Positions 1 through 64,000 of a stretch of DNA of 64,000 bases are shown here, piece by piece. The notes beneath the pieces are model-generated. The model ran no database searches. It was not told the origin of the DNA and worked only from the letters and a program-made list of their open reading frames with translations. Each line of letters opens with the position of its first letter. The first letter of the stretch is position 1. The DNA comes from Desulfobacterales bacterium HSG16. Its GTDB lineage: Bacteria; Desulfobacterota; Desulfobacteria; Desulfobacterales; HSG16. The stretch spans positions 1 to 64,000 of the forward strand of contig JAUCGE010000005.1 in NCBI GenBank assembly GCA_030377965.1, in the 5' to 3' direction. Both the position numbers and the translations under genes were made by a program.

Positions 1-18
1 AGAAAGAATATATCAGTT

Positions 19-810
19 ATGAACAGAGAAGATTTTGCCCGCTTAAAAGAACGTTTTCAATCCCATGTAAATACTTTTTACAAAAAGCTTGAAAATGACA
101 CATATGAAGTGCATCTGAAAGAACAGCATACATTCAGAGTCTGCGCTAATATCAAACTAATCGGTCAATCTCTCAAACTGTCTGATAATGATCTGATGCT
201 GGCTGAAAGCGCTGCTCTTTTTCATGATGTTGGAAGATTCACCCAATATGCCACATATAGAACTTTCAATGATCAAGATTCTGAAAATCATGCTCTGCTC
301 GGACTTAAACAGATCGGAATTCACAGAATGCTGGCCGGACTCGATCTTAATGAAAAACGGCTCATATCAAGAGCCATAGCTTTTCATAATGTTTTGACCC
401 TTCCGAATAAAGAGAATGAGAGAACCCTTTTTTTCATGCGTCTATTAAGAGACGCTGATAAACTCGATATTCTGGAGGTGTTTGCCGATTATTATAAAAA
501 CAGAGACAAAAGACAAAGTACAGCGGTCGAACTCGGTCTTTCAGACATTCCGGTATGTTCTGAAAAAGTCATCGAATCACTGAGAAACGGGCAGATGATC
601 AGGATAGCAGATGTGCAGAGCCTGTATGATTTCAGGCTGCTCAAGATAAGCTGGGTCTATGATCTGAATTTTATCCACTCCTTTCAAATTCTTAATGAGC
701 GAGGTTATATCAACGCCATAGAAGAAGGGCTGCCGACAACAAAGCCGATAGCAGACGCTGTTGACAGTGCCAGGGCGTTTATACGTAACAGACTTAATAA
801 TTCAGTGTAA
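19..810 (+). CDS. HD-domain phosphohydrolase
   Basis: A 263-residue soluble protein of the HD superfamily of metal-dependent phosphohydrolases. The metal-binding His-Asp pair is seen in the segment AALFHDVGRF (about residues 66-75). A second conserved histidine lies in AIAFHNVLT and an acidic helix reads LLRDADKLDILEVF, as in single-domain HD hydrolases. There is no signal peptide or membrane segment, so it should act in the cytoplasm, probably on a nucleotide or related phosphoester. The substrate cannot be told. The ATG at 19 is the first in frame; the upstream context is outside the window. The family call is firm and the substrate unknown. Confidence 0.85.
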   Translation: MNREDFARLKERFQSHVNTFYKKLENDTYEVHLKEQHTFRVCANIKLIGQSLKLSDNDLMLAESAALFHDVGRFTQYATYRTFNDQDSENHALLGLKQIGIHRMLAGLDLNEKRLISRAIAFHNVLTLPNKENERTLFFMRLLRDADKLDILEVFADYYKNRDKRQSTAVELGLSDIPVCSEKVIESLRNGQMIRIADVQSLYDFRLLKISWVYDLNFIHSFQILNERGYINAIEEGLPTTKPIADAVDSARAFIRNRLNNSV

Positions 811-832
811 CGGTTTACGCCCCTGGCACATT

Positions 833-852
833 ATCCGACCGTTTTATCGGAT
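833..852 (+). terminator. hairpin after the HD gene, possible terminator
   Basis: A 6-bp stem (ATCCGA / TCGGAT) with an 8-nt loop, followed by a short T-run, lies 23 bases after the HD gene stop. The stem is weak, so termination is only probable. Confidence 0.4.
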
Positions 853-876
853 ATGTTTTTAAAGTCGGCTTGAAAT

Positions 877-890
877 TGCCATATATGGCA
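877..890. promoter_or_regulatory. 14-bp perfect palindrome, possible operator
   Basis: TGCCATATATGGCA is a perfect palindrome in the 230-bp gap before the small ORF and the first efflux operon. It could bind a dimeric regulator of the operon starting at 1041. No regulator gene is adjacent, so the role is inferred only from symmetry and position. Confidence 0.35.
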
Positions 891-1040
891 TTTATATGAA
901 AGTTTCTTGAGATGCTGTTATTTCAGGATGTTTTGAATGGGTTAACCATTTAGCCATTCAAGGCTTGACTCAAAAATTCAAAGCTTTCATTGTTTGTTGT
1001 GACCATCAAGTCATGGGAGTTTATGAAAAGGAGATGGAAG

Positions 1041-1277
1041 ATGAAATGGATAAAAATGATCAAGCTACGCACTGGCAGCGATGGTTTTGAAGATATAACG
1101 GACATGATTTCATCAACAGTTAAAAAGCGGTCGGATACTGATAAATCATATTCAGACATGCCCAAGTATGTAAATATCTATCGACATGCTGCTTTGAATG
1201 ACTTCGGCCTGACTCACCATTCCGTATGGATCGAAAACACGGAAACATATCTTTCAAATATTTCACAAAAGGGATAA
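1041..1277 (+). CDS. small hypothetical protein ahead of efflux operon
   Basis: A 78-residue protein that I do not recognise. I chose the ATG at 1041 because a clear ribosome-binding site (AAAGGAG) stands about 8 bases upstream; an in-frame start at 990 has none. The product starts with a basic stretch (MKWIKMIKLR) and is then mixed and hydrophilic, with no signal peptide, cysteines or membrane segment. Its stop is 4 bases before the start of the membrane fusion protein gene, so the two are probably co-transcribed and translationally close. It may be a small accessory or regulatory protein of the efflux operon. Confidence 0.55.
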   Translation: MKWIKMIKLRTGSDGFEDITDMISSTVKKRSDTDKSYSDMPKYVNIYRHAALNDFGLTHHSVWIENTETYLSNISQKG

Positions 1278-1281
1278 GTTC

Positions 1282-2316
1282 ATGTCTAAAATCACGTTTA
1301 TTTTTTGCGCTGTCATCTGTTGCTTTTTAACATTATCATATGCGGAAGAGAAACCTCTTACGGTTGGCAGGGCGGTAAAAGAGATTACTCTTACCGGCTA
1401 TACTCGCAGCAACAGCAGTATTACAGTATCATCTGAAGTTTCAGGCAAGGTGATCAGGGTCAACTATGATGTCGGGCAGACCATAGAAAAAAAACCTTTT
1501 TATGAAATTGATCCGACATTTATCGGTTTTGAGGTTTCCACTACAAAGCAGTCGATAAAAAAACTTGATACGACCTTGAAACAGATGTCATCAAGAGTCG
1601 ATTACCTGAAAAAAGAATTCAAACGCATGGACAAGCTGCACAAAGGAGACCGTGCAACCGAGGTCAAGCGGGATGCTGCAAAAGAAGAATATGAGCAGGC
1701 AAGGTTTGAATTTGAAACCGTAAAGCTTGAAAAAGCGATGCTTAAAATAAAGCAGAAAGAATTGCAGGAGAGAAAAAACAGGCATAAAGTGTTTGCACCG
1801 GAAGGATGGATCGTTACACAGAAGATTGTGGAAAACAACGAAATAATAAATTTCAACACTCCTCTGGCAAGAGTTGCTGATTATCGTAATCTTGTGATTC
1901 CTCTTGCCGTATCTGCAGAGGAATATGAAAGTATCAAAAGGCTTGCAGAAAGTTTCGACGCATCTTTGGAAAATAAAAAAATTACCTCAAAAATCAACTG
2001 GGTCAATCCTGAGTTCGATGAAAAAAGCAGGAAGCTGAATATCGAACTTGGTCTGACCGGGTACGAAGGGCCGCGTCGCGGAGGACTTCGATTTTCACTG
2101 CCCATAAAAATTCCCTCAGAAGGTATGCTCGTTCCGAAGGCAGCAATCATAAACCGGTATGAAAATCCGAGGGTGAAAACCAAAAAGACAGGCAAGATAG
2201 TGCCTGTATTGATCCTGGGACAGGCAAACGGGAATGTTACCATTGCTGATAACAGACAGCTTGAAATCGGGGAAGAACTCTTTCCTGCAGAAATCAAAGC
2301 ATCTGCTGCGGAATAA
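1282..2316 (+). CDS. RND efflux membrane fusion protein (HlyD/AcrA-type)
   Basis: A 344-residue periplasmic adaptor. An N-terminal signal peptide (about residues 1-21, ending near SYA-E) is followed by a lipoyl-like half-motif (ISVSSEVSGKV-type segment around residues 45-55, then VGQTIEKKPFYEID). A long charged coiled-coil hairpin spans about residues 90-165, and the second lipoyl half and beta-barrel follow, including APEGWIVTQKIVENNEII. In this family the adaptor links the inner-membrane pump to a TolC channel. The gene lies 38 bp upstream of its pump. It lacks the lipobox of many AcrA proteins. The substrate cannot be inferred. Confidence 0.9.
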   Translation: MSKITFIFCAVICCFLTLSYAEEKPLTVGRAVKEITLTGYTRSNSSITVSSEVSGKVIRVNYDVGQTIEKKPFYEIDPTFIGFEVSTTKQSIKKLDTTLKQMSSRVDYLKKEFKRMDKLHKGDRATEVKRDAAKEEYEQARFEFETVKLEKAMLKIKQKELQERKNRHKVFAPEGWIVTQKIVENNEIINFNTPLARVADYRNLVIPLAVSAEEYESIKRLAESFDASLENKKITSKINWVNPEFDEKSRKLNIELGLTGYEGPRRGGLRFSLPIKIPSEGMLVPKAAIINRYENPRVKTKKTGKIVPVLILGQANGNVTIADNRQLEIGEELFPAEIKASAAE

Positions 2317-2354
2317 TCTTTTCAACCCCAAGCTTTAAAATATAAAGGGATAAA

Positions 2355-5300
2355 ATGAGACGAGTTGTCGAATTTTCCATAAAACAGACGGTTTTTTTAA
2401 ATGTAGTTTTTGTCATCCTTGTAGTGGCAGGAGTTTATTCGATGTTTACCACGCCGGTAGAGAACATGCCCACTGTGGACATGGGCCGGGTGTTCATCAA
2501 CACCACCTATTACGGGGCATCCGCAAAAGATGTGGAGCAGCTTGTCACCGTAAAGATAGAAGATGCCATAGACGGGCTTGAAAACGTTGAATATGTCCAG
2601 TCCAATTCATACAGGAACTCTTCATCTGTCAATGTTAAATTCATTGACGATATTGATTACAAAGATAAGTACGATGAACTGCGCTTCAGGGTTTTGAACG
2701 TCAAGGATGAACTCCCTGCAGAGGCCGAAGATCCGGTCTTTACGTATATCGATACTCATAAATGGATACCAGTCATTCAGGTCAATATTGCAGGCGATAT
2801 TCCTCAGCGAAGTCTGAAATGGCTGGCTGAGGAACTAAAAGATCGCCTGATCGCAATTCCCAATGTTAGAAATGTGGAACTGATCGGGGAATTTACCCCT
2901 GAATTTCATGTCTCCATAGATCCTGAAAAATTAAGACAATATGGAATAACTTTCAGCCAGGTATCGTCTGCCATACACTCGGCAAATACAAAAATCCCTA
3001 CCGGCAGTTTCAAAAAAGCAAACACAGAATATATGCTCGATGCAGGATCACGACTCGATTCACAGCAGGGAGTACTTGATGTTCTGGTACGCAGAGACGG
3101 AGACGGAAATTTCATACGTGTCAGCGATCTTGTAACCAATGCAAGAATGTATCACAGGGAACCAGGATTAATTAATTCGGTCAATGGCGAAGATAACTTA
3201 CAGCTCAAAGTAATAAAAGAGGAAAAAGGCAATTCAGTTGACATCGCTGAACAGGTAAAGGCTGCTTCAAGAAAATTTGAGGAGATGCACAAAAACGAAA
3301 ATATACGGATAGTTTTTTCTAACGACTCCACATTCGAGATAAACGATTCTGTCAAGACTCTGGGCGGCAACCTGGTTATAGGTATGATTTTCGTGCTTCT
3401 CGTTCTCTATTTTACCCTGGGATTTACGAACGCCATGCTGACGGCAGTTGGAATTCCTTTCGCGTTTTTATGTTCTATCATAATCATGAAAATTTCAGGT
3501 GTGTCCATCAATACGATCAGTCTTTTTGCTTTCGTACTTGTTACTGGAATCATGGTAGATGACGCTGTTATTATTATGGAAAATATCTTTCGACATGCTC
3601 AGATGGGGAAACCCATAAAAAAGGCTGTAATCGATGGAACAGGGGAAGTCATGCTGCCGGTAATAAGTTCGGCTATAACTACTATGCTGGCATTTTTACC
3701 AATGCTGATAATGAGTGGCAGTACAGGTGATTTTTTTGCCGTGATTCCAAAAACTGTCACTTTTGCCTTGATAGCCTCTTTGATAGAAGCTCTTTTCATC
3801 CTGCCTATTCATATCCTCGACTGGGGTCCTAAAACAATTAAAAACACTGGTTCGAGTCATGAGGGAGACAATGCCTTCAAGCATCTGGAAAAAGGAATTT
3901 TCGCGTTTTTCTGGAAGATTTATCGTGGTATGGTCACTTTTTTATTAAATCATAAGATCATAACTTTCGGAGGTATAATCTCTCTGTTCATGGTTTCAAT
4001 GATTGTTCTCATTCTGTCTGTGACAGGCATAATGCCTCTTATCAAGGTTAAATTTTTCCCCGGTAACTACTTCAGGTATCATGTCACCGCTGCGATGCCC
4101 GTTGGAACCCCTGTCGAAGAGACCGATAAGCTGGTGAGAGGCATTTCCAAACATATCATGTCTTTTGGAAAGGAACAGGCCCACTCTGCCAGTGCAGCAG
4201 CTGGATTTTATGAAGATATTGACTATGCCTGGCATATGGGACACAGGTACGGCCAGGTAGTCGTAACTCTGCCGGAAGATAAAGATAGAAATTTTCCGGA
4301 GAATCCATCGGATGATCCCATGCAGCATCTTGAGTTTATCCGAAAAAAGATAAGCGAATATGTAAAAAATCAGTATCAGTCAAAAGGATTTATTCCACAG
4401 ATTAAGATTTTTGAGGAAGCAGACGGGCCTCCCACAGGAAAACCTGTAAATATCCGCGTCACTTCCATAACAATGGAGTCGGCTATCGAAGCCGCTGATG
4501 TTTTAAAAACATATATGAAAACAGATAAAGAATTTGCAGATCTCATGGATCTTGACGATGACAGGCCGGTTTATCAGAGTGTAGCAAGATATACTCCCCG
4601 CCAGGACGCTGTCTTCGAATACAGCCTCAATTCAGGAGAGGTTACAGGTCTGGTCGCAAGTGCATTGAACGGCTATCAGGCAGGTAAATTCAGAGCATTA
4701 GACGAAGAAGTTGATCTTCTTGTCAGAGTTGCCCGTTCCGATGATCCGGGAAATGAAAGCAACGTCGGCATGTCAGGGCCTGAAGATGTTCTGGATATTC
4801 CGGTGATAGAACACAGTGCATCCCCAATTCTGCTCCGTGATCTTGTAAAACTGGAATACAAGGAAGAAGCAAGCTCAAGATCCAGATACAAAGGCAGGCC
4901 GACAATCACAATTACATCTGATATAAAATCCGATTCCAAGCTTTCTCCAGCAAGAGTTCAATTTCTTGTAAATGATTATTTTATGAAACATTCGAACGAG
5001 TTTTCGGGTGTTTCAATTTCCTTTGGAGGAGAATTCGATGCTACAAGCAGGTCATATGCTTCACTTACTTTTGCTTTTTTTATAGCTGTATTAGCTATTT
5101 ATATGGTTTTATCATCACAGTTCAACGACTATTTCCAGCCGATGATTATCATTTCTGCCGTACCTTTCGCTCTTATCGGTGTAATTATGGGGCTTTTTCT
5201 TTCCAGAACAACTTTTACCATAGGCAGTTTTCTGGCTATAGTGGGTCTTGCAGGTGTGGCGGTAAACGACTCTCTGCTATTAATCGATTTTATGAATGTT

Positions 5301-5669
5301 CGATTGAGAGCAGGAAAACCTCTTCGCCAGTCCATAATCGAATCCTGTGCGGCAAGGATGCGCCCGGTGTTAATCACCACAGTGACCACCATGCTTGGCC
5401 TGCTGCCGATGGCCATCGGTATTCCAAAAAAATCGATTGCCTGGGCTCCAATGGCTACAGCCTTCGTTGCTGGCCTTTCAAGCGCCACGATTCTGGCTCT
5501 TCTCATAGTACCGGTGGAATATGAGTTTTTTGAGCAGGTAAAATCGTGGTTCAAAGGTAAAAAAATCAGGCCGGAAACAGATTCCGTATGCAGTCTTCAA
5601 GCGGAATCCACAGATGGAATTGCATCAACAGATGAGGATGAAAAAAAGATTCTGGACGAAACATCATAA
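2355..5669 (+). CDS. RND efflux transporter (AcrB/AcrD/AcrF family)
   Basis: A full-length 1104-residue resistance-nodulation-division pump of the inner membrane. The first membrane helix is at residues 10-30. Two large periplasmic loops, each followed by a six-helix bundle, show the usual internal duplication. The proton-relay acidic pair is visible in GIMVDDAVIIMEN (about residue 400), and the second half carries GVAVNDSLLLIDF. The C-terminus has a hydrophilic tail of about 40 residues rich in Asp/Glu/Ser. The outer-membrane partner is not next to it: after this gene comes an 8-kb island, and a TolC-type gene appears only at 13,928. Family call is certain; the substrate is unknown. Confidence 0.95.
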   Translation: MRRVVEFSIKQTVFLNVVFVILVVAGVYSMFTTPVENMPTVDMGRVFINTTYYGASAKDVEQLVTVKIEDAIDGLENVEYVQSNSYRNSSSVNVKFIDDIDYKDKYDELRFRVLNVKDELPAEAEDPVFTYIDTHKWIPVIQVNIAGDIPQRSLKWLAEELKDRLIAIPNVRNVELIGEFTPEFHVSIDPEKLRQYGITFSQVSSAIHSANTKIPTGSFKKANTEYMLDAGSRLDSQQGVLDVLVRRDGDGNFIRVSDLVTNARMYHREPGLINSVNGEDNLQLKVIKEEKGNSVDIAEQVKAASRKFEEMHKNENIRIVFSNDSTFEINDSVKTLGGNLVIGMIFVLLVLYFTLGFTNAMLTAVGIPFAFLCSIIIMKISGVSINTISLFAFVLVTGIMVDDAVIIMENIFRHAQMGKPIKKAVIDGTGEVMLPVISSAITTMLAFLPMLIMSGSTGDFFAVIPKTVTFALIASLIEALFILPIHILDWGPKTIKNTGSSHEGDNAFKHLEKGIFAFFWKIYRGMVTFLLNHKIITFGGIISLFMVSMIVLILSVTGIMPLIKVKFFPGNYFRYHVTAAMPVGTPVEETDKLVRGISKHIMSFGKEQAHSASAAAGFYEDIDYAWHMGHRYGQVVVTLPEDKDRNFPENPSDDPMQHLEFIRKKISEYVKNQYQSKGFIPQIKIFEEADGPPTGKPVNIRVTSITMESAIEAADVLKTYMKTDKEFADLMDLDDDRPVYQSVARYTPRQDAVFEYSLNSGEVTGLVASALNGYQAGKFRALDEEVDLLVRVARSDDPGNESNVGMSGPEDVLDIPVIEHSASPILLRDLVKLEYKEEASSRSRYKGRPTITITSDIKSDSKLSPARVQFLVNDYFMKHSNEFSGVSISFGGEFDATSRSYASLTFAFFIAVLAIYMVLSSQFNDYFQPMIIISAVPFALIGVIMGLFLSRTTFTIGSFLAIVGLAGVAVNDSLLLIDFMNVRLRAGKPLRQSIIESCAARMRPVLITTVTTMLGLLPMAIGIPKKSIAWAPMATAFVAGLSSATILALLIVPVEYEFFEQVKSWFKGKKIRPETDSVCSLQAESTDGIASTDEDEKKILDETS

Positions 5670-6055
5670 GAAGCGGATTACAAAACCTGTGACTGGACAT
5701 GATAATTGATGAATGGTTTTTCAAATTTTTTGATGGATCGAGTGTGCGGATGAGAACCCCTCGTCGTCGAGAAGTACCGGAACACTCTGTACTTGCAGGC
5801 AAATCCCATGTTCACGATATTTGATGAAAGGAAGGCATAAAACCTCACATACTGTGATCAAAATCTTGGGATTTCCCATCATTTATTATGGTCAGGCACA
5901 TGATAACCGAAAATTGACCCACCCTTCCGGTACAAGAAAGGTGATAGCTTGGCAGATTCCGAAGCACCACCACTTCCGTTGATGCTCCTTGCTCCCCGGC
6001 GTTGAACACCATCGGCAATTTGACACCGCCATACAAATCAGATACCTATGGATTT
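5670..6055. repeat. gap with leader repeat R1, copy a (about 5901-6075)
   Basis: No gene is supported between the RND pump and the TPR gene. From about 5901 the sequence is a repeat seen again at 7808-7926 and 10003-10098: a block around CCGGTACAAGAAAGGTGATA, then CACTTCCGTTGATGCTCCTT, then a stretch reaching the ATG of the TPR gene. Copies a and b share the part that includes the start codon and ATGATTCTGGAAAA; copies a and c share the first part. The repeat is a leader module that was duplicated together with the genes behind it. The first 230 bases (5670-5900) show nothing recognisable. Confidence 0.7.
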
Positions 6056-7546
6056 ATGAGTGATGATTCTGGAAAAAACGTTATACGAGGGAAGCAAATT
6101 CAGGGGCCAGTTCAGACAGAATCCGTCCAGACAATCCATCAACATTTCGGCGTTTCAGAGGAGAAATTCCAGGCGCTATCCGTGGAACATGGTGTTACGC
6201 AGATGGCCTTGGCCAGTTTCTTCAAAATCTTGGAGCAACAGAATGTTTCGCTTGTGGATTTGGACAGCAAACTTCGAGAAGTTGCCGAACATTACAAAGA
6301 ATTGCAGCGGAAATTAACGGTTTTCCAGTCTGATGATCCTGATGTTATGGAACTAAAGAAAGCTGCAAAGGAATCCTTGGATAACGGAGATTTTGAAACT
6401 GCTGAAGACCTGATCAATCAGGCTAAAGAGAAGGATCTTGAATCCGCAAAGCGGTTACAAGCTGTCGCAAATAAGCGTTTCCTGTCAGCCGCTGAGTCAG
6501 CCGCTGAAAATGGTGAACTGAAGAAAACTCAATTGAAATATAGGGAAGCAGCCGAATATTTCAAAGAAGCGGCTGACTTGGTTCCGCAAGGTGAAGAGCT
6601 TGTCCGAGGCAGATACCTGGATGCGTGTGGAACTGCTTTTCAGGATGCAGGGATGTACGCCGAAGCACAAGGACCTTTTGAAAGGGCTTTGGAAATACGG
6701 GAAAGTGAACTACCGGAAGATGATGAATATGTAGCCACCAGCCTTAACAACTTGGGGTTGCTTTATGATAATCAAGGCAAGTACCCCGAAGCCGAGCCGC
6801 TGTATAAGCGTGCGTTGGCTATCTGGGAGCAAGTCTTAGGGCCTGAGCATCCGGATGTAGCCACCAGCCTTCACAACTTAGCGGCGCTTTATTATAATCA
6901 AGGCAAGTACGCCGAAGCCGAGCCGCTGTATAAGCGTGCGTTGGCTATCTGGGAGCAAGTCTTAGGGCCTGAGCATCCGCATGTAGCGCAAAGCCTCAAC
7001 AACTTGGGGTTGCTTTATGATAATCAAGGCAAGTATCCCGAAGCCGAGCCGCTGTATAAGCGTGCGTTGGCTATCCGGGAGCAAGTCTTAGGGCCTGAGC
7101 ATCCGGATGTAGCCAGCAGCCTCAACAACTTGGGGTTGCTTTATTATAATCAAGGCAAGTATCCCGAAGCCGAGCCGCTGTATAAACGTGCGTTGGCTAT
7201 CCGGGAGCAAGTCTTAGGGCCTGAGCATTCGGATGTAGCCAACAGCCTCAACAACTTGGCGGGGCTTTATCGTAATCAAGGCAAGTACCCCGAAGCCGAG
7301 CCGCTGTATAAGCGTGCGTTGGCTATCCGGGAGCAAGTCTTAGGGCCTGAGCATCCGGATGTAGCCAACAGCCTCAACAACTTGGCGGGGCTTTATTATA
7401 ATCAAGGCAAGTACCCCGAAGCCGAGCCGCTGTATAAACGGGCTTATGACATCTTTCTGAAGAAACTCGGATCTGCCCATCCGAGTACGAAGACCGTCAA
7501 GGCGAACTACGATGACATGCTCAAGAAGTTTGCTGAGAAGCCTTAA
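6056..7546 (+). CDS. TPR-repeat protein with N-terminal RHIM-like motif
   Basis: A 496-residue cytoplasmic protein. Residues 12-31 carry GKQIQGPVQTESVQTIHQHF, a version of the motif found in the next three genes (see findings). Residues 35-220 are helical and charged with irregular TPR-like units. Residues 226-477 are six near-identical 42-residue TPRs of the kinesin-light-chain type, with core SLNNLGLLYDNQGKYPEAEP. I chose the ATG at 6056 because the decayed copy of this leader upstream of the next gene (7907) keeps an ATG at the same place; a TTG at 6002 is possible. Its build, signalling motif plus repeat scaffold without an NTPase, suggests a receptor or adaptor. Ligand and function are unknown. 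Confidence 0.85.
   Translation: MSDDSGKNVIRGKQIQGPVQTESVQTIHQHFGVSEEKFQALSVEHGVTQMALASFFKILEQQNVSLVDLDSKLREVAEHYKELQRKLTVFQSDDPDVMELKKAAKESLDNGDFETAEDLINQAKEKDLESAKRLQAVANKRFLSAAESAAENGELKKTQLKYREAAEYFKEAADLVPQGEELVRGRYLDACGTAFQDAGMYAEAQGPFERALEIRESELPEDDEYVATSLNNLGLLYDNQGKYPEAEPLYKRALAIWEQVLGPEHPDVATSLHNLAALYYNQGKYAEAEPLYKRALAIWEQVLGPEHPHVAQSLNNLGLLYDNQGKYPEAEPLYKRALAIREQVLGPEHPDVASSLNNLGLLYYNQGKYPEAEPLYKRALAIREQVLGPEHSDVANSLNNLAGLYRNQGKYPEAEPLYKRALAIREQVLGPEHPDVANSLNNLAGLYYNQGKYPEAEPLYKRAYDIFLKKLGSAHPSTKTVKANYDDMLKKFAEKP
6731..7486 (+). repeat. six tandem 126-bp repeats encoding TPRs
   Basis: Six direct repeats of exactly 126 bp (42 codons) start at 6731, 6857, 6983, 7109, 7235 and 7361. 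The DNA is nearly identical between copies, including third codon positions, so the array is recent or homogenised by recombination. Unit number is likely to vary between strains. The last unit diverges at its end (RAYDIFLKKLGSAHPST). Confidence 0.9.
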
Positions 7547-7906
7547 ACCACGGTCAAGGCTGTAATCTGGATGGCATTGGCGGCAAAGATGAGTCTTTTC
7601 TTTTAGCGCCGCAGCAGCGGACATATTTCGAAAAACGGTGATCAGCGCTATGGAGCTAAAGCGTTATAGCGCTATAGATCTTTAAAGCAAAGCGCTCCAA
7701 CCTGCCCTGGGCGGTTCTCCTGTTCCTATTAGCAAAGAAATTGCTAATGCTCAGATATACGGTATCAGCGGCTTGCTGGTTGCGGGTTCCGTGCCAGCAT
7801 CAATGCCGATCCGAACACCGCCACTTCCGTCGATGCTCCTTGCTCTCGGCGTTGAACACCATCGGCAGTTTGACACCCGCCATACAAATCAGATACCTAT
7901 GTATTC
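7547..7906. repeat. gap with repeat R2 copy a (7645-7821) and R1 copy b (7808-7926)
   Basis: No gene is supported. R2 runs from GCGCTATGGAGC, through TGCCCTGGGCGGTTCTCCTG and TATTAGCAAAGAAATTGCT, to ATCCGAACACCGCC. It recurs at 9833-9999. Read in one frame both copies give a similar peptide (PISKEIA[N/D]AQ[I/M]YGI), so R2 may be a coding remnant of unknown origin. The 12-bp palindrome TATAGCGCTATA lies near its start. R1 copy b follows and runs into a dead start codon at 7907. Confidence 0.65.
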
Positions 7907-7939
7907 ATGAACGATGATTCTGGAAAATGTTGTATGTGA
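7907..7939 (+). pseudogene. 11-codon stub of the TPR gene start
   Basis: ATG AAC GAT GAT TCT GGA AAA matches the first seven codons of the TPR gene at 6056 with one substitution. It then runs into a stop (peptide MNDDSGKCCM). It is a decayed copy of the TPR gene 5' end left by duplication of the leader. It lies upstream of the small helical-protein gene and is probably not functional. Confidence 0.6.
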
Positions 7940-8009
7940 AGGTAAGGTTCAAGGAATATCAGGTCAGTTTTTATATTTAAATTCAACAATTCAATTTGGA
8001 GGTACATCA

Positions 8010-8399
8010 ATGGACCCAATCAATGTAATAACAACGGCACTTGCAACCGGTGCAGGAGCAGCGTTAAAAAGCACGGCAGAAAAGGCTGTAAAAGAGACTT
8101 ATGACGGATTAAAATTTTTGATTCAGCGTTGTTTCAAGGAAAAGGAGAACACTCAAGGGGATATGATCCTGCAAAGCCATGAACAGGACCCCACAGTATG
8201 GGCAAAACCTCTTGAAGATGCTTTGGTTAAAGCCGATGTCGATAAGAACGAAGATATTCTCAAGGCCGCACAGAAATTAATGGAGATGATCGAACCGAAA
8301 CAGGCTGCAATGGGCAAGTTTAATATTCAAGCAAATAATGTCACAGGTGTTGTCCAAGCTGAAAAGATCGATAATCTTACACAAACTTTCGGTAAATAA
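8010..8399 (+). CDS. small helical protein with C-terminal RHIM-like motif (Bell-like)
   Basis: A 129-residue protein. The ATG at 8010 has a strong ribosome-binding site (GGAGG, 7 bases upstream); the longer frame back to 7914 covers decayed leader. Residues 1-100 are predicted alpha-helical, with an Ala/Thr/Gly-rich first helix (MDPINVITTALATGAGAALK) and a central segment YDGLKFLIQRCF. The C-terminus (about 103-129) reads NNVTGVVQAEKIDNLTQTFG, matching the motif shared by the neighbouring TPR, TIR and kinase proteins. A small helical domain followed by a C-terminal amyloid-type motif is the plan of the bacterial Bell proteins paired with receptors carrying the same motif. By that analogy it would be a membrane-acting effector, which is inference. 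Confidence 0.75.
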   Translation: MDPINVITTALATGAGAALKSTAEKAVKETYDGLKFLIQRCFKEKENTQGDMILQSHEQDPTVWAKPLEDALVKADVDKNEDILKAAQKLMEMIEPKQAAMGKFNIQANNVTGVVQAEKIDNLTQTFGK

Positions 8400-8412
8400 C
8401 ATTATCTGAAAG

Positions 8413-8530
8413 ATAGAGAGATGAAACCGCTCCGGACGCGAACCAGAAGCGGTTTCAAGAACATCAACAAACGAAAGGATCTTACTTTAAATGGCCGATG
8501 ATGTCAAAGTGTTCATATCATATGCCGGTG
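8413..8530 (+). repeat. repeat R3 copy a: hairpin leader plus TIR gene start
   Basis: This 118-bp block recurs at 10117-10230. It contains a hairpin (GAAACCGCT ... AGCGGTTTC, 8422-8456) and about 35 bp later the start of the TIR gene with its first 13 codons. The hairpin has no T-run, so it may shape the leader mRNA or end the previous transcript weakly. Confidence 0.75.
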
Positions 8531-9825
8531 AGGATTACGAGACAGCGAAGAAGCTTTATGATGATCTGAAGGATGGCGGGGTTACACCTTGGATTGATAA
8601 GGTTGATCTATTGCCTGGTCAAAGATGGAAGCCAGCCATTACCAAAGCCATAAAGCAATCTCGGTTTTTCTTAGCCCTTCTGTCTTCTCGTTCAGTCTCA
8701 GAAAAAGGTTTTTTCCATGCGGAGCTAAAGAAGGCTCTTGAAGTCTTTGACGAGTTCTCGGAAGAAGAGATTTTTCTTATTCCCCTGTTGATCGATGATT
8801 GTGAAATCCCTGAAAGACTGGAGCATATCAATTGTGTCGAACTGTTTCCAGATTATGATAAAACTGTGAGCAGCATTCTTCGTGTTCTCCAGGCGGATCA
8901 GAAGGTTGAAGCATCGAAACCGGTTCCTGAAAAGCCGAAGCAGGCCAGCAAGCCGGAAGCCAGCCAAGCCGATCCATCGAAAGTCTCGACAAACACAGCC
9001 CAGGGCAATACCCTGCAAGGTGTTATCCAAGCAGGAACTGTTCAGCAGGTGGTGCAGCACTTTCATGGAACGGCAGCGCCTGACTCCGATGATGCAAAGG
9101 CTGTTCCAGAGAAGCCGAGACCTGACAAAAAGCCGGTCGATCAACCAACCTTTGATCAGTCAAAGGAGAAAGAAGAATCGGTCATTGAGACAATCCCTGA
9201 CGATGCCGATCACCAGAAGTCTTCTATCTCAGCCCCAGTACAGGTTGAGAAAAACTGGCGCTCTACTCTCTTAATCTTGATCAGTACATTGGTTATTCTT
9301 GGTTTGGTCTGGTGGAAAATGCCTGGATCTGATGGAAGAGGTGAGAGGAACACTACAACTACGAAGCCAAAATCAGTAACAACCTCTACCATGCCCGGGG
9401 TAAAACCAGAGGCAAAAGAAATAGTCCGTGATGGGCATTTCATCGCCTATGATGATGGTACGGTGCTGGATGAGAAAACCGGGCTGATGTGGGCTGTGGA
9501 GGATAACGGGCAGGACATCGACTGGAAGAACGCAAAGCTGTATTGCGAGGAGTATCAGGGCGGTGGCTATTCCGACTGGAGACTGCCGACTATCAAGGAA
9601 CTGAAAGGGCTTTATGATAGAAACAAAAGCTACCCGATGGATTGTGTAACAGCTTACGAGGTGCATTTAACTCGACTTATACATGTTTCATGCTGGAGGG
9701 TATGGTCATCGAAAACAAGTGGTTCGTCCGCTGCCTTCTTCGGTTTCTTTAACGGCAACGAGTACCAGTTTGCTCAGTCGAGTTCCGGCTACTTCCGGGT
9801 TTTGCCGGTGCGCGCAGGCAATTGA
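8491..9825 (+). CDS. TIR-domain transmembrane protein with DUF1566 domain
   Basis: A 444-residue protein with domains in this order. TIR (about 4-128): starts KVFISYAGEDYETAKKL, contains WIDKVDLLPGQRW, and has a candidate catalytic glutamate at 78 in FFHAELKKAL. A Lys/Pro-rich linker follows. The shared motif QGNTLQGVIQAGTVQQVVQHF is at 171-191. One membrane helix lies at about 260-276. The DUF1566 domain (about 312-444) has TGLMWA, SDWRLPTIKEL and the end motif RVLPVRAGN. TIR domains of this type often cleave NAD+ when oligomerised. The layout predicts a cytoplasmic TIR and an external lectin-like sensor. The C-terminal codons show a hypermutation-like pattern against the kinase gene. The ligand is unknown. 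Confidence 0.88.
   Translation: MADDVKVFISYAGEDYETAKKLYDDLKDGGVTPWIDKVDLLPGQRWKPAITKAIKQSRFFLALLSSRSVSEKGFFHAELKKALEVFDEFSEEEIFLIPLLIDDCEIPERLEHINCVELFPDYDKTVSSILRVLQADQKVEASKPVPEKPKQASKPEASQADPSKVSTNTAQGNTLQGVIQAGTVQQVVQHFHGTAAPDSDDAKAVPEKPRPDKKPVDQPTFDQSKEKEESVIETIPDDADHQKSSISAPVQVEKNWRSTLLILISTLVILGLVWWKMPGSDGRGERNTTTTKPKSVTTSTMPGVKPEAKEIVRDGHFIAYDDGTVLDEKTGLMWAVEDNGQDIDWKNAKLYCEEYQGGGYSDWRLPTIKELKGLYDRNKSYPMDCVTAYEVHLTRLIHVSCWRVWSSKTSGSSAAFFGFFNGNEYQFAQSSSGYFRVLPVRAGN
9736..9795 (+). other. candidate DGR variable region in the TIR protein
   Basis: Codons 416-435. Aligned with 12937-12996 in the kinase gene, ten of twenty codons differ. All 15 base differences are at positions 1 or 2 and every changed codon keeps the same T or C at position 3. 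Twelve of the 15 sites have A in one of the copies. The conserved GTTTTGCCGGTGCGC follows directly, where an initiation-of-mutagenic-homing site would be expected. Confidence 0.7.
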
Positions 9826-9832
9826 ACCTTTG

Positions 9833-9999
9833 GCGCTATAGAGCTAAATCGCTATAGATCTTTAACGTTAAGAGTTTTCAAGTCTGCCCTGGGCGGTTCT
9901 CCTGCTCCTATTAGCAAAGAAATTGCTGATGCTCAAATGTACGGTATTATTGGCTTGCTGGCTGCGGCTTGTACTGGCATGGGTGATCCGAACACCGCC
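9833..9999. repeat. repeat R2 copy b
   Basis: Second copy of the R2 block (first at 7645-7821), directly after the TIR gene. It again starts with GCGCTATAGAGC, keeps TGCCCTGGGCGGTTCTCCTG, and ends at ATCCGAACACCGCC. The two copies are clearly homologous but have diverged, so this duplication is older than the DUF1566 C-terminal one. Confidence 0.75.
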
Positions 10000-10002
10000 T
10001 GT

Positions 10003-10098
10003 TGTGATAACGGAAAATTGCCCCACCTTCCGGTACAAGAAAGGTGATAGCTTGGCAGGTTCCGAACCACCGCCACTTCCGACGATGCTCCTTGCTCC
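10003..10098. repeat. repeat R1 copy c
   Basis: Third copy of the leader repeat, from GATAACGGAAAATTG through CCGGTACAAGAAAGGTGATA to GATGCTCCTTGCTCC. It stops at a junction with R3 copy b (10117), so the leader here is a mosaic of two module ends. Confidence 0.75.
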
Positions 10099-10116
10099 GT
10101 AAGACTTCCCGTGATA

Positions 10117-10230
10117 GAAAGGCGAAACCGCTCCCGGACGCGAACCAGAAGCGGTTTCAAGGACATAAACAAACAAGGAGAGCGTACTGTAAATGGCGGA
10201 TGATGTCAAAGTGTTCATCTCGTATGCAGG
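10117..10230 (+). repeat. repeat R3 copy b
   Basis: Second copy of the hairpin leader and TIR gene start (first at 8413-8530). The hairpin arms are at 10124-10132 and 10150-10158, followed by a good ribosome-binding site (AAGGAG near 10175). Similarity ends after the 13th codon of the TIR frame. Confidence 0.8.
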
Positions 10231-10252
10231 CAAGAAAGCCGCTGCGAGATGA
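10193..10252 (+). pseudogene. 19-codon TIR gene stub, coupled to the kinase start
   Basis: The stub encodes MADDVKVFISYAGKKAAAR. Its first 13 residues are identical to the start of the TIR protein at 8491, and the rest is missing. Its stop codon overlaps the kinase start as ATGA (10249-10252). It keeps the ribosome-binding site of the TIR gene, so it may now act as a leader peptide that delivers ribosomes to the kinase gene by termination-reinitiation. Confidence 0.8.
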
Positions 10253-13026
10253 TCGAACCCGGAAAAGAGATTTTCAAGGATTACATCCTGAAAAAACATA
10301 TAGGAGAAGGAGGCTTTGGCCGGGTTTACCTCGTAAAGAGCAAGATCGGCAAGGCTTTTGCTCTGAAGATCCTGTTCAAAGGCGCAGTCGGGGAGAAGCG
10401 AGGGGTTGAATCGGTAATCAAAATCCGCTCCAACCGCTTGGTCAACGTGCTGGATTTCGGAGAAACGGTTGATGGTGATTTCTGCGTTCTCATGGAGTAT
10501 GTGCGAGATACTTTTGCCCCGGTACTGGAAAAGAAGCTGGAAGAGAAAACCGCCCGTCATTATTTCCGGGAAATCCTTGAAGGGCTGAAGGTACTTGAGA
10601 AGAACAACATTATCCACAGAGACATCAAGCCATCCAACCTTTTCATCCACGAACAGCTTGTGAAAATCGGGGATTTCGGAACTGCCAAGTACACCTCTGG
10701 GGAAACCTCTACAAAGACAAGGCTGTTGGGTACGATCAAGTATTGCGCTCCAGAATGCTTTCAAAACTATTTTGCTTTTTCCGTGGATCAATGGGCTGCC
10801 AGCGTTATCTTTTACCGCATGTTGACCGGCAAATTTCCTTTTGAAGGTGATAATTACGCTGCTATCATGGGTGCTTTGATGATGAAAGCCCCGGATCTTT
10901 CCATCGTTCCTGAAAAATATGTGCCTTTCTTCCAACTATGCTTTGAGAAAGAAACAGGGAATCGCTTTTCCGATACCCAGGAGATGATCCGGGCATTTGA
11001 TAAAACTGAGTCTGTTCAGCAGAACATTCAGGAATACGAAACCCGCATCAAGGTCTTGGAAGGCCAGCTTGAGCAAGCCAAGGAGCAATTAGACAAGCCC
11101 CGAATCCAAGGTGATTATATCAAGATCGAAGGTGGAAGAGACGTATCTTTAGCCAAAGACCAGGCTGAAATTGCGATTGCCGATTCCAGCCTTGAGATAG
11201 CAGAACTGAGGAAGGAGATAGAACGGCTCAAAGCACAGAACAATGGTCAAGCCGGAAAGACAGTAGCCCAGGGTAACAATCTGCAAGGGGTTATCCAGGC
11301 AGGAACTGTTCAGAAGGTCGAGCAGCACTTTCATGCAGCACCTGGTTCCGATGGAGCAAAGGTTGTTCCAGAGAAGCAGAAAGAAAGAACTCCTGATAAA
11401 GCCAAACCAGTCAAGAAGCCGGTTGCAAAAAAGCCAGAGTCCGAAGCTCCGCCAGCGGAAACGAAGCCGGTCACTGAATCCAACGCCCAGGAGATTGAGA
11501 GAGACGGCAGTCGGTTTATCGCCAAAAATGATGGAACTGTATCAGATACAAAGACTGGGCTGATGTGGGCTGCAAAAGATAATGGGTATCCTATCAATTG
11601 GCAAGATGCAAAAAAATATTGTAAGGCATATCGTGGAGACAACGAGTATTCGAATTGGAGGCTGCCGACGATTAGGGAGCTGGAAGAGCTTTATAAAGCA
11701 AAAACCAAATCGATTAAACTAACCAGTCCACATCAATGGATATGGTCATCAGAAATTAAAAAAGACGGCTCCCTCGCCGCTCGCTTCACTTTTATGATGG
11801 GTGGATGTTACTGGGATGATTGTCCGGATTACTCCACCAGTAGACGGGTTTTGCCGGTGCGTGGGGGCAATTTAAAGATGTCGGTCGATGAACAGAAAAC
11901 TCTAACACCAGACAGCCTGAAACCGATCAAAAAGCCAGTTTCCAAAGGGCCATTGGTCAAAGCCTCGCCAGCGGAAACGAAGCCTGTCTCAGAATCGAAA
12001 GCCCACGAGATCAAGAGAGACGGAAGATTCATCGCCTATAATAACGGTACGGTGCTGGATGAGAACACTGGGCTTATGTGGGCGGAGAAGGATAACGGGA
12101 AAGACATCAAATGGAAGGATGCAAAACGGTATTGCGAGAGTTATCGCGGGGGTGAGCATTCGGACTGGAGGCTGCCAACTCTTGACGAATTGGAATGGCT
12201 TTATGTAGCAAAAATCAAGTTGATTAAGATAACCAGAGTGTTTTTTGTATGGAAATGGGTATGGTCTTCCGAATTTAAAGAAACCAAGGATGGTTCCCGT
12301 GTAGCTTACTTCACTTTTGGAACTGGCGGCAGGTACTGGCTTCATCCAGACGACTACAACCGTAGCGTTTTGCCAGTGCGCGAGGGGAATTTTAAAAAAA
12401 AGGTCGATCAACCAACCCCTGATAAGCCTAAGAAGGTCAAGGAAAAACTGAATTCTTTTGGCTCAGGGTCAATAAGTGGTAAAAAAAATCGGCTTCGAGT
12501 TCTCTCTATCTTAATCAGTATATTGGTTGTTCTTGGTCTGGTCTGGTGGAAAATGCCTAAAATTGATGAAGAGAAGCCAATCACTATCACTAAGAAGCCA
12601 AAATCAGTAACAACCTCTACCATGCCCGGGGTAAAACCAGGGGTAAAAGAAATAGTCCGTGATGGGCATTTCATCGCCTATGATGATGGTACGGTGCTGG
12701 ATGAGAAAACCGGGCTGATGTGGGCTGTGGAGGATAACGGGCAGGACATCGACTGGAAGAACGCAAAGCTGTATTGCGAGGAGTATCAGGGCGGTGGCTA
12801 TTCCGACTGGAGACTGCCGACTATCAAGGATCTGAAAGGACTTTATGATGCTGGTATAAGAAAACCTCAAGAAGGAATAATCAGTATTTCTGGCTGGGGA
12901 GTATGGTCATCAGAAACAAGTGGTTCGTCCGCTGCCTACTTCAATTTCGATGACGGCAACGAGTACCAGAGTACTCAGTCGGATTCCAACGACTACCGTG
13001 TTTTGCCGGTGCGCGGGCGCAATTGA
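10249..13026 (+). CDS. Ser/Thr protein kinase with RHIM-like motif and three DUF1566 domains
   Basis: A 925-residue protein. The kinase domain (about 10-270) looks active: Gly loop GEGGFG 19-24, Lys40, HRD 123-125, DFG 142-144, APE 167-169. A coiled coil spans about 270-335. The shared motif GNNLQGVIQAGTVQKVEQHF is at 342-361. DUF1566 copies 1 (about 415-541) and 2 (about 588-714) come before a single membrane helix (749-768); copy 3 (about 802-925) follows it. Only copy 3 should therefore be external, and copies 1 and 2 cytoplasmic. Copy 3 is nearly identical in DNA to the TIR protein's domain except in the candidate variable region. The start overlaps the stop of the TIR stub. It is probably a receptor kinase for the same signalling route; targets unknown. 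Confidence 0.88.
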   Translation: MIEPGKEIFKDYILKKHIGEGGFGRVYLVKSKIGKAFALKILFKGAVGEKRGVESVIKIRSNRLVNVLDFGETVDGDFCVLMEYVRDTFAPVLEKKLEEKTARHYFREILEGLKVLEKNNIIHRDIKPSNLFIHEQLVKIGDFGTAKYTSGETSTKTRLLGTIKYCAPECFQNYFAFSVDQWAASVIFYRMLTGKFPFEGDNYAAIMGALMMKAPDLSIVPEKYVPFFQLCFEKETGNRFSDTQEMIRAFDKTESVQQNIQEYETRIKVLEGQLEQAKEQLDKPRIQGDYIKIEGGRDVSLAKDQAEIAIADSSLEIAELRKEIERLKAQNNGQAGKTVAQGNNLQGVIQAGTVQKVEQHFHAAPGSDGAKVVPEKQKERTPDKAKPVKKPVAKKPESEAPPAETKPVTESNAQEIERDGSRFIAKNDGTVSDTKTGLMWAAKDNGYPINWQDAKKYCKAYRGDNEYSNWRLPTIRELEELYKAKTKSIKLTSPHQWIWSSEIKKDGSLAARFTFMMGGCYWDDCPDYSTSRRVLPVRGGNLKMSVDEQKTLTPDSLKPIKKPVSKGPLVKASPAETKPVSESKAHEIKRDGRFIAYNNGTVLDENTGLMWAEKDNGKDIKWKDAKRYCESYRGGEHSDWRLPTLDELEWLYVAKIKLIKITRVFFVWKWVWSSEFKETKDGSRVAYFTFGTGGRYWLHPDDYNRSVLPVREGNFKKKVDQPTPDKPKKVKEKLNSFGSGSISGKKNRLRVLSILISILVVLGLVWWKMPKIDEEKPITITKKPKSVTTSTMPGVKPGVKEIVRDGHFIAYDDGTVLDEKTGLMWAVEDNGQDIDWKNAKLYCEEYQGGGYSDWRLPTIKDLKGLYDAGIRKPQEGIISISGWGVWSSETSGSSAAYFNFDDGNEYQSTQSDSNDYRVLPVRGRN
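12937..12996 (+). other. candidate DGR variable region in the kinase
   Basis: Codons 897-916, the partner of 9736-9795. Changed codons read, TIR/kinase: TTC/TAC, GGT/AAT, TTT/GAT, AAC/GAC, TTT/AGT, GCT/ACT, AGT/GAT, GGC/AAC, TAC/GAC, TTC/TAC. All are NNY in both copies, as expected when AAY codons of a template are randomised at adenines. The intervening ten codons are identical. Confidence 0.7.
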
Positions 13027-13039
13027 ACATTTGATCATT

Positions 13040-13921
13040 GTGCGCCAAGCAAGCTTGGCGCTTCTTATAGGGTGAAAGTCCCAATCAAGTAAGGCTTAAC
13101 CAGCCACTTGTACCGAGTGTTGCGTGTGTGGCGGAGGTTATTGTAATTCAACAAAATTATGGAGGTGAAAAAAAAGCCGAACAAAACATGCGAAGCGTAT
13201 ACAGGGAAGCATGCAGACCACAGGGGAGACCGCACTCCCTGAAGCCTAATGCAGCCTCGTCAAAATAATTTCAAAACGGTCGGCGACAGTCTAATGACAC
13301 TGGAAGCCAATACAATGGAATCGTTAGCTCCTTTGTAAGGCTTGCCTTGGCACTGGACAGGCAAGATTCCGGAGGGGCAGTCGTGGTCATCATAGGGCGT
13401 GGTATGTATGCAGAGAAGCGGTAGAAACTTGGGATATCCCATGAATTCCCGAACAAGGAACGGCGTGCCGGTCTACCTCGGGTAGGGATGCCAAACTGAA
13501 ATGGGGGAGGTTACCGATGGTTTATGGGGAGTCGGATTGTTTCATAGTACTCCGAGGGCGGGAAAGCCGTCTACCTGGGAAAGGGGGCAACGGAATGCGT
13601 AGTTCTCAAAGGAAACATGTGCCGAACGGTGCTGGGTCGGAAAAACACATGCAAACCTCACTGGGAAGAATAGCGAACAAGGCAAACGTGAATACGAGAT
13701 GGATCTTGAAGATAATGTCAGTGATCTTGTCGAGCGTTTAAAAAGTGGACGATACCGGGCAAAACTTATCAGGAGGAAAAATATTCCAAAAAGGAATGGG
13801 AAAATTCGTCCTTTAAGGAGACCAGTCACAGAAGACAAGCTTTTGCAGACGGCATGCAGCGAGATTCTCATGGCGATCTTTGAACAGAATTTTCTACCCA
13901 ATAGTTTTGCTTACAGGAGAT
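13040..13921 (+). mobile_element. 5' fragment of a group II intron
   Basis: It begins 14 bases after the kinase stop with GTGCGCC and the domain I sequence CTTCTTATAGGGTGAAAGTC, typical of bacterial group II intron 5' ends. Structured non-coding sequence follows to about 13,600. The remains of the intron-encoded protein then run to 13,921, where intron sequence stops abruptly 7 bases before the tolC-type start codon. Domains IV (end), V and VI are absent, so it cannot splice or move. Confidence 0.85.
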
Positions 13922-13923
13922 AA
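13649..13923 (+). pseudogene. broken group II intron reverse transcriptase (N-terminal part)
   Basis: The frame starts MQTSLGRIANKA, the usual N-terminus of this class of intron-encoded proteins. It continues in another frame as REYEMDLEDNVSDLVERLK and then RAKLIRRKNIPKRNGKIRPL and ends PNSFAYRR. About 45-50 residues normally found between IANKA and REYE are missing near 13,683, with a frame change. The protein stops in RT block 1-2, before the YADD catalytic site. It has no activity. Its last codons overlap the ribosome-binding site of the following gene. Confidence 0.85.
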
Positions 13924-13927
13924 AGTA

Positions 13928-15196
13928 ATGATCAAAAGAGCAGCAATAACAATAATTTTTATCAGTTTGATACCAGCGATAGCCGTTGGAATAACCCGCA
14001 AAGGAGCAATCGATTATGCTCTGGAACATTCGGAATTTTTGAAAGTGGCAAAATCGTCTGCCGAAGTTCTGGAACATGAAGGAACACAGGCATCTGCTGT
14101 CAGTCGTCCCCAGATGAATCTGGAAGGTGGGTGGACAGAAATGGGCGATAACGCACCTGACAGCCCGATTCCCTATCTCAGTTCCCCGACCAGAAATATA
14201 TCAGCAGAAGTCAGATTGAGCCAGATGATCTGGACTGGGGGCAGGATCATAAATGGCCGAAAACTCGATAAAAATATGCACATCCAGGCGGACCTTCTTA
14301 AAAATTCGTCTGAAAGAGATATAATAAGTCAGACCAGACTGGCTTTTGATTCGGTCTTATATCGACGTGCCGCTCTTTATATTTTAATAGATCGGGTATC
14401 TCAGAGAAAGGCTGAACTTGAAGATGCAGATGATCTGAAAGAAGCAGGTGTTGTAACATCTCTGGACGTGCGCCAGGCTAAAATGAATCTGAACTTTGCT
14501 GAAGATGAGCGTCATGCCGGAAGAACCGCGTATGAAGAAGCTGTCATAAATTTCAACCTTATTATCGGAAAACCGCTGAACCAGAAAGCTTTGAATCCGA
14601 ATGGAAATCTGAAAAAAATATCAAAACTGGAAAATGTTCTGTATCGTCTGGATAAGGCTGCTGCAAAAGATGACCTTATAGATTTAAAAACAGAAAGAGC
14701 AAGAACCGAGGCCGCCCGGCTGAACTATGAAATCACCAAAGGCGAACTTTTTCCCCAGATATCTGTTTTTACATCCGGCAGGACAAATGGAGATAAAACA
14801 GATAACATGAGTGAATCCTGGAACGTAGGGGTTCAATTGAACCTCAATATCTTTGATGGTGGCCTGACTTATGCAAAAAAATCGGCTGCAAAGGCCCAGA
14901 TGATAAAAGCCAGAGAGAATCTAAAACAGACAAGAAGAGAACTTATCAGTCAAATCAAGACAATAGCCATAAATATCCGAACTCTCTCCCAGAGAATCCA
15001 GCTTCAGGAAGAGGCTGTGTCTCTGTCTGAAAAAAATTACGAAGACGCAAGAGGTCATTATCGAGCCGGAACCATCACTCTGACAAGATTCGGAGAATTC
15101 AATCTTTCCTATGCTGAAGCCCGTTTTAATCTTCTGGGTTTATATTTTCTGCAATGGGAATTGTTGACCAAAGCACAGGCTTTGCTTGAAGAATAA
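13928..15196 (+). CDS. TolC-family outer membrane channel protein
   Basis: A 422-residue protein from the ATG at 13928, which has AGGAGA 7 bases upstream; a longer frame from 13880 only adds intron sequence. A signal peptide covers about residues 1-20. The rest is the two-fold helical/beta repeat of TolC proteins, with long helices such as those around SQRKAELEDADDLKEAG and AVSLSEKNYEDARGHYRAGT. It would form the outer-membrane duct of a tripartite pump. The only nearby pump lacking a duct is the RND system at 1282-5669, so I infer that the two were one operon before the island entered between them. Its own promoter is not evident. Confidence 0.88.
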   Translation: MIKRAAITIIFISLIPAIAVGITRKGAIDYALEHSEFLKVAKSSAEVLEHEGTQASAVSRPQMNLEGGWTEMGDNAPDSPIPYLSSPTRNISAEVRLSQMIWTGGRIINGRKLDKNMHIQADLLKNSSERDIISQTRLAFDSVLYRRAALYILIDRVSQRKAELEDADDLKEAGVVTSLDVRQAKMNLNFAEDERHAGRTAYEEAVINFNLIIGKPLNQKALNPNGNLKKISKLENVLYRLDKAAAKDDLIDLKTERARTEAARLNYEITKGELFPQISVFTSGRTNGDKTDNMSESWNVGVQLNLNIFDGGLTYAKKSAAKAQMIKARENLKQTRRELISQIKTIAINIRTLSQRIQLQEEAVSLSEKNYEDARGHYRAGTITLTRFGEFNLSYAEARFNLLGLYFLQWELLTKAQALLEE

Positions 15197-15329
15197 TTCT
15201 GGTTTTATGCAGGAATACTCATCCACTAAAAAAAGCAATGGATAATATCATATCTTTAACACATAAGACTTGATTTGGGGTCTGAGTATCCTGCAAAAAA
15301 TTTTCCCGGTGTTTCCATGTGTTTGTTTG

Positions 15330-15358
15330 TTGACAATTCATGCCATTTACTATATATA
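15330..15358 (+). promoter_or_regulatory. sigma-70 type promoter of the etfBA operon
   Basis: TTGACA (15330-15335), a 17-bp spacer and TATATA (15353-15358) lie about 90 bp before etfB. This is the strongest promoter match in the 253-bp gap. Nothing else is recognised there apart from a loose inverted repeat (GCAGGAATACTCA near 15,210 and TGAGTATCCTGC near 15,283), which may end the tolC transcript. Confidence 0.65.
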
Positions 15359-15449
15359 TTCTCGTTTATAAAACGCTTAATTTAATTTTTTAAGGTGGTT
15401 ATCATCCTTTTACTTACGAAAAAATACGGATGAAAGGAAAAGTCGATAC

Positions 15450-16229
15450 ATGGAGATTATCGTACTGATCAAACAGGTTCCGGCAACCGAGTTGATTTTA
15501 TCGATTGCCGAAGACGGAAAAAATGTGAAAAAAGAGGATGTCAAGTGGGTATTGAACCCGTATGATGAATTCGCGGTGGAAGAGGCCCTGAGAATACAGA
15601 AAACAGAAGGCGGCACGGTGACATTAGTTTCTGTAGGTCCTGACAAGGCGCAGGAAGCTATCCGCCACGGGCTGGCAATGGGTGCTGACAAAGGCGTTCT
15701 GGTCAATGACCCGAAAGCTCTGGATTGTGACGGACTGGCAACGGCAAAAGTGCTGGCTTCTGTCATAGATTCATTACCATATGATCTTATAATCGCTGGC
15801 CAGAGAGCAGTGGATGATGATAATTATCTTGTGGGAACTGCTGTTGCAGAATTTCTTGATATTCCGAACATCTCTCTTGTTATAAAGCAGGAAATATCAG
15901 ACAACAAGATCAAATGCCACAGAACCATTGAAGGTGGAACAGTCGTTATCGAATCGCCTTTACCTGTCCTTTTGACCACCCAGAGGGGGCTTAACGAACC
16001 CCGTTATACTTCCATGCCTGGAATTATGAAGGCCAAGAAGAAAAAGATAGAAATCAAAAGCCTTGACGATCTCGACATTGACGATTCAAGCCTTGCACCA
16101 AAAACGAAGATATTGTCCATGGAATACCCGCCAGAACGACAAGGGGGCAGGTTGATAGAAGGTGACAGCCCGGAATCCGCTGTTGCCGAACTGGTAAAAG
16201 TTTTGCGCGAAGAAGCCAAGGTTATTTAA
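15450..16229 (+). CDS. etfB: electron transfer flavoprotein beta subunit
   Basis: A 259-residue protein with the family start (MEIIVLIKQVPAT), the conserved WVLNPYDEFAVEEALRI and the nucleotide-binding segment around IIAGQRAVDDDNYLVG. With EtfA it forms the soluble FAD/AMP heterodimer that carries electrons from acyl-CoA dehydrogenases and related enzymes to the quinone pool. The length is normal. It lies 14 bp upstream of etfA in an operon that continues into rimO and a polyprenyl synthase gene. No partner dehydrogenase is nearby, so the electron donor is not known. Confidence 0.95.
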   Translation: MEIIVLIKQVPATELILSIAEDGKNVKKEDVKWVLNPYDEFAVEEALRIQKTEGGTVTLVSVGPDKAQEAIRHGLAMGADKGVLVNDPKALDCDGLATAKVLASVIDSLPYDLIIAGQRAVDDDNYLVGTAVAEFLDIPNISLVIKQEISDNKIKCHRTIEGGTVVIESPLPVLLTTQRGLNEPRYTSMPGIMKAKKKKIEIKSLDDLDIDDSSLAPKTKILSMEYPPERQGGRLIEGDSPESAVAELVKVLREEAKVI

Positions 16230-16243
16230 AAAGGAGTCGATAC

Positions 16244-17227
16244 ATGTCAGAAAATATACTCGTGATTGCGGAACAATCAGGCGGTGTTTTCAGAAAAGCT
16301 GCTTTCGAGGCCATCAGCGAAGGAAAACGACTGGCAGAGGCTTTGGAAGCAGAAGTGACCGTTCTGGTCATGGGTTCAGATGATTGTTTTTCCAAAATCG
16401 ATGATATCTCGTCAATATTGGGTAAATATGGCGCAGACCGAATAATTGCGGCAAGCGGACAGGCGCTGGGCGAATATATGACAGACGCTTTCACCAATGC
16501 AGCAGCCCGGATCATTGAAAAAGAAAATCCAGGAATAGTACTTATGGCAGGCTCCACACAGGGCAAAGACCTTGCTGCGAGGCTTTCTGCACGCTGTGAT
16601 GCCGCTTATGCAATGGATTGTACTGCACTTGAAATAAAAGATGCTCAACTGATCGCGACAAGGCCGATATATGGCGGTAAGGTCATTGCAAAGGTTATGC
16701 TCGAAGGAACTCTTAAAATCGCCGTAACCCGGCCCAATGCCATGATGGCCGAAGAATTCCCGGCCCAAGGTGCTGTAGAAGAGACAAAGGTTGATGACGT
16801 TGGTGCTACCCGTCTTATTTTTGTCGAGAAAAATCTTGATACCGACAAGGTGGAATTGACAGAAGCCGATGTGGTAGTTTCCGGCGGTCGGGGTATGGAA
16901 AGCTCAGATTATGCTGCTGTCGAAGAACTGGCAGATGCTCTTGGAGGTGCAGTGGGCGCGTCCAGATCGGCAGTTGACGAAGGATGGCGGCCCCATGCGG
17001 ATCAGGTGGGCCAGACCGGCAAGGTAGTTTCTCCCAGCCTTTACATAGCTTGCGGAATTTCAGGCGCTGTCCAGCATCTGGCAGGTATGTCCTCTTCAAA
17101 GGTCATTGTTGCCATTAACAAAGATCCAGATGCACCAATTTTCAAAGTGGCCGACTATGGAATCGTGGGCGATCTTCTTGAGATATTGCCAATTGTAACA
17201 GATAAAGTAAAAAAGTTGGCCGGATGA
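16244..17227 (+). CDS. etfA: electron transfer flavoprotein alpha subunit
   Basis: A 327-residue protein with the N-terminal domain ([19 protein letters not shown]) and the C-terminal FAD-binding signature, seen in [20 protein letters not shown] and [15 protein letters not shown]. It lacks the N-terminal ferredoxin extension found in some anaerobes. It has a ribosome-binding site (AAGGAG) and its stop overlaps the next start as ATGA at 17224. The call is firm. Confidence 0.95.
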
Positions 17228-18609
17228 AATACCCTGATACAAAAGATGGCAAAAAAGATGAATCCATGAAAGTCCACCTGGTCAATCTCGGATGCGCTAG
17301 AAACCAGGTGGACAGCGAAAACATGCTGACCGATCTTCAAAATAACGGATGGAAAATTTGTGATGACCCGAGCCTTGCTCATACTATTATCATAAATACA
17401 TGCAGTTTCATCGAATCGGCAGCGGACGAATCCATAGAAACAATCCTTGAACTCGCTGAATTGAAGAAAACAGGAGCCTGCAAACATCTGGTTGTAGCGG
17501 GCTGTCTGCCCCAGCGATATGGAAAAGATATTGTGGAAAACCTGCCTGAAGTCGATGTGTTTCTTGGCACTGGAGCCTTTGGCCGTATCATTGAAGCGGC
17601 AGATGGTAAAACCGACAAAAAATGCTTACTGCCTGACCCGGATACCATTCAAGTCGAGCAGATGGAGCCAAATCGAATTCCCACTCTGTCATATACCGCT
17701 TATCTTAAAATAGCAGAAGGTTGTTCGAGTCATTGCACATACTGCATCATCCCGAAACTCAGAGGAAAGCAGAAAAGCCGACCTTTTGATCATATCGTAT
17801 CAGAAGCATCGAATCTTATAAAAGCTGGCACAAAAGAAATTGTCCTCATATCCCAGGACACCACAGCTTATGGGTCAGACATTGATAATCCGGACGACAA
17901 CCCGGACGCAAATCTTGCCCGTCTGCTCAAAGAAATTTCCAGAATTTCCAACCACAGGCCAGAACCCTGGATCAGGTTTTTATACGGCCACCCCACAAGC
18001 ATAAATGACGAAGTCATGAGGGTGGTGTCAGATTATCCGGGCATATGTTCCTATTATGATATCCCGGTTCAACACGCTTCGGATAGCATCCTGAAAAAAA
18101 TGGGCAGGCAGAGCAGTCACGACGGTCTTTTACGCTTTTTTGAAAACATCAGAAAAAAAGATTCTGCGGCTGTTTTGAGAACCACCTTGATCACCGGCTT
18201 TCCGGGAGAAACCGACAAGGATTTTGAAATTTTGAAATCTTTTGTCGAAACGATTCGTTTTGACCACCTCGGAGTGTTCGCATATTCGGATTCTGTCGAT
18301 CTGCCTTCCCACAGACTGCCCGATCATGTGCCTGAGCATATTAAGGAAGCTCGTCGGGACGAACTCATGGCCATCCAGCTGCAAATTTCCTCGGAAAAAC
18401 TCGAAAAGCATATCGATAAAACTTTTCAAATTTTGATAGAAGAATCCCCGGAACCTGATCTGTATATCGGCAGAACCAGGTTTCAGGCTCCTGAAGTGGA
18501 TGGTATCACCTATGTTCATTCAAAAGACAGGATACTTGAAATCGGTTCTTTCGCTGATGTACTTGTTACAGATGCTCTGGAATACGATTTGATCGGAGAA
18601 CTGGTATGA
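17224..18609 (+). CDS. rimO: ribosomal protein S12 methylthiotransferase
   Basis: A 461-residue radical-SAM enzyme that adds a methylthio group to an aspartate of ribosomal protein S12. The N-terminal UPF0004 domain starts VHLVNLGCARNQVDSE and carries three cluster cysteines (NLGC, NTCSF, AGCLPQ). The radical-SAM motif is EGCSSHCTYCIIPKLRG, and the last 70 residues form a TRAM-like domain. The IIPKLRG sequence favours RimO over MiaB. The start at 17224 overlaps the etfA stop; the ATG at 17266 (MKVHLVNLG) fits the family start better and is a real alternative. The gene overlaps the next by 4 bases. Confidence 0.92.
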   Translation: MKYPDTKDGKKDESMKVHLVNLGCARNQVDSENMLTDLQNNGWKICDDPSLAHTIIINTCSFIESAADESIETILELAELKKTGACKHLVVAGCLPQRYGKDIVENLPEVDVFLGTGAFGRIIEAADGKTDKKCLLPDPDTIQVEQMEPNRIPTLSYTAYLKIAEGCSSHCTYCIIPKLRGKQKSRPFDHIVSEASNLIKAGTKEIVLISQDTTAYGSDIDNPDDNPDANLARLLKEISRISNHRPEPWIRFLYGHPTSINDEVMRVVSDYPGICSYYDIPVQHASDSILKKMGRQSSHDGLLRFFENIRKKDSAAVLRTTLITGFPGETDKDFEILKSFVETIRFDHLGVFAYSDSVDLPSHRLPDHVPEHIKEARRDELMAIQLQISSEKLEKHIDKTFQILIEESPEPDLYIGRTRFQAPEVDGITYVHSKDRILEIGSFADVLVTDALEYDLIGELV

Positions 18610-19586
18610 AGGAACTGAAACACAAGATTTTCAGCCAGGTTGAAAATGATCTTGAAAAAATAGAGACAGCATTGAAAGAAAACCTGGGCGCACATCTTGA
18701 GGTAGTCACCCAGTCGGCAAGCCACATCCTGTTCAGCGGGGGAAAGCGATTACGTCCCCTTTTGATGGTACTTGCAGCCAGGCTGTGCAATTACAAAGGG
18801 GATCTTGATTACACATTTTCGACTGTATTCGAATATCTGCACGTTGCAACCCTCCTGCACGACGACATAGTAGATGAAGCAGATCTGCGCCGGAAAAAAC
18901 CTGTTGCCAATTCCATATGGGGCAATGCAACAGCGGTGCTTACCGGAGATTTTCTGCTCGCCCGTTCCCTTTCAATCGGCACAAAAACCGGCAAGCTTGA
19001 GGTAATCAGCGTAATTTCCGAAATAACGGAGAATATGTCACAGGGCGAAATCCACCAGTTGATGAAAAAAGGGGACATTACTCTGTCCGAAGCAGAATAC
19101 ATGGATGTAATCCGCAGGAAAACAGCGGTTCTGCTCCAGGGAGCCTGTCAGATCGGCGCTATAATTGCGGATGTGGACAAAAAGAAAGAAGCCGCACTTG
19201 CAAACTACGGACTTCACATGGGCTATGCCTTTCAGATGGCCGACGACCTGCTTGATTATACTTCAGATACAGAATCTCTGGGAAAAAAAGTAGGAGCAGA
19301 TTTAAGGGAAGGCAAGATGACCCTGCCCTTGATTTCCGCTCTTCAGAAAGCGGATGAAAAAGATCGACAATATATGATTAATGTGATTGAAGATAAGAAT
19401 TTTTCCGAAGATGATTTTGACCAGTTAGTTCGACTGCTCGATAAATACGACGGTATTGCCTATACTCGAAAACAGGCTTTATTTCATATCGATACGGCAA
19501 AAAAAGAACTTGAAATTTTCGATTCCTGCCCTGCAAGAAATATTCTTTTCGATATTGCCGATTATGTGATTGAAAGAAAGGTTTGA
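18606..19586 (+). CDS. ispB: trans-polyprenyl diphosphate synthase (octaprenyl type)
   Basis: A 326-residue all-helical prenyltransferase with both Asp-rich motifs: DDIVDEADLRRKKP (first) and ADDLLDYTSD (second). It also has the SGGKRLRPLL segment that binds the allylic substrate's diphosphate. Enzymes of this kind extend farnesyl diphosphate to a long chain used for menaquinone. The start overlaps the rimO stop (ATGA). Chain length cannot be read from the sequence, so the gene symbol is by closest type. Confidence 0.88.
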   Translation: MKELKHKIFSQVENDLEKIETALKENLGAHLEVVTQSASHILFSGGKRLRPLLMVLAARLCNYKGDLDYTFSTVFEYLHVATLLHDDIVDEADLRRKKPVANSIWGNATAVLTGDFLLARSLSIGTKTGKLEVISVISEITENMSQGEIHQLMKKGDITLSEAEYMDVIRRKTAVLLQGACQIGAIIADVDKKKEAALANYGLHMGYAFQMADDLLDYTSDTESLGKKVGADLREGKMTLPLISALQKADEKDRQYMINVIEDKNFSEDDFDQLVRLLDKYDGIAYTRKQALFHIDTAKKELEIFDSCPARNILFDIADYVIERKV

Positions 19587-19613
19587 CAACCTGCTCACAG
19601 GATAAAAAAAGCT

Positions 19614-20432
19614 ATGAAAATTAGAAAATTATATATTGATAATCTCAAAATCTTTCAGGATTTCAATCTGGATTTCACCTATAACGGCAAAGCGCAGAAT
19701 CTTGTGGTCATAGCGGGACTGAACGGAAGCGGGAAAACCACGCTATTCAGGGATTTTATTTTTCATACTTTCAAAAACAAAGATATTTCAGACGATAGTT
19801 TCATTGAAATCGAACAAAAAGAAGACAATGATAAAAAAATTTATACCATCAACAATGAAAGATTGAAATCAGATTTTTCCGATGTTATGAAGTATCGTAG
19901 TGATGTTGCATTGCCAGAATATGAAAATATCATCTTCCATGAAGCCGGAATTTCCAATAAAAAAACTGCAAAAGACACAATCCTTCAATTCATTGACGAT
20001 TTGATTTATGAACAAGACAAGAAAGGCAGCGAAGCCTACTCAATTACGCAGGAGATTTTGAATTCCGTTTTTCAGGATTTCGAACTGAAAATAGAATTTA
20101 AAGGCATTGATAGAAACAAAGAAGTGTTATTCGGAAACAACTCACCTGCAAAAATTAAAATAGAGGATTTATCGGGTGGAGAACAGGAACTAATCACAAA
20201 GGTTTTTACATTGCACCTTTCCGATATTAAAGATAGCATAATTTTGATTGACGAACCCGAAAGCTCTCTGCATCCTAACTGGCAGAATCGAATAACGCAG
20301 ATATACCAGGGTTTTGCAGATAAAAACGATAATCAGATAATACTTGCCACTCACTCTCCTCATATAGTCGCTTCTGTTCGAAAAGAACAAATCCGTGTTC
20401 TGGCGCAAGAAGAGGAATCAGGTTTAATTTGA
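19614..20432 (+). CDS. ABC-type AAA ATPase (AAA_21/OLD-like)
   Basis: A 272-residue soluble ATPase of the SMC/Rad50-like class. It shows Walker A GLNGSGKTT (35-43), signature LSGGEQ (about 187), Walker B with IILIDEPESSLHP (about 209-221) and the switch histidine in ATHSPHIV. There is no coiled coil and no nuclease domain. It ends soon after the histidine, shorter than many relatives, so a C-terminal effector domain may have been lost. Such ATPases are common in phage-defence gene pairs, and a methyltransferase/nuclease pair lies downstream. The ribosome-binding site is weak. Function unassigned. Confidence 0.8.
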   Translation: MKIRKLYIDNLKIFQDFNLDFTYNGKAQNLVVIAGLNGSGKTTLFRDFIFHTFKNKDISDDSFIEIEQKEDNDKKIYTINNERLKSDFSDVMKYRSDVALPEYENIIFHEAGISNKKTAKDTILQFIDDLIYEQDKKGSEAYSITQEILNSVFQDFELKIEFKGIDRNKEVLFGNNSPAKIKIEDLSGGEQELITKVFTLHLSDIKDSIILIDEPESSLHPNWQNRITQIYQGFADKNDNQIILATHSPHIVASVRKEQIRVLAQEEESGLI

Positions 20433-20532
20433 TTCAACCAAACTGCATTCCCTGAAATGTTGCTTTTCTTTACAATTTGTGCTTGAATCCTCCAAATAAA
20501 GTTCGATCCGGGCGGTTTGTAATGCCCGATAT

Positions 20533-20634
20533 TTGAACCGCAGATAATCATGATATTTTTTTGATAAATATGATCAATGCCACCCAAAAGTCGTATCATG
20601 AACATCATTTTTATCATGATTATCTGCGGTTCAA
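20533..20634. repeat. 102-bp element with 23-bp perfect terminal inverted repeats
   Basis: Positions 20533-20555 and 20612-20634 are exact reverse complements (outer ends TTGAACCGCAGATAATC and its complement). The 56-bp centre holds further partial symmetry. No ORF is present. It resembles a small non-autonomous transposable element or a large hairpin. It sits between the ATPase gene and the first zinc-ribbon copy. Confidence 0.75.
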
Positions 20635-20675
20635 AAACGGTAATCAATATAATCTTTTACCAGGAGATAATCTTC

Positions 20676-20801
20676 ATGTCCGATACGGAAAAAACCTTTA
20701 AAGTCCATTGTGACGGTTGTAAAAAATCTTTTCATGTGCGTTTTCCCCTGAATTCATCAGATTCGGATGAAGAAGGGAGCGGTGATGTGATGGTGGAATG
20801 A
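20676..20801 (+). pseudogene. truncated zinc-ribbon gene copy
   Basis: The first 41 codons are about 95% identical in DNA to the intact gene at 24878, including the ribosome-binding site CCAGGAGATAAT. It has the first CxxC pair (HCDGCKKSFH) but stops after VMVE, just before the second pair. The break coincides with a junction to the membrane-protein remnant that follows. It may still be translated but cannot form the four-cysteine site. Confidence 0.85.
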
Positions 20802-20891
20802 GCGCAGAAGCGAAAATATAAGCAGATGTTTACGGGAATACTTCTTTTCGGCATTCTCTCTGCGGTATATCCGATTGTTGGATTTGGATAA
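20802..20891 (+). pseudogene. C-terminal remnant of a membrane protein gene
   Basis: Reading on from the zinc-ribbon stop in the same frame gives a hydrophobic tail (segment MFTGILLFGILSAVYPIV) ending at 20891. It aligns with the last 29 residues of the membrane protein at 27537 (IRLFIGTLFFIFGIITAVIP). The bases after both stops are also alike (TAAGG then a T-run and CGTTTT). Together with the truncated zinc-ribbon copy it looks like the two ends of a cassette whose middle was deleted. Confidence 0.6.
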
Positions 20892-21057
20892 GGTATTTTT
20901 CGTTTTAGAAAAAACAGATATGATGCTATTGTCATAAAAAAAAGAGTGAATGAAAAAAATTTCTTTGACATTGCATTTTTTCGATTACATGATGGTTATT
21001 GGTAATATTTATTATTTTATGCGTGTTAAATAATCAAGAACTTGAAAAGAGGCAGTG

Positions 21058-24000
21058 ATGAAAAAAATTCCCGACAATGATTTCATGAATATCCTGAAGA
21101 AATTTGACATGATATCAGAAACTGGGAAAGCGCCCGGCCTGGTTTTTGTCGAAGATAACACCAATACTTGGGATGACAGCGAAAGGATTTCCCTTGAATA
21201 TGCAATGAAATACGGAGCGGATGCGGTATACTTCCGGCGCTTCGATGATAAAAGACCCCCGGTTCCTCAAATTTTTATTTATGATTATACCGTAAATGAA
21301 AAAAATGAAACTGAAATAGCCGATTTATATAAAAAACTATGGAATTCAGGCCAGGTTCCGCTTTTTTTCGTTTTCTTAAAAACTGAAGTGAAAATTTTCA
21401 GCTGCCTGAAAAAACCTGAATTCGACACTGAGACGGGCAAAATCTCGGTTACGGTTTTTGAAAAAATCAGGTTGGCCTCGAAGATAAAAAGAGAAATAGA
21501 CAGGCGGAAGCTGAAAAATTTCTCGGCAAAATTTTTTGACAATGGTTCATTTTGGCGTAATCCTGAATATAAAGACAGGTTTAAGCAAAAAGAAAGCGCC
21601 TATATGAAATTGTTGAGCGAATTAAAAGAAACCAGGAAAAAAATAATTAAAAGCAAAATTTTAAAAGAAGATATAGCTCAAAAACTTCTGGTCATGTCGA
21701 TTCTTGTAAAATATCTGGAGGAACGGATTGATGAAAATAACGATACGGTTTTTCCTCCCGGATTCTTCAAATCTTTTTCAAGGGGTACTGATACTTTCAC
21801 AGGAGTTCTGAGAAAAAAAGGGGGCTGTCTCAAATTGTTCGATCATCTGAGCAGTTCGGATTGTCTCAATGGCGATATATTTAAATGGAATGATAAAAAG
21901 GAACGAAAAATCCTGCAAAATTCGGATCTTGAAACATTCGCCGATTTTTTCGAGGGAAAAACCGATAAGGGACAATATACTTTTTGGCGATTGTACTCAT
22001 TCAATGACCTTCCGATAGAATTGATCAGCAATATTTATGAGGAGTTTTTAGAATCCAGAAAAGGCATTGTTTACACCCCTCCGTATTTGGTCAACTTCCT
22101 CATTGATGAAATGATGCCTCTTTCCGACTTTGACAAAACTGACTTCAAAGTCATCGATCCTGCCTGCGGTTCCGGTGTATTTCTTGTTGCAGCGTTTCGC
22201 AGGATGCTGCATTGGTGGAGAATCAGGAATGGCTGGAAAAAACCGGATGCCACAGATTTAAATGAATTAAAACAAATTATCAAAAATAATATTTTTGGCG
22301 TGGACAAGCATGAGGAGGCTGTGCGCCTGGCTTTTTTCAGTTTGAGCCTGGCTTTATTGGATGAACTGTCATCAAAGGTGATATGGGAAAATCTAAAATT
22401 CGACAATCTGCTGGAGAGCAATCTTATCAGCAAAGATTTTTTTGAATTGATAAATAAAAAACATTTTCGATCCGAATTCGATCTTGTGATAGGAAATCCT
22501 CCTTTTATACGAACATTGACACCAGAAGCTGAGAAAATAGAGAAACGAAAAATAAAAGAAAAGTCGAGACCGAAACTGCCTGGCAGGCAAATAGCCTTGC
22601 TGTTTCTGGAACAGGCTATGAACCTTTGTAAACCTGGTTCCTGGCTCTGTTTAATCCTGCCTTCCGGCTCTTTTTTATATAACAATACCTCTAAAAAGTT
22701 CAGGAAATACTTTTTAAAGACATACCAAGTAGCTCAAATAATAGATTTTACATGTTTAAGCCAAATTCTTTTCGAAAGTGTAAATGTTGCAACAGCAGCA
22801 GTTTTCGCAAAAAAACAAGATCCATCCGGTGAAGATATTCTCCATGTGACAGTGAGAAGAACAAAACCTGTCAAGGAAAAACTGTACTTCGAACTGGATC
22901 ACTATGATTTTCATAAAGTATCGCACAATGAAGCAATGGAAAACAGGCTGATTTGGAAAGCTAATTTGCTTGGCGGTGGAAGATTACATCATCTTATAAA
23001 AAGATTTGGAACAATGAGATGCTTTGGTGATTATTTAAAAGACCGGGAAAACAAACACGGATGGAAAGTTGGAGAAGGGTTCACTGTTGGTGGTAATGGA
23101 AAAGAAAGAGATGAATTAATTCAACTTGAAGCTAATAAGAAATGCCTATCTCAAATAGAAAAGGAGAGATTGACAGAGTTGAAGAAAAAATATAAAAAAG
23201 CGGCTTTTCTTACCGGAAAAAAAACGCTTTCCACAGATGCTTTTACTGAAAAAGGAATTAACGAGTTTCAATTGGATATTCTGAAAGAAATGTACTTTAC
23301 AAGGAACCGGAAAAAAAACCAGAATATTTTTAAAGGGCCTCATGTGTTGATTAAAGAGGCAATTGCCAAGAAATCAATACCTATTGAATTTAGAAATGAT
23401 GATCTTTCTTTCACGCATGAAATCTTAGGTATTCACGCACCGAGAAATCAAATTGACGAATTGATGGAGATTGAGAGGCGCATAAAAAATAGCAGAGATT
23501 ATCTTTTTTATCCTGCCGCGTTGAGCGGACTATATATGATCGGACGCGTAACCGCTCTTCTCAAAAAAGATATTGAAAGTCTGCCATTTCCCGAAGATGA
23601 AAAGGAACTCGAACTTTCCATAATTGAAAGAATACTGGTAGACGATGTTCTGGACTATATGCTTGACTTTCGCAGAAACGGTGAAAAATCTATTGCTGAA
23701 AAACCTGTTAACAATAAGCAACTTGATCAGTTTGCCGATGTTTATTGCAGGGTTCTCAATTCCGTATATCACAACTTCAAACCTCATAGGCCGATTAAAA
23801 CCGATTCATTTATTTGTTTTCCGTTTTATTATAAGGACAAGCCTGAAATTCTGAAAAGAAGAAAAGATGACCTTGAATCGGATTTGCACAAACTGATAAG
23901 GAACAATGTAAGTACGAACGCAAGAATTGTCAGAATATTGAGGCTTTATGATGATAACACTATTTTCCTAATCAAGCCTGAGCAAACTCGCTTCTGGCTG

Positions 24001-24063
24001 CGATCTATGGCAATTCGTGATGCTGATGAAACTTTCAATGACCTGGTAGCTCAAGGATATTAA
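21058..24063 (+). CDS. Eco57I-like N6-adenine DNA methyltransferase
   Basis: A 1001-residue protein. The catalytic domain has the SAM-binding motif I DPACGSGVFLV (from D367) and catalytic motif IV NPPF (480-483), the gamma-class adenine methyltransferase order seen in Eco57I-type enzymes. The segment ESRKGIVYTPPYLVNFLIDE precedes motif I as usual. The C-terminal half should hold the target recognition domain. The N-terminal 300 residues are lysine-rich and could carry a nuclease, but I see no clear PD-(D/E)XK there. I start at the ATG at 21058, with AAGAGG upstream. The next gene begins 3 bases after the stop and looks like a nuclease, so this is probably the modification part of a restriction-modification pair. 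Confidence 0.85.
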   Translation: MKKIPDNDFMNILKKFDMISETGKAPGLVFVEDNTNTWDDSERISLEYAMKYGADAVYFRRFDDKRPPVPQIFIYDYTVNEKNETEIADLYKKLWNSGQVPLFFVFLKTEVKIFSCLKKPEFDTETGKISVTVFEKIRLASKIKREIDRRKLKNFSAKFFDNGSFWRNPEYKDRFKQKESAYMKLLSELKETRKKIIKSKILKEDIAQKLLVMSILVKYLEERIDENNDTVFPPGFFKSFSRGTDTFTGVLRKKGGCLKLFDHLSSSDCLNGDIFKWNDKKERKILQNSDLETFADFFEGKTDKGQYTFWRLYSFNDLPIELISNIYEEFLESRKGIVYTPPYLVNFLIDEMMPLSDFDKTDFKVIDPACGSGVFLVAAFRRMLHWWRIRNGWKKPDATDLNELKQIIKNNIFGVDKHEEAVRLAFFSLSLALLDELSSKVIWENLKFDNLLESNLISKDFFELINKKHFRSEFDLVIGNPPFIRTLTPEAEKIEKRKIKEKSRPKLPGRQIALLFLEQAMNLCKPGSWLCLILPSGSFLYNNTSKKFRKYFLKTYQVAQIIDFTCLSQILFESVNVATAAVFAKKQDPSGEDILHVTVRRTKPVKEKLYFELDHYDFHKVSHNEAMENRLIWKANLLGGGRLHHLIKRFGTMRCFGDYLKDRENKHGWKVGEGFTVGGNGKERDELIQLEANKKCLSQIEKERLTELKKKYKKAAFLTGKKTLSTDAFTEKGINEFQLDILKEMYFTRNRKKNQNIFKGPHVLIKEAIAKKSIPIEFRNDDLSFTHEILGIHAPRNQIDELMEIERRIKNSRDYLFYPAALSGLYMIGRVTALLKKDIESLPFPEDEKELELSIIERILVDDVLDYMLDFRRNGEKSIAEKPVNNKQLDQFADVYCRVLNSVYHNFKPHRPIKTDSFICFPFYYKDKPEILKRRKDDLESDLHKLIRNNVSTNARIVRILRLYDDNTIFLIKPEQTRFWLRSMAIRDADETFNDLVAQGY

Positions 24064-24066
24064 GAT

Positions 24067-24822
24067 ATGTTAGTCGATACACGTCAATCAGTGAAATCAG
24101 GCGTAATAAAAGGCCTGAAGCCGGATACCTCTGTATTATGTGTCGTGAATTTTGTCGAAAGGCAATTGATAATATTTGCAGACAAATATTCTGATTCAAA
24201 GATTAAGAATGAAAAAGGTCTGACTCAGAAGCTTGTTATGATATTGAATCATAATGTCTCTAAAGAGGAATGCCCTTTTTGGTTCGATAAAGAATATATG
24301 GAAAACCCCGAACGAGGCGACAGCCCTCAAGTCGATATCGGAACTATCAGCAAAGCGGAAGAGGGGATTGTAATCGAATCAAAAACATACACCAATAATG
24401 AGTCTTTTTTTTCGATGGAGGCAAAAAGATTAGATAAATTGGGAGCTAAACGATCAAAGGAATACCTGCTCGGAAGATTTGAAACCAAAAAAGATGGAAA
24501 AAAGAAATACGTATCCTGTGGCGGAGTCGAACGATTTAAACAGGGGATACACGGCAGAAATTTGAAGTATGGAGCGATTATCGGTTATGTGCAGGAACAT
24601 GATTCTCTTCACTGGTATGATCTGATTAATTCATGGGTCAACGATCTGATTAAAAAGAAATTTCATTCTCTTGTAAACTGGACAAAGAAAGATCAATTAA
24701 AAAAGACGTATATAAAGCCGGTTACAGCAAAATTTGTTTCTGTAAATTCCAGACAAAATGATTCTATAACTCTATTTCATTTATGGGTAAGACTCAATTC
24801 ATTTAAGACTCATGACAAATAA
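24067..24822 (+). CDS. putative PD-(D/E)XK restriction endonuclease partner
   Basis: A 251-residue protein that I do not recognise by family. It has a plausible PD-(D/E)XK core: SPQVDIGTI with Asp90, then IVIESKTY with Glu104 and Lys106, each at the end of a predicted strand, 13 residues apart. The 3-bp spacing to the methyltransferase gene implies one transcript. This supports the role of cognate nuclease or a recognition helper. No membrane segment is present. Confidence 0.6.
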   Translation: MLVDTRQSVKSGVIKGLKPDTSVLCVVNFVERQLIIFADKYSDSKIKNEKGLTQKLVMILNHNVSKEECPFWFDKEYMENPERGDSPQVDIGTISKAEEGIVIESKTYTNNESFFSMEAKRLDKLGAKRSKEYLLGRFETKKDGKKKYVSCGGVERFKQGIHGRNLKYGAIIGYVQEHDSLHWYDLINSWVNDLIKKKFHSLVNWTKKDQLKKTYIKPVTAKFVSVNSRQNDSITLFHLWVRLNSFKTHDK

Positions 24823-24832
24823 TTCGTGAGTC
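24803..24832 (+). terminator. weak hairpin at the end of the nuclease-like gene
   Basis: GACTCATG ... CGTGAGTC forms an 8-bp stem with about 10 bases of loop across the stop codon. No T-run follows, so this is at best a weak terminator. Confidence 0.3.
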
Positions 24833-24877
24833 GTAAGTTCTTGTAACCATATAATCCTTTACCAGGAGATAATATCA

Positions 24878-25090
24878 ATGTCCGATACGGAAAAAACCTT
24901 TAAAATCCATTGTGATGGCTGTAAGAAAACTTTTCATGTGCGTTTTCCCCTGAATTCATCAGATTCAGATGAAGAAGGGAGCGGTGATGTGATGGTGGAA
25001 TGTATGTATTGCAGTGAAAAGCTGATGATAACCATACCCCGGAAATATATCGAAAAAGAGATTCTTCTCAGAAGCAGATTGGTCAAGTAA
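24878..25090 (+). CDS. small zinc-ribbon protein
   Basis: A 70-residue protein with two CxxC pairs, CDGC and CMYC, 30-35 residues apart, forming a likely zinc-ribbon. An acidic Ser/Asp/Glu stretch (SSDSDEEGSGD) lies between them. It has a good ribosome-binding site (CCAGGAG) and lies 22 bp before the CHAT gene, so it is part of that locus. A 41-codon truncated copy is at 20676. Function unknown; small zinc-ribbons often serve as nucleic-acid or protein adaptors. Confidence 0.8.
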   Translation: MSDTEKTFKIHCDGCKKTFHVRFPLNSSDSDEEGSGDVMVECMYCSEKLMITIPRKYIEKEILLRSRLVK

Positions 25091-25112
25091 TTAATCCAAA
25101 GGAATGAAGCCA

Positions 25113-26606
25113 ATGAAAGATGAATTCGAGTTTATTATAGAACCTGAGATAAACGATGAAAATGCTGCCTGGCTCGAAAAGCAGGCAGAAACCCTGGAAT
25201 GGATGCTGGACAATCCCTATGGCGGAACAAAACCGGCTGCCGAAACCGGGATACTGGAACAGATGGGAAGCCTGTTGTGGAAATGTTCGGGCCTGGATGC
25301 TGAAACCGTGCTGGATGCCATAGAGGATGCGCTGGATGATGAGAGATCTGTTCGCTTTATAGTGACAGGAGGCAGATTTCAGCATTTTCCCTGGGAACTT
25401 TTGTATCATGAGAATCCGGAGATTGGCTTTTTAAGCCGGAAGACAAGGTGCGTGGTTTCTCGATGTGTTCGATACAGAAAGGGCAGGCTCAAAACTCCTG
25501 AAAAAAATGCTTTGCCCTTTCGTATCCTTCTTTTTGTCTCATCCCCTGAAGGACTCGATCATAAAGGCCGTCTTGATTTTGAAAAAGAGGAGGAACTTCT
25601 CTATACGGCTTTAGACAGCCATCTGCGTAGGGGCGAGGTTCATATTGAGGTGGCAGAAGACGGGGCGCTGGAAACTCTGGTAAAACTTCTGGAAGAAAAG
25701 CGGTTTCATGCGGTGATTTTGAGCATGCATGGAACATATGCCAAAAATCTGGAGAATGAAAAAGAATGGGGCCTGCTTTTTGAGGATAAGTCAACATACG
25801 AAAGCGCACCTGTTGCGGGGAGCGTTCTGGCCGATGCCCTCAAAAACCTGCCAAAAGGACATCGCCCGGATTTGATGGTTCTTGCAGCGTGCCGGAGTGC
25901 GAAACATGAGCAGAGCGCAAATTCCATTTCAAATGTTGCAAGAATTCTTCATGAAAGCGGATTTGCCCGTGTTCTCGGAATGCGTCTTTCCGTTCTGGAC
26001 GCTGCTGCCTCGGTTTTTAATGCCGAGCTTTTCCGCAGGCTGGCACTTGGCGAAGATCTGGGGCGGTCTGTGAGCATCGCCAGAGCAGAGGTTGCCAGAG
26101 GCGCATGGCTTGGAGGCTCAAATGGCAAGGATGCAGGTCAGGGAGCTGTGGTGCAAGATCCTTATGCCCAATGGACTCTGCCTGTTCTGCTGGACAGAAC
26201 AAAAGACGGCCCGATGGTGGATACGAACCTGCCTGCCGAGCTTGTGGAACGTCCGCGCCTGCCGTCGGTTTTGATCGGAGACGGAACCATTCTGCTTCCG
26301 GAACGCTCTTCCTTTATCGGTCGAAGGCGGGAAATTCGAAAGCATCTGAGGGGTTTTCTTGACGGAACTCATCCACGGGTGATGTTCACAGGTCCCGGTG
26401 GCGTGGGAAAGACTGCCCTTGCAGGGCTTTTTGCCAGAGGTTTGATGGAAAAACTGCCGGATGCGCGGATCATGGGTTTCCAGGCTCCTTTCGATCTTGA
26501 TAAACTTTTTGAGCCATTGAGAAAAGAAGCTTTTGACGGGGAGGAAGAATCTAATCTTAAAGATGCGATAAGCAAAGAGCCGGATGAAAAAGAGCGGGTT
26601 CGATGA
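25113..26606 (+). CDS. CHAT-domain protease with truncated STAND NTPase
   Basis: A 497-residue product. Residues about 70-370 are a CHAT (caspase-like) domain with the expected dyad: His206 in LSMHGTY and Cys260 in VLAACRSAK. After a linker comes a P-loop NTPase start: SSFIGRRREI and Walker A GPGGVGKTALAG (427-438). The NTPase breaks off about 60 residues later, without Walker B or the sensor helices. The next gene, overlapping by 23 bases in another frame, encodes TPRs. Intact relatives are single CHAT-NTPase-TPR proteins, so an internal deletion with frameshift is likely. The protease site may still work but normal ligand gating should be lost. Start chosen at 25113 by ribosome-binding site spacing. 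Confidence 0.82.
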   Translation: MKDEFEFIIEPEINDENAAWLEKQAETLEWMLDNPYGGTKPAAETGILEQMGSLLWKCSGLDAETVLDAIEDALDDERSVRFIVTGGRFQHFPWELLYHENPEIGFLSRKTRCVVSRCVRYRKGRLKTPEKNALPFRILLFVSSPEGLDHKGRLDFEKEEELLYTALDSHLRRGEVHIEVAEDGALETLVKLLEEKRFHAVILSMHGTYAKNLENEKEWGLLFEDKSTYESAPVAGSVLADALKNLPKGHRPDLMVLAACRSAKHEQSANSISNVARILHESGFARVLGMRLSVLDAAASVFNAELFRRLALGEDLGRSVSIARAEVARGAWLGGSNGKDAGQGAVVQDPYAQWTLPVLLDRTKDGPMVDTNLPAELVERPRLPSVLIGDGTILLPERSSFIGRRREIRKHLRGFLDGTHPRVMFTGPGGVGKTALAGLFARGLMEKLPDARIMGFQAPFDLDKLFEPLRKEAFDGEEESNLKDAISKEPDEKERVR

Positions 26607-27354
26607 TGTGGAATTGAAGGGACTGCATGAGGTTATGGGGAAATATCATTGGTCTCAAGGGAAATATGTTTCAAGGTTGTTGATCGATGATGTCGAGGCA
26701 ATCCATCATTTTCGTAAGTCGGAAAATCATGTGGATGCCGATGAACTGGCCAGAGGCGTTGCCATTTTTTATTATAGTAAAAGCAATTTTTTTGCAGCAA
26801 ATCGGCTGGTTGAGGAAATAGTGAAAAGAGATGATCCTCCGTCGCCCTGGTGGGCTTTAAATAAGTATGGCCTATGTCAACAAATGCTTGGATTTCTTGA
26901 AAATACTCTCGATTCATACAAACGCGCCCTGCCGGTTGCTGTAAGCAAAGAAAAGAAAGGCACAACCCTCAACAACATCGGCCAGATTTATCATGACAGA
27001 GGGAATTATGAAAAAGCGCTGAAATACCTTGAAGACAGCCTCCTTATCAGACGAGAAATAGGAGACAAATCCGGGATGATCCCGACGCTTCATAATATGG
27101 CATCTATTGCCAAGAACTCCGACGATTTGGAAAAAGCGATTAATTTCTGGTCAGAAGCTTTTACTATTGCAATGGAAACAAAGAATGCAATGGGGCTTTT
27201 CCATGTGGGCAAAACGTTAGGTTCTGTTTTAGCCGAAATCGGCAACAAAGAAGAAGCTATAAAACTTCTGACAATGGCAGTAAATGTCGGGAAACAGGCT
27301 GGTTTTCCGAATGTGGATAAGGTTGAGGAGGAATTGAAATCAATAACATCCTGA
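26584..27354 (+). CDS. TPR protein, probable detached C-terminal part of the CHAT-STAND protein
   Basis: A 256-residue protein with helical repeats, TPRs being clearest in TTLNNIGQIYHDRGNYEKAL and TLHNMASIAKNSDDLEKAIN. It begins inside the end of the CHAT gene in another frame. TPRs normally follow the NTPase in one polypeptide in STAND receptors. This is best read as the sensor part separated by the deletion that removed most of the NTPase. Whether the ATG at 26584 is used cannot be told; there is no clear ribosome-binding site. Confidence 0.7.
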   Translation: MKKSGFDDVELKGLHEVMGKYHWSQGKYVSRLLIDDVEAIHHFRKSENHVDADELARGVAIFYYSKSNFFAANRLVEEIVKRDDPPSPWWALNKYGLCQQMLGFLENTLDSYKRALPVAVSKEKKGTTLNNIGQIYHDRGNYEKALKYLEDSLLIRREIGDKSGMIPTLHNMASIAKNSDDLEKAINFWSEAFTIAMETKNAMGLFHVGKTLGSVLAEIGNKEEAIKLLTMAVNVGKQAGFPNVDKVEEELKSITS

Positions 27355-27536
27355 ACCATGATTGAAAGGATTAAAGGATTTCATGATTTAAAAACCACCT
27401 TGATTTCATTTCAATCTTGATTTCAAAGGCTCAGGGATTGAAGAAATGGTCAAAAATAAATGTTTATGCGGATACGTTATCCGGAAATCCTTTTCATAAA
27501 TTGTGGCTCGAATAATAAAAAAACAGGATAATAAAA

Positions 27537-27986
27537 ATGTCAAATAACGAGAACAGCAGGGCGAATTCATACGAAAGAATCGAAGAAATTCCTTCCCGTA
27601 AAATGACGGATGAAGAAAAGTATTATCAGGAACAATCATACAAGGAACCAGTGGAAGGCATAGCGAGGATCGAAGACACGGCTAAATTTCTTCTGGGTGC
27701 GACCGCTACCACATCCGGGCTTTATCTTGGGGCGCTCAGGCTCTCCATTGGAAAATCCACGGTTACCGGCATTATCTGGTATCTGCCCTTTCTCTGGTGG
27801 GCATTGTCAATTATCGGCATGATTCTCGTGATTTTTCCGGAAAAATATGAAACTGGCAAAAACGAGCCTGGTTCATGGAAAAAAGCTTTTTTGAAAGCCC
27901 GGAAACTAAAATACATACGATTGTTCATTGGAACCCTCTTTTTCATCTTCGGTATTATCACTGCGGTAATTCCGATTGTAAAATAA
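27537..27986 (+). CDS. small membrane protein of the CHAT locus
   Basis: A 149-residue protein with a charged N-terminal 50 residues, then three hydrophobic segments (about 52-68, 77-103, 127-147). I do not recognise the family. A remnant of a homologous C-terminus lies at 20802-20891 next to a zinc-ribbon copy, which ties this gene to the zinc-ribbon/CHAT cassette. It might be the membrane target or effector of the cassette; this is inference from gene order only. The 182-bp gap before it holds nothing recognisable. Confidence 0.65.
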   Translation: MSNNENSRANSYERIEEIPSRKMTDEEKYYQEQSYKEPVEGIARIEDTAKFLLGATATTSGLYLGALRLSIGKSTVTGIIWYLPFLWWALSIIGMILVIFPEKYETGKNEPGSWKKAFLKARKLKYIRLFIGTLFFIFGIITAVIPIVK

Positions 27987-28018
27987 GGGTTTTTTCGTTT
28001 TCATGAAAAACCCCCTTT
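27987..28018 (+). terminator. rho-independent terminator-like hairpin
   Basis: AAGGGTTTTTTCG ... TGAAAAACCCCCTTTT forms a stem with a T-rich left arm and ends in a short T-run directly after the membrane protein gene. It marks the end of the zinc-ribbon/CHAT/TPR/membrane transcript. Confidence 0.55.
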
Positions 28019-28055
28019 TGACAATACGTTTTTTCCAAAGGCAAGGGAGACATGC

Positions 28056-29837
28056 ATGAAATTTTCATATGGAATAAGCGATTTTCACGAGCTTATCACA
28101 CAGGACTATTTTTATATCGACAGATCAGACCGGATTCCTTTGATAGAAGAGGCTGGGGTTCACCTGCTTTTTTTAAGGCCGCGTCGATTCGGAAAAACTC
28201 TTCTGCTCTCCATGTTGAAAAATTATTATGACATTGCAAAAGCAGGCGAATTTACGCAATTGTTCGGCAACCTGAACATCGGGAAAAATCCGACTGACCT
28301 GCATAACCGGTTTTTTGTACTGAAATGGGATTTTTCCGCAGTCAGTTCCACAGGCGAGCCTAAAGAAATTCAGCAGGCTTTGTATCGGTATGTAAACGGC
28401 AGCATTGAAGATTTCGCCCTGTATTACAAAAATCTGCTGCCTATCAAAATAAAAATTTATCCCGAAGATGCGCTTGCATCCTTTCAATCTTTATTGCTGG
28501 CTGTCCGGCAGACATCTCACAAGCTTTATCTTTTGATTGATGAATATGACAATTTTGCCAATGAAGTGATGATGGGCAGCCGAAAGATAAGCCAGAGCAG
28601 GTATAAAGCCCTGGTTTACGGAGAAGGATGCTTGAAAAGCCTGTTCAAGGTCGTAAAATCCGCCACCGAAGGCCAGGGGCTGACCAGATCGTTTATCACG
28701 GGAGTTTCGCCGGTCGTTATGAGCGATATCACGAGCGGACATAACATTGCTGAAAGCATTTATTTAAAACCGCAGTTCAACGACCTGTGCGGTTTTCTTG
28801 AAACTGAGATAGATCACACATTGAAAAGCATAGTCGAAAAATGCGGTATGTCTTCAGATGAACTGGCCCAGGCTCTTAATATGATGAAAAAATATTATAA
28901 CGGATATCGCTTCGGACACAAAAGCATCGGTTTTATCTATAACCCCACGTTAGCAATTTATTTCATGAAATCTTTTCAATCAGATTGCGAATATCCAGAA
29001 GAAATGCTTGATGAGAACATGGCAATGGACAGGGGAAAAATCACCTACATCTCAAGGCTGCCCCAGGGCGGGCAGGTGATCGTGGATGCATTGAACGATA
29101 AGAAACCTTTGAGCCTTCACAGGCTTTCACGTCGTTTCGGAGTCGAGGACATGATGAATGCTGTCAAAGATGACGTTTTCATGATATCTTTACTCTATTA
29201 TTTCGGCGTATTGACATTCGGGGGGCGGACAAAAGGCGGGAAGCATATATTAAAAATTCCCAACCTTGTGGTGAAAAGGCTTTATCTTGAACGACTCTCA
29301 GAGATTCTATTGCCTGAAACGAACAGAAATGAAGCATCAGGCATAGTGGAAAATTTTTACGGTACGGGTGATATGAAGCCTGTGTGTGATTTTATTGAAC
29401 AACATTGTTTGAAAATATACGACAACCGTGATTACAGATGGGCGAATGAACTCACGATAAAAACGATCTTTCTTGTCCTTTTGTTCAACGACATCTTTTA
29501 TATTACAGAATCCGAAAATGAACTTGAGCGGCATTATGCGGATATGACCATGATCGTCCGGCCTGACATGCGCGAATACCGCCTGCTCGATTTTCTCATT
29601 GAATTCAAGTATGTCGAACTGGCAGCAAATGAACTGACCGGCAAGATGATCAGCCAGATGACTTACGAAAAACTTACGGCATTGAAACCGGTCAAAAAAA
29701 AGATTGCGGAATCGAAAAAAATGCTTGAAAAATATCGAAGGAGCTTGAACTCAAAACATAAAGAGATATTGAATTTGCGTACCTTTTGCGTTGTTGCCGT
29801 GGGATTCGACCGCCTAGTCTGGAAGGAGATAAAATGA
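28056..29837 (+). CDS. AAA-ATPase-like protein with C-terminal PD-(D/E)XK nuclease domain
   Basis: A 593-residue protein of the AAA-ATPase-like/DUF1703 family. The N-terminus reads YGISDFHELITQDYFYIDRS, followed by the P-loop variant LRPRRFGKTLLLSML and Walker B-like LLIDEYDNFAN. The C-terminal domain ends with MREYRLLDFLIEFKYVEL, where FLIEFKY is the E-x-K strand of the PD-(D/E)XK fold. These proteins occur in many paralogues in Desulfobacterota and Bacteroidota genomes and are thought to be mobile or selfish. Their function is not established. The full length and intact motifs suggest it is not decayed. Confidence 0.88.
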   Translation: MKFSYGISDFHELITQDYFYIDRSDRIPLIEEAGVHLLFLRPRRFGKTLLLSMLKNYYDIAKAGEFTQLFGNLNIGKNPTDLHNRFFVLKWDFSAVSSTGEPKEIQQALYRYVNGSIEDFALYYKNLLPIKIKIYPEDALASFQSLLLAVRQTSHKLYLLIDEYDNFANEVMMGSRKISQSRYKALVYGEGCLKSLFKVVKSATEGQGLTRSFITGVSPVVMSDITSGHNIAESIYLKPQFNDLCGFLETEIDHTLKSIVEKCGMSSDELAQALNMMKKYYNGYRFGHKSIGFIYNPTLAIYFMKSFQSDCEYPEEMLDENMAMDRGKITYISRLPQGGQVIVDALNDKKPLSLHRLSRRFGVEDMMNAVKDDVFMISLLYYFGVLTFGGRTKGGKHILKIPNLVVKRLYLERLSEILLPETNRNEASGIVENFYGTGDMKPVCDFIEQHCLKIYDNRDYRWANELTIKTIFLVLLFNDIFYITESENELERHYADMTMIVRPDMREYRLLDFLIEFKYVELAANELTGKMISQMTYEKLTALKPVKKKIAESKKMLEKYRRSLNSKHKEILNLRTFCVVAVGFDRLVWKEIK

Positions 29838-29883
29838 ACGGATATATCCACTTCTATCCAAAATCTTTGAAGCCTCCAACAGC

Positions 29884-30189
29884 CTATGAATGAGGTTGAA
29901 TATGCGTTTCGATCTGCTCAATGGGTAACATCGTTGTACGTTGCGAAGCTTCCCATAATTCCAATGTCGTTTGCAGATTTGTCCAGACCCTGGGACTGGT
30001 GTTAGTAAATTTGCCCAGACGTAATGCGATGTCTGCTGTCACTTTCCTCTTGCCGTTTACAAGCTGATTTATCGTTCTGCGCGAAACGCCAAGATATTCG
30101 GATAGTTGTTTCTGGTTAAGTTTGAATTCCTCCAATATGAATTCCCGGATGAAAACACCGGGATGACTGGGTTTGTTTTTTGGAATCAT
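29884..30189 (-). CDS. higA: HigA-type antitoxin (XRE family)
   Basis: A 101-residue protein with the HigA start MIPKNKPSHPGVFIREFIL and an HTH in QKQLSEYLGVSRRTINQLV. It is followed by the family's WTNLQTTLELWEA. In HigBA modules it neutralises the HigB mRNA interferase and represses the operon. I start at 30189, the conserved MIPKN, rather than the TTG at 30210. The toxin gene normally upstream has collapsed to about 14 codons (30207-30251), so this is an orphan antitoxin. Confidence 0.85.
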   Translation of the reverse strand: MIPKNKPSHPGVFIREFILEEFKLNQKQLSEYLGVSRRTINQLVNGKRKVTADIALRLGKFTNTSPRVWTNLQTTLELWEASQRTTMLPIEQIETHIQPHS

Positions 30190-30206
30190 AATTAAATATC
30201 CTGTAT

Positions 30207-30251
30207 TCAATGATAGCCTTCAGTTTTTCTGCCGTGAAAAGATTTGATCAT
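30207..30251 (-). pseudogene. higB toxin remnant
   Basis: A 14-codon frame encodes MIKSFHGRKTEGYH. MIKSF is the usual start of HigB proteins and a terminal YH the usual end; the body is missing. It stands directly upstream of higA on the same strand, where higB belongs. The match is short, so confidence is moderate. Confidence 0.5.
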
Positions 30252-30259
30252 TTAAAGAG

Positions 30260-30278
30260 TGTAACCAAGCTTGTTACA
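30260..30278. promoter_or_regulatory. inverted repeat, likely HigA operator
   Basis: TGTAAC-CAAGCTT-GTTACA, with perfect 6-bp arms, stands 9 bp upstream of the higB remnant start. This is where autoregulatory antitoxins bind. Confidence 0.5.
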
Positions 30279-30437
30279 TTAATCAAGCCAAAATTATTTG
30301 AATGGAGAAAAATCCCTTCTCAATATCTCTTGAATCCCATGAACAATGAACGAAATTTAAAACATTGACAAGATTCACCAATCATTATAAACATACTGAA
30401 ATTATGCCGAAAAACAACGGTTTTGCACATTTTGTCA

Positions 30438-30468
30438 GATGTAATTATCAAGGAACTGATGTAATTAT
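30438..30468. promoter_or_regulatory. direct repeat upstream of formate dehydrogenase
   Basis: GATGTAATTAT occurs twice with 20-bp spacing (30438-30448 and 30458-30468), two helical turns apart, about 140 bp before the fdh start. This suggests tandem activator sites. The rest of the 320-bp gap shows no recognised feature. Confidence 0.35.
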
Positions 30469-30603
30469 GGGTTATTTATTGATCCAGAATCAACATGCAA
30501 TCAAGGAGTAATTACCAAAACAAACTTTAATGCACGAGATCAGACTTATCAGCGTTCAAAAAAGAAGCGAAGTGTTATCATCAATCTTAAAAAGGAGGGA
30601 ATT

Positions 30604-33600
30604 ATGGAGGTTACCCGAAGGAATTTCATGAAGATCACCGGCGCGACGGCAGCGGGCGTGGCTGTCAGTCAGTTGGGATTCGATCTTTCTCCTGTCAAAT
30701 CCCACGCGCAGATGATCAAGACCAGCTATGCCAAGGAAACCACCACGATCTGCTGCTATTGTGCTGTGGGATGCGGTGCTATTGTCCATACCAGCAAGAA
30801 GGGAGACGGGCGGGTTATCAATATCGAAGGAGATCCGGATCATGTCATCAACCGGGGATCGCTCTGTGCAAAGGGTGCTGCGATTTCTCAGCTGACTGAA
30901 AACGATAACAGGATGACCGAACCCATGTACAGAGCCCCCTATTCCAAGAAATGGGAGAAAGTATCCTGGGACTGGGCGCTTAATGAAATAGCCAAACGTG
31001 TGAAGGAAACACGGGATGCTACATTCACGAAGAAAAACGATAAAGATCAGGTAGTAAATCGAACCACAGGGATTGCTTCCGTGGGAAGTGCTGCTATGGA
31101 TAACGAGGAGTGCTGGATTTATCAGACATTGATGCGTGCTCTCGGACTTGTTTATATAGAACATCAGGCACGTATCTGACATAGCGCTACTGTTGCGGCT
31201 CTGGCAGAGTCGTTTGGACGCGGTGCTATGACTAATCACTGGATCGACATCAAAAACAGCGACTGCATTCTCATCATGGGAAGCAACGCTGCTGAAAATC
31301 ATCCCATATCGTTTAAATATGTTACAGAGGCCATGGAAAACGGGGCAAAACTCATCAATGTTGATCCCAGGTTTACCAGGACATCTGCAAAAGCTGACTT
31401 TTATACTGCTCTGAGATCGGGAACCGACATCGCTTTTCTGGGCGGTATGATCAAATACATAATGGACAACAAGCTTTATAATTACGAATATGTCCGCCAA
31501 TATACCAATGCGCCCTTTATCGTAAACAAGGATTTTAATTTCAAAGACGGCCTGTTTTCCGGGTACGACAAGGAAAAGAGGGCCTATGACAAGAAAAAAT
31601 GGGCATTTGACATGGATGAAGACGGAGTTCCTAAGATGGATCGGGAACTTGCGGATGAACGCTGTGTCTTCAATCTGTTAAAGCAGCATTTCAACCGTTA
31701 TGATGTAAAGACCGTTTCGAGCATTACCGGAACTTCCGAAGAAGACCTTCTCACGGTTTATAAAACCTATAGCGCAACCGGCGTGACAGGCAAAGCCGCA
31801 ACGATTATGTATGCTATGGGCTGGACGCAGCACACGGTTGGGGTTCAGAACATCCGAACTATGGCAATCATCCAGCTTCTTCTGGGCAATATGGGAGTGG
31901 CCGGAGGCGGTGTTAATGCGCTCAGGGGAGAATCGAACGTACAGGGATCGACTGACCACTGCCTGTTGTGGCATATCTGGCCGGGTTATCTTGGAACGCC
32001 CAGGGCTTCCATGAAAAAACTTTCCGATTATCATGAAAAAAATACGCCCAAAACCAACGATCCACTTTCAGCTAACTGGTGGGGGAACAAACCTAAATAC
32101 ATGGTCAGCACCTTGAAATCATTTTTTGGGAAAAATGCTACAAAACATAATGATTTCGGGTATAACTGGATGCCGAAAGTGGATAACGGGGTTCATTATT
32201 CATGGCTTGATCTTTTTGATGAAATGTATAAGGGCAATATTGAGGGCTTTTTTTCCTGGGGCCAGAACCCCGCTTGCAGCGGAACTAACGCTGGCAAGAA
32301 CCGGGAAGGTATGAAAAACCTCAAGTGGATGGTCAATGTCAACCTGTTCGATAATGAAACCGGTTCTTTCTGGAACGGGCCGGGAATGAATCCATCCACC
32401 ATCAAGACCGAAGTTTTCATGCTGCCCGCATGTGTTTCTGTAGAAAAAGAAGGCTCTATCACCAACAGCGGCAGGTGGATGCAGTGGCGCTATCAGGGTC
32501 CGAAACCTCTGGGTAACAGCAGGCCCGACGGCGATATCATCATGGATCTTGGAGATAGAATCAGAAAACTCTATGAAAATGATCCAGGAGCATTTCCCGA
32601 AGCTATCTTAAATCTTAAATGGGATTATCTGACACATGGCGAGTATGATCCCCACAAGGTGGCAAAAGAGATCAACGGGTATTTTCTCAAAGATATTACA
32701 GTCAAAGGCAAAGCGTTTAAAAAAGGTACGCTCGTTCCAAGTTTTGCATATCTTAAAGATGATGGTTCCACCTCGTCGGGTAACTGGCTCTATTGCAACA
32801 GTTACACGGAAAAAGGGAATATGTCAGCCCGCAGGAGCGGAAAAGACGCTTCCAACAACATCGGCCTTTATCCTGAGTTTTCCTGGTGCTGGCCTGTCAA
32901 TCGGAGGATAATTTATAATCGGGCTTCGGTCGATCTTTCAGGACAGCCCTGGGATAAAGAAAATCCGGTTATAGCGTGGAACGGCAAGAAATGGGAAGGC
33001 GATGTTCCCGATGGCGGCTGGCCTCCCATGCTGACAGAAGACGGCAAACCAAATCCCAAGGCCAAACACCCCTTTATCATGAGGCCACACGGTCATGCTC
33101 AGATTTACGGTCCAGGACGTGCTGATGGGCCTTTTCCAGAACATTATGAGCCTCTTGAGTGTCCTGTTGCAGAAAATATGATTTCCGGTAACAGCCAGTT
33201 AGTCAATCCCACTGCCGCAATTTATTCGACCAAGGCAGATGCACATGCTTCCTGTGATGCGAGATTCCCCTTTGTGGGAACGACTTACAGGGTTGTAGAA
33301 CATTGGCAGACCGGCCTTATGACCAGGCCCCAGCCCTGGCTTATGGAGCTTCAGCCCCAGATGTTCGTGGAAATGAGCGAAGAACTTGGAAAATTGCGGG
33401 GAATTGAAAATGGCGAGCGGGTCAAGGTTTCATCCGCAAGGGGTTCTGTTGAATGCTCGGCCATCGTGACCAAGCGGTTCAAGCCTTTTAAAATCGGAGG
33501 CGTGGATATTCACCAGATAGGACTTCCCTGGCATTTTGGCTGGAGATGGCCAGAATCAGGGGCGGAAGAAAGCGCAAACCTTTTGACTCCGCCAACCGGT

Positions 33601-33663
33601 GATCCCAACACCCGGATTCCGGAAACTAAGGCATTCATGGTGAACGTGGCCAAACTTACATAA
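30604..33663 (+). CDS. fdnG: selenocysteine-containing formate dehydrogenase catalytic subunit
   Basis: One reading frame of 1020 codons, stop included, if the in-frame TGA at 31177-31179 is read as selenocysteine (residue 192). The context ARI-Sec-HSATVAALAESFGRGAMTNHW matches the active site of Mo/W formate dehydrogenases. The N-terminus has a twin-arginine signal (TRRNFMK), so the enzyme is exported. The [4Fe-4S] cysteines are in CCYCAVGCG and SLCAKGA. The enzyme oxidises formate with a bis-MGD cofactor and passes electrons to the Fe-S subunit 14 bp downstream. Ribosome-binding site AAGGAGG is strong. Two separate frames (30604-31179 and 31228-33663) would be a mis-annotation. Confidence 0.95.
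31177..31217 (+). promoter_or_regulatory. selenocysteine UGA and bacterial SECIS region
   Basis: The UGA is followed within 40 bases by a stem-loop candidate with UGUUGC and GGCAGA around a GGCUCU-type loop. This sits at the distance used by the bacterial SECIS bound by SelB. The hairpin was judged by eye, so its exact boundaries are uncertain. Confidence 0.65.
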
Positions 33664-33677
33664 GGAGGAAACCTGTA

Positions 33678-34388
33678 ATGAAAGGAAAAGCATTTTTTAT
33701 AGATACCACGCTTTGTACAGCCTGTCGGGGCTGCCAGGTTGCCTGCAAACAATGGCACGACCTGCCTGCCGAAAAGACTGTAAACAGAGGCAGCTATCAG
33801 AATCCAGAAGATCTTTCTTTTTTCACCTACAAGCTGTTAAGGATGAAAGAGGAAGTTGTTGACGGCAAGCTTAAATGGCTCTTTTTTCCAGATCAATGCA
33901 GACATTGTATTGAGCCGCCATGCAAAGACCAGGCTGGCGATCCTGATGCTGTCTATTCCGATCCTGCCACTGGTGCTGTTTTGTATACCGCCAACACAAA
34001 AGGTCTTGATCCAGATGAGCTGGAATGTCCCTATGACATTCCCAGGAAAGGGCCGGATGGTATCATTGCCAAATGTGACATGTGCAATGACAGGGTGCAT
34101 AACGGGCTTTTGCCTGCCTGTGTAAAAACCTGTCCCACCGGGGCTATGAATTTCGGAGATCTGGCAGAAATGACAGACCTTGCTAAAAAACGCCTTGAAA
34201 AAGCCAGAGAAAAATATCCCAAAGCGGCTCTGCTTGATCCTCTTGATGTCCGGGTTATTTATCTTGTGACCGAAAGTCCGGATCTTTATCATGAATCAGC
34301 GGTAGCTGCCTTTCGTCCTGTTCGAGGTGTTACGAGGCAGTCTGCACTCAAGAAACTGATCAAGCCTTTTACGAGTATGGCATCTTGA
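33678..34388 (+). CDS. fdnH: formate dehydrogenase iron-sulfur subunit
   Basis: A 236-residue ferredoxin-like subunit with four clusters of cysteines: CTACRGCQVACKQW, CRHCIEPPCKDQA, ECPYDIP and CDMC...CVKTCPTGA. It carries electrons from the catalytic subunit to a periplasmic cytochrome c or a membrane partner. It lacks the C-terminal membrane helix of E. coli FdnH and has no signal of its own, so it is probably exported together with the Tat-tagged catalytic subunit. This is the two-subunit layout of sulfate reducers. Strong ribosome-binding site (AAGGAGG). No cytochrome subunit gene follows. Confidence 0.92.
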   Translation: MKGKAFFIDTTLCTACRGCQVACKQWHDLPAEKTVNRGSYQNPEDLSFFTYKLLRMKEEVVDGKLKWLFFPDQCRHCIEPPCKDQAGDPDAVYSDPATGAVLYTANTKGLDPDELECPYDIPRKGPDGIIAKCDMCNDRVHNGLLPACVKTCPTGAMNFGDLAEMTDLAKKRLEKAREKYPKAALLDPLDVRVIYLVTESPDLYHESAVAAFRPVRGVTRQSALKKLIKPFTSMAS

Positions 34389-34450
34389 CACATGCTCTAT
34401 AACTTCTTGAAATTTTAAATAAATCATTATTTTTTAAAGCAGGAGTAAAA

Positions 34451-34495
34451 AAACCGGGAGGAAAGATTACTTGATCTTTTCTCCCGGTTTTGTAT
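34451..34495 (+). terminator. rho-independent terminator of the fdh operon
   Basis: A 17-bp stem with one mismatch (AAACCGGGAGGAAAGAT / ATCTTTTCTCCCGGTTT) and a 6-base loop, running into TTTTG. This is the clearest terminator in the window, 62 bases after fdnH. Confidence 0.85.
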
Positions 34496-34509
34496 ATGTT
34501 TTTATCAAT

Positions 34510-35859
34510 ATGATTATTATTTACCCAAGGCAGATAATTTGCAGAACGGCCAGTTTTATTAATTTTAGGGCTATTAAGTTTCGAAATATAAATTTTCGGC
34601 ACAGGACAGGTGCTTTCGGAAAACTTGTGGCTGCTGTCATTATTCTGATCGTTCTTTTTGTATCATGTGATCCAGTTGAAAACATTGATACAGAAGACCG
34701 CAAATCTCCTGGAATTTTTAACGACCGGATTGTATTGGGATCATCTATGGCTCTGAAAGGACACGCAAGTTACCTGGGTATACAAACCTGGCGCGGGGCA
34801 ATGTCTTATATTGAGCATGTGAATGAAAAAGGCGGGATACACGGCAGGAAAATAGAAATCATTTTTTACGATGATTCCTATGACCCTCCAAAATGCCTGG
34901 CAAACACCCAGAAACTTATTGTCGAGGACAATGTTTTCGCTCTGTTCGGTTATGTCGGCACACCGACCACCGTAAAGATCATCAAGATGGTGGATGAAGC
35001 CCGGATTCCTCTTCTCGGCATGTTTACCGGCGCAAACGCTTTAAGATATCCTTTCAACCGTTATCTGATAAATGTGCGGGCATCCTATTATCAGGAAACC
35101 AGGGCTGCGGTCCTGCATCTGGTAAAAGACCTGGGGCTGGAAAGAATTGCGGTATTTTACCAGTATGATGCATTCGGATTTGATGGGTTGACCGGCACTG
35201 AACTGGCGCTCAAAGATTTTGGTATGGCTCCCGTGGCTCGTGGTTCTTATGTAAGGGGAACTCATGATGTAAAAGAAGGGCTTGAAAAAATTATCAAATC
35301 AGGGGCGGAAGCCGTGGTAATGATAGGCACTTACGAACCATGCACCAGATTCATAAAACTTGCCGGGCAAAAAGGATTTTCGCCTGTTTTTTATAATGTA
35401 TCTTTTGTGGGTGCGTCAGAACTGGCAAGAAGAATTGGCAGGAATGATGACAGTATTGTCATACTGTCCCAGGTGGTTCCTCCACCCGAAGGGGAAAAAC
35501 TGGCGTATCTTCATGGAAGTATTGCGGAGTATTCAAAACTTTTGAAAAAATGGTTTCCCGAAGATGAACCCAATTTCGTGGGACTGGAAGGATATATCAA
35601 CGCCAGAGTACTGGTGGAAGGGCTGCGAAGGGCAGGAAAAAACCTGACCCGTGAAGGCTTCATTGATGCCATTGAATCCATAAGTAATTTTTCGTTAGGG
35701 CCTAAAACAGTTATATCTTTCAGCCCGATAGATCACCAGGGCATGGACAGCGTTTTTTTCACCAGGCTGGTTAACGGCAGATTCATTCTTCTTCAGGATT
35801 GGAGAATAGTAAAAAAAGCGATCATAAATAAAGATCCTCACCCTAAAAAAGGCATGTAA
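34510..35859 (+). CDS. periplasmic substrate-binding lipoprotein (Leu/Ile/Val type)
   Basis: A type-1 periplasmic binding protein of the branched-chain amino acid family. A hydrophobic stretch ends in a lipobox-like VLFVSC. Then come IVLGSSMALKGHASYLG, GGIHGRKIEIIFYDDSYDPP and LFGYVGTPTTVKII, all typical of the family. The start is uncertain: I give the ATG at 34510, but an upstream TTG lies inside the terminator, and a GTG near 34627 would start directly at the signal. No ABC permease genes are near; a histidine kinase follows 19 bp later. It more likely acts as the sensor partner of that kinase than in uptake (inference). Confidence 0.8.
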   Translation: MIIIYPRQIICRTASFINFRAIKFRNINFRHRTGAFGKLVAAVIILIVLFVSCDPVENIDTEDRKSPGIFNDRIVLGSSMALKGHASYLGIQTWRGAMSYIEHVNEKGGIHGRKIEIIFYDDSYDPPKCLANTQKLIVEDNVFALFGYVGTPTTVKIIKMVDEARIPLLGMFTGANALRYPFNRYLINVRASYYQETRAAVLHLVKDLGLERIAVFYQYDAFGFDGLTGTELALKDFGMAPVARGSYVRGTHDVKEGLEKIIKSGAEAVVMIGTYEPCTRFIKLAGQKGFSPVFYNVSFVGASELARRIGRNDDSIVILSQVVPPPEGEKLAYLHGSIAEYSKLLKKWFPEDEPNFVGLEGYINARVLVEGLRRAGKNLTREGFIDAIESISNFSLGPKTVISFSPIDHQGMDSVFFTRLVNGRFILLQDWRIVKKAIINKDPHPKKGM

Positions 35860-35878
35860 AAAAAATTTATCCAAATCA

Positions 35879-37852
35879 ATGAAAAAATTATCCGACATAA
35901 GCCTTAAAAACAAAATCTTTTTTTCCACACTCTTTGTCATCATGATGATCAGTGCGGTGATAGCGCTTTTATCCAGATGGATACTGGTTTCTTCCCTGAC
36001 CTCCGAGCTTGAACTCAGGGGAACTGCTATAGCTCATTCAATAGCGGAAAGAGGCAGCGGCTATGTACTTGATAAAAACATACCTATGCTCCTGACCCTT
36101 ATCTTTGATGAAGCAAGACTTCGAGAGCGGTATCGCCTGATTTCATATATTTTCATTACAGATGAGCATGATGATGTGTTAAGTCATACGTTTACACGGC
36201 CTTTTCCCAGAAATCTGCAAAATGCCAACAAAGTTACCGCAGATGTTTCCAACAGCGTTCAGCTGGTTCATATGGGAAACCAGTCAGCCTATGACATAGC
36301 TGTTCCCATGAAAGAAGGGCTTTATCTCATAGGCGCTGTTCATGTTGGTTTGAGCAAAGAACATATCGACAATCTTGTGTCAAAACTCAGGTTTACTTTT
36401 TTAGGTTTCATCTCCCTTGTCATTATCATAATTTTTATCATCAGCCACTGGCTTTCCCGGTATATCAGCATGCCACTGGCAAAACTTACTAAAATGTCGG
36501 ACGATCTGAGCCGGGGAAAATTTGATATCAACCTTGATCCGGGAGAATATAAATGGAAGCCGACAGACTGTCCTGCCTATGAAGGCCCTGATCATCTATG
36601 CTGGAGACCTAACGAAACTCTTGATTTACCGACAGACATTCCTGATGAAAACCAGGCTTGCCTCAATTGTGTTGATTATCGGAGGCGCAAAGGAGATGAG
36701 GTTATACAGCTGACCGATTCTTTTAAAAACATGGTGCGGGGTATAAAATTTTACAGAAGAAGGCTCAGAGAATCCGAGGAAAAATATCGTTCTCTGTTCG
36801 ACAACGGCCCTGATCCTATTTTTGTGGTTTCATGCAGTACTTTCCGCATTGTTGATGCTAACCCCAGAGCTCTGGAAGTTTATTGTTATACAAAAAAGGA
36901 ATTGATCGGAACATCCTTTTCAGATCTCGGACCGGAGCATGATAACGAATGCTTTGCCATATTCGATGATATAGCACTTCAGTCCAATTGTGTATATTAT
37001 CCCAAAATGGCCCATTATAAAAAAGGACGAAACCAGTTTTTCGTAAGTGTTAATGCCTGCCCTATTTCATATAAAACTGAGCCTGCCATCATCATCGCTA
37101 CAACCGATATTACCGAGATGATCGAAAAAGACGCTCAATTAATCCAGGCCAGCAAGATGAAGACATTAGGAGAGATGTCAGCCGGCATAGCCCATGAACT
37201 CAACCAGCCCTTGAACGCTATCAAACTGGGCAGCGATTTTCTTTCGATGGCCAAGGAAAACGACCTGGATATCCCCAAAGATCAGCTTTATGAAGTGGTC
37301 ACGGAGATAAGCAGCCAGGTTGACAGGGCTTCTGAAATCATCAACACCCTTCGGTCATTTGGCAGAAAGGCTGATCCTGTCAAAGAAAAGCTTGACTTGA
37401 ACAATTCGATTAAAGGTGTATTGTCCATTGTCGGAAGGCAGTTCGAGTTGCAGAATATAGAATTTCGGCTCGATTTATCTGAAAATCTTACGCTGATTCT
37501 GGCCCAGGACAATCGGTTACAGCAGGTTTTTTTTAATCTGGTGACAAACGCCAGGGATTCGATCAATGAAAAAGGTGTTTTGAAATCAGAAGATCGTGTA
37601 ATCACAATTCGAACCGGCCATGAAGATAATAAGGTCATAGCCGCAGTGAGTGACACCGGCAACGGAATACCTGAAGCCGTGAAAGAAAAAATATTCGAGC
37701 CTTTTTTCACAACAAAGAAAACAGGCCAGGATATGGGGCTTGGATTGGCCATAACTTATGGAATTATAAAAGATTACAGAGGAGAAATACAAATTGAATC
37801 CACAAGAGGTGTGGGAACCACCTTCAAGCTGATCTTTCCGAAAGCTGCATAG
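35879..37852 (+). CDS. sensor histidine kinase with HAMP, Cys cluster and PAS
   Basis: A 657-residue membrane kinase. Helices at about 12-32 and 172-192 flank a periplasmic sensor of about 140 residues. HAMP follows (about 195-220). An unusual insert carries four cysteines (DCPAYEGPDHLCW ... ACLNC). PAS is at about 300-420, the phosphoacceptor His439 is in GIAHELNQPLNAIK, and the ATPase domain has NLVTNARDS, DTGNGIP and GLGLAITYGII. The insert could bind a metal, haem or Fe-S cluster and make the kinase redox-sensitive. The upstream binding protein probably gives the signal and the downstream receiver-STAS protein receives the phosphate. Confidence 0.9.
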   Translation: MKKLSDISLKNKIFFSTLFVIMMISAVIALLSRWILVSSLTSELELRGTAIAHSIAERGSGYVLDKNIPMLLTLIFDEARLRERYRLISYIFITDEHDDVLSHTFTRPFPRNLQNANKVTADVSNSVQLVHMGNQSAYDIAVPMKEGLYLIGAVHVGLSKEHIDNLVSKLRFTFLGFISLVIIIIFIISHWLSRYISMPLAKLTKMSDDLSRGKFDINLDPGEYKWKPTDCPAYEGPDHLCWRPNETLDLPTDIPDENQACLNCVDYRRRKGDEVIQLTDSFKNMVRGIKFYRRRLRESEEKYRSLFDNGPDPIFVVSCSTFRIVDANPRALEVYCYTKKELIGTSFSDLGPEHDNECFAIFDDIALQSNCVYYPKMAHYKKGRNQFFVSVNACPISYKTEPAIIIATTDITEMIEKDAQLIQASKMKTLGEMSAGIAHELNQPLNAIKLGSDFLSMAKENDLDIPKDQLYEVVTEISSQVDRASEIINTLRSFGRKADPVKEKLDLNNSIKGVLSIVGRQFELQNIEFRLDLSENLTLILAQDNRLQQVFFNLVTNARDSINEKGVLKSEDRVITIRTGHEDNKVIAAVSDTGNGIPEAVKEKIFEPFFTTKKTGQDMGLGLAITYGIIKDYRGEIQIESTRGVGTTFKLIFPKAA

Positions 37853-37997
37853 TGCATTGCCAAGTAACTCATTAGAAGCGGAACATTTTTCATTGTTTTT
37901 TTTTGACTTTCGGATAATGATTTCAAAAACTGCGGCTTGGAAACGAGAACAAAATTGTGAAAAAGGATACTCATAAAAGATATGGAAATAGCAGATA

Positions 37998-38708
37998 ATG
38001 GATAAAATACTTATAATAGATGATGAAAAACCAACCCTTCATATGTTTCGTCTGTTTTTAAACGCATACGGATACCAGGTTCTGACAGCCGAAAGCGGGG
38101 AGGAAGGCATTCAGGTCTTTCAAAATGAAAACCCCCCTTTTGTGCTTACCGATGTGAAAATGCCCGGAATGGACGGAATCGAAGTTTTGAAACGAATCAA
38201 AGAAATCGAACCGATGACCGAGGTAATCGTTATCACCGGTCATGGAGATATGGATCTGGCTATAAAAGCACTTAGTCTGGATGCTACTGATTTTATAAAT
38301 AAACCGATCCAGAGACATGCCCTTGATCAGGCATTGAAAAGGGCAAAGGGGAGACTCAACCTTGCAAGATCAGATAAAAACGAGGTTGAAGTTAAGATTC
38401 GCAAAGACGCTGTTATCATTCAGATACTTGGAAACGTGAATTCAGGTTCCGAAGAGGCATTGGGCAAGGCATGGGATGAAGCTGCAAACGCAGAAAAACA
38501 AAAAATTGTTATTTTGTTCAGCCATAACTCAGCCATAAACGGAGCAGGGATTGCTATCTTGACCCAGCTTCTGCTCGATTCACGCAAAAAAGGTCTGAAT
38601 GTGGTCATGGCCGGACTTTCTGAAAATTTTTCAAAAATGTTCGATATTGCAGGAATCACAAAACTCGTAAAAATTCATCCTGCATTGGAAGATGCTCTCG
38701 CTGATTGA
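37998..38708 (+). CDS. response regulator with receiver and STAS-like domain
   Basis: A 236-residue protein. The receiver (1-120) starts KILIIDDEKPT, has the phosphoacceptor Asp52 in LTDVKMPGMDG and the conserved lysine in FINKPIQ. The C-terminal half (about 135-236) matches an anti-sigma-factor-antagonist fold: VIIQILGNVNSG, IVILFSHNSAINGAGIAIL and LNVVMAGLSENFSKMFDI. There is no DNA-binding domain, so output should be by protein binding, perhaps to an anti-sigma or switch kinase that is not encoded nearby. Its cognate kinase is probably the preceding gene. Confidence 0.87.
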   Translation: MDKILIIDDEKPTLHMFRLFLNAYGYQVLTAESGEEGIQVFQNENPPFVLTDVKMPGMDGIEVLKRIKEIEPMTEVIVITGHGDMDLAIKALSLDATDFINKPIQRHALDQALKRAKGRLNLARSDKNEVEVKIRKDAVIIQILGNVNSGSEEALGKAWDEAANAEKQKIVILFSHNSAINGAGIAILTQLLLDSRKKGLNVVMAGLSENFSKMFDIAGITKLVKIHPALEDALAD

Positions 38709-38736
38709 TTTTTTGCACATGAAAGGAAGATCAATA

Positions 38737-39297
38737 ATGAAAACCAAATTTTTCTGTATCAAAGCCATGTTTTTGTTCTCAGCTCTTTTCCTTTATTCGA
38801 CCATGGCGATCTGTGGGCAGACACCGAAATCAGGAGCTATACTGCCTGATTTCACCTTTACAAGCCCGTCTATGGAAAAAGACATTCAATATCTTGGTCT
38901 TGCCGGCAAAAAAGATTTCGAGTTTGAAACTATAGAAGCGGACATTATGGTAATCGAAATTATCGGCGTTTATTGCGCTGTCTGTTATAAACAGGCTCCC
39001 CAATTTAACAAATTGTTCAAACGCCTGAAAAAGAAAAAAGATACCGGCAAGATAAAAATGCTGGCTGTTGCCGCAGGAGGAACAGCAAATGAAATTATGA
39101 TGCTCAGAGAGAAAAATACCTATAAATTTCCAGTAATAAGTGATCTAAAATACGAATTTCATAAGCTTTTAGGCGAACCCCGAACGCCCTTTACAATGGT
39201 GGTATCTGCTGATGGAAAGATTCTTGATACCCACCTCGGACTGATCAAGGATATGGATGCATTCTATAAAAAATTGAAAAAACTTGCCAAAAAGTAA
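38737..39297 (+). CDS. exported thioredoxin-like (TlpA/AhpC-type) protein
   Basis: A 186-residue protein. A signal peptide (about 1-24) is followed by a thioredoxin fold with the redox pair CAVC in EIIGVYCAVCYKQAPQF and a cis-Pro region RTPFTMVV. It should act as a periplasmic thiol oxidoreductase. The ATG at 38737 has a ribosome-binding site (AGGAAG). It is part of a run of same-strand genes, from the binding protein to a lipoprotein at 41274. The CAVC sequence is not the usual CPxC, so its redox partner is hard to guess. Confidence 0.82.
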   Translation: MKTKFFCIKAMFLFSALFLYSTMAICGQTPKSGAILPDFTFTSPSMEKDIQYLGLAGKKDFEFETIEADIMVIEIIGVYCAVCYKQAPQFNKLFKRLKKKKDTGKIKMLAVAAGGTANEIMMLREKNTYKFPVISDLKYEFHKLLGEPRTPFTMVVSADGKILDTHLGLIKDMDAFYKKLKKLAKK

Positions 39298-39304
39298 AAA
39301 AACG

Positions 39305-40477
39305 ATGGCAGATGCTGAACATTACAAAGAATCTCATCAGGAAATCCTCGAAGAAGCAAGGAAGACCAGAGAGAATCTTGACCGGAAAGATTTTCATTTA
39401 AAAGCTCTTCTGGACACATCAAGAGAGCTTTCCGGCCTTACAGATCCGAAAAAAATCATGGACGCTTTTCTTCTCATGATAATGGGAACATTCAGCGTGG
39501 GACAGGGATATATTCTTTTTTGCGACAGGGAATCAAAAATCCACTGGGTTGCAGAACGCGGGGATATTGAAACCCCGGAAACTGACTGGGAAACTGCTGA
39601 CAGCTTGATATTCAGGTGCTTTGACGGTGCAGAAAACAAAAGTCTTTTGCCCATGAGCATTTCAAAAGTTGTGGATAACAATATTTTCTCCGGTATAGAA
39701 TTTCCCATGACTCCGGAAAAAGCCTTGTTTTTTGCAGCAGACACCCAGGCAATGGGATTTATTTTTCTCGGACCTAAAATTTCAGAGACCCTGTTTACGG
39801 AAGATGAAGAGGAACTTCTTTTCACATTGACCGCCAGTTTTGTCATTTACCTCAAAAACGCACGAGCTTTTACAACAATTCAAAACCTGAACAAAGACCT
39901 TGAGAAAAGAAATATTGAGCTTGAGCAGACAATTACAGAACTTACCGAGGCAAAACAAACCATATCCGTTCTGGAAAAAGCAGGGGATAGAATCAAATCC
40001 TTGATCCATCATGAGGTCAAGCGGATCGGCCAGGTTGCTCCCCTTGATTTTGCCCTTCTTTTTGTCATTTCTATTGTTCTGAGCCTGCTTTTCAACCTGA
40101 CAAGTCCCAATGGTATTCCGGTTGTTCCACCCTCATGGAAAAGACCTGCCCCTGACTTCATTTCTGTCGAAAAAACCCAAAAAGCGTTAAAAAAAAATCA
40201 GGCTGTAATAGTTGATGCAAGACCGGTGGAATTTTATAAACAGGAACATATCCTGTCTGCGATTAACATGCCGCCTTCGATTTTTGATATCGTTTATATG
40301 ATGAAATTTTCCAATGTAGACCCTGACACAGAGATCATAATATACGGAAGAAATATAAGCAGGCAGTATGATGAAGAAGTGGCGCATCGTTTGAAAATGG
40401 AGGATCACGAAAACGTCAGTGTCCTGAAGGGCGGTATCTTTGCATGGAAGAAAAAAGGATATCAGTTGGAAAAATGA
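39305..40477 (+). CDS. GAF-like/coiled-coil membrane protein with rhodanese-like domain
   Basis: A 390-residue protein. Residues about 35-195 form a GAF-like sensor, followed by a coiled coil (about 200-235, ENLNKDLEKRNIELEQT-like). One membrane helix comes next (about 250-268, PLDFALLFVISIVLSLLF), then a rhodanese-like domain (about 295-390) beginning KKNQAVIVDARPVEFYKQEH. The active-site loop reads IIYGRNISRQYDEE and has no cysteine, so it is probably not a sulfurtransferase and may be a binding domain. Start at 39305; 4-base overlap with the next gene. Confidence 0.78.
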   Translation: MADAEHYKESHQEILEEARKTRENLDRKDFHLKALLDTSRELSGLTDPKKIMDAFLLMIMGTFSVGQGYILFCDRESKIHWVAERGDIETPETDWETADSLIFRCFDGAENKSLLPMSISKVVDNNIFSGIEFPMTPEKALFFAADTQAMGFIFLGPKISETLFTEDEEELLFTLTASFVIYLKNARAFTTIQNLNKDLEKRNIELEQTITELTEAKQTISVLEKAGDRIKSLIHHEVKRIGQVAPLDFALLFVISIVLSLLFNLTSPNGIPVVPPSWKRPAPDFISVEKTQKALKKNQAVIVDARPVEFYKQEHILSAINMPPSIFDIVYMMKFSNVDPDTEIIIYGRNISRQYDEEVAHRLKMEDHENVSVLKGGIFAWKKKGYQLEK

Positions 40478-40953
40478 AGATTTTCAAATTTGCACAAAAA
40501 ATTGTAACTCATAGATACCTGTCTCTGGCTTTCAGACTCTACATTGCGGGGATTTTTATTTACGCTGCCATGTATAAGATAAGCTACGCTGGCGAGTTTG
40601 CCGAAACCATAGCGAGTTATCGGATAATTCCTTACTGGTCGGTCAATATCACAGCGGTTGTCATGCCCTGGCTGGAACTGATCTGCGGCCTGCTTTTAAT
40701 ATCCGGTATTCGGGCAAAAGCTGCCGTTTCTGTGATAATCGGCCTTCTGGCTGTTTTTACCATTGCAATTGTCGTGAATCTGATCAGAGATACTCCCATC
40801 GGGTGCGGATGTTTCAAGAGCCTTGATGAAAAAATGGACTGGACTACCCTTGTCAGGGATCTTATCTGGTTGAGCATGGCGATTCATATATATTTTTTCG
40901 ACACTCTCTTTCATCTTGAGAAAAAATCAATCATGAGAATCAAGGATGTCTGA
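40474..40953 (+). CDS. MauE/DoxX-like membrane protein
   Basis: A 159-residue protein with four hydrophobic helices. It has MYKISYAGEFAETIASYRIIP, PWLELICGLLLISG and a cysteine pair in PIGCGCFKSLDE, as in MauE-type proteins tied to periplasmic disulfide handling. The ATG at 40474 overlaps the previous stop, giving tight coupling with the rhodanese-like gene. With the TlpA-like protein upstream it suggests a small thiol-redox route across the inner membrane. Confidence 0.8.
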   Translation: MKIFKFAQKIVTHRYLSLAFRLYIAGIFIYAAMYKISYAGEFAETIASYRIIPYWSVNITAVVMPWLELICGLLLISGIRAKAAVSVIIGLLAVFTIAIVVNLIRDTPIGCGCFKSLDEKMDWTTLVRDLIWLSMAIHIYFFDTLFHLEKKSIMRIKDV

Positions 40954-40956
40954 TAA

Positions 40957-41274
40957 ATGAAAAAATTTGCATTTCTCTGGATCATTTTTTTGATTGCTTT
41001 CACCGGATGCGGAAAAACCGGAGATTTTTCCGGGCAGTACGAGGCTCAAAATCCAGACATGGACAAGCCTCCGGTTATCCTCGAACTCAAGCCCTATGGA
41101 AAAGGTGTCTGGACCTTTGATGATAATGAAGTTTCTTTCAAATGGGAAGTCAGGGGAAAGGAAATCTGGCTGCACACTAAAACAGGGGGATTGATTGTCG
41201 GTAATATGAAAGGAAAAAGCATCTGGATTCAATTACCGGGTGTGGGGGAATTCAGGTTTATGCTGGTTAAGTGA
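40957..41274 (+). CDS. small lipoprotein
   Basis: A 105-residue protein with a signal peptide and lipobox (FLIAFTGC, Cys18). The mature part is beta-rich with a repeat of aromatic/Gly turns (GKGVWTFDDNEVSFKWEVRG). No family is recognised. It starts 3 bases after the MauE-like gene and ends the sensory/redox run. Confidence 0.7.
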   Translation: MKKFAFLWIIFLIAFTGCGKTGDFSGQYEAQNPDMDKPPVILELKPYGKGVWTFDDNEVSFKWEVRGKEIWLHTKTGGLIVGNMKGKSIWIQLPGVGEFRFMLVK

Positions 41275-41316
41275 TGGATTCAGCTTCGTTTTCATATAAA
41301 AAAATCAAATCGTTTA

Positions 41317-41346
41317 TTGACAAATATGTCATTGCACACGTACAAT
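41317..41346 (+). promoter_or_regulatory. promoter of the GNAT pair
   Basis: TTGACA (41317-41322), an 18-bp spacer and TACAAT (41341-41346), about 57 bp before the small gene at 41403. Confidence 0.6.
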
Positions 41347-41402
41347 TCATAATGTAATTTTATTACAGGAACAAAAAATTTATCAGGAAAGAGAGGTATC
41401 AT

Positions 41403-41609
41403 ATGGCACTATCAATAACACCAACACCAGTATTGAAAGGTGAAGACGCTGATAAGTTTTCAGAGATGATAGAGGATGGTCTGTGCCATCCTGTGGGTTT
41501 GATACCAACACCTGACATAAACAATGCGTTACAGATGGTTCGTGAGTATGTGAAGGAATGCAAATCGAAAGCAGGAACAGAATCGGATTTGATGGCTGGG
41601 AGCTGTTGA
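41403..41609 (+). CDS. small partner protein of GNAT acetyltransferase
   Basis: A 68-residue protein with the start MALSITPTPVLKGEDADKFS and a helical body. Short proteins with this TPTPVLKG-type start are often found directly before GNAT genes. Its end overlaps the acetyltransferase frame by 52 bases, so the two are translationally coupled. The arrangement resembles a GNAT toxin-antitoxin pair, but it lacks the ribbon-helix-helix of the known TacA/DUF1778 antitoxins. Confidence 0.65.
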   Translation: MALSITPTPVLKGEDADKFSEMIEDGLCHPVGLIPTPDINNALQMVREYVKECKSKAGTESDLMAGSC

Positions 41610-42115
41610 AATGTGAAAATTTTGAATGTATAAAGCTTTTTGATTGTGGAAATGATGATTTAAATGAGTTTTTCAAGCAGGAGGCTATACAGTACAAGCA
41701 AGAGCTTTTAAGTGAGACGTACATATTTAAGACTATTGACGATGATCTTTTCCCGGTGGCTTTAATTGCTTTTTGCAATGATGCGATTCGTAGAGAAAAA
41801 TTCAAAAAGGCATCTGATATTCCGAATATATACGAAAAGAAGCGGCATCCATCGTATCCAGCGGTAAAAATAGCAAGGATTGGTGTACATAAAACATTCC
41901 AGAAAAAACACGTTGGGTCTTTTGTTATTAACATGACAAAGCGTTTGTTTCGGACAAACAACAGAACCGGGTGTAGATTTTTGACAGTGGACGCTTACAA
42001 TAAATCTGAGGTACTCAATTTTTACAGAAAAAATGACTTCAATTTTTTTTATGATAAAGATAAAAATAAACAAGCCAGGGCTATGTTTTTTGATTTGAAA
42101 CGCTTGAATATTTAA
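41558..42115 (+). CDS. GNAT-family acetyltransferase
   Basis: A 185-residue protein. The acetyl-CoA-binding core reads VKIARIGVHKTFQKKHVGSF, with the R/Q-x-x-G/A loop in altered form, and FRTNNRTGCRFLTVDAYN and VLNFYRKNDFNFF follow as in GNAT toxins. A start at or near 41558 lies inside the small partner gene; a later start is possible. Relatives acetylate aminoacyl-tRNA or small molecules. A toxin role is inferred from the gene pair only. Confidence 0.75.
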   Translation: MQIESRNRIGFDGWELLKCENFECIKLFDCGNDDLNEFFKQEAIQYKQELLSETYIFKTIDDDLFPVALIAFCNDAIRREKFKKASDIPNIYEKKRHPSYPAVKIARIGVHKTFQKKHVGSFVINMTKRLFRTNNRTGCRFLTVDAYNKSEVLNFYRKNDFNFFYDKDKNKQARAMFFDLKRLNI

Positions 42116-42414
42116 TCTCAATCAACGGACTTTTTTACCATTATCCATGTCTTCTGACATGGCTTGCTTCACAATCAAGTTTCCTCTTAACCATGCCAAT
42201 ACAGAAATATGCTAATTATCACACTCCACAATCAACTATATATGACATTGTGACAGCATTGGCTTTCCGCCTGCCTGCATACCTAAGTCATAAAACAAAT
42301 GAATATCAATCAGATGTTTATTTATATTTTTTTAGACATGATGTCTTGAAATTTTCAACTTATACGCTTATATTACAAGGCTTTGTCATATTGTAACAGG
42401 AAAGGTAATCAAAA
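42116..42414. other. gap without a supported gene
   Basis: A perfect 7-bp hairpin (CCATGTC-TTCT-GACATGG, 42145-42162) may end the GNAT transcript. A 67-codon frame at 42193 has AT-driven composition and no ribosome-binding site. I regard it as chance. Confidence 0.4.
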
Positions 42415-43464
42415 ATGGGATTCAATTTCTCCCAAAGCAGACAGCTTCAATCTGATTCATTCGATATTGAGATGGTGGCAACATCGATTGCAAAGGTTCA
42501 AAAACGAAATGGCGAAATTCCCTGGACAGAAGGGGATAAAACCGATCCCTGGGATCATGTGGAAGCAGCTATGGGTCTTTGTGTAGCCGGACATTATGAA
42601 AAAACCAGGATGGCATTCGAATGGCTTTCCAACATTCAGCTTGATGACGGAAGTTTCTACGCTGAATACCAGGATGGCAAGCCCAGTGTTTTAAGGCGGG
42701 ATGCTAACATGTCCACATATATCGCAGTGGGTCTGTTCCATTATTACCTCATTACCCGCGACACAGCCTTTGTCGAGCGAATGTGGGATACTATGGAAGC
42801 TGCCATTGAATTTGGAATCAGCCTTCAGCGGGATTCAGGGGAGATAATGTGGGCCATCATGCCTGACGGCGAGATTGATCAAATGGCATTGCTGACTGGT
42901 TCAAGTTCCATTTATATGAGCTTCAAGTGTGCTCTGGCCATAGCTGATGTTCTCGAAAAATCCCGGCCAGGATGGATTACTGCCATGGAAAATCTTGAAA
43001 ATGCGATCCGTCACCGCCCTCATCTTTTCAATATGACAAAATCCCGTTATTCCATGGACTGGTTTTATCCTGTGCTGTCAGGTGCGATTACAGGAGATGT
43101 TGCGGGGAAGCGAATAGAACAATACTGGAAGAAATTTGTGATCGAAGGACAGGGCGTAAGGTGCGTTTCTGACAGACCATGGGTGACTATTGCCGAAACT
43201 TCGGAATTCTGTCTTGCTCTTGCCGCAATGGGAAAAACCGGTCTTTCGGAGATTATATTCAACTGGATCATAGACAAGCACTATGAAGACGGCGCGTATT
43301 GGTGCGGTTATACCTTTCCTGATATGGTAATCTGGCCCGAAGAAAAAACCAGCTGGACTGATGGTGTGGTTCTTATGGCTGCAGACTCTCTTTACGAGTT
43401 GACTCCTGCGTGCCGCATGTTCGATCATAAATTCTGGCAGGAACGAAAAAAGGCATTTGTTTAA
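42415..43464 (+). CDS. alpha/alpha-toroid (prenyltransferase/glycosidase-like) protein
   Basis: A 349-residue soluble protein. Repeated helical pairs with Gly-Trp/Asp turns (IPWTEGDKTDPWDHVEAAMGL, WLSNIQLDDGSFYAEYQDG, KHYEDGAYWCGYTFPDMVIW) give the pattern of the six-hairpin toroid shared by terpene cyclase/prenyltransferase-like and glycosidase proteins. Catalytic acidic motifs of squalene cyclases (DxDD) are not seen. It is followed 23 bp later by an acyltransferase, suggesting work on a surface sugar or lipid. Substrate unknown. Confidence 0.7.
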   Translation: MGFNFSQSRQLQSDSFDIEMVATSIAKVQKRNGEIPWTEGDKTDPWDHVEAAMGLCVAGHYEKTRMAFEWLSNIQLDDGSFYAEYQDGKPSVLRRDANMSTYIAVGLFHYYLITRDTAFVERMWDTMEAAIEFGISLQRDSGEIMWAIMPDGEIDQMALLTGSSSIYMSFKCALAIADVLEKSRPGWITAMENLENAIRHRPHLFNMTKSRYSMDWFYPVLSGAITGDVAGKRIEQYWKKFVIEGQGVRCVSDRPWVTIAETSEFCLALAAMGKTGLSEIIFNWIIDKHYEDGAYWCGYTFPDMVIWPEEKTSWTDGVVLMAADSLYELTPACRMFDHKFWQERKKAFV

Positions 43465-43487
43465 AATACCACCTGGAAAAGAAAATT

Positions 43488-44207
43488 TTGAGAAAAGATC
43501 ACCGTCCATATATAATCAAGAAAGCCTGGCTTGACCTGCAAAAATGGTATGCCAGATATTTTTTAAAGCCTCAATTTGATAAACTGGGCAAGGGGTGTAC
43601 GTTTATGAGGCCCTGGCATGTGGAGATATTCGGCTCCCGGATTGAGTTGGGAAAATTTGCCACGGTAATCGCAACCTCGGACAAAAAAATTCGTCTGGCC
43701 GTATGGGGGCGCAACACTGAAGATGGACAGATCAAAATCGGAAATTATTGCCTTATATCTCCAGGAGTTCGAATCAGCGCGGCAGAAAAAATCATAATCA
43801 AAGATAGCTGCATGTTCGCTTCCAGAGTATATGTCACAGATTCCGACTGGCATGACATTTATGATCGAGCTGCCTTTGGAGTTCCTGCGCCGGTCATAAT
43901 AAATGAAAATGTCTGGATAGGAGATGGTGCTGTTGTCTGCAAGGGAGTAAATATCGGTAAGAACAGCGTAGTAGGAGCAGGGTCAGTTGTTACAAAAAAC
44001 ATTCCTGAAAATGTGATAGCAGCCGGAAATCCTGCTGTCGTGATTCGACATCTGGATTCTGAGAAAGATATGAAAACCCGTGCTAACTGGCTTTCAGATC
44101 CTGTCCGGCTTGCAAAGGAATTCGACATGATGGATCGTGAAAATCTTGCTGGAAACAGCTTGTCAGGCTGGATAAGAAGCCGTTTGTTTCCCCGCAGCAG
44201 CGACTGA
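43488..44207 (+). CDS. hexapeptide-repeat acyltransferase
   Basis: A 239-residue left-handed beta-helix transferase. Hexapeptide units run through IKIGNYCLISPGVRISAAEK and VIINENVWIGDGAVVCKGVN, to IGKNSVVGAGSVVTKNIPEN and the family end AAGNPAVVIR. The likely catalytic histidine is in DSDWHDIYDR. It would O-acetylate a sugar of lipopolysaccharide or exopolysaccharide. The start at 43488 is TTG; there is a weak GGAAAAG upstream. Downstream, the convergent minus-strand gene ends 10 bases away. Confidence 0.85.
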   Translation: MRKDHRPYIIKKAWLDLQKWYARYFLKPQFDKLGKGCTFMRPWHVEIFGSRIELGKFATVIATSDKKIRLAVWGRNTEDGQIKIGNYCLISPGVRISAAEKIIIKDSCMFASRVYVTDSDWHDIYDRAAFGVPAPVIINENVWIGDGAVVCKGVNIGKNSVVGAGSVVTKNIPENVIAAGNPAVVIRHLDSEKDMKTRANWLSDPVRLAKEFDMMDRENLAGNSLSGWIRSRLFPRSSD

Positions 44208-44216
44208 TTTTTTTCC

Positions 44217-44690
44217 TTATTTGTCACAATTGCTTACACACCTTGTTTCTCGATAGATATTTCCTCCGCAGGCCTGAAAGCATATCTCGAATTCTTCCGG
44301 GCAGTTACTACAGTTTTCAGAGCAATGGCTGTCGCTTAAAAAATCTTTCAGTTCAGGGCGTTCAGGTCTTTCCAGTTTGATACCATTGCATCCTTTGGGC
44401 GGTTTTCTTCTCTGGCACTCCCGAACTTTGCGATCCCATCGCCGCATATCTTCATCATGATCCTGCATTGCAACAATAAGCTGATCGCGAGCCTCCTGCC
44501 TGGCTTCACTTTTACAAATCCTGTATTCGTATCTGCATTCTCTTGTACAGATTGATTTTTCATGCTGGCACATATCAACACATCTCATACCTTCAGGATC
44601 AGCCGGAGGCGTATATGTGGTAAAAGTTTTGAATTGCGGGCCGCAGCCTGCTGCCATTGAAATGAGAGCGATCAAAAGTATGCGTTTCAT
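44217..44690 (-). CDS. cysteine-rich lipoprotein
   Basis: A 157-residue protein with signal peptide and lipobox (ALISMAAGC). The mature part has 13 or more cysteines in CxxxC-type spacings (RCVDMCQHEKSICTRECRYEY, CSENCSNCPEEFEICFQAC), around a Lys/Arg-rich middle. No haem motif (CxxCH) is present, so disulfides or metal binding are likelier. Family unrecognised. Confidence 0.75.
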   Translation of the reverse strand: MKRILLIALISMAAGCGPQFKTFTTYTPPADPEGMRCVDMCQHEKSICTRECRYEYRICKSEARQEARDQLIVAMQDHDEDMRRWDRKVRECQRRKPPKGCNGIKLERPERPELKDFLSDSHCSENCSNCPEEFEICFQACGGNIYRETRCVSNCDK

Positions 44691-44914
44691 ATGCTTTTTC
44701 CTTTTATTCCCATGTAATTTTCAAAATCTTTCAAGTTATCACATTTTTACTTCTATTTTCAGCGTGATGTCAACAGCAGGAAAATTTTTCGAAGCATAAA
44801 TTATCAAAAATTATAAGGGCTGCTATAAATTCTTTTTCTTGAAAACTTCAATATGGCTATGTATCATCAGAATCAAAAATAATAATTGTTTTTAAGGGTT
44901 TGAAACAAGAAAAT

Positions 44915-47900
44915 ATGATGATATTTGTCAATAAATCATTTGAATGTTCACGGCAGGCAAAACGGTGGATGAGAATATATCTTCTGGCGATTGCGTTCTT
45001 TTTTATCCTGTCCGGGATGGTGTCCGCGCAAAATAATACAATCAGATTCGAACATATCTCGGTTGCACAGGGGCTTTCCCAAAGTTCGGTGCATTGTATA
45101 ATACAGGACAATAAAGGTTTTATCTGGCTCGGCACACAGGACGGGCTGAACAGATATGACGGCTACTCTTTTAAGGTAATTAAAAATGACCCTGAAAATT
45201 CTTTCAGCCTGAGTCATAACATTGTAAAATCAATATACGAAGACAGTAAAGGCGTTTTATGGATCGGCACCTGGGGAGGAGGGCTGAATAAATTCGACAG
45301 GAAAAAGGAAAAAATTATCCGCTACATGCATAATCCAAATGAATTATCCAGCTTGAGCCATAACAATGTCATGTCAATATATGAAGACAGCAGAAATATT
45401 TTATGGATCGGCACAGAAAACGGGGGAATCAATAAATTCGACAGTGAAAATGAAGAATTTACTCATTATCAAAATGATTCAGATGATCTGTCGAGTCTAA
45501 GCCATAATGATGTAAAATCCATATACGAAGACAGTAAAGGCAATTTGTGGGTTGGAACAGAGGATGGGCTTAATAAATTCAACCGGGAAAAAGAAAAATT
45601 TATCCGATATCGGAATAATCCTGATGATCCTTTCAGCCTCAGTCAAAATGAAATATGGTACATCTATGAAGATAGTGAGGCAACACTCTGGATAGGAACT
45701 AAGAATGGAGGACTTAACAAATTCGACCAGGAAAATGAAAAATTTACTCATTATCAGAACGAGTCTGGCAATCCAGACAGTCTGAGCCACGACTGGGTAA
45801 GATCGATATATGAAGACAGCGAAGGCATATTGTGGATCGGAACCGAAGGCGGTGGACTCAACAGATTTGACCGGGAAAATGAAAAATTTATTCGATATCA
45901 GAATGATCCGAACAATCCTTTCAGTCTCAGCAATGATGTTGTCTGGTCGATTTACGAAGACAGGTCAAACGTACTCTGGATAGGAACATATACAGGCGGA
46001 CTTAATAAATACGACAGGGGAAAAGAGCAGTTCGTTCACTATAAAAATGAGCCTGAAAATCCGAACAGCCTGATCCATAATGTTGTCTGGTCGATTTACG
46101 AAGACCGTGACAAAATGCTCTGGATCGGAACTGTAAACGGGCTTAACGGATTTGATCGAGAAAATGAAAAATTTATCCGATATCAAAATGAACCTGATAA
46201 TCCTCTCAGTCTGAGTCATAATGAAGTCTGGTCGATTTATGAAGATCAGGCTGAAAATTTCTGGATCGGAACTTTTCAGGGATTGAACAAGTTAGATCGA
46301 AAAACAGGCGAATTCACCCGGTATATCAATCAAGGCGAAGATGTGGCCAACAAAATCAAGACGATTTGTGAAGATAGCAAAGGGATGCTCTGGATCGGAA
46401 CAGGAGGGGGCTTATTTAATTTTGACCGGGATAAGAAACTTTTTATCCCTTATCGAATCAATACCAATGATCCTAATGGTCGGATTGAAGCTAAAAATAC
46501 AGATGTAAATAAGGTATGGTCTATTTATGAAGACTCGTCAGAAACTCTCTGGGTCGGAACCGAAGAAGGGCTTTGCAGGCTTGACAGGAAAAATGACAGC
46601 TTCATCCGATATCAAAATGACCCTCAAGGTTCCCAAAGCCTGAGTGATAGCTGGATTTTATCAATTTATGAAAGCAAAGCGAAAGATTTGTGGATCGGAA
46701 CTGTCGGCGGATTCAATAATTTTCACCCGGAAGAGAAAAGTTTTACCCGTTACAGGGAAAAAGATGGGCTGCCTAATGATGTCATTTATGGAATATTGGA
46801 AGATAAAAAGAACAATCTATGGATGAGTACGAACAATGGTTTATCCAGATTCAACCCCCAAACGAAAATATTTAAAAATTATAGTATAAAAGATGGATTA
46901 CAGAACAATGAGTTCAATGCAGGAGCTTTTTTCATGAACGAAAAAGGGGAGATGTTTTTCGGTGGTATTGATGGTTTCAACGCATTCTTTCCAGCAAAAA
47001 AGGATAATTTGACCATACCCTCGATTGCCATCACCAATTTTCAGATATTTCATGAACCTGTGAAAGTCGATGCGAACTCTCCTTTGAAACAGGCTGTAGA
47101 ATACACAGATACAATCGAATTATCCCATAAAGAGCGCGTTTTTTCGTTTGAATTTGCAGCTCTCCATTTTATATCCCCGGAAAAAAATCAATACGCCTAT
47201 ATGATGGACGGATTTGATCAGGACTGGATTTATTCAGGCAGCAGGCGTTTTGCCACATATACCAATCTGTCCGCAGGAAGATATGTTTTCAGAGTAAAAG
47301 GTTCTAATAATGATGGCCTATGGAATGAAGCAGGTGCTTCAATAAAGATAATCATTACCCCCCCGCCCTGGAAAACATGGTGGGCATACTCTTTTTACGG
47401 ATTGTTTGCAGCAGGACTTCTGTTCGGATATATCCGATATAAGACAAAAGCCCAGGCAGAAGAACTTGCACATCAAAGGAGAGAACTGGATCAAAAACGC
47501 CGGATGGCTGAACTTCTGGAAAAAAAGGTAGAAGAGCGGACCTGTGATGTGAATCTGGCCCTGGAAAAAGTGAACGATGCCAATGACAAGGTCATGGACA
47601 GCCTTCGTTACGCAAAAATGATACAGACATCTTTATTGCCGAACTCTGACCAGATAAAATCCTGGTTCCCAAAAAGTTTTGTCATATGGATGCCCAGGGA
47701 TGTGGTGAGCGGGGATATCTTTTTCATGGATTCTTTTATCGATTCAGATGGAACACACGGCCTGATTGCGGCTGTAGTTGACTGCACAGGTCACGGTGTT
47801 CCGGGCGCTTTCATGACCATGATCGCTTCTTCCGGCCTGAGAAGAATCATAAAAAATGAAGGCTGCTACAACCCTGCCCGGATTTTAAAGCTGCTCAATT

Positions 47901-48385
47901 TTGCTGTTAAAACAGCTCTTCAGCAGGATACCCAGTACGCTGTTTCTGATGATGGTCTGGATGCTGCTGTCTGCTCCATCCGGTTTTCAGGAGCAGACAG
48001 CAGTATCCTGACTTTTTCCGGAGCCAGAATCCCTCTTATTTATACTGTTGACGGAAAGGCCACAGTTATTAAAGGAAACAGACACAGCATCGGATACAAA
48101 CGATCTGATCTAAACTTTGATTTTACAAATCACAAAATGAATATAGCAAAAGAAATGTCATTTTATATGGCAACTGACGGTTATCAGGACCAACTCGGCA
48201 TAGATGAAAAAAGAGGTTTTAAATATAGGCGGTTCGGTACAAAGCGGTTGCGGGAACTGCTTAAAAAAAACAGTGAATATCCTTTTGAGTACCAGAAAGA
48301 AGAATTGATACGAATATTCAAATTGTATCAGGCCGAAAACGAACGGCAGGATGATGTGACAATATTGGGATTTGGTTTCAGGTAA
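44915..48385 (+). CDS. beta-propeller sensor with SpoIIE-type phosphatase output
   Basis: A protein of about 1156 residues. A signal/anchor segment at the N-terminus precedes about 13 Reg_prop repeats, with cores such as SIYEDSKGVLWIGTWGGGLN. These should form two seven-bladed periplasmic propellers. A Y_Y_Y-type domain follows, then one membrane helix (about WWAYSFYGLFAAGLLFGYI), a coiled coil, and a C-terminal PP2C/SpoIIE domain with DVVSGDIFFMD, VVDCTGHGVPGAFMTM and the end motif ERQDDVTILGFGF. It likely dephosphorylates an anti-sigma antagonist of STAS type; the receiver-STAS protein at 37998 is a candidate but unproven. Start uncertain: TTG 44900, ATG 44915 or ATG 44969. Confidence 0.88.
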   Translation: MMIFVNKSFECSRQAKRWMRIYLLAIAFFFILSGMVSAQNNTIRFEHISVAQGLSQSSVHCIIQDNKGFIWLGTQDGLNRYDGYSFKVIKNDPENSFSLSHNIVKSIYEDSKGVLWIGTWGGGLNKFDRKKEKIIRYMHNPNELSSLSHNNVMSIYEDSRNILWIGTENGGINKFDSENEEFTHYQNDSDDLSSLSHNDVKSIYEDSKGNLWVGTEDGLNKFNREKEKFIRYRNNPDDPFSLSQNEIWYIYEDSEATLWIGTKNGGLNKFDQENEKFTHYQNESGNPDSLSHDWVRSIYEDSEGILWIGTEGGGLNRFDRENEKFIRYQNDPNNPFSLSNDVVWSIYEDRSNVLWIGTYTGGLNKYDRGKEQFVHYKNEPENPNSLIHNVVWSIYEDRDKMLWIGTVNGLNGFDRENEKFIRYQNEPDNPLSLSHNEVWSIYEDQAENFWIGTFQGLNKLDRKTGEFTRYINQGEDVANKIKTICEDSKGMLWIGTGGGLFNFDRDKKLFIPYRINTNDPNGRIEAKNTDVNKVWSIYEDSSETLWVGTEEGLCRLDRKNDSFIRYQNDPQGSQSLSDSWILSIYESKAKDLWIGTVGGFNNFHPEEKSFTRYREKDGLPNDVIYGILEDKKNNLWMSTNNGLSRFNPQTKIFKNYSIKDGLQNNEFNAGAFFMNEKGEMFFGGIDGFNAFFPAKKDNLTIPSIAITNFQIFHEPVKVDANSPLKQAVEYTDTIELSHKERVFSFEFAALHFISPEKNQYAYMMDGFDQDWIYSGSRRFATYTNLSAGRYVFRVKGSNNDGLWNEAGASIKIIITPPPWKTWWAYSFYGLFAAGLLFGYIRYKTKAQAEELAHQRRELDQKRRMAELLEKKVEERTCDVNLALEKVNDANDKVMDSLRYAKMIQTSLLPNSDQIKSWFPKSFVIWMPRDVVSGDIFFMDSFIDSDGTHGLIAAVVDCTGHGVPGAFMTMIASSGLRRIIKNEGCYNPARILKLLNFAVKTALQQDTQYAVSDDGLDAAVCSIRFSGADSSILTFSGARIPLIYTVDGKATVIKGNRHSIGYKRSDLNFDFTNHKMNIAKEMSFYMATDGYQDQLGIDEKRGFKYRRFGTKRLRELLKKNSEYPFEYQKEELIRIFKLYQAENERQDDVTILGFGFR

Positions 48386-48438
48386 AAAGGCTGGGTTGAA
48401 TGCCTGCACAATCTACGTATCGCTCGTTCTTATGTCAC

Positions 48439-48786
48439 TCAGTCTCCACTTCCATTCATCCACCACAACATTCTGGCTTTAGCCGAGTCGGGCATCCCCT
48501 CCCGTGTGGATTCAAAGTTTACCCACCACTCGGTATAGAGGATATTGTGTATGTTTTCGGCTGTATAGATATCATTGAACTCCCAGAGGTCAGTTGACAA
48601 ACTCCACGCTTCTCTATCGTTTTTGATCCAGGAAAATGCCAACATCATATCAGCGTCAGTGCTGGTTGTCCCACTGATGGTTGCCTGGCCCAAATCTGTC
48701 CATGTGAACACGAACATCTCGGCATGCAGGGGGCCTGCGAGTGCCAGTACCAGGCATATTGCTGAATATATGGATAGCCGCTTCAT
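48439..48786 (-). CDS. small exported protein of unknown function
   Basis: A 115-residue protein with a signal peptide (cleavage near PLHA-E). The mature part is rich in Trp, Thr and Asp (FVFTWTDLGQATISGTTST). The start at 48786 has GGAGA 6 bases upstream. It has no PEP-CTERM end although an exosortase gene follows on the other strand, and no known family is evident. Confidence 0.6.
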   Translation of the reverse strand: MKRLSIYSAICLVLALAGPLHAEMFVFTWTDLGQATISGTTSTDADMMLAFSWIKNDREAWSLSTDLWEFNDIYTAENIHNILYTEWWVNFESTREGMPDSAKARMLWWMNGSGD

Positions 48787-49397
48787 AAACAATTCTCCAT
48801 TCCGTTTCTGTGTTACGGTTTAGTTTGACGCTTTGATGCGTACAGGAGTGGCACAGACTATTCTTTTGCCTGTTTACAGCTTGGTATCACGATTTACCAT
48901 CATGTGCAATAGCTGTATCCGGGTTTTGCGGATTGGACAGGTGCAGGATACGGATGAATAGATGCAAAAAAATTAATGGAGGTTTATGGAAACGAAAAGA
49001 AATTTATGGAATGAACATCTGACACTTTTGCAAACTTTAGGATAACTATCTTATTTTGTTGTAATAAAAAATGAACATTTATATTTTTACAAACTCTTGA
49101 TAATTAAAGGGTTGTTTTGCTGCAAACTTTGTACTTATTGGCATAATTTCCTGTTTATAAAATAAAAAATCAAATATACATTTTTTCAATGTGTGTCAGG
49201 AATTCGTTATAATTAACAAGGCTTCTTTTTTGTTTGCCAGAGGGCAGATCTTGACATTTGCATGGTATGGGATATGCTTAGAAAAATTTGAGAACACAGG
49301 GCTATTGAACATTCTGCCCTTATGATGCAACATAAAAGAATAATGTTCATGGTGGTCTGAAGATAACAAATTGACAAGTGGTTGCGATGCTCCGAAA
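48787..49397. other. 610-bp AT-rich gap before the exosortase gene
   Basis: No gene is supported. Two imperfect copies of ATGAACAT ... TTTT-CAAACT lie near 49,011 and 49,069. The closest promoter match is listed separately. Nothing else is recognised. Confidence 0.5.
49251..49278 (+). promoter_or_regulatory. candidate promoter of the exosortase gene
   Basis: TTGACA (49251-49256), a 16-bp spacer and TATGCT (49273-49278), 120 bp upstream of the coding region. Confidence 0.45.
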
Positions 49398-51068
49398 ATG
49401 ACTGAAAACAAGAAAGGCTTTAATTTATCTGAAATGAAAACGAACATGCAAATATCGAAAAGTCTCATAGCCGGGATGGTTATTGCGGGGTCGGGTGCTT
49501 TTTTCCTCTGGCCATCTTTTTCCCTGCTTACCGAAATTTATGATTATTACGAAGCTTATGCCCACGGATATATAGTTCCAATAATATCACTGACGGCTCT
49601 TTTCGGAATACGGAAGCAACTTGTCTCAAACATTGTGCCATCACCCAAAACAGGCTGTTTTATTCTGGCATGCGGCATGATCTGTCTCATGTTAATCCAT
49701 TGGTACACTATAGCTTTGCTGCCTTTCGCATCCCTTGGCGGCGGATGCCTGACTGCCATATCAATTATTTTATGCCTGTCGGGAGTCGTTTTGATTACAG
49801 GCGGCTTGCCGATGGCACGGACAGCAGGGTTTCCCCTCCTGTTTCTATTTTTCGCAGTTCCCTGGCCAGCGCAGATGACCGAACCTTTTACCCTGAAAAT
49901 GCGAACTTTTGCTGCCATTATGGCAGAAATTACGTTGCGATGGTTCGATATTCTCGTCAACCGTCAGGGGAATATACTCAATCTGAACACTATATGCCTT
50001 GGAGTGGCAGAAGCCTGTTCAGGTATAAAATCCGTATGGGTGATGATGGCAGCTGGTGCAGCTCTCGCTTATTTCTTGAGATGTGGGTTTTTTCGGGGAA
50101 TGACGATCTGTCTTTCGGGTATTCCTGTCTCTATCATTGCAAACAGTGTAAGGGTGGTACTGACCACTTTTCTCGTGGTCCGGATCGGTCCGGAATATGC
50201 TCATGGAATCCGTCATGAAATCGTTGGTATGATTACATTTGCCGGAGGTATGATAACGCTTGCCGGACTTTCGATGTTGTTGTCAAAAAACCGACGAGTT
50301 ATGCCGGAAGAATTGGTCGAACAAAAAGATACGCATGATCATACCTTAAAAATGGCCAATGTTTCCAATGTTTCCACCGTTTTCATCATATCATTGACTT
50401 TTCTTTTCATATCCAGCGGTATAATTCAAAATATCGTAACTCTTCATTATTCTCCAATTTCAGAAAATATGCTTGGTCGAAAGCCTTTTTCGGATTTTCC
50501 GCATGAAACAGACAGTTTTAAAGAAACCGCCAGGGCCGAATTCGGGGAAGAGGAAATAAAAATTCTACGGCCCAAAGATCATATATTGCAGACCTGTGTT
50601 ACATCGACAGGAGATCGTATCAGGTATTGGGCTGTTTACTGGGGATCTGATCGTAAAAGCGTAATAGATGCTCACCTTCCAGACAATTGTTTTCCAAGCC
50701 AGGGATGGACAAGGGTAAGAACTCATGATTTTGATGGTAAAACAGACGGCATCTTGAAAGACACTGTTCATATCCGATTGTTTAAAAGAGCAGGTCTGGA
50801 ACGGGTTGTACTCTATTTTTATAATGGAGGCCGGCAGGTTAAACCAAAAATAGAAATTACAGCCCGCATAAAACAGTTGATCGAGTCATGGAATGACAAT
50901 CGCCCGGTTATAGGCCCACAGTATATCGTCACGATGGAAACAGATGTCCTTTCTACTGTTCAAGACGCGAAAGATGCAGTGCAAAGGTTTGCGGTCGAGC
51001 TTTGTCGGATTCTGCCCGCATATGGTATATATGGCATGGAAAAGACTGAGGGAACTTCAAAAAAATAA
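49398..51068 (+). CDS. exosortase fused to EpsI-type domain
   Basis: A protein of about 556 residues. The N-terminal 330 residues form an eight-helix exosortase with the catalytic triad visible: Cys207 in VAEACSGIKS, Arg252 in NSVRVVLT and His273 in GIRHEIVG. After a further helix (about 345-362) a soluble EpsI/DUF3485 domain follows (about 370-530), with DAHLPDNCFPSQGW, its typical core. Exosortases process PEP-CTERM proteins and accompany exopolysaccharide loci. The pairing in one chain is known for this family. No PEP-CTERM protein is seen in the window. Start uncertain (TTG 49371, ATG 49398 or 49434). Confidence 0.9.
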   Translation: MTENKKGFNLSEMKTNMQISKSLIAGMVIAGSGAFFLWPSFSLLTEIYDYYEAYAHGYIVPIISLTALFGIRKQLVSNIVPSPKTGCFILACGMICLMLIHWYTIALLPFASLGGGCLTAISIILCLSGVVLITGGLPMARTAGFPLLFLFFAVPWPAQMTEPFTLKMRTFAAIMAEITLRWFDILVNRQGNILNLNTICLGVAEACSGIKSVWVMMAAGAALAYFLRCGFFRGMTICLSGIPVSIIANSVRVVLTTFLVVRIGPEYAHGIRHEIVGMITFAGGMITLAGLSMLLSKNRRVMPEELVEQKDTHDHTLKMANVSNVSTVFIISLTFLFISSGIIQNIVTLHYSPISENMLGRKPFSDFPHETDSFKETARAEFGEEEIKILRPKDHILQTCVTSTGDRIRYWAVYWGSDRKSVIDAHLPDNCFPSQGWTRVRTHDFDGKTDGILKDTVHIRLFKRAGLERVVLYFYNGGRQVKPKIEITARIKQLIESWNDNRPVIGPQYIVTMETDVLSTVQDAKDAVQRFAVELCRILPAYGIYGMEKTEGTSKK

Positions 51069-51233
51069 TATACCCAATCATCAACGGGCGGCGGACTGCC
51101 GCCTCTTGCTTGTTCCCAGGCTTCGCCATTAAGTTAAAGCTGGAATCTAACTCATTGAATACCGCCTTCAATTGATTATTTTTTCATCAATTCAGCCTGT
51201 TACAAACAACACATAAAAAAATTAAAAAAACAC

Positions 51234-51262
51234 TTGCAAACATACATGAATGTATCTATATT
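51234..51262 (+). promoter_or_regulatory. efflux operon promoter with embedded TetR-type operator
   Basis: TTGCAA (51234-51239), a 17-bp spacer and TATATT (51257-51262). The spacer contains ATACAT-GA-ATGTAT (51242-51255), a perfect inverted repeat like AcrR/TtgR operators. A related half-site block with GTGTATGTATG lies about 40 bp downstream (near 51280-51298). Binding there would block RNA polymerase. The regulator is probably the TetR protein at 57486. Confidence 0.65.
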
Positions 51263-51330
51263 TGTCGGCATGCAAACAAACATCCGTGTATGTATGCCAA
51301 TATATATTATATCGATCAAGGGGTAACTAA

Positions 51331-52767
51331 ATGAAATTAATGAGTAAAGTGGTATTGCAGCGAGTTTTGACAATTATCTGTATCCTTCCTGTAATCGGAT
51401 GCATGAGTGTTGGACCTAATTATGAACAGCCTGCAACGGAAATGCCAGCCAACTGGCAGAACACAGGAGATCCTGCGCTTGTGCCAGACGCTGATCTTGT
51501 CCGTCAATGGTGGACTCTGTTCAATGATCCTCTGTTAAATAAACTTATTTCTGAGGCATCCAGAAACAATCTGAACTTGATGACTGCTATCGCAAGGGTT
51601 GAAGAGAGCCGCGCACGGCTGGGAATAGCAACTGGGGAGCGTTACCCTTCAATGGACGTTGAGGGCAGTACGACCAGGCAGCGCGGCAGTGAAAATTCCA
51701 TAAGCGGTGCGGGATACAAAGAGACTGTTTATTCATCAAGAGCAGGTTCAAGCTGGCAGATCGACCTGTTTGGCCGGATCAGGCGTTCCGTGGAGGCAGC
51801 TGCCGCTCAGTACCAGGCGAGTGAAGAGGATCGTACTGATGTCATGATCACAATTTATGCTGACGTTGCCCTGACCTACCTTGACATTCGTACTTATCAG
51901 GCACGGCTGGCTGCTGCTAAGGCTAACATCGCATCACAGAAAAAGGTACTTCGGTTAACTCAGTCCCGCTTCAAACACGGGCTGACGACAGATCTGGATG
52001 TGGCTCAGTCCGAAAGGCTCCTTGCCAGGGCAGAAGCTGAGGTTCCGCCATTGAGAATAGCGCTGGCTCAAGGCGTAAACAACCTTGCAGTCTTGTTGGG
52101 ACGCCGGCCCGGAACACTTCACAAACATCTGATGACTCCCCAGGAAATTCCCCTGCCGCCACCCAAAGCCACGGTCGGAGTTCCGGCCAACCTCTTGCGT
52201 CAGCGAGCGGACATTCGCAAGGCAGAGAGGCTGCTTGCCGCTCAAACAGCGCGTATCGGGGTGGCAAAAGCAGATCTGTACCCGAGTCTTTCCCTGACTG
52301 GCTCTTTTGGTTTCGAGTCTATAGATATTAAAGACCTGTTCGATGCTGGTAGCCGTGTGCTTTCATTCGGCCCGTCTTTGCGCTGGAACATTTTTTCAGG
52401 GGGCCGGATACGTAACAACATCAAAATGCAGGATGCTATTGTCCGTCAGTCACTTTTTACATATGAGCAGACTGTTTTAAATGCGCTGCGTGAGGTGGAA
52501 AACACTCTTAAAGCCTATATTGAGGATCGTATCCGTCTGTCTGCACTGGAACGTTCTGTTTCGGCTGCACGTCGTTCTGTAAAAGTTGCCACAGGGCTGT
52601 ATAAGCAGGGGCTTGCTGATTTTCAACCGGTACTTGATGCACAGCGTGATCAGTTCGATTTTGAAAACCAGTTAGCAGTTGCCAGAGGCAATAGTGCTGC
52701 AAACTTTGTTCGGCTCTATACTGCCCTGGGCGGAGGCTGGGACCCGAATCAGACAAACAAAATGTAA
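51331..52767 (+). CDS. outer membrane efflux lipoprotein (OprM/NodT family)
   Basis: A 478-residue protein with signal peptide and lipobox (LPVIGC). The mature start SVGPNYEQPATEMPANW is the classic OprM/NodT opening. Two OEP repeats follow, with SSWQIDLFGRIRRSVEAA and NIFSGGRIRNNIKMQDA as hallmarks. It forms the outer-membrane duct of the tripartite pump encoded by the next two genes. Placing the duct gene first is less common than last. Ribosome-binding site AAGGGG. Confidence 0.92.
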   Translation: MKLMSKVVLQRVLTIICILPVIGCMSVGPNYEQPATEMPANWQNTGDPALVPDADLVRQWWTLFNDPLLNKLISEASRNNLNLMTAIARVEESRARLGIATGERYPSMDVEGSTTRQRGSENSISGAGYKETVYSSRAGSSWQIDLFGRIRRSVEAAAAQYQASEEDRTDVMITIYADVALTYLDIRTYQARLAAAKANIASQKKVLRLTQSRFKHGLTTDLDVAQSERLLARAEAEVPPLRIALAQGVNNLAVLLGRRPGTLHKHLMTPQEIPLPPPKATVGVPANLLRQRADIRKAERLLAAQTARIGVAKADLYPSLSLTGSFGFESIDIKDLFDAGSRVLSFGPSLRWNIFSGGRIRNNIKMQDAIVRQSLFTYEQTVLNALREVENTLKAYIEDRIRLSALERSVSAARRSVKVATGLYKQGLADFQPVLDAQRDQFDFENQLAVARGNSAANFVRLYTALGGGWDPNQTNKM

Positions 52768-52806
52768 TAAAATCTATCAATTCATAGATCGATAAAGGAG
52801 ACCGAT

Positions 52807-54156
52807 ATGAGAGCAAGACATATGTATTATAATCTTTACATCCTGATAATTCTGGCCGGACTTTTGCCTGTACTGGCCGGATGTTCACGGAAACAGGCGG
52901 ATGCTTACGCACCACCACCACCACCTTCAGTGACTGTCAGCCTGCCTGTGCAGAAAGAAATTACCAATTTTGCCGAATTTTCAGGGACAACAGAAGCCGT
53001 AGAATCTGTATCCATAAGAGCAAGGGTGGAAGGATTTCTTGAAGCAGTCCATTTTTCTCCCGGCACTATGATCAAAAAAGATGATTTGCTTTATTCCATC
53101 GACCCCAAACCATATCAAGCCCGTCTGGATGAAATGACAGCCGCTCTTGAAATACGTAATGCTGAACTGCAACTGGCCCAGGCGACCAGTTTGCGGAGGA
53201 CAAGAGCTTTCAAAGACAGAGCAGTAAGCGAGGTTGCTGTGATTGAAGCCAAAGCACAGCTTGCGGCAGCGAAAGCATCCATTGTAGCTGCCACTGCTGC
53301 TGTACAAACCGCTCAACTGAATCTTTCTTATACACAGATAAAATCTCCAATAAGCGGACGTATCGGCAGAAGCCTTATTGATGTCGGCAACCTGGTAGGA
53401 GCAGGCGAACGCACACTTCTTACTACCATAGTCAAGGATGATCCCATCTATGCCTATTTTACCATGAGCGAGCGGGATCTTCTGCACTATCAGGGAAAAT
53501 TTGATTTAAAATCGCCACCGACCGATGGCGAAGTATCAGTTTTCCTCGGACTTTCCGGCCAGACGGAACATCCTTTTTCCGGCCATATCGATTATATGGA
53601 CAACAGGGTAGACCCTAATACAGGAACCATCCGCATTCGTGGTGTTTTTGCCAACTCTGACCATAATCTCATGCCCGGTCTGTTCGCCCGTATAAAAATC
53701 CCTTTAGGAAAAGCTAAAAATGAACTGCTTGTCCCGGATATAGCGATAGGACGGGACCAACAGGGCCATTATCTGTTGACAGCCGACAAGGAAAATAAAG
53801 TTGAATACAAACCGGTCACTACTGGAGTCCTTGTTGATGGTATGCGTGTAATTACACAAGGAATAGGTAAAGATGACAGTGTTATTGTTAACGGGATTCA
53901 AAAAGCAAGGCCCGGAATGCCTGTAACGCCTGCTAAAAAGACCCCTTCGGATAAAACCGAATCTGAATCTACGAATGAGCCTGTAAATGAACCTACGGAT
54001 GAGCCTGTAAATGAATCTACAGATGAACCTGTAAATGAACCTACAGATGAACCTGTAAATGAACCTACGAATGAGCCTGCCGATAAAGCAAGTGACAAAG
54101 CCGACGACGAATCAGATGGAAAAATCGACATTGATGATTCCGGGGCACCGGCATAA
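52807..54156 (+). CDS. RND periplasmic adaptor (AcrA/MexA type) with repetitive C-terminal tail
   Basis: A 449-residue lipoprotein (lipobox LPVLAGC). A lipoyl domain with EFSGTTEAVESVSIRARVEG, a helical hairpin, the second lipoyl half (LSYTQIKSPISGRIGR) and the barrel/membrane-proximal domains follow in the usual order up to about residue 380. The last 70 residues are an acidic tail with five 8-residue repeats of the E-P-T-D-E-P-V-N type and an Asp-rich end. The tail is unusual and may be a spacer. It lies 39 bp after the duct gene and 12 bp before the pump gene. Confidence 0.92.
   Translation: MRARHMYYNLYILIILAGLLPVLAGCSRKQADAYAPPPPPSVTVSLPVQKEITNFAEFSGTTEAVESVSIRARVEGFLEAVHFSPGTMIKKDDLLYSIDPKPYQARLDEMTAALEIRNAELQLAQATSLRRTRAFKDRAVSEVAVIEAKAQLAAAKASIVAATAAVQTAQLNLSYTQIKSPISGRIGRSLIDVGNLVGAGERTLLTTIVKDDPIYAYFTMSERDLLHYQGKFDLKSPPTDGEVSVFLGLSGQTEHPFSGHIDYMDNRVDPNTGTIRIRGVFANSDHNLMPGLFARIKIPLGKAKNELLVPDIAIGRDQQGHYLLTADKENKVEYKPVTTGVLVDGMRVITQGIGKDDSVIVNGIQKARPGMPVTPAKKTPSDKTESESTNEPVNEPTDEPVNESTDEPVNEPTDEPVNEPTNEPADKASDKADDESDGKIDIDDSGAPA
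53965..54084 (+). repeat. five 24-bp tandem repeats in the adaptor gene
   Basis: Five direct 24-bp units (8 codons, E-[S/P]-T-[N/D]-E-P-[V/A]-[N/D]) in frame near the 3' end. Copies differ at a few third positions. In-frame slippage could change tail length. Confidence 0.9.
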
Positions 54157-54168
54157 GGAGGGGAATAT

Positions 54169-57100
54169 ATGTTCAGCCGTTTTTTTATAAATCGCCCTAT
54201 ATTTGCGGCGGTGCTTTCCATAATTATTATCATGGCCGGACTGGTGACACTCCAGTCCCTTCCGGTTTCCCAATACCCTGAAATAGCACCTCCCACCGTG
54301 CAGGTGAACGCTATCTATCCCGGTGCCAATGCGATAGTTCTGGCTGACACCGTTGCCCAGCCCATTGAAGAACAGGTCAACGGGGCAGAGGGAATGCTGT
54401 ATATGTCTTCCACATGCACAAATAATGGTCAATACAGCCTGACCGTCACATTCGAGGTGGGAACAGATCTGGACATGGCCCAGGTACTGGTGCAGAATCG
54501 TGTCTCTCAGGCAGAATCCATGCTGCCCGAAGAAGTCCAGCGGATGGGGCTTACCGTTGAAAAGCAGTCTAACAATATCCTGCTTTTTGCAGCTCTGACC
54601 TCTCCAGATGGAAATTATGACGCTCTTTATCTTGGCAATTATGCAAGCCTGAGAATAAGGGACGAACTGACCCGCCTGGAAGGTGTTGGGTCTGTTATGA
54701 TTTTTGGCGCTGCGGATTATAGTATGCGTATCTGGCTCGATCCTGAGCGGATGAAAGCACGCGGATTAACCACAACCGATGTGGTCTCTGCCATAGGCGA
54801 GCAGAATGTGCAGGTGGCTGCTGGTCAGATCGGACAACCTCCGACCAGAAATCTCCAGGATTATCAATATACTCTCAATGTTCGGGGACGGCTGGAAGAG
54901 GTTTCTCAATTCGAAGATATTATAGTGAGAAGCCTGCCGGGAGGCCGGATGATTCGCGTCAGAGATATAGCCAGAGTGGAACTGGGAGCCCAGACCTATA
55001 ATGTATCCAGTCAGACTGGTGGAAAAGACTCTGCTGCAATTGGAATTTTTTTACAACCCGGAGCCAATGCTCTTGAAGTTGCCGAAAGTGTCAAGATCCG
55101 TATGGCAGAACTGGCCAGAAGTTTCCCCCCGGGACTTGAGTATGAAATACCATTTGATACCACAATGTTTGTGGAAGCATCTATTGATGAAGTCATTGAA
55201 ACCCTCTGTATCGCAGTTATTCTGGTCATCATAGTCATTCTTATCTTTTTGCAGAACTGGCGGGCCACCCTCATTCCTGTGGCGACTATCCCGGTATCTC
55301 TGATCGGAACATTTGCTGTCATGTCTGCTCTGGATGTGGGAATCAACATGCTCTCGCTCTTCGGAATCGTCCTGGCCATAGGTATTGTGGTGGATGATGC
55401 CATTGTGGTGGTGGAAAATGTCATGCGTAATATCGACGAATCAGGCTTGAACTCCAAAGATGCTACTATCCAGGCCATGACCGAAGTTACAGGGCCAATT
55501 GTCGCTACTACTCTGGTATTACTGGCGGTATTCATACCCACCGCCTTTCTGGGCGGCATAACAGGGCAGCTTTACCGCCAGTTCGCACTGACCATTGCGA
55601 CCGCTACGGTTTTTTCCTCTATTAATGCCTTAACCCTCAGTCCTGCCCTGTCAGCTCTTTTGCTCAAACCTGCGCCTAAAAGCAGCAATTTTTTCGCCAG
55701 AGGATTCAACTGGTTTTTTGACCGACTGCAAAAAACTTATGGATTTATCGTGGGCGGTTTGATCCGGAGAGCTTTTATAATGGTAATTCTATTTATCGGT
55801 CTGAGCGGTGCGACTTACTGGGGATTTACATCTCTGCCCAAAGGCTTTGTGCCAAACGAAGATCAGGGATGGGCTATAATAGCGATCCAGCTGCCCGATG
55901 CAGCTTCTCTGCAACGCACCAAAGAAGTGGTTGAAACCATAAACCAGCGCCTGGCCAAAATGCCGGGCATGAAAAATTTCGTGTCTGTTCCGGGCTATTC
56001 TCTAATGGACAGCGCTGTTACTTCCAACAGTGCAGCTATATGGACAGTCTTCGATCCCTGGGAAGAACGCCTGCCGGCAGGGCTTAATCTGGATGCTATG
56101 ATCGGTCAGTTATGGGGTGCTGTGACAGATATTCAGGAGGCGGTAGTGTATGCTTTCCCACCACCTCCAATTATGGGGCTGGGCAATGCAGGCGGTTTCG
56201 AGATGCAGATTCAGGACAGAGGCAATCTGGGGCTGAATGCGCTTCAAAATGAGGCTTACGGAATGATGATGGCTGCAAATACTCAGGGAAGCCTGCGGCA
56301 GGTTTTTACGACCTTCAGAGCTAACGTACCCCAATTGCATGCCGAAGTAGATCGTACTCAGACCAAGTCAATGGGTATTCCTCTAACAGACGTATTCAAG
56401 ACTCTTCAAGCCAATCTTGGTTCTGTCTATGTAAACGATTTCAATAAATTCGGACGAACTTATCAGGTACGCATCCAGGCAGATTCTAACTTTCGTACGA
56501 GTACGGATGACATCCGCAGACTGGAGGTTCGAAACAGCAGCGGCGATATGGTTCCGCTGGGTACGGTTGTAAAAGTTTCCGAAACCCTTGGCCCCCAGAT
56601 TATCACCCGCTACAACATGTACCCTTCTGCCAAATTAAACGGCCAGGGCGGTCCTGGCATCAGTTCGGGTGCAGCAATGGAGATTATGGAAAAGATAGCC
56701 GCAGAAAAATTGCCAGCCGGTATGGGATACGAATGGACAGGCATGTCTTTTCAGGAAAAAGCAGCTCAGGGCCAGACTCTGTTTATCTTTATCCTGGCTG
56801 TGATTTTCGTATATCTTATTCTCTGCGCTCAGTATGAAAGCTGGTCTCTGCCATTGACTGTCATACTGGCAGTTCCTCTGGCTGTTCTGGGAACGGTCAT
56901 AGCCGTTGCTATCCGGGGAATGGACATCAATGTCTATACTCAGGTCGGCATAGTTTTACTTATAGCATTGACCTGTAAAACAGCGATCCTTATAGCTGAA
57001 TTTGCCAAAGCATCAAGGGAAGAAGGACAGAGCATATTCGATTCTGCATTAAACGCAGCCAGGCTCCGTTTTCGACCTATACTTATGACTGCTGCCACCT

Positions 57101-57339
57101 TCATACTCGGTGTATTCTCCCTGGTGATCGCTACCGGAGCAGGTGCAGCGGGCAGACAGGCTTTGGGAACCGCTGTTTTCAGCGGAATGATTGCAGCCAC
57201 TGTCCTGCTGATCTTTTTTGTACCCGCTTTTTATGCCCTGATCCAGAAAGCGAGTGAGAAGGTAGGTGGACGACATAAAGCGGACAATATCGACAAAGAT
57301 CGCAGCAAAAGCCAAACCCCCGATTTTCAGGAAGTGTAA
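54169..57339 (+). CDS. RND multidrug efflux transporter (HAE1/AcrB type)
   Basis: A 1056-residue pump. The N-terminus FSRFFINRPIFAAVLSIIII and the motif SQYPEIAPPTVQVNAIYPGA are characteristic of AcrB/MexB. The proton relay Asp pair is in GIVVDDAIVVVENV. The two large porter loops and the 12-helix plan are complete. It is clearly closer to AcrB than the pump at 2355 is. Together with the two preceding genes and the TetR gene it makes a complete regulated efflux unit. Confidence 0.96.
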   Translation: MFSRFFINRPIFAAVLSIIIIMAGLVTLQSLPVSQYPEIAPPTVQVNAIYPGANAIVLADTVAQPIEEQVNGAEGMLYMSSTCTNNGQYSLTVTFEVGTDLDMAQVLVQNRVSQAESMLPEEVQRMGLTVEKQSNNILLFAALTSPDGNYDALYLGNYASLRIRDELTRLEGVGSVMIFGAADYSMRIWLDPERMKARGLTTTDVVSAIGEQNVQVAAGQIGQPPTRNLQDYQYTLNVRGRLEEVSQFEDIIVRSLPGGRMIRVRDIARVELGAQTYNVSSQTGGKDSAAIGIFLQPGANALEVAESVKIRMAELARSFPPGLEYEIPFDTTMFVEASIDEVIETLCIAVILVIIVILIFLQNWRATLIPVATIPVSLIGTFAVMSALDVGINMLSLFGIVLAIGIVVDDAIVVVENVMRNIDESGLNSKDATIQAMTEVTGPIVATTLVLLAVFIPTAFLGGITGQLYRQFALTIATATVFSSINALTLSPALSALLLKPAPKSSNFFARGFNWFFDRLQKTYGFIVGGLIRRAFIMVILFIGLSGATYWGFTSLPKGFVPNEDQGWAIIAIQLPDAASLQRTKEVVETINQRLAKMPGMKNFVSVPGYSLMDSAVTSNSAAIWTVFDPWEERLPAGLNLDAMIGQLWGAVTDIQEAVVYAFPPPPIMGLGNAGGFEMQIQDRGNLGLNALQNEAYGMMMAANTQGSLRQVFTTFRANVPQLHAEVDRTQTKSMGIPLTDVFKTLQANLGSVYVNDFNKFGRTYQVRIQADSNFRTSTDDIRRLEVRNSSGDMVPLGTVVKVSETLGPQIITRYNMYPSAKLNGQGGPGISSGAAMEIMEKIAAEKLPAGMGYEWTGMSFQEKAAQGQTLFIFILAVIFVYLILCAQYESWSLPLTVILAVPLAVLGTVIAVAIRGMDINVYTQVGIVLLIALTCKTAILIAEFAKASREEGQSIFDSALNAARLRFRPILMTAATFILGVFSLVIATGAGAAGRQALGTAVFSGMIAATVLLIFFVPAFYALIQKASEKVGGRHKADNIDKDRSKSQTPDFQEV

Positions 57340-57414
57340 GGAATTTATCAAAATTCCTGACTTTTTTTGATTTGGGATTTAAACGGGTTTGCTGCTGATA
57401 ACATCCAAAGATCC

Positions 57415-57434
57415 GTGCAGTTTTTTATACTGCA
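57415..57434. terminator. hairpin between pump and TetR gene
   Basis: GTGCAG-TTTTTTAT-CTGCAC-type stem (GTGCAG 57415-57420, CTGCAC 57429-57434) between the pump and the regulator genes. It may reduce read-through or bind the regulator. No T-run follows. Confidence 0.4.
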
Positions 57435-57485
57435 CGATCTCAATGGTTCGCTATTCAGATCATCATTCTGTGAGAGAATATAACG

Positions 57486-58112
57486 ATGGCCAGAAAAACA
57501 AAAGAAGAAGCTGAAAAAACTCGTAAGAACATCCTGGATGCAGCTCTGTCTACCTTCAGCATAAAAGGCTATATGCGGTCTAGCTTAAACGATATAGCGA
57601 TAGCGGCTGGAGTGACCAGGGGAGCCATTTACTGGCACTTCAAAGACAAAGTTGACCTGCTCGAAGCTTTGTGGGAAGACATAGATAGATGCCACAAGAA
57701 TACGAAAGAAGATGTAGTCAGAGATGGATTTTACTCTATAGATGAACTCAGGAAGAATATCCTGGAGTGGTTCTATGAAATAGAAGACAATCCACGTCTG
57801 AACACTTACTATAAATTTATGGCCTATAAAATAGAATACCACGAAGAACTCGAACCTGTTCTCGCTCATCAGCGGGAAGAAAAACGCATGATGATGAAAT
57901 CTCTGGAAGAAGATTTCCGGCAGTTACAGAATGCGAATCGTATGCGTGCGGATATCGAACCGGGACATGCGGCACTTATGACCTTCGCATTTGTCCGGGG
58001 ATTAATGGAACACTGGTTGTTTGACCGCACTGCGTTTTCCATGAAAAAAACCGTACCTGTTCTGCTCGATAATTTTCTTGGGGGCTTTCAGGCATCGCCT
58101 CAAAAAGGATAG
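57486..58112 (+). CDS. TetR/AcrR-family repressor
   Basis: A 208-residue regulator. The N-terminal HTH is complete: KTRKNILDAALSTFSIKGY, then LNDIAIAAGVTRGAIYWHF, a near-consensus AcrR/TtgR sequence. The C-terminal ligand domain is helical. It lies 147 bp after the pump gene on the same strand. The likely target is the palindrome inside the promoter at 51234-51262. The inducer is presumably a pump substrate, unknown. Confidence 0.92.
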   Translation: MARKTKEEAEKTRKNILDAALSTFSIKGYMRSSLNDIAIAAGVTRGAIYWHFKDKVDLLEALWEDIDRCHKNTKEDVVRDGFYSIDELRKNILEWFYEIEDNPRLNTYYKFMAYKIEYHEELEPVLAHQREEKRMMMKSLEEDFRQLQNANRMRADIEPGHAALMTFAFVRGLMEHWLFDRTAFSMKKTVPVLLDNFLGGFQASPQKG

Positions 58113-58141
58113 ACTGTTGAAATAAGGGTCACGGAAATCCT

Positions 58142-58166
58142 CGTTCCCATGCTCAGCGTGGGAACG
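58142..58166. repeat. REP-like palindrome, copy 1
   Basis: CGTTCCCA-TGCTCAGCG-TGGGAACG, a 25-bp hairpin element. A close relative is at 63107-63133. Both are in gaps after genes. Short palindromes of this GTTCCCACGC type occur in many copies in some bacterial genomes. Confidence 0.75.
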
Positions 58167-58229
58167 AAGGCAAAACCACTTAATTAAGGGCAGTGGATGA
58201 AATAACTTCCACGACCCTAAATCGTTTTA

Positions 58230-59528
58230 TCAGCTTTCACTATCTCTTTTGTTTATCGGCACATAATCACGAATTGTAGGACCTGTATATACCTGCCTGG
58301 GGCGATATATTTTCCATTTCGGATCAGTGGAATCTTCCATCCAATGTGAGATCCATCCGGGAAGTCGTCCTATAGCGAACATGACCGTGAACATGTTAGT
58401 TGGAAAACCCAGTGAACGCAGAACGATACCGCTGTAAAAATCGACATTGGGATACAGATGGTGGTCAATGAAGTAATCATCGTTTAACGCTACTTCTTCC
58501 AGTTGTCTGGCAATATCGAGCAGAGAGTCATCCAGTTCAAGGGCTTCAAGCAGATTATCACATATCTGTTTTATGATTTTTGCTCTTGGATCATATGATT
58601 TATAAACTCTATGGCCGAATCCCATCAGGCGGAAAGGATCATTTTTATCCTTGGCGCGTTCGATATAGGGTTTTACATTCCCGCCGTTATCCCGGATATT
58701 TTCCAGCATTTCCACGACTGCCTGGTTGGCTCCTCCATGCAGGGGACCCCAGAGAGCTGCAATTCCGGCAGAAATAGCTGCATAAAGATTTACCCGTGCG
58801 CTTCCTACCAGACGTACAGCGGAAGTGGAGCAATTCTGTTCATGATCTGCATGAAGAATCCAGAAAGCGTTCAATGCATCCACGCATTCTTTTCTGATTT
58901 CATATGGTTTGACAGGATTGTCGAACATCATGTTCAGAAAATTTGAGCAATAATCAAGATCAGGCCTTGGATAAATCACCTTATGACCCCTGGATATCTT
59001 ATATGACATTGCGGCCATGGTTCTTATCTTGGAGATCAATCGAGCCACGACCATATCAAGGGCATCCTGCCTGGTCATGTTTTCAAGTTCCGGGTAGAAA
59101 CTTCTCAAGGCATTGACCATAGCAGAGAGAATTCCCATTGGATGGGATCGAGGTGGAAAATTTCCATAAAATTTCTGCATATCCTCATGGACTAAAGACT
59201 GATCGTTTAAAAGAACTGAAAATTGGGTCAGTTCCTGATGTGAGGGAAGTTTACCGTTTATAAGAAGATATGCTGTTTCCACAAAAGAAGATTGTTTTGC
59301 AAGCTGTTCAACTGGAATACCCCTGTAGCGAAGAATTCCCTTTTCTCCGTCCATAAAGGTGATATCGCTCAAGCATGTTGCAGTATTTCCCAATCCAGGA
59401 TCAAGAGTGACATAGCCCGTAAGCTGGCGAAGGCTGGAAATATCCACAGCCTTTTCGTTTTCAGCTCCTGTGATTACCGGAAGTTCTATTTCCATATCTC
59501 CGGCAATAAGTTTTATAGTTTCGTTCAT
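58230..59528 (-). CDS. gltA: citrate synthase
   Basis: A 432-residue protein of the large (type II, E. coli-like) citrate synthases that condense oxaloacetate and acetyl-CoA. The N-terminal beta domain (residues 1-60) and the catalytic parts FWILHADHEQNCSTSAVR, LWGPLHGGANQAVVEML and MGFGHRVYKSYDPRA are all present, covering the three catalytic residues (two His and Asp). It is transcribed away from glyQ; ribosome-binding site GGAGAG. In a sulfate reducer it fits a complete or biosynthetic TCA cycle. Confidence 0.96.
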   Translation of the reverse strand: MNETIKLIAGDMEIELPVITGAENEKAVDISSLRQLTGYVTLDPGLGNTATCLSDITFMDGEKGILRYRGIPVEQLAKQSSFVETAYLLINGKLPSHQELTQFSVLLNDQSLVHEDMQKFYGNFPPRSHPMGILSAMVNALRSFYPELENMTRQDALDMVVARLISKIRTMAAMSYKISRGHKVIYPRPDLDYCSNFLNMMFDNPVKPYEIRKECVDALNAFWILHADHEQNCSTSAVRLVGSARVNLYAAISAGIAALWGPLHGGANQAVVEMLENIRDNGGNVKPYIERAKDKNDPFRLMGFGHRVYKSYDPRAKIIKQICDNLLEALELDDSLLDIARQLEEVALNDDYFIDHHLYPNVDFYSGIVLRSLGFPTNMFTVMFAIGRLPGWISHWMEDSTDPKWKIYRPRQVYTGPTIRDYVPINKRDSES

Positions 59529-59800
59529 AAGCTCTCCTTAATATTTAAGCGAATTAAGCATTTCCGGCTTGAAGTGTGATTACAGTTTTGAGTTTAAACC
59601 AGGAAAGCGTTTTTAAAAATCACCTGAAAAATTAAGCATTCAGGCTGAATTGTCAAGGTCTTTTATGACATGTTGCGTCAAAAATTAAATTGAAAGACAA
59701 ATCAAAATCGGGTAAAAGGCTTGACGGGAAGGAATCAAATAATCTATCTATCTATAATTTAATACGGATTCAATGTTCAACAGTGATCAGAGAGGAAAAA
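59529..59800. other. divergent control region of gltA and glyQ
   Basis: A 272-bp AT-rich gap between the divergent genes. Two related blocks starting AATTAAGCATT (near 59,553 and 59,631) might be regulator sites. No convincing -35/-10 pair was found. The glyQ frame stays open upstream to 59690 but this is not needed. Confidence 0.4.
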
Positions 59801-60670
59801 ATGAATTTTCAGGACGTCATCTCAGCCTTGCAGGACTTCTGGGCCAAAAAAGGATGTGTGCTGGTTCAGCCCTATGACATGGAAGTCGGGGCCGGAACCT
59901 TCCATCCCACTACATTGTTAAAGGCCCTGGGACCGGAGCCATGGAATGTTGCTTATGTTCAACCTTCCAGGCGCCCTACAGACGGCAGGTATGGTGAAAA
60001 TCCGAACCGGCTTCAACATTATTACCAGTACCAGGTCATACTGAAACCTTCTCCCGTTGATGTACAGGAACAATACCTTGAAAGCCTGAAGGTATTGGGC
60101 ATTGACTGGATGGAACATGACATCAGGTTTGTGGAAGATGACTGGGAATCACCAACTCTGGGGGCATCCGGCCTTGGATGGGAAATATGGCTTGACGGCA
60201 TGGAAGTAACACAGTTTACATATTTCCAGCTAGCTGGCAGTATCGATCTGCATCCCATATCCGTAGAACTGACCTACGGCCTTGAGAGAATCGCCATGTA
60301 TCTTCAAAAAGTCGATAATGTGTACGATCTCAAGTGGAACGATACCATAACATACGGAGATGTTCATCATCAGCAGGAAGTTGAGCAGTCACGATATAAT
60401 TTTGAAAAAGCTGATGTACCCGATCTTCTGGACAGGTTTACCCGATATGAGACCGAATCAAAAAGAGCCATAGAAGATATCCTGGTGCTGCCCGCTTACG
60501 AGTATTGTCTGAAGTGTTCCCACACCTTCAACCTGCTGGATGCCAGAGGAGCTATCAGTGTAACCGAGCGCACCGGCTATATTACCCGGATACGCAATCT
60601 TGCCAGAGCCTGCGCGAAAGCCTATCTCGAACAAAGGGAATCAATGGGGTTTCCCCTGTTGAAAAAGTAA
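59801..60670 (+). CDS. glyQ: glycyl-tRNA synthetase alpha subunit
   Basis: A 289-residue subunit with the invariant start [20 protein letters not shown], and [16 protein letters not shown] and [19 protein letters not shown] in the class II catalytic core. With GlyS it forms the alpha2-beta2 enzyme that charges tRNA-Gly. The ATG at 59801 has GAGG upstream and gives the normal length. It is 15 bp before glyS. Confidence 0.97.
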
Positions 60671-60685
60671 TGAAAAGGGGGAAAT

Positions 60686-62767
60686 ATGAATCATTTTCTG
60701 CTTGAAATCGGAACAGAGGAAATCCCGGCGGGGTATATTGTTCCTGCTCTGAACGCTTTGAAATCGAGCCTTGTTAAAAAGCTGGATAAGGCCAGAATCG
60801 ATCACGGCACTGCTGAAATTTTCGGCACACCCAGAAGGCTTGCCATAATTATTGCGGATGTGGAAGATCGGCAGAAATCAATGACCACAGAGCTTATCGG
60901 TCCGCCTGCAAAAATCGGGTTTGACGAAAATGGTCAGCCCACAGTAGCGGGTAAGAAATTTGCTGAAAAAGCCGGTATTCCCATAGACAAAATCGAAATC
61001 AAGGAAACCAAAAAAGGGAGTTATCTTGCAGCCATAGTGAACGATCCTGGCAGGGAAAGCATTGCTGTTCTTGCAGATATACTGCCTGATACCATAACAG
61101 GGATTCCATTTCCAAAGACTATGAAATGGGCTGATTTTGGCATCAGGTTTGCAAGACCCATTCATACTGTCATAGCTCTTTTAGGAGATACGGTCGTTTC
61201 CTTTGTACTTGAAAATATAAAATCCTCAAACAAAACCTCTGGACATCGCTTCATGCATCCAGAACCGGTTGTTGTATTGAGCGCTGCCGATTATAAAGAG
61301 ACCCTCCGCAAAGCCCATGTAATAGTGGATATAGCGGAAAGACGGGAGGAAGTTGAAAAGGAAGTGGTTCGTGCGGCTGAAAGCCTGGGAGGTCGGATAT
61401 TACCAGACGAAGCCCTGCTTGATGAAGTTACAAACCTTGTGGAAACTCCGATAGCCGTCGGAGGCCGTTTTGATGAGAATTTTCTTCAAGTGCCTGACGA
61501 AGTTTTGATCACGGCAATGCGGGAACATCAGAAATACTTTGCAGTCGTGGATGAAAAAGAAAAACTCATGCCCTGTTTTATAGCCGTTAACAACACAAGG
61601 GCAAAAGATCTCGATCTTGTGGCCACTGGTCATGAGCGAGTGTTGAGAGCGAGGCTGTCAGATGCTGACTTTTTCTTTAAATGCGATCTTGAAGTAAGCG
61701 TGGAAAAGAGGATAGAGCAGTTGAAAAAAGTCCTGTTCCAGGCAAATCTCGGATCTGTGTATGATAAAGCCATGAGAATGCAGAAACTGAGCGGGTTTAT
61801 AGCAAAGGCCGCTGAGGTCGACCATACTACATTGGACTATCTTCTGAAGGCTGCTCTGATCTGTAAATCAGATCTGGTAAGCAATGTCGTCGTGGAATTT
61901 CCTAAGCTTCAAGGGATTATAGGTCGGGTTTATGCATTTCTTGATGGGGAACCTGAAGAAGTTGCTCTTGCAGTGGAAGAACATTATCGGCCAGCCTATT
62001 CCGGGGGAGCTTTGCCTGAAACTGTAACTGGCGCTCTTCTGAGCATATCGGACAAGCTCGATTCAATATGCGGCTGCTTTTCATTGGACTTAATTCCCAC
62101 AGGAGCTTCAGACCCCTATGCTTTGCGCCGTCAGGGAATCGGGATCATACAGATAATGCGGGACAGAGATATTTCCTTTTCTCTGAAATCGGCTATCGAA
62201 CATAGTGCAGGCATGTTCTTTGAAAAAGATGATGACAGGAAAATCCGAAGAACTGCTGACACTGTATATACATTTTTGCAGAGACGTATCACTCATATCC
62301 TCGAAGAGCAGGGCTTGTCGAAAGATGTCATAGCATCTGTCACAGAAGTGGGTATCGACAATATTCCTGATGTATGGAATCGTGCCAGGGCGCTGGAAGA
62401 CCTGAAATCAAAGCCCGACTTTGAGCCTCTGGCCGTATCCTTCAAGCGAGTGGTTAATATTATTCGCAAATCTGGATATCTGATAGCTGGAAACGTAGAT
62501 GAAGCCCTGTTTAAGCACGAAAGTGAATCAGCTCTTTTCAAGGAGCTGAAAAATGTGAAAACGAAAGTTGATGATCATCTTGAAAATGCTCGATTTGACA
62601 AAGCTTTGCTTGAGATAGCATCTTTGCGCGGTCATGTGGACGCATTTTTTGATGGAGTGATGGTTATGGACAAAGATGAAAAAATCAGGGATAATCGTTT
62701 GCTTTTGCTTAACGACATTGCGAACATGTTCGGTCAAATTGCCGATTTTACTAAAATATTAACATAA
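60686..62767 (+). CDS. glyS: glycyl-tRNA synthetase beta subunit
   Basis: A 693-residue subunit with the typical start LLEIGTEEIPAGYIVPAL, central HD-like and anticodon-binding parts, including VAVEEHYRPAYSGGALP-like and GASDPYALRRQGIGII. It binds the tRNA and is needed for charging by GlyQ. Ribosome-binding site GGGGG; normal length. Confidence 0.97.
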   Translation: MNHFLLEIGTEEIPAGYIVPALNALKSSLVKKLDKARIDHGTAEIFGTPRRLAIIIADVEDRQKSMTTELIGPPAKIGFDENGQPTVAGKKFAEKAGIPIDKIEIKETKKGSYLAAIVNDPGRESIAVLADILPDTITGIPFPKTMKWADFGIRFARPIHTVIALLGDTVVSFVLENIKSSNKTSGHRFMHPEPVVVLSAADYKETLRKAHVIVDIAERREEVEKEVVRAAESLGGRILPDEALLDEVTNLVETPIAVGGRFDENFLQVPDEVLITAMREHQKYFAVVDEKEKLMPCFIAVNNTRAKDLDLVATGHERVLRARLSDADFFFKCDLEVSVEKRIEQLKKVLFQANLGSVYDKAMRMQKLSGFIAKAAEVDHTTLDYLLKAALICKSDLVSNVVVEFPKLQGIIGRVYAFLDGEPEEVALAVEEHYRPAYSGGALPETVTGALLSISDKLDSICGCFSLDLIPTGASDPYALRRQGIGIIQIMRDRDISFSLKSAIEHSAGMFFEKDDDRKIRRTADTVYTFLQRRITHILEEQGLSKDVIASVTEVGIDNIPDVWNRARALEDLKSKPDFEPLAVSFKRVVNIIRKSGYLIAGNVDEALFKHESESALFKELKNVKTKVDDHLENARFDKALLEIASLRGHVDAFFDGVMVMDKDEKIRDNRLLLLNDIANMFGQIADFTKILT

Positions 62768-62780
62768 TGGAGATAGAAAC

Positions 62781-63032
62781 ATGCCCTTTGACAAGGAAAA
62801 AGACAAGATCGTAAAAGAATGGAAGAGTGAAGAAACCGGGCTGGTGATAACCATTAACCAGTATAACGAAGGAGAACCCAAGGTTCAGATCGGTCCGAGA
62901 ATGGTAATGAAAAAAGATGGTACGGAAAGCCAGCGAAGGGCCGGCCGCCTCACTATGGAAGATGTTATGTGGCTTTATGATGTAATAGATGAAATCAAAG
63001 ACGAACTGGGCAATATGGTCGGACCCGGATAA
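62781..63032 (+). CDS. small conserved-looking protein downstream of glyS
   Basis: An 83-residue acidic/basic protein (MPFDKEKDKIVKEWKSEETG start; GRLTMEDVMWLYDVIDEIKD near the end) with one beta sheet and one helix expected. It begins 13 bp after glyS behind a GGAG ribosome-binding site. No known family is recognised. Codon use and context support a real gene. Confidence 0.7.
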   Translation: MPFDKEKDKIVKEWKSEETGLVITINQYNEGEPKVQIGPRMVMKKDGTESQRRAGRLTMEDVMWLYDVIDEIKDELGNMVGPG

Positions 63033-63106
63033 ATTATGACCGGATAAATGGCCAGGTAAATTGTGGCCAGGTAAGGAATTCCCAAATAAATAAAAAATAC
63101 CGCATA

Positions 63107-63133
63107 TCGTTCCCACGCTCCGCGTGGGAATGA
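63107..63133. repeat. REP-like palindrome, copy 2
   Basis: CGTTCCCACGCTCCGCGTGGGAATG, differing from the copy at 58142 by a few bases. The surrounding 240-bp gap (63033-63271) holds nothing else recognised. Confidence 0.75.
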
Positions 63134-63271
63134 GAATTTTTGTGGAAGATGGGCAAAAAAACATGTCCACTGCAATATGATAAAACTTTTGCACAGGCAC
63201 TTATTTTTTTTATAGGCACAAAAAAAATGCCGTAAGCTGCTGTGCCAGACCCCGAAAAGACTTGATACAAA

Positions 63272-64000
63272 ATGAATTCCGACTCTATTGTCAAACCAAT
63301 AAAAGGAAAAAATCCGCCTGATCCAGGCCGAATCGGCCTCGTGGTTGCGACTGCCGCTGATATTCCTCTTTTCCGCCGGAACATGGAATGCCTTAACAAA
63401 AAAGAAAAATCCCGCAAGGTCATGATGAGCAGGCTCTATAAAGGATGCAGCGATTTTTCCCATGTCTCCCTTACAGGGCCTTTCATGGGAGCGCCCTATG
63501 CAGCTATGATACTCGAAACCCTGATTTCATGGGGGGCGAGTGATTTCATCTTTTTTGGATGGTGCGGGGCAATTTCATCCGATGTCCATTCTGGAGATAT
63601 TATCCTTGTGTCAAAAGCCATTATTGACGAAGGTCTGTCTTCCCACTACAGGATCGGAACTCAAGATATAGATCAGTATAAAATCCAATCCCGGAATGAG
63701 TATCGGAAAAAATCTTCGGATATCGACTTTTCCGCCCCTTCTCCAGATCTGTTCAAGCGCCTGGCAGACAGATTTGAAAAAAACAATGTTTCATTTATCA
63801 CCGGCCCGGTCTGGACTACGGACGCAATCTTTAGAGAAACTCCTGAAAAAGTGCTTTTTTTTCAATCCAAAGGCGCTCTGGCAGTCGAGATGGAAATGTC
63901 TGCCATGTTCAGTGTGGCAGAATTTGCCCAGGTGAATATGGCCGGTGTTCTGGTTGTATCAGACGAACTTTCGACCCTTTCATGGCAGCCCGGTTTCAAC
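63272..64000 (+). CDS. nucleoside phosphorylase-like protein (partial)
   Basis: The frame runs off the window end after 243 codons. From the ATG at 63272 it reads into GRIGLVVATAADIPLFRRNM, then SLTGPFMGAPYAAMILETL and FIFFGWCGAISSDVHSGDI, with EMEMSAMFSVAEF and VVSDELS near the end. These are the phosphate-loop, base and ribose-binding regions (MEM and SDE) of the PNP/UDP phosphorylase superfamily. It may be a uridine/purine phosphorylase or a nucleosidase; the conserved EMEMSA suggests an intact active site. Confidence 0.8.
   Translation, partial: MNSDSIVKPIKGKNPPDPGRIGLVVATAADIPLFRRNMECLNKKEKSRKVMMSRLYKGCSDFSHVSLTGPFMGAPYAAMILETLISWGASDFIFFGWCGAISSDVHSGDIILVSKAIIDEGLSSHYRIGTQDIDQYKIQSRNEYRKKSSDIDFSAPSPDLFKRLADRFEKNNVSFITGPVWTTDAIFRETPEKVLFFQSKGALAVEMEMSAMFSVAEFAQVNMAGVLVVSDELSTLSWQPGFN

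Follow-up and report, generated by a model that had tools for sequence, protein, structure and literature searches.

Thiohalocapsa PB-PSB1 and other multicellular bacteria carry several diversity-generating retroelements (DGRs) per genome, some of them at loci with disrupted reverse transcriptase (RT) genes, and the remote targets in Thiohalocapsa match their template at all non-adenine sites, which was read as action in trans (Dore et al. 2024, PMC10907252). In cyanobacterial DGRs, kinases, orthocaspases and TIR proteins serve as variable proteins (Vallota-Eastman et al. 2020, PMC7517822), and in Bordetella phage BPP-1 homing is efficient only when a hairpin follows the target (Guo et al. 2011, PMC3240598). 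DGRs that act remotely on several targets, with TIR, kinase and caspase proteins among them, have been published before, and the domain pairings described below have precedents too; the clade of the RT considered here includes a TIR-Lcl_C target in a KSB1 bacterium and a caspase-Lcl_C target in a deltaproteobacterium.

The present locus is a pair of neighboring receptor genes in 64,000 nt of Desulfobacterales bacterium HSG16 (contig JAUCGE010000005.1, positions 1 to 64,000; hereafter the window), very probably diversified by a DGR on another contig, C26. As in Thiohalocapsa, there are several DGRs, remote targets, a disrupted RT, and TIR, kinase and caspase-like proteins that end in a lectin domain; unlike there, the varied domain is Lcl_C (DUF1566), borne here by TIR and kinase receptors with a single predicted membrane passage, the RT has a C-terminal MutS-I-like domain, and its defect is a clean internal deletion in frame (Dore et al. 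2024, PMC10907252). The cyanobacterial systems share the kinase, caspase and TIR targets and the variable regions outside the DGR cassette, but belong to a different phylum, and the likeness is drawn by protein type, not by sequence (Vallota-Eastman et al. 2020, PMC7517822). With BPP-1 the locus shares the order Avd gene, template repeat (TR) and RT gene, adenine mutagenesis, a GC-rich 3' end of the variable region and a hairpin downstream of targets, here an 8-bp stem with a 4-nt loop behind all targets of a second DGR in the genome. It differs in being chromosomal and multi-target, and in its hairpin, which has the loop CGTG rather than GRNA, lies about 50 nt from the stop codon (4–34 bp from the variable region in BPP-1) and is missing behind the window targets (Guo et al. 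2011, PMC3240598).

Methods

The source genome is a fragmented assembly of 4.8 Mb in 408 contigs, 80 per cent complete. The template was sought with the kinase variable region as query against the window's own genome, and five 107-nt variable regions were compared with the C26 template at 31 A sites and 76 non-A sites each. The Lcl_C domain was modeled from 30 sequences (pLDDT 89.5); a nine-sequence model was poor (pLDDT 43) and was discarded. A scan of genome contigs with the truncated C26 RT as a single protein found no relative, whereas an alignment-based scan did recover relatives, and the exact 25-nt 3' end pattern had zero matches in viral contigs.

Template and variable regions

An earlier note on the window had compared positions 9736–9795 of the TIR gene with 12937–12996 of the kinase gene and read both genes as DGR targets. 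Its counts are exact: 15 bases differ in 10 of 20 codons, codon position 3 is untouched, all ten changed codons preserve a third-position pyrimidine, and A is present in one of the two copies at 12 of the 15 sites. The near-identity that it reported further upstream is real as well, amounting to 97 per cent over 268 nt. The block that it outlined does lie inside a hypervariable region, although the true extent is larger (Table 1). For this pair alone, the probability that 15 random changes would all miss third positions is 7.6e-4, which is only suggestive, and an outside test was therefore required.

The kinase query gave strong matches on C26 (three) and on contig C349 (one), plus two in the window. 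A non-coding template with AAC or AAT codons, next to an Avd gene and a DGR-type RT, had been predicted; such a template is found in the same genome, with 11 of these codons at places that vary in the other copies, and both genes adjoin it on C26. The absence of a template or a DGR RT from the genome, which would have spoken against DGR targets, is thus not what was found, and the mutator does lie outside the window, as had been stated. Fourteen of the 15 differing sites are template adenines in a stretch where A occupies 26 of 60 sites (P = 6e-6), the sole exception being GCT/ACT at 9772/12973, which is non-adenine in the template. The C26 template settles the question left open by the window pair.

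Five targets have matching 107-nt variable regions, namely the window TIR and kinase genes, two caspase proteins on C26 (C26a and C26c) and one on C349. Pooled, 74 of 155 A sites differ from the template versus 7 of 380 other sites (P = 2e-38). The copies outside the window differ at 17/31 (C26a), 16/31 (C26c) and 16/31 (C349) A sites, and each at 0/76 other sites. Beyond the 107 nt, the domains are 67–71 per cent identical between window and non-window targets and 69–84 per cent among the non-window targets; because the flanks agree so loosely, the perfect non-A agreement is attributable to copying and not to recent descent. The only third-position A of the core, in a TCA codon, varies too. 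Being synonymous, this change fits a mutator directed at adenines and would not arise from selection on amino acids. Template and targets have the 3' end CGGGTTTTGCCGGTGCGCGCGGGCAA in common, with slight drift in the window copies, and by analogy with BPP-1 the terminal 26 nt of the TIR variable region would occupy the position of the initiation-of-mutagenic-homing (IMH) site. Lectin domains on contigs C45 and C102 and the internal ones of the kinase were considered as current targets and rejected: their 3' end is template-like, but their non-A sites deviate from the template.

Table 1. Coordinates of the receptor genes, their variable regions and associated elements (window positions unless a contig or locus is named).
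Feature	Position	Strand	Description
TPR protein gene (6002-7546) and small protein gene (7914-8399)	6002..8399	+	QGxxLQGVIQAG motif common with both receptors
TIR receptor gene (target 1)	8491..9825	+	TIR aa 7-126; QGxxLQGVIQAG motif; one hydrophobic helix aa 259-277; C-terminal Lcl_C/DUF1566 aa 323-441
Upstream half of last Lcl_C domain, TIR gene	9351..9618	+	97% identical to 12582-12849 in kinase gene
TIR variable region	9715..9821	+	differs from template at 16/31 A sites, 2/76 other sites
Invariant GC-rich 3' end of TIR variable region, CGGGTTTTGCCGGTGCGCGCAGGCAA	9796..9821	+	one base off template
Ser/Thr protein kinase gene (target 2)	10249..13026	+	kinase aa 12-241 with HRD and DFG; three Lcl_C domains
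Kinase variable region	12916..13022	+	differs from template at 9/31 A sites, 5/76 other sites
3' end of kinase variable region (putative IMH position)	12997..13022	+	three drifted non-A bases at positions 84, 101, 103 of the 107-nt region
3'-truncated group II intron remnant	13040..13917	+	starts 14 nt after kinase stop codon
Avd gene	C26:7558-7962		upstream of template; Pfam bAvd E 1.8e-13; NCBIfam DivGenRetAVD E 2.5e-14, below the model's cut-off
Template repeat	C26:8103-8209		intergenic, between Avd gene and RT gene; not a target gene's 3' end
RT gene	C26:8210-9133		start codon abuts template; DGR clade, 307 aa
C12 DGR	L033, about 3.7-8.6 kb of reversed locus	reverse	

Receptor architecture and proposed mechanism

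The TIR protein matches Pfam TIR_2 (E 1.3e-24) and Lcl_C (E 3.5e-19), and the hydropathy of its helix peaks at 2.02; the kinase matches Pkinase (E 3.2e-42) and, in three stretches, Lcl_C, with one hydrophobic helix from aa 749 (hydropathy 2.36) ahead of the last of these. In both, the single predicted transmembrane helix stands between the TIR or kinase domain and the variable Lcl_C domain, so that each protein probably crosses the membrane once, with its TIR or kinase domain in the cytoplasm and the variable lectin tip outside. An Lcl_C domain forms the terminus of all five targets, and the three non-window proteins begin with a signal-peptide-like segment, behind which lies a caspase domain bearing His and Cys motifs; PEGA repeats are also present in two of them. 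PADLOC gave only generic TIR and kinase matches for the window receptors.

The modeled Lcl_C domain of the TIR protein matches many C-type lectins and the C-terminal domain of Legionella pneumophila Lcl (PDB 8q4e), which is of the same family (profile E 1e-11) and the same fold (Foldseek E 1.5e-5), the solved protein being an adhesin domain. The varied residues are accordingly modeled onto a domain of C-type-lectin fold.

We infer, with a probability of roughly 0.93, that the two window receptors are remote variable proteins of the C26 DGR, which would reach them by homing in trans and diversify what are presumably membrane-spanning sensors. The template, the five variable regions, the adenine specificity, the Avd gene, the RT homology, the domain content and the predicted fold are the observed part of this explanation. 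RNA from the C26 template would be reverse-transcribed with errors at adenines, and the cDNA would take the place of the target's 3' end, beginning at the conserved GTTTTGCCGGTGCGC terminus and reaching upstream roughly as far as the ACAAGTGGTTCG start. The eleven AAY codons of the template would then correspond to varied residues on the C-terminal lectin-fold domain; adenine changes in AAY codons never yield a stop. With the tip probably exposed beyond the cytoplasmic membrane, the receptors would pass signals inward via their TIR or kinase domain, and variation would alter what the cell senses. If so, the case shows cleanly how one template can write to five receptor or effector genes spread over at least three contigs. 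Among these, the TIR and kinase receptors, single-pass proteins tipped by a hypervariable lectin domain, would be the bacterial counterpart, in their layout, of receptors whose ligand domains vary somatically.

Reverse transcriptases of the genome

The Avd-TR-RT gene order on C26 is that of a DGR, and together with the template these genes support the interpretation of both window genes as DGR targets; the adjacent RT, however, is internally deleted. Its residues 7–183 are 54 per cent identical to the intact RT on contig C366 and its last ~115 aa match the MutS-I-like C-terminus of that protein, while the intervening ~200 aa, from motif 4 onward, have dropped out with the frame preserved; in the C366 RT they hold the thumb as well as IGNLTSQ and YVDD. 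Among the RT relatives whose RT frame was identified by motif scan, all keep YxDD and nearly all the SQ motif, and the C26 RT alone has neither IGxxxSQ nor YxDD. To judge by these motifs, the C26 RT as assembled cannot polymerize. A deletion shared with a relative of the same taxonomic order (63 per cent identical) was considered and dropped, as the RT there is truncated only where its contig stops. TR/VR-like pairs with adenine-biased mismatches accompany 56 of 80 RT relatives in named genomes.

Two other DGRs are present. The one on C366 (DGR-2) is complete, with an Avd gene, a template (L036:6347-6450), an RT bearing IGNLTSQ and YVDD, and four variable regions, three of which show 0/72 non-A changes. 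Its fourth target (L036:3787-5739) has a 1-nt insertion in the variable region that leads to a frame shift and an early stop, possibly a failed homing product. The third DGR, on C12, has an HRDC accessory gene, an intact RT with both motifs and two caspase-PEGA-FGE targets on opposite strands, whose mismatches fall at template A in 17/19 and 17/20 cases. Most other RTs in the genome are without DGR motif 4. Conceivably, the C26 template is reverse-transcribed in trans by the C366 RT, given the 54 per cent identity of the shared part and an architecture that matches in its Avd and MutS-like components. This would keep template and targets matched despite the lost polymerase core, and the truncated RT-MutS-like protein would have been retained in an accessory role; we consider this unlikely, and it raises the question of whether the RT of one DGR can serve the template of another.

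Present state of the window copies

All seven non-A differences among the five targets are confined to the two window copies. One change, C to T at position 57, is present in both, as would be expected if an earlier version of the template had served for the two. A hairpin element, GGGTGCAGGGG..TAGCGACA, has exactly six copies in the 4.8 Mb. Each follows a DGR target (C26a, C26c or one of the four DGR-2 targets) at a distance of about 50 nt, and the element is thus common to two different DGRs. In a search of the whole genome it was absent behind the window TIR, window kinase and C349 targets. A downstream hairpin is not universally defining for DGRs. Behind the kinase gene, the site where other targets carry the hairpin is occupied by the group II intron remnant (Rfam RF02005 at 13075–13397, 84.7 bits), whose 5' end was placed by a GTGCGCC motif that we take to mark it, and whose ORF, 73 per cent identical to a group II RT on contig C382, ends abruptly after about 93 aa.

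The window copies are most likely older or dormant targets, because the non-A changes are theirs alone, the hairpin is absent, the C26 RT is without its catalytic core in the assembly and a truncated intron sits just past the kinase stop codon; updating of these copies may have ceased. The genome would then illustrate how targets may retire, by non-adenine drift, hairpin absence and a group II intron behind the gene. A somewhat less probable account is that both copies are fully active today, in which case the RT deletion would come from misassembly or from a minority allele, and a slightly older template alone would account for the non-A differences. Perfect non-A agreement in the C26 and C349 targets does imply recent homing, the C349 target being hairpin-free like the window copies, the surviving RT and MutS-like portions share one reading frame, and long reads have revealed intact RT alleles where an assembly had broken ones (Dore et al. 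2024, PMC10907252). Against present activity, the deletion preserves the frame and sits mid-contig, the genome yielded no further fragment of the lost part, and the window copies have no hairpin behind them and, for the kinase, an intron 14 nt downstream.

Other sources of the variation

Whatever the present state of the window copies, a DGR origin of their variation must be weighed against gene conversion or recombination that shuffled variants among paralogous lectin domains with no adenine mutagenesis, which we regard as very improbable. Such exchange does have a place here: the 97 per cent identity upstream of the variable regions stems from duplication or gene conversion, probably the latter, and not from homing, and the TIR and C26a copies have 11 of 14 doubly changed bases in common, more than other pairs. 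It offers no way, however, to an adenine-only spectrum of differences from a non-coding template, and the same spectrum recurs in the two other template and variable-region sets of the genome. Positive selection on a ligand-binding surface, which without any mutator would have acted on the first two bases of codons for surface residues in two duplicated genes, could draw on the recently duplicated or converted domain half and on the fact that position 1–2 changes alter amino acids, but is already refuted by the match to a genomic template in which 14 of the 15 sites are adenines, by five genes on three contigs that follow this template (three with 0/228 non-A changes) and by the varying synonymous A of TCA.

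The surrounding gene cluster

Both receptors and the two genes upstream of them contain a motif resembling AQGNxLQGVIQAGTVQxVxQHF (6062–6163, 8304–8393, 8986–9078 and 11251–11346), and a profile search found no copy elsewhere in the genome. The TPR and small protein genes probably belong to the same signaling cluster as the receptors. The motif presumably resembles the RHIM-like amyloid signaling motifs of bacteria. Intergenic segments downstream of the TPR gene (7648–7788) and of the TIR gene (9828–9970) are duplicates, 78–90 per cent identical, which suggests that the cluster grew by local duplication. Within the TPR protein gene itself, positions 6729–7450 consist of near-identical 126-nt (42-aa) repeats, about 91 per cent identical to one another.
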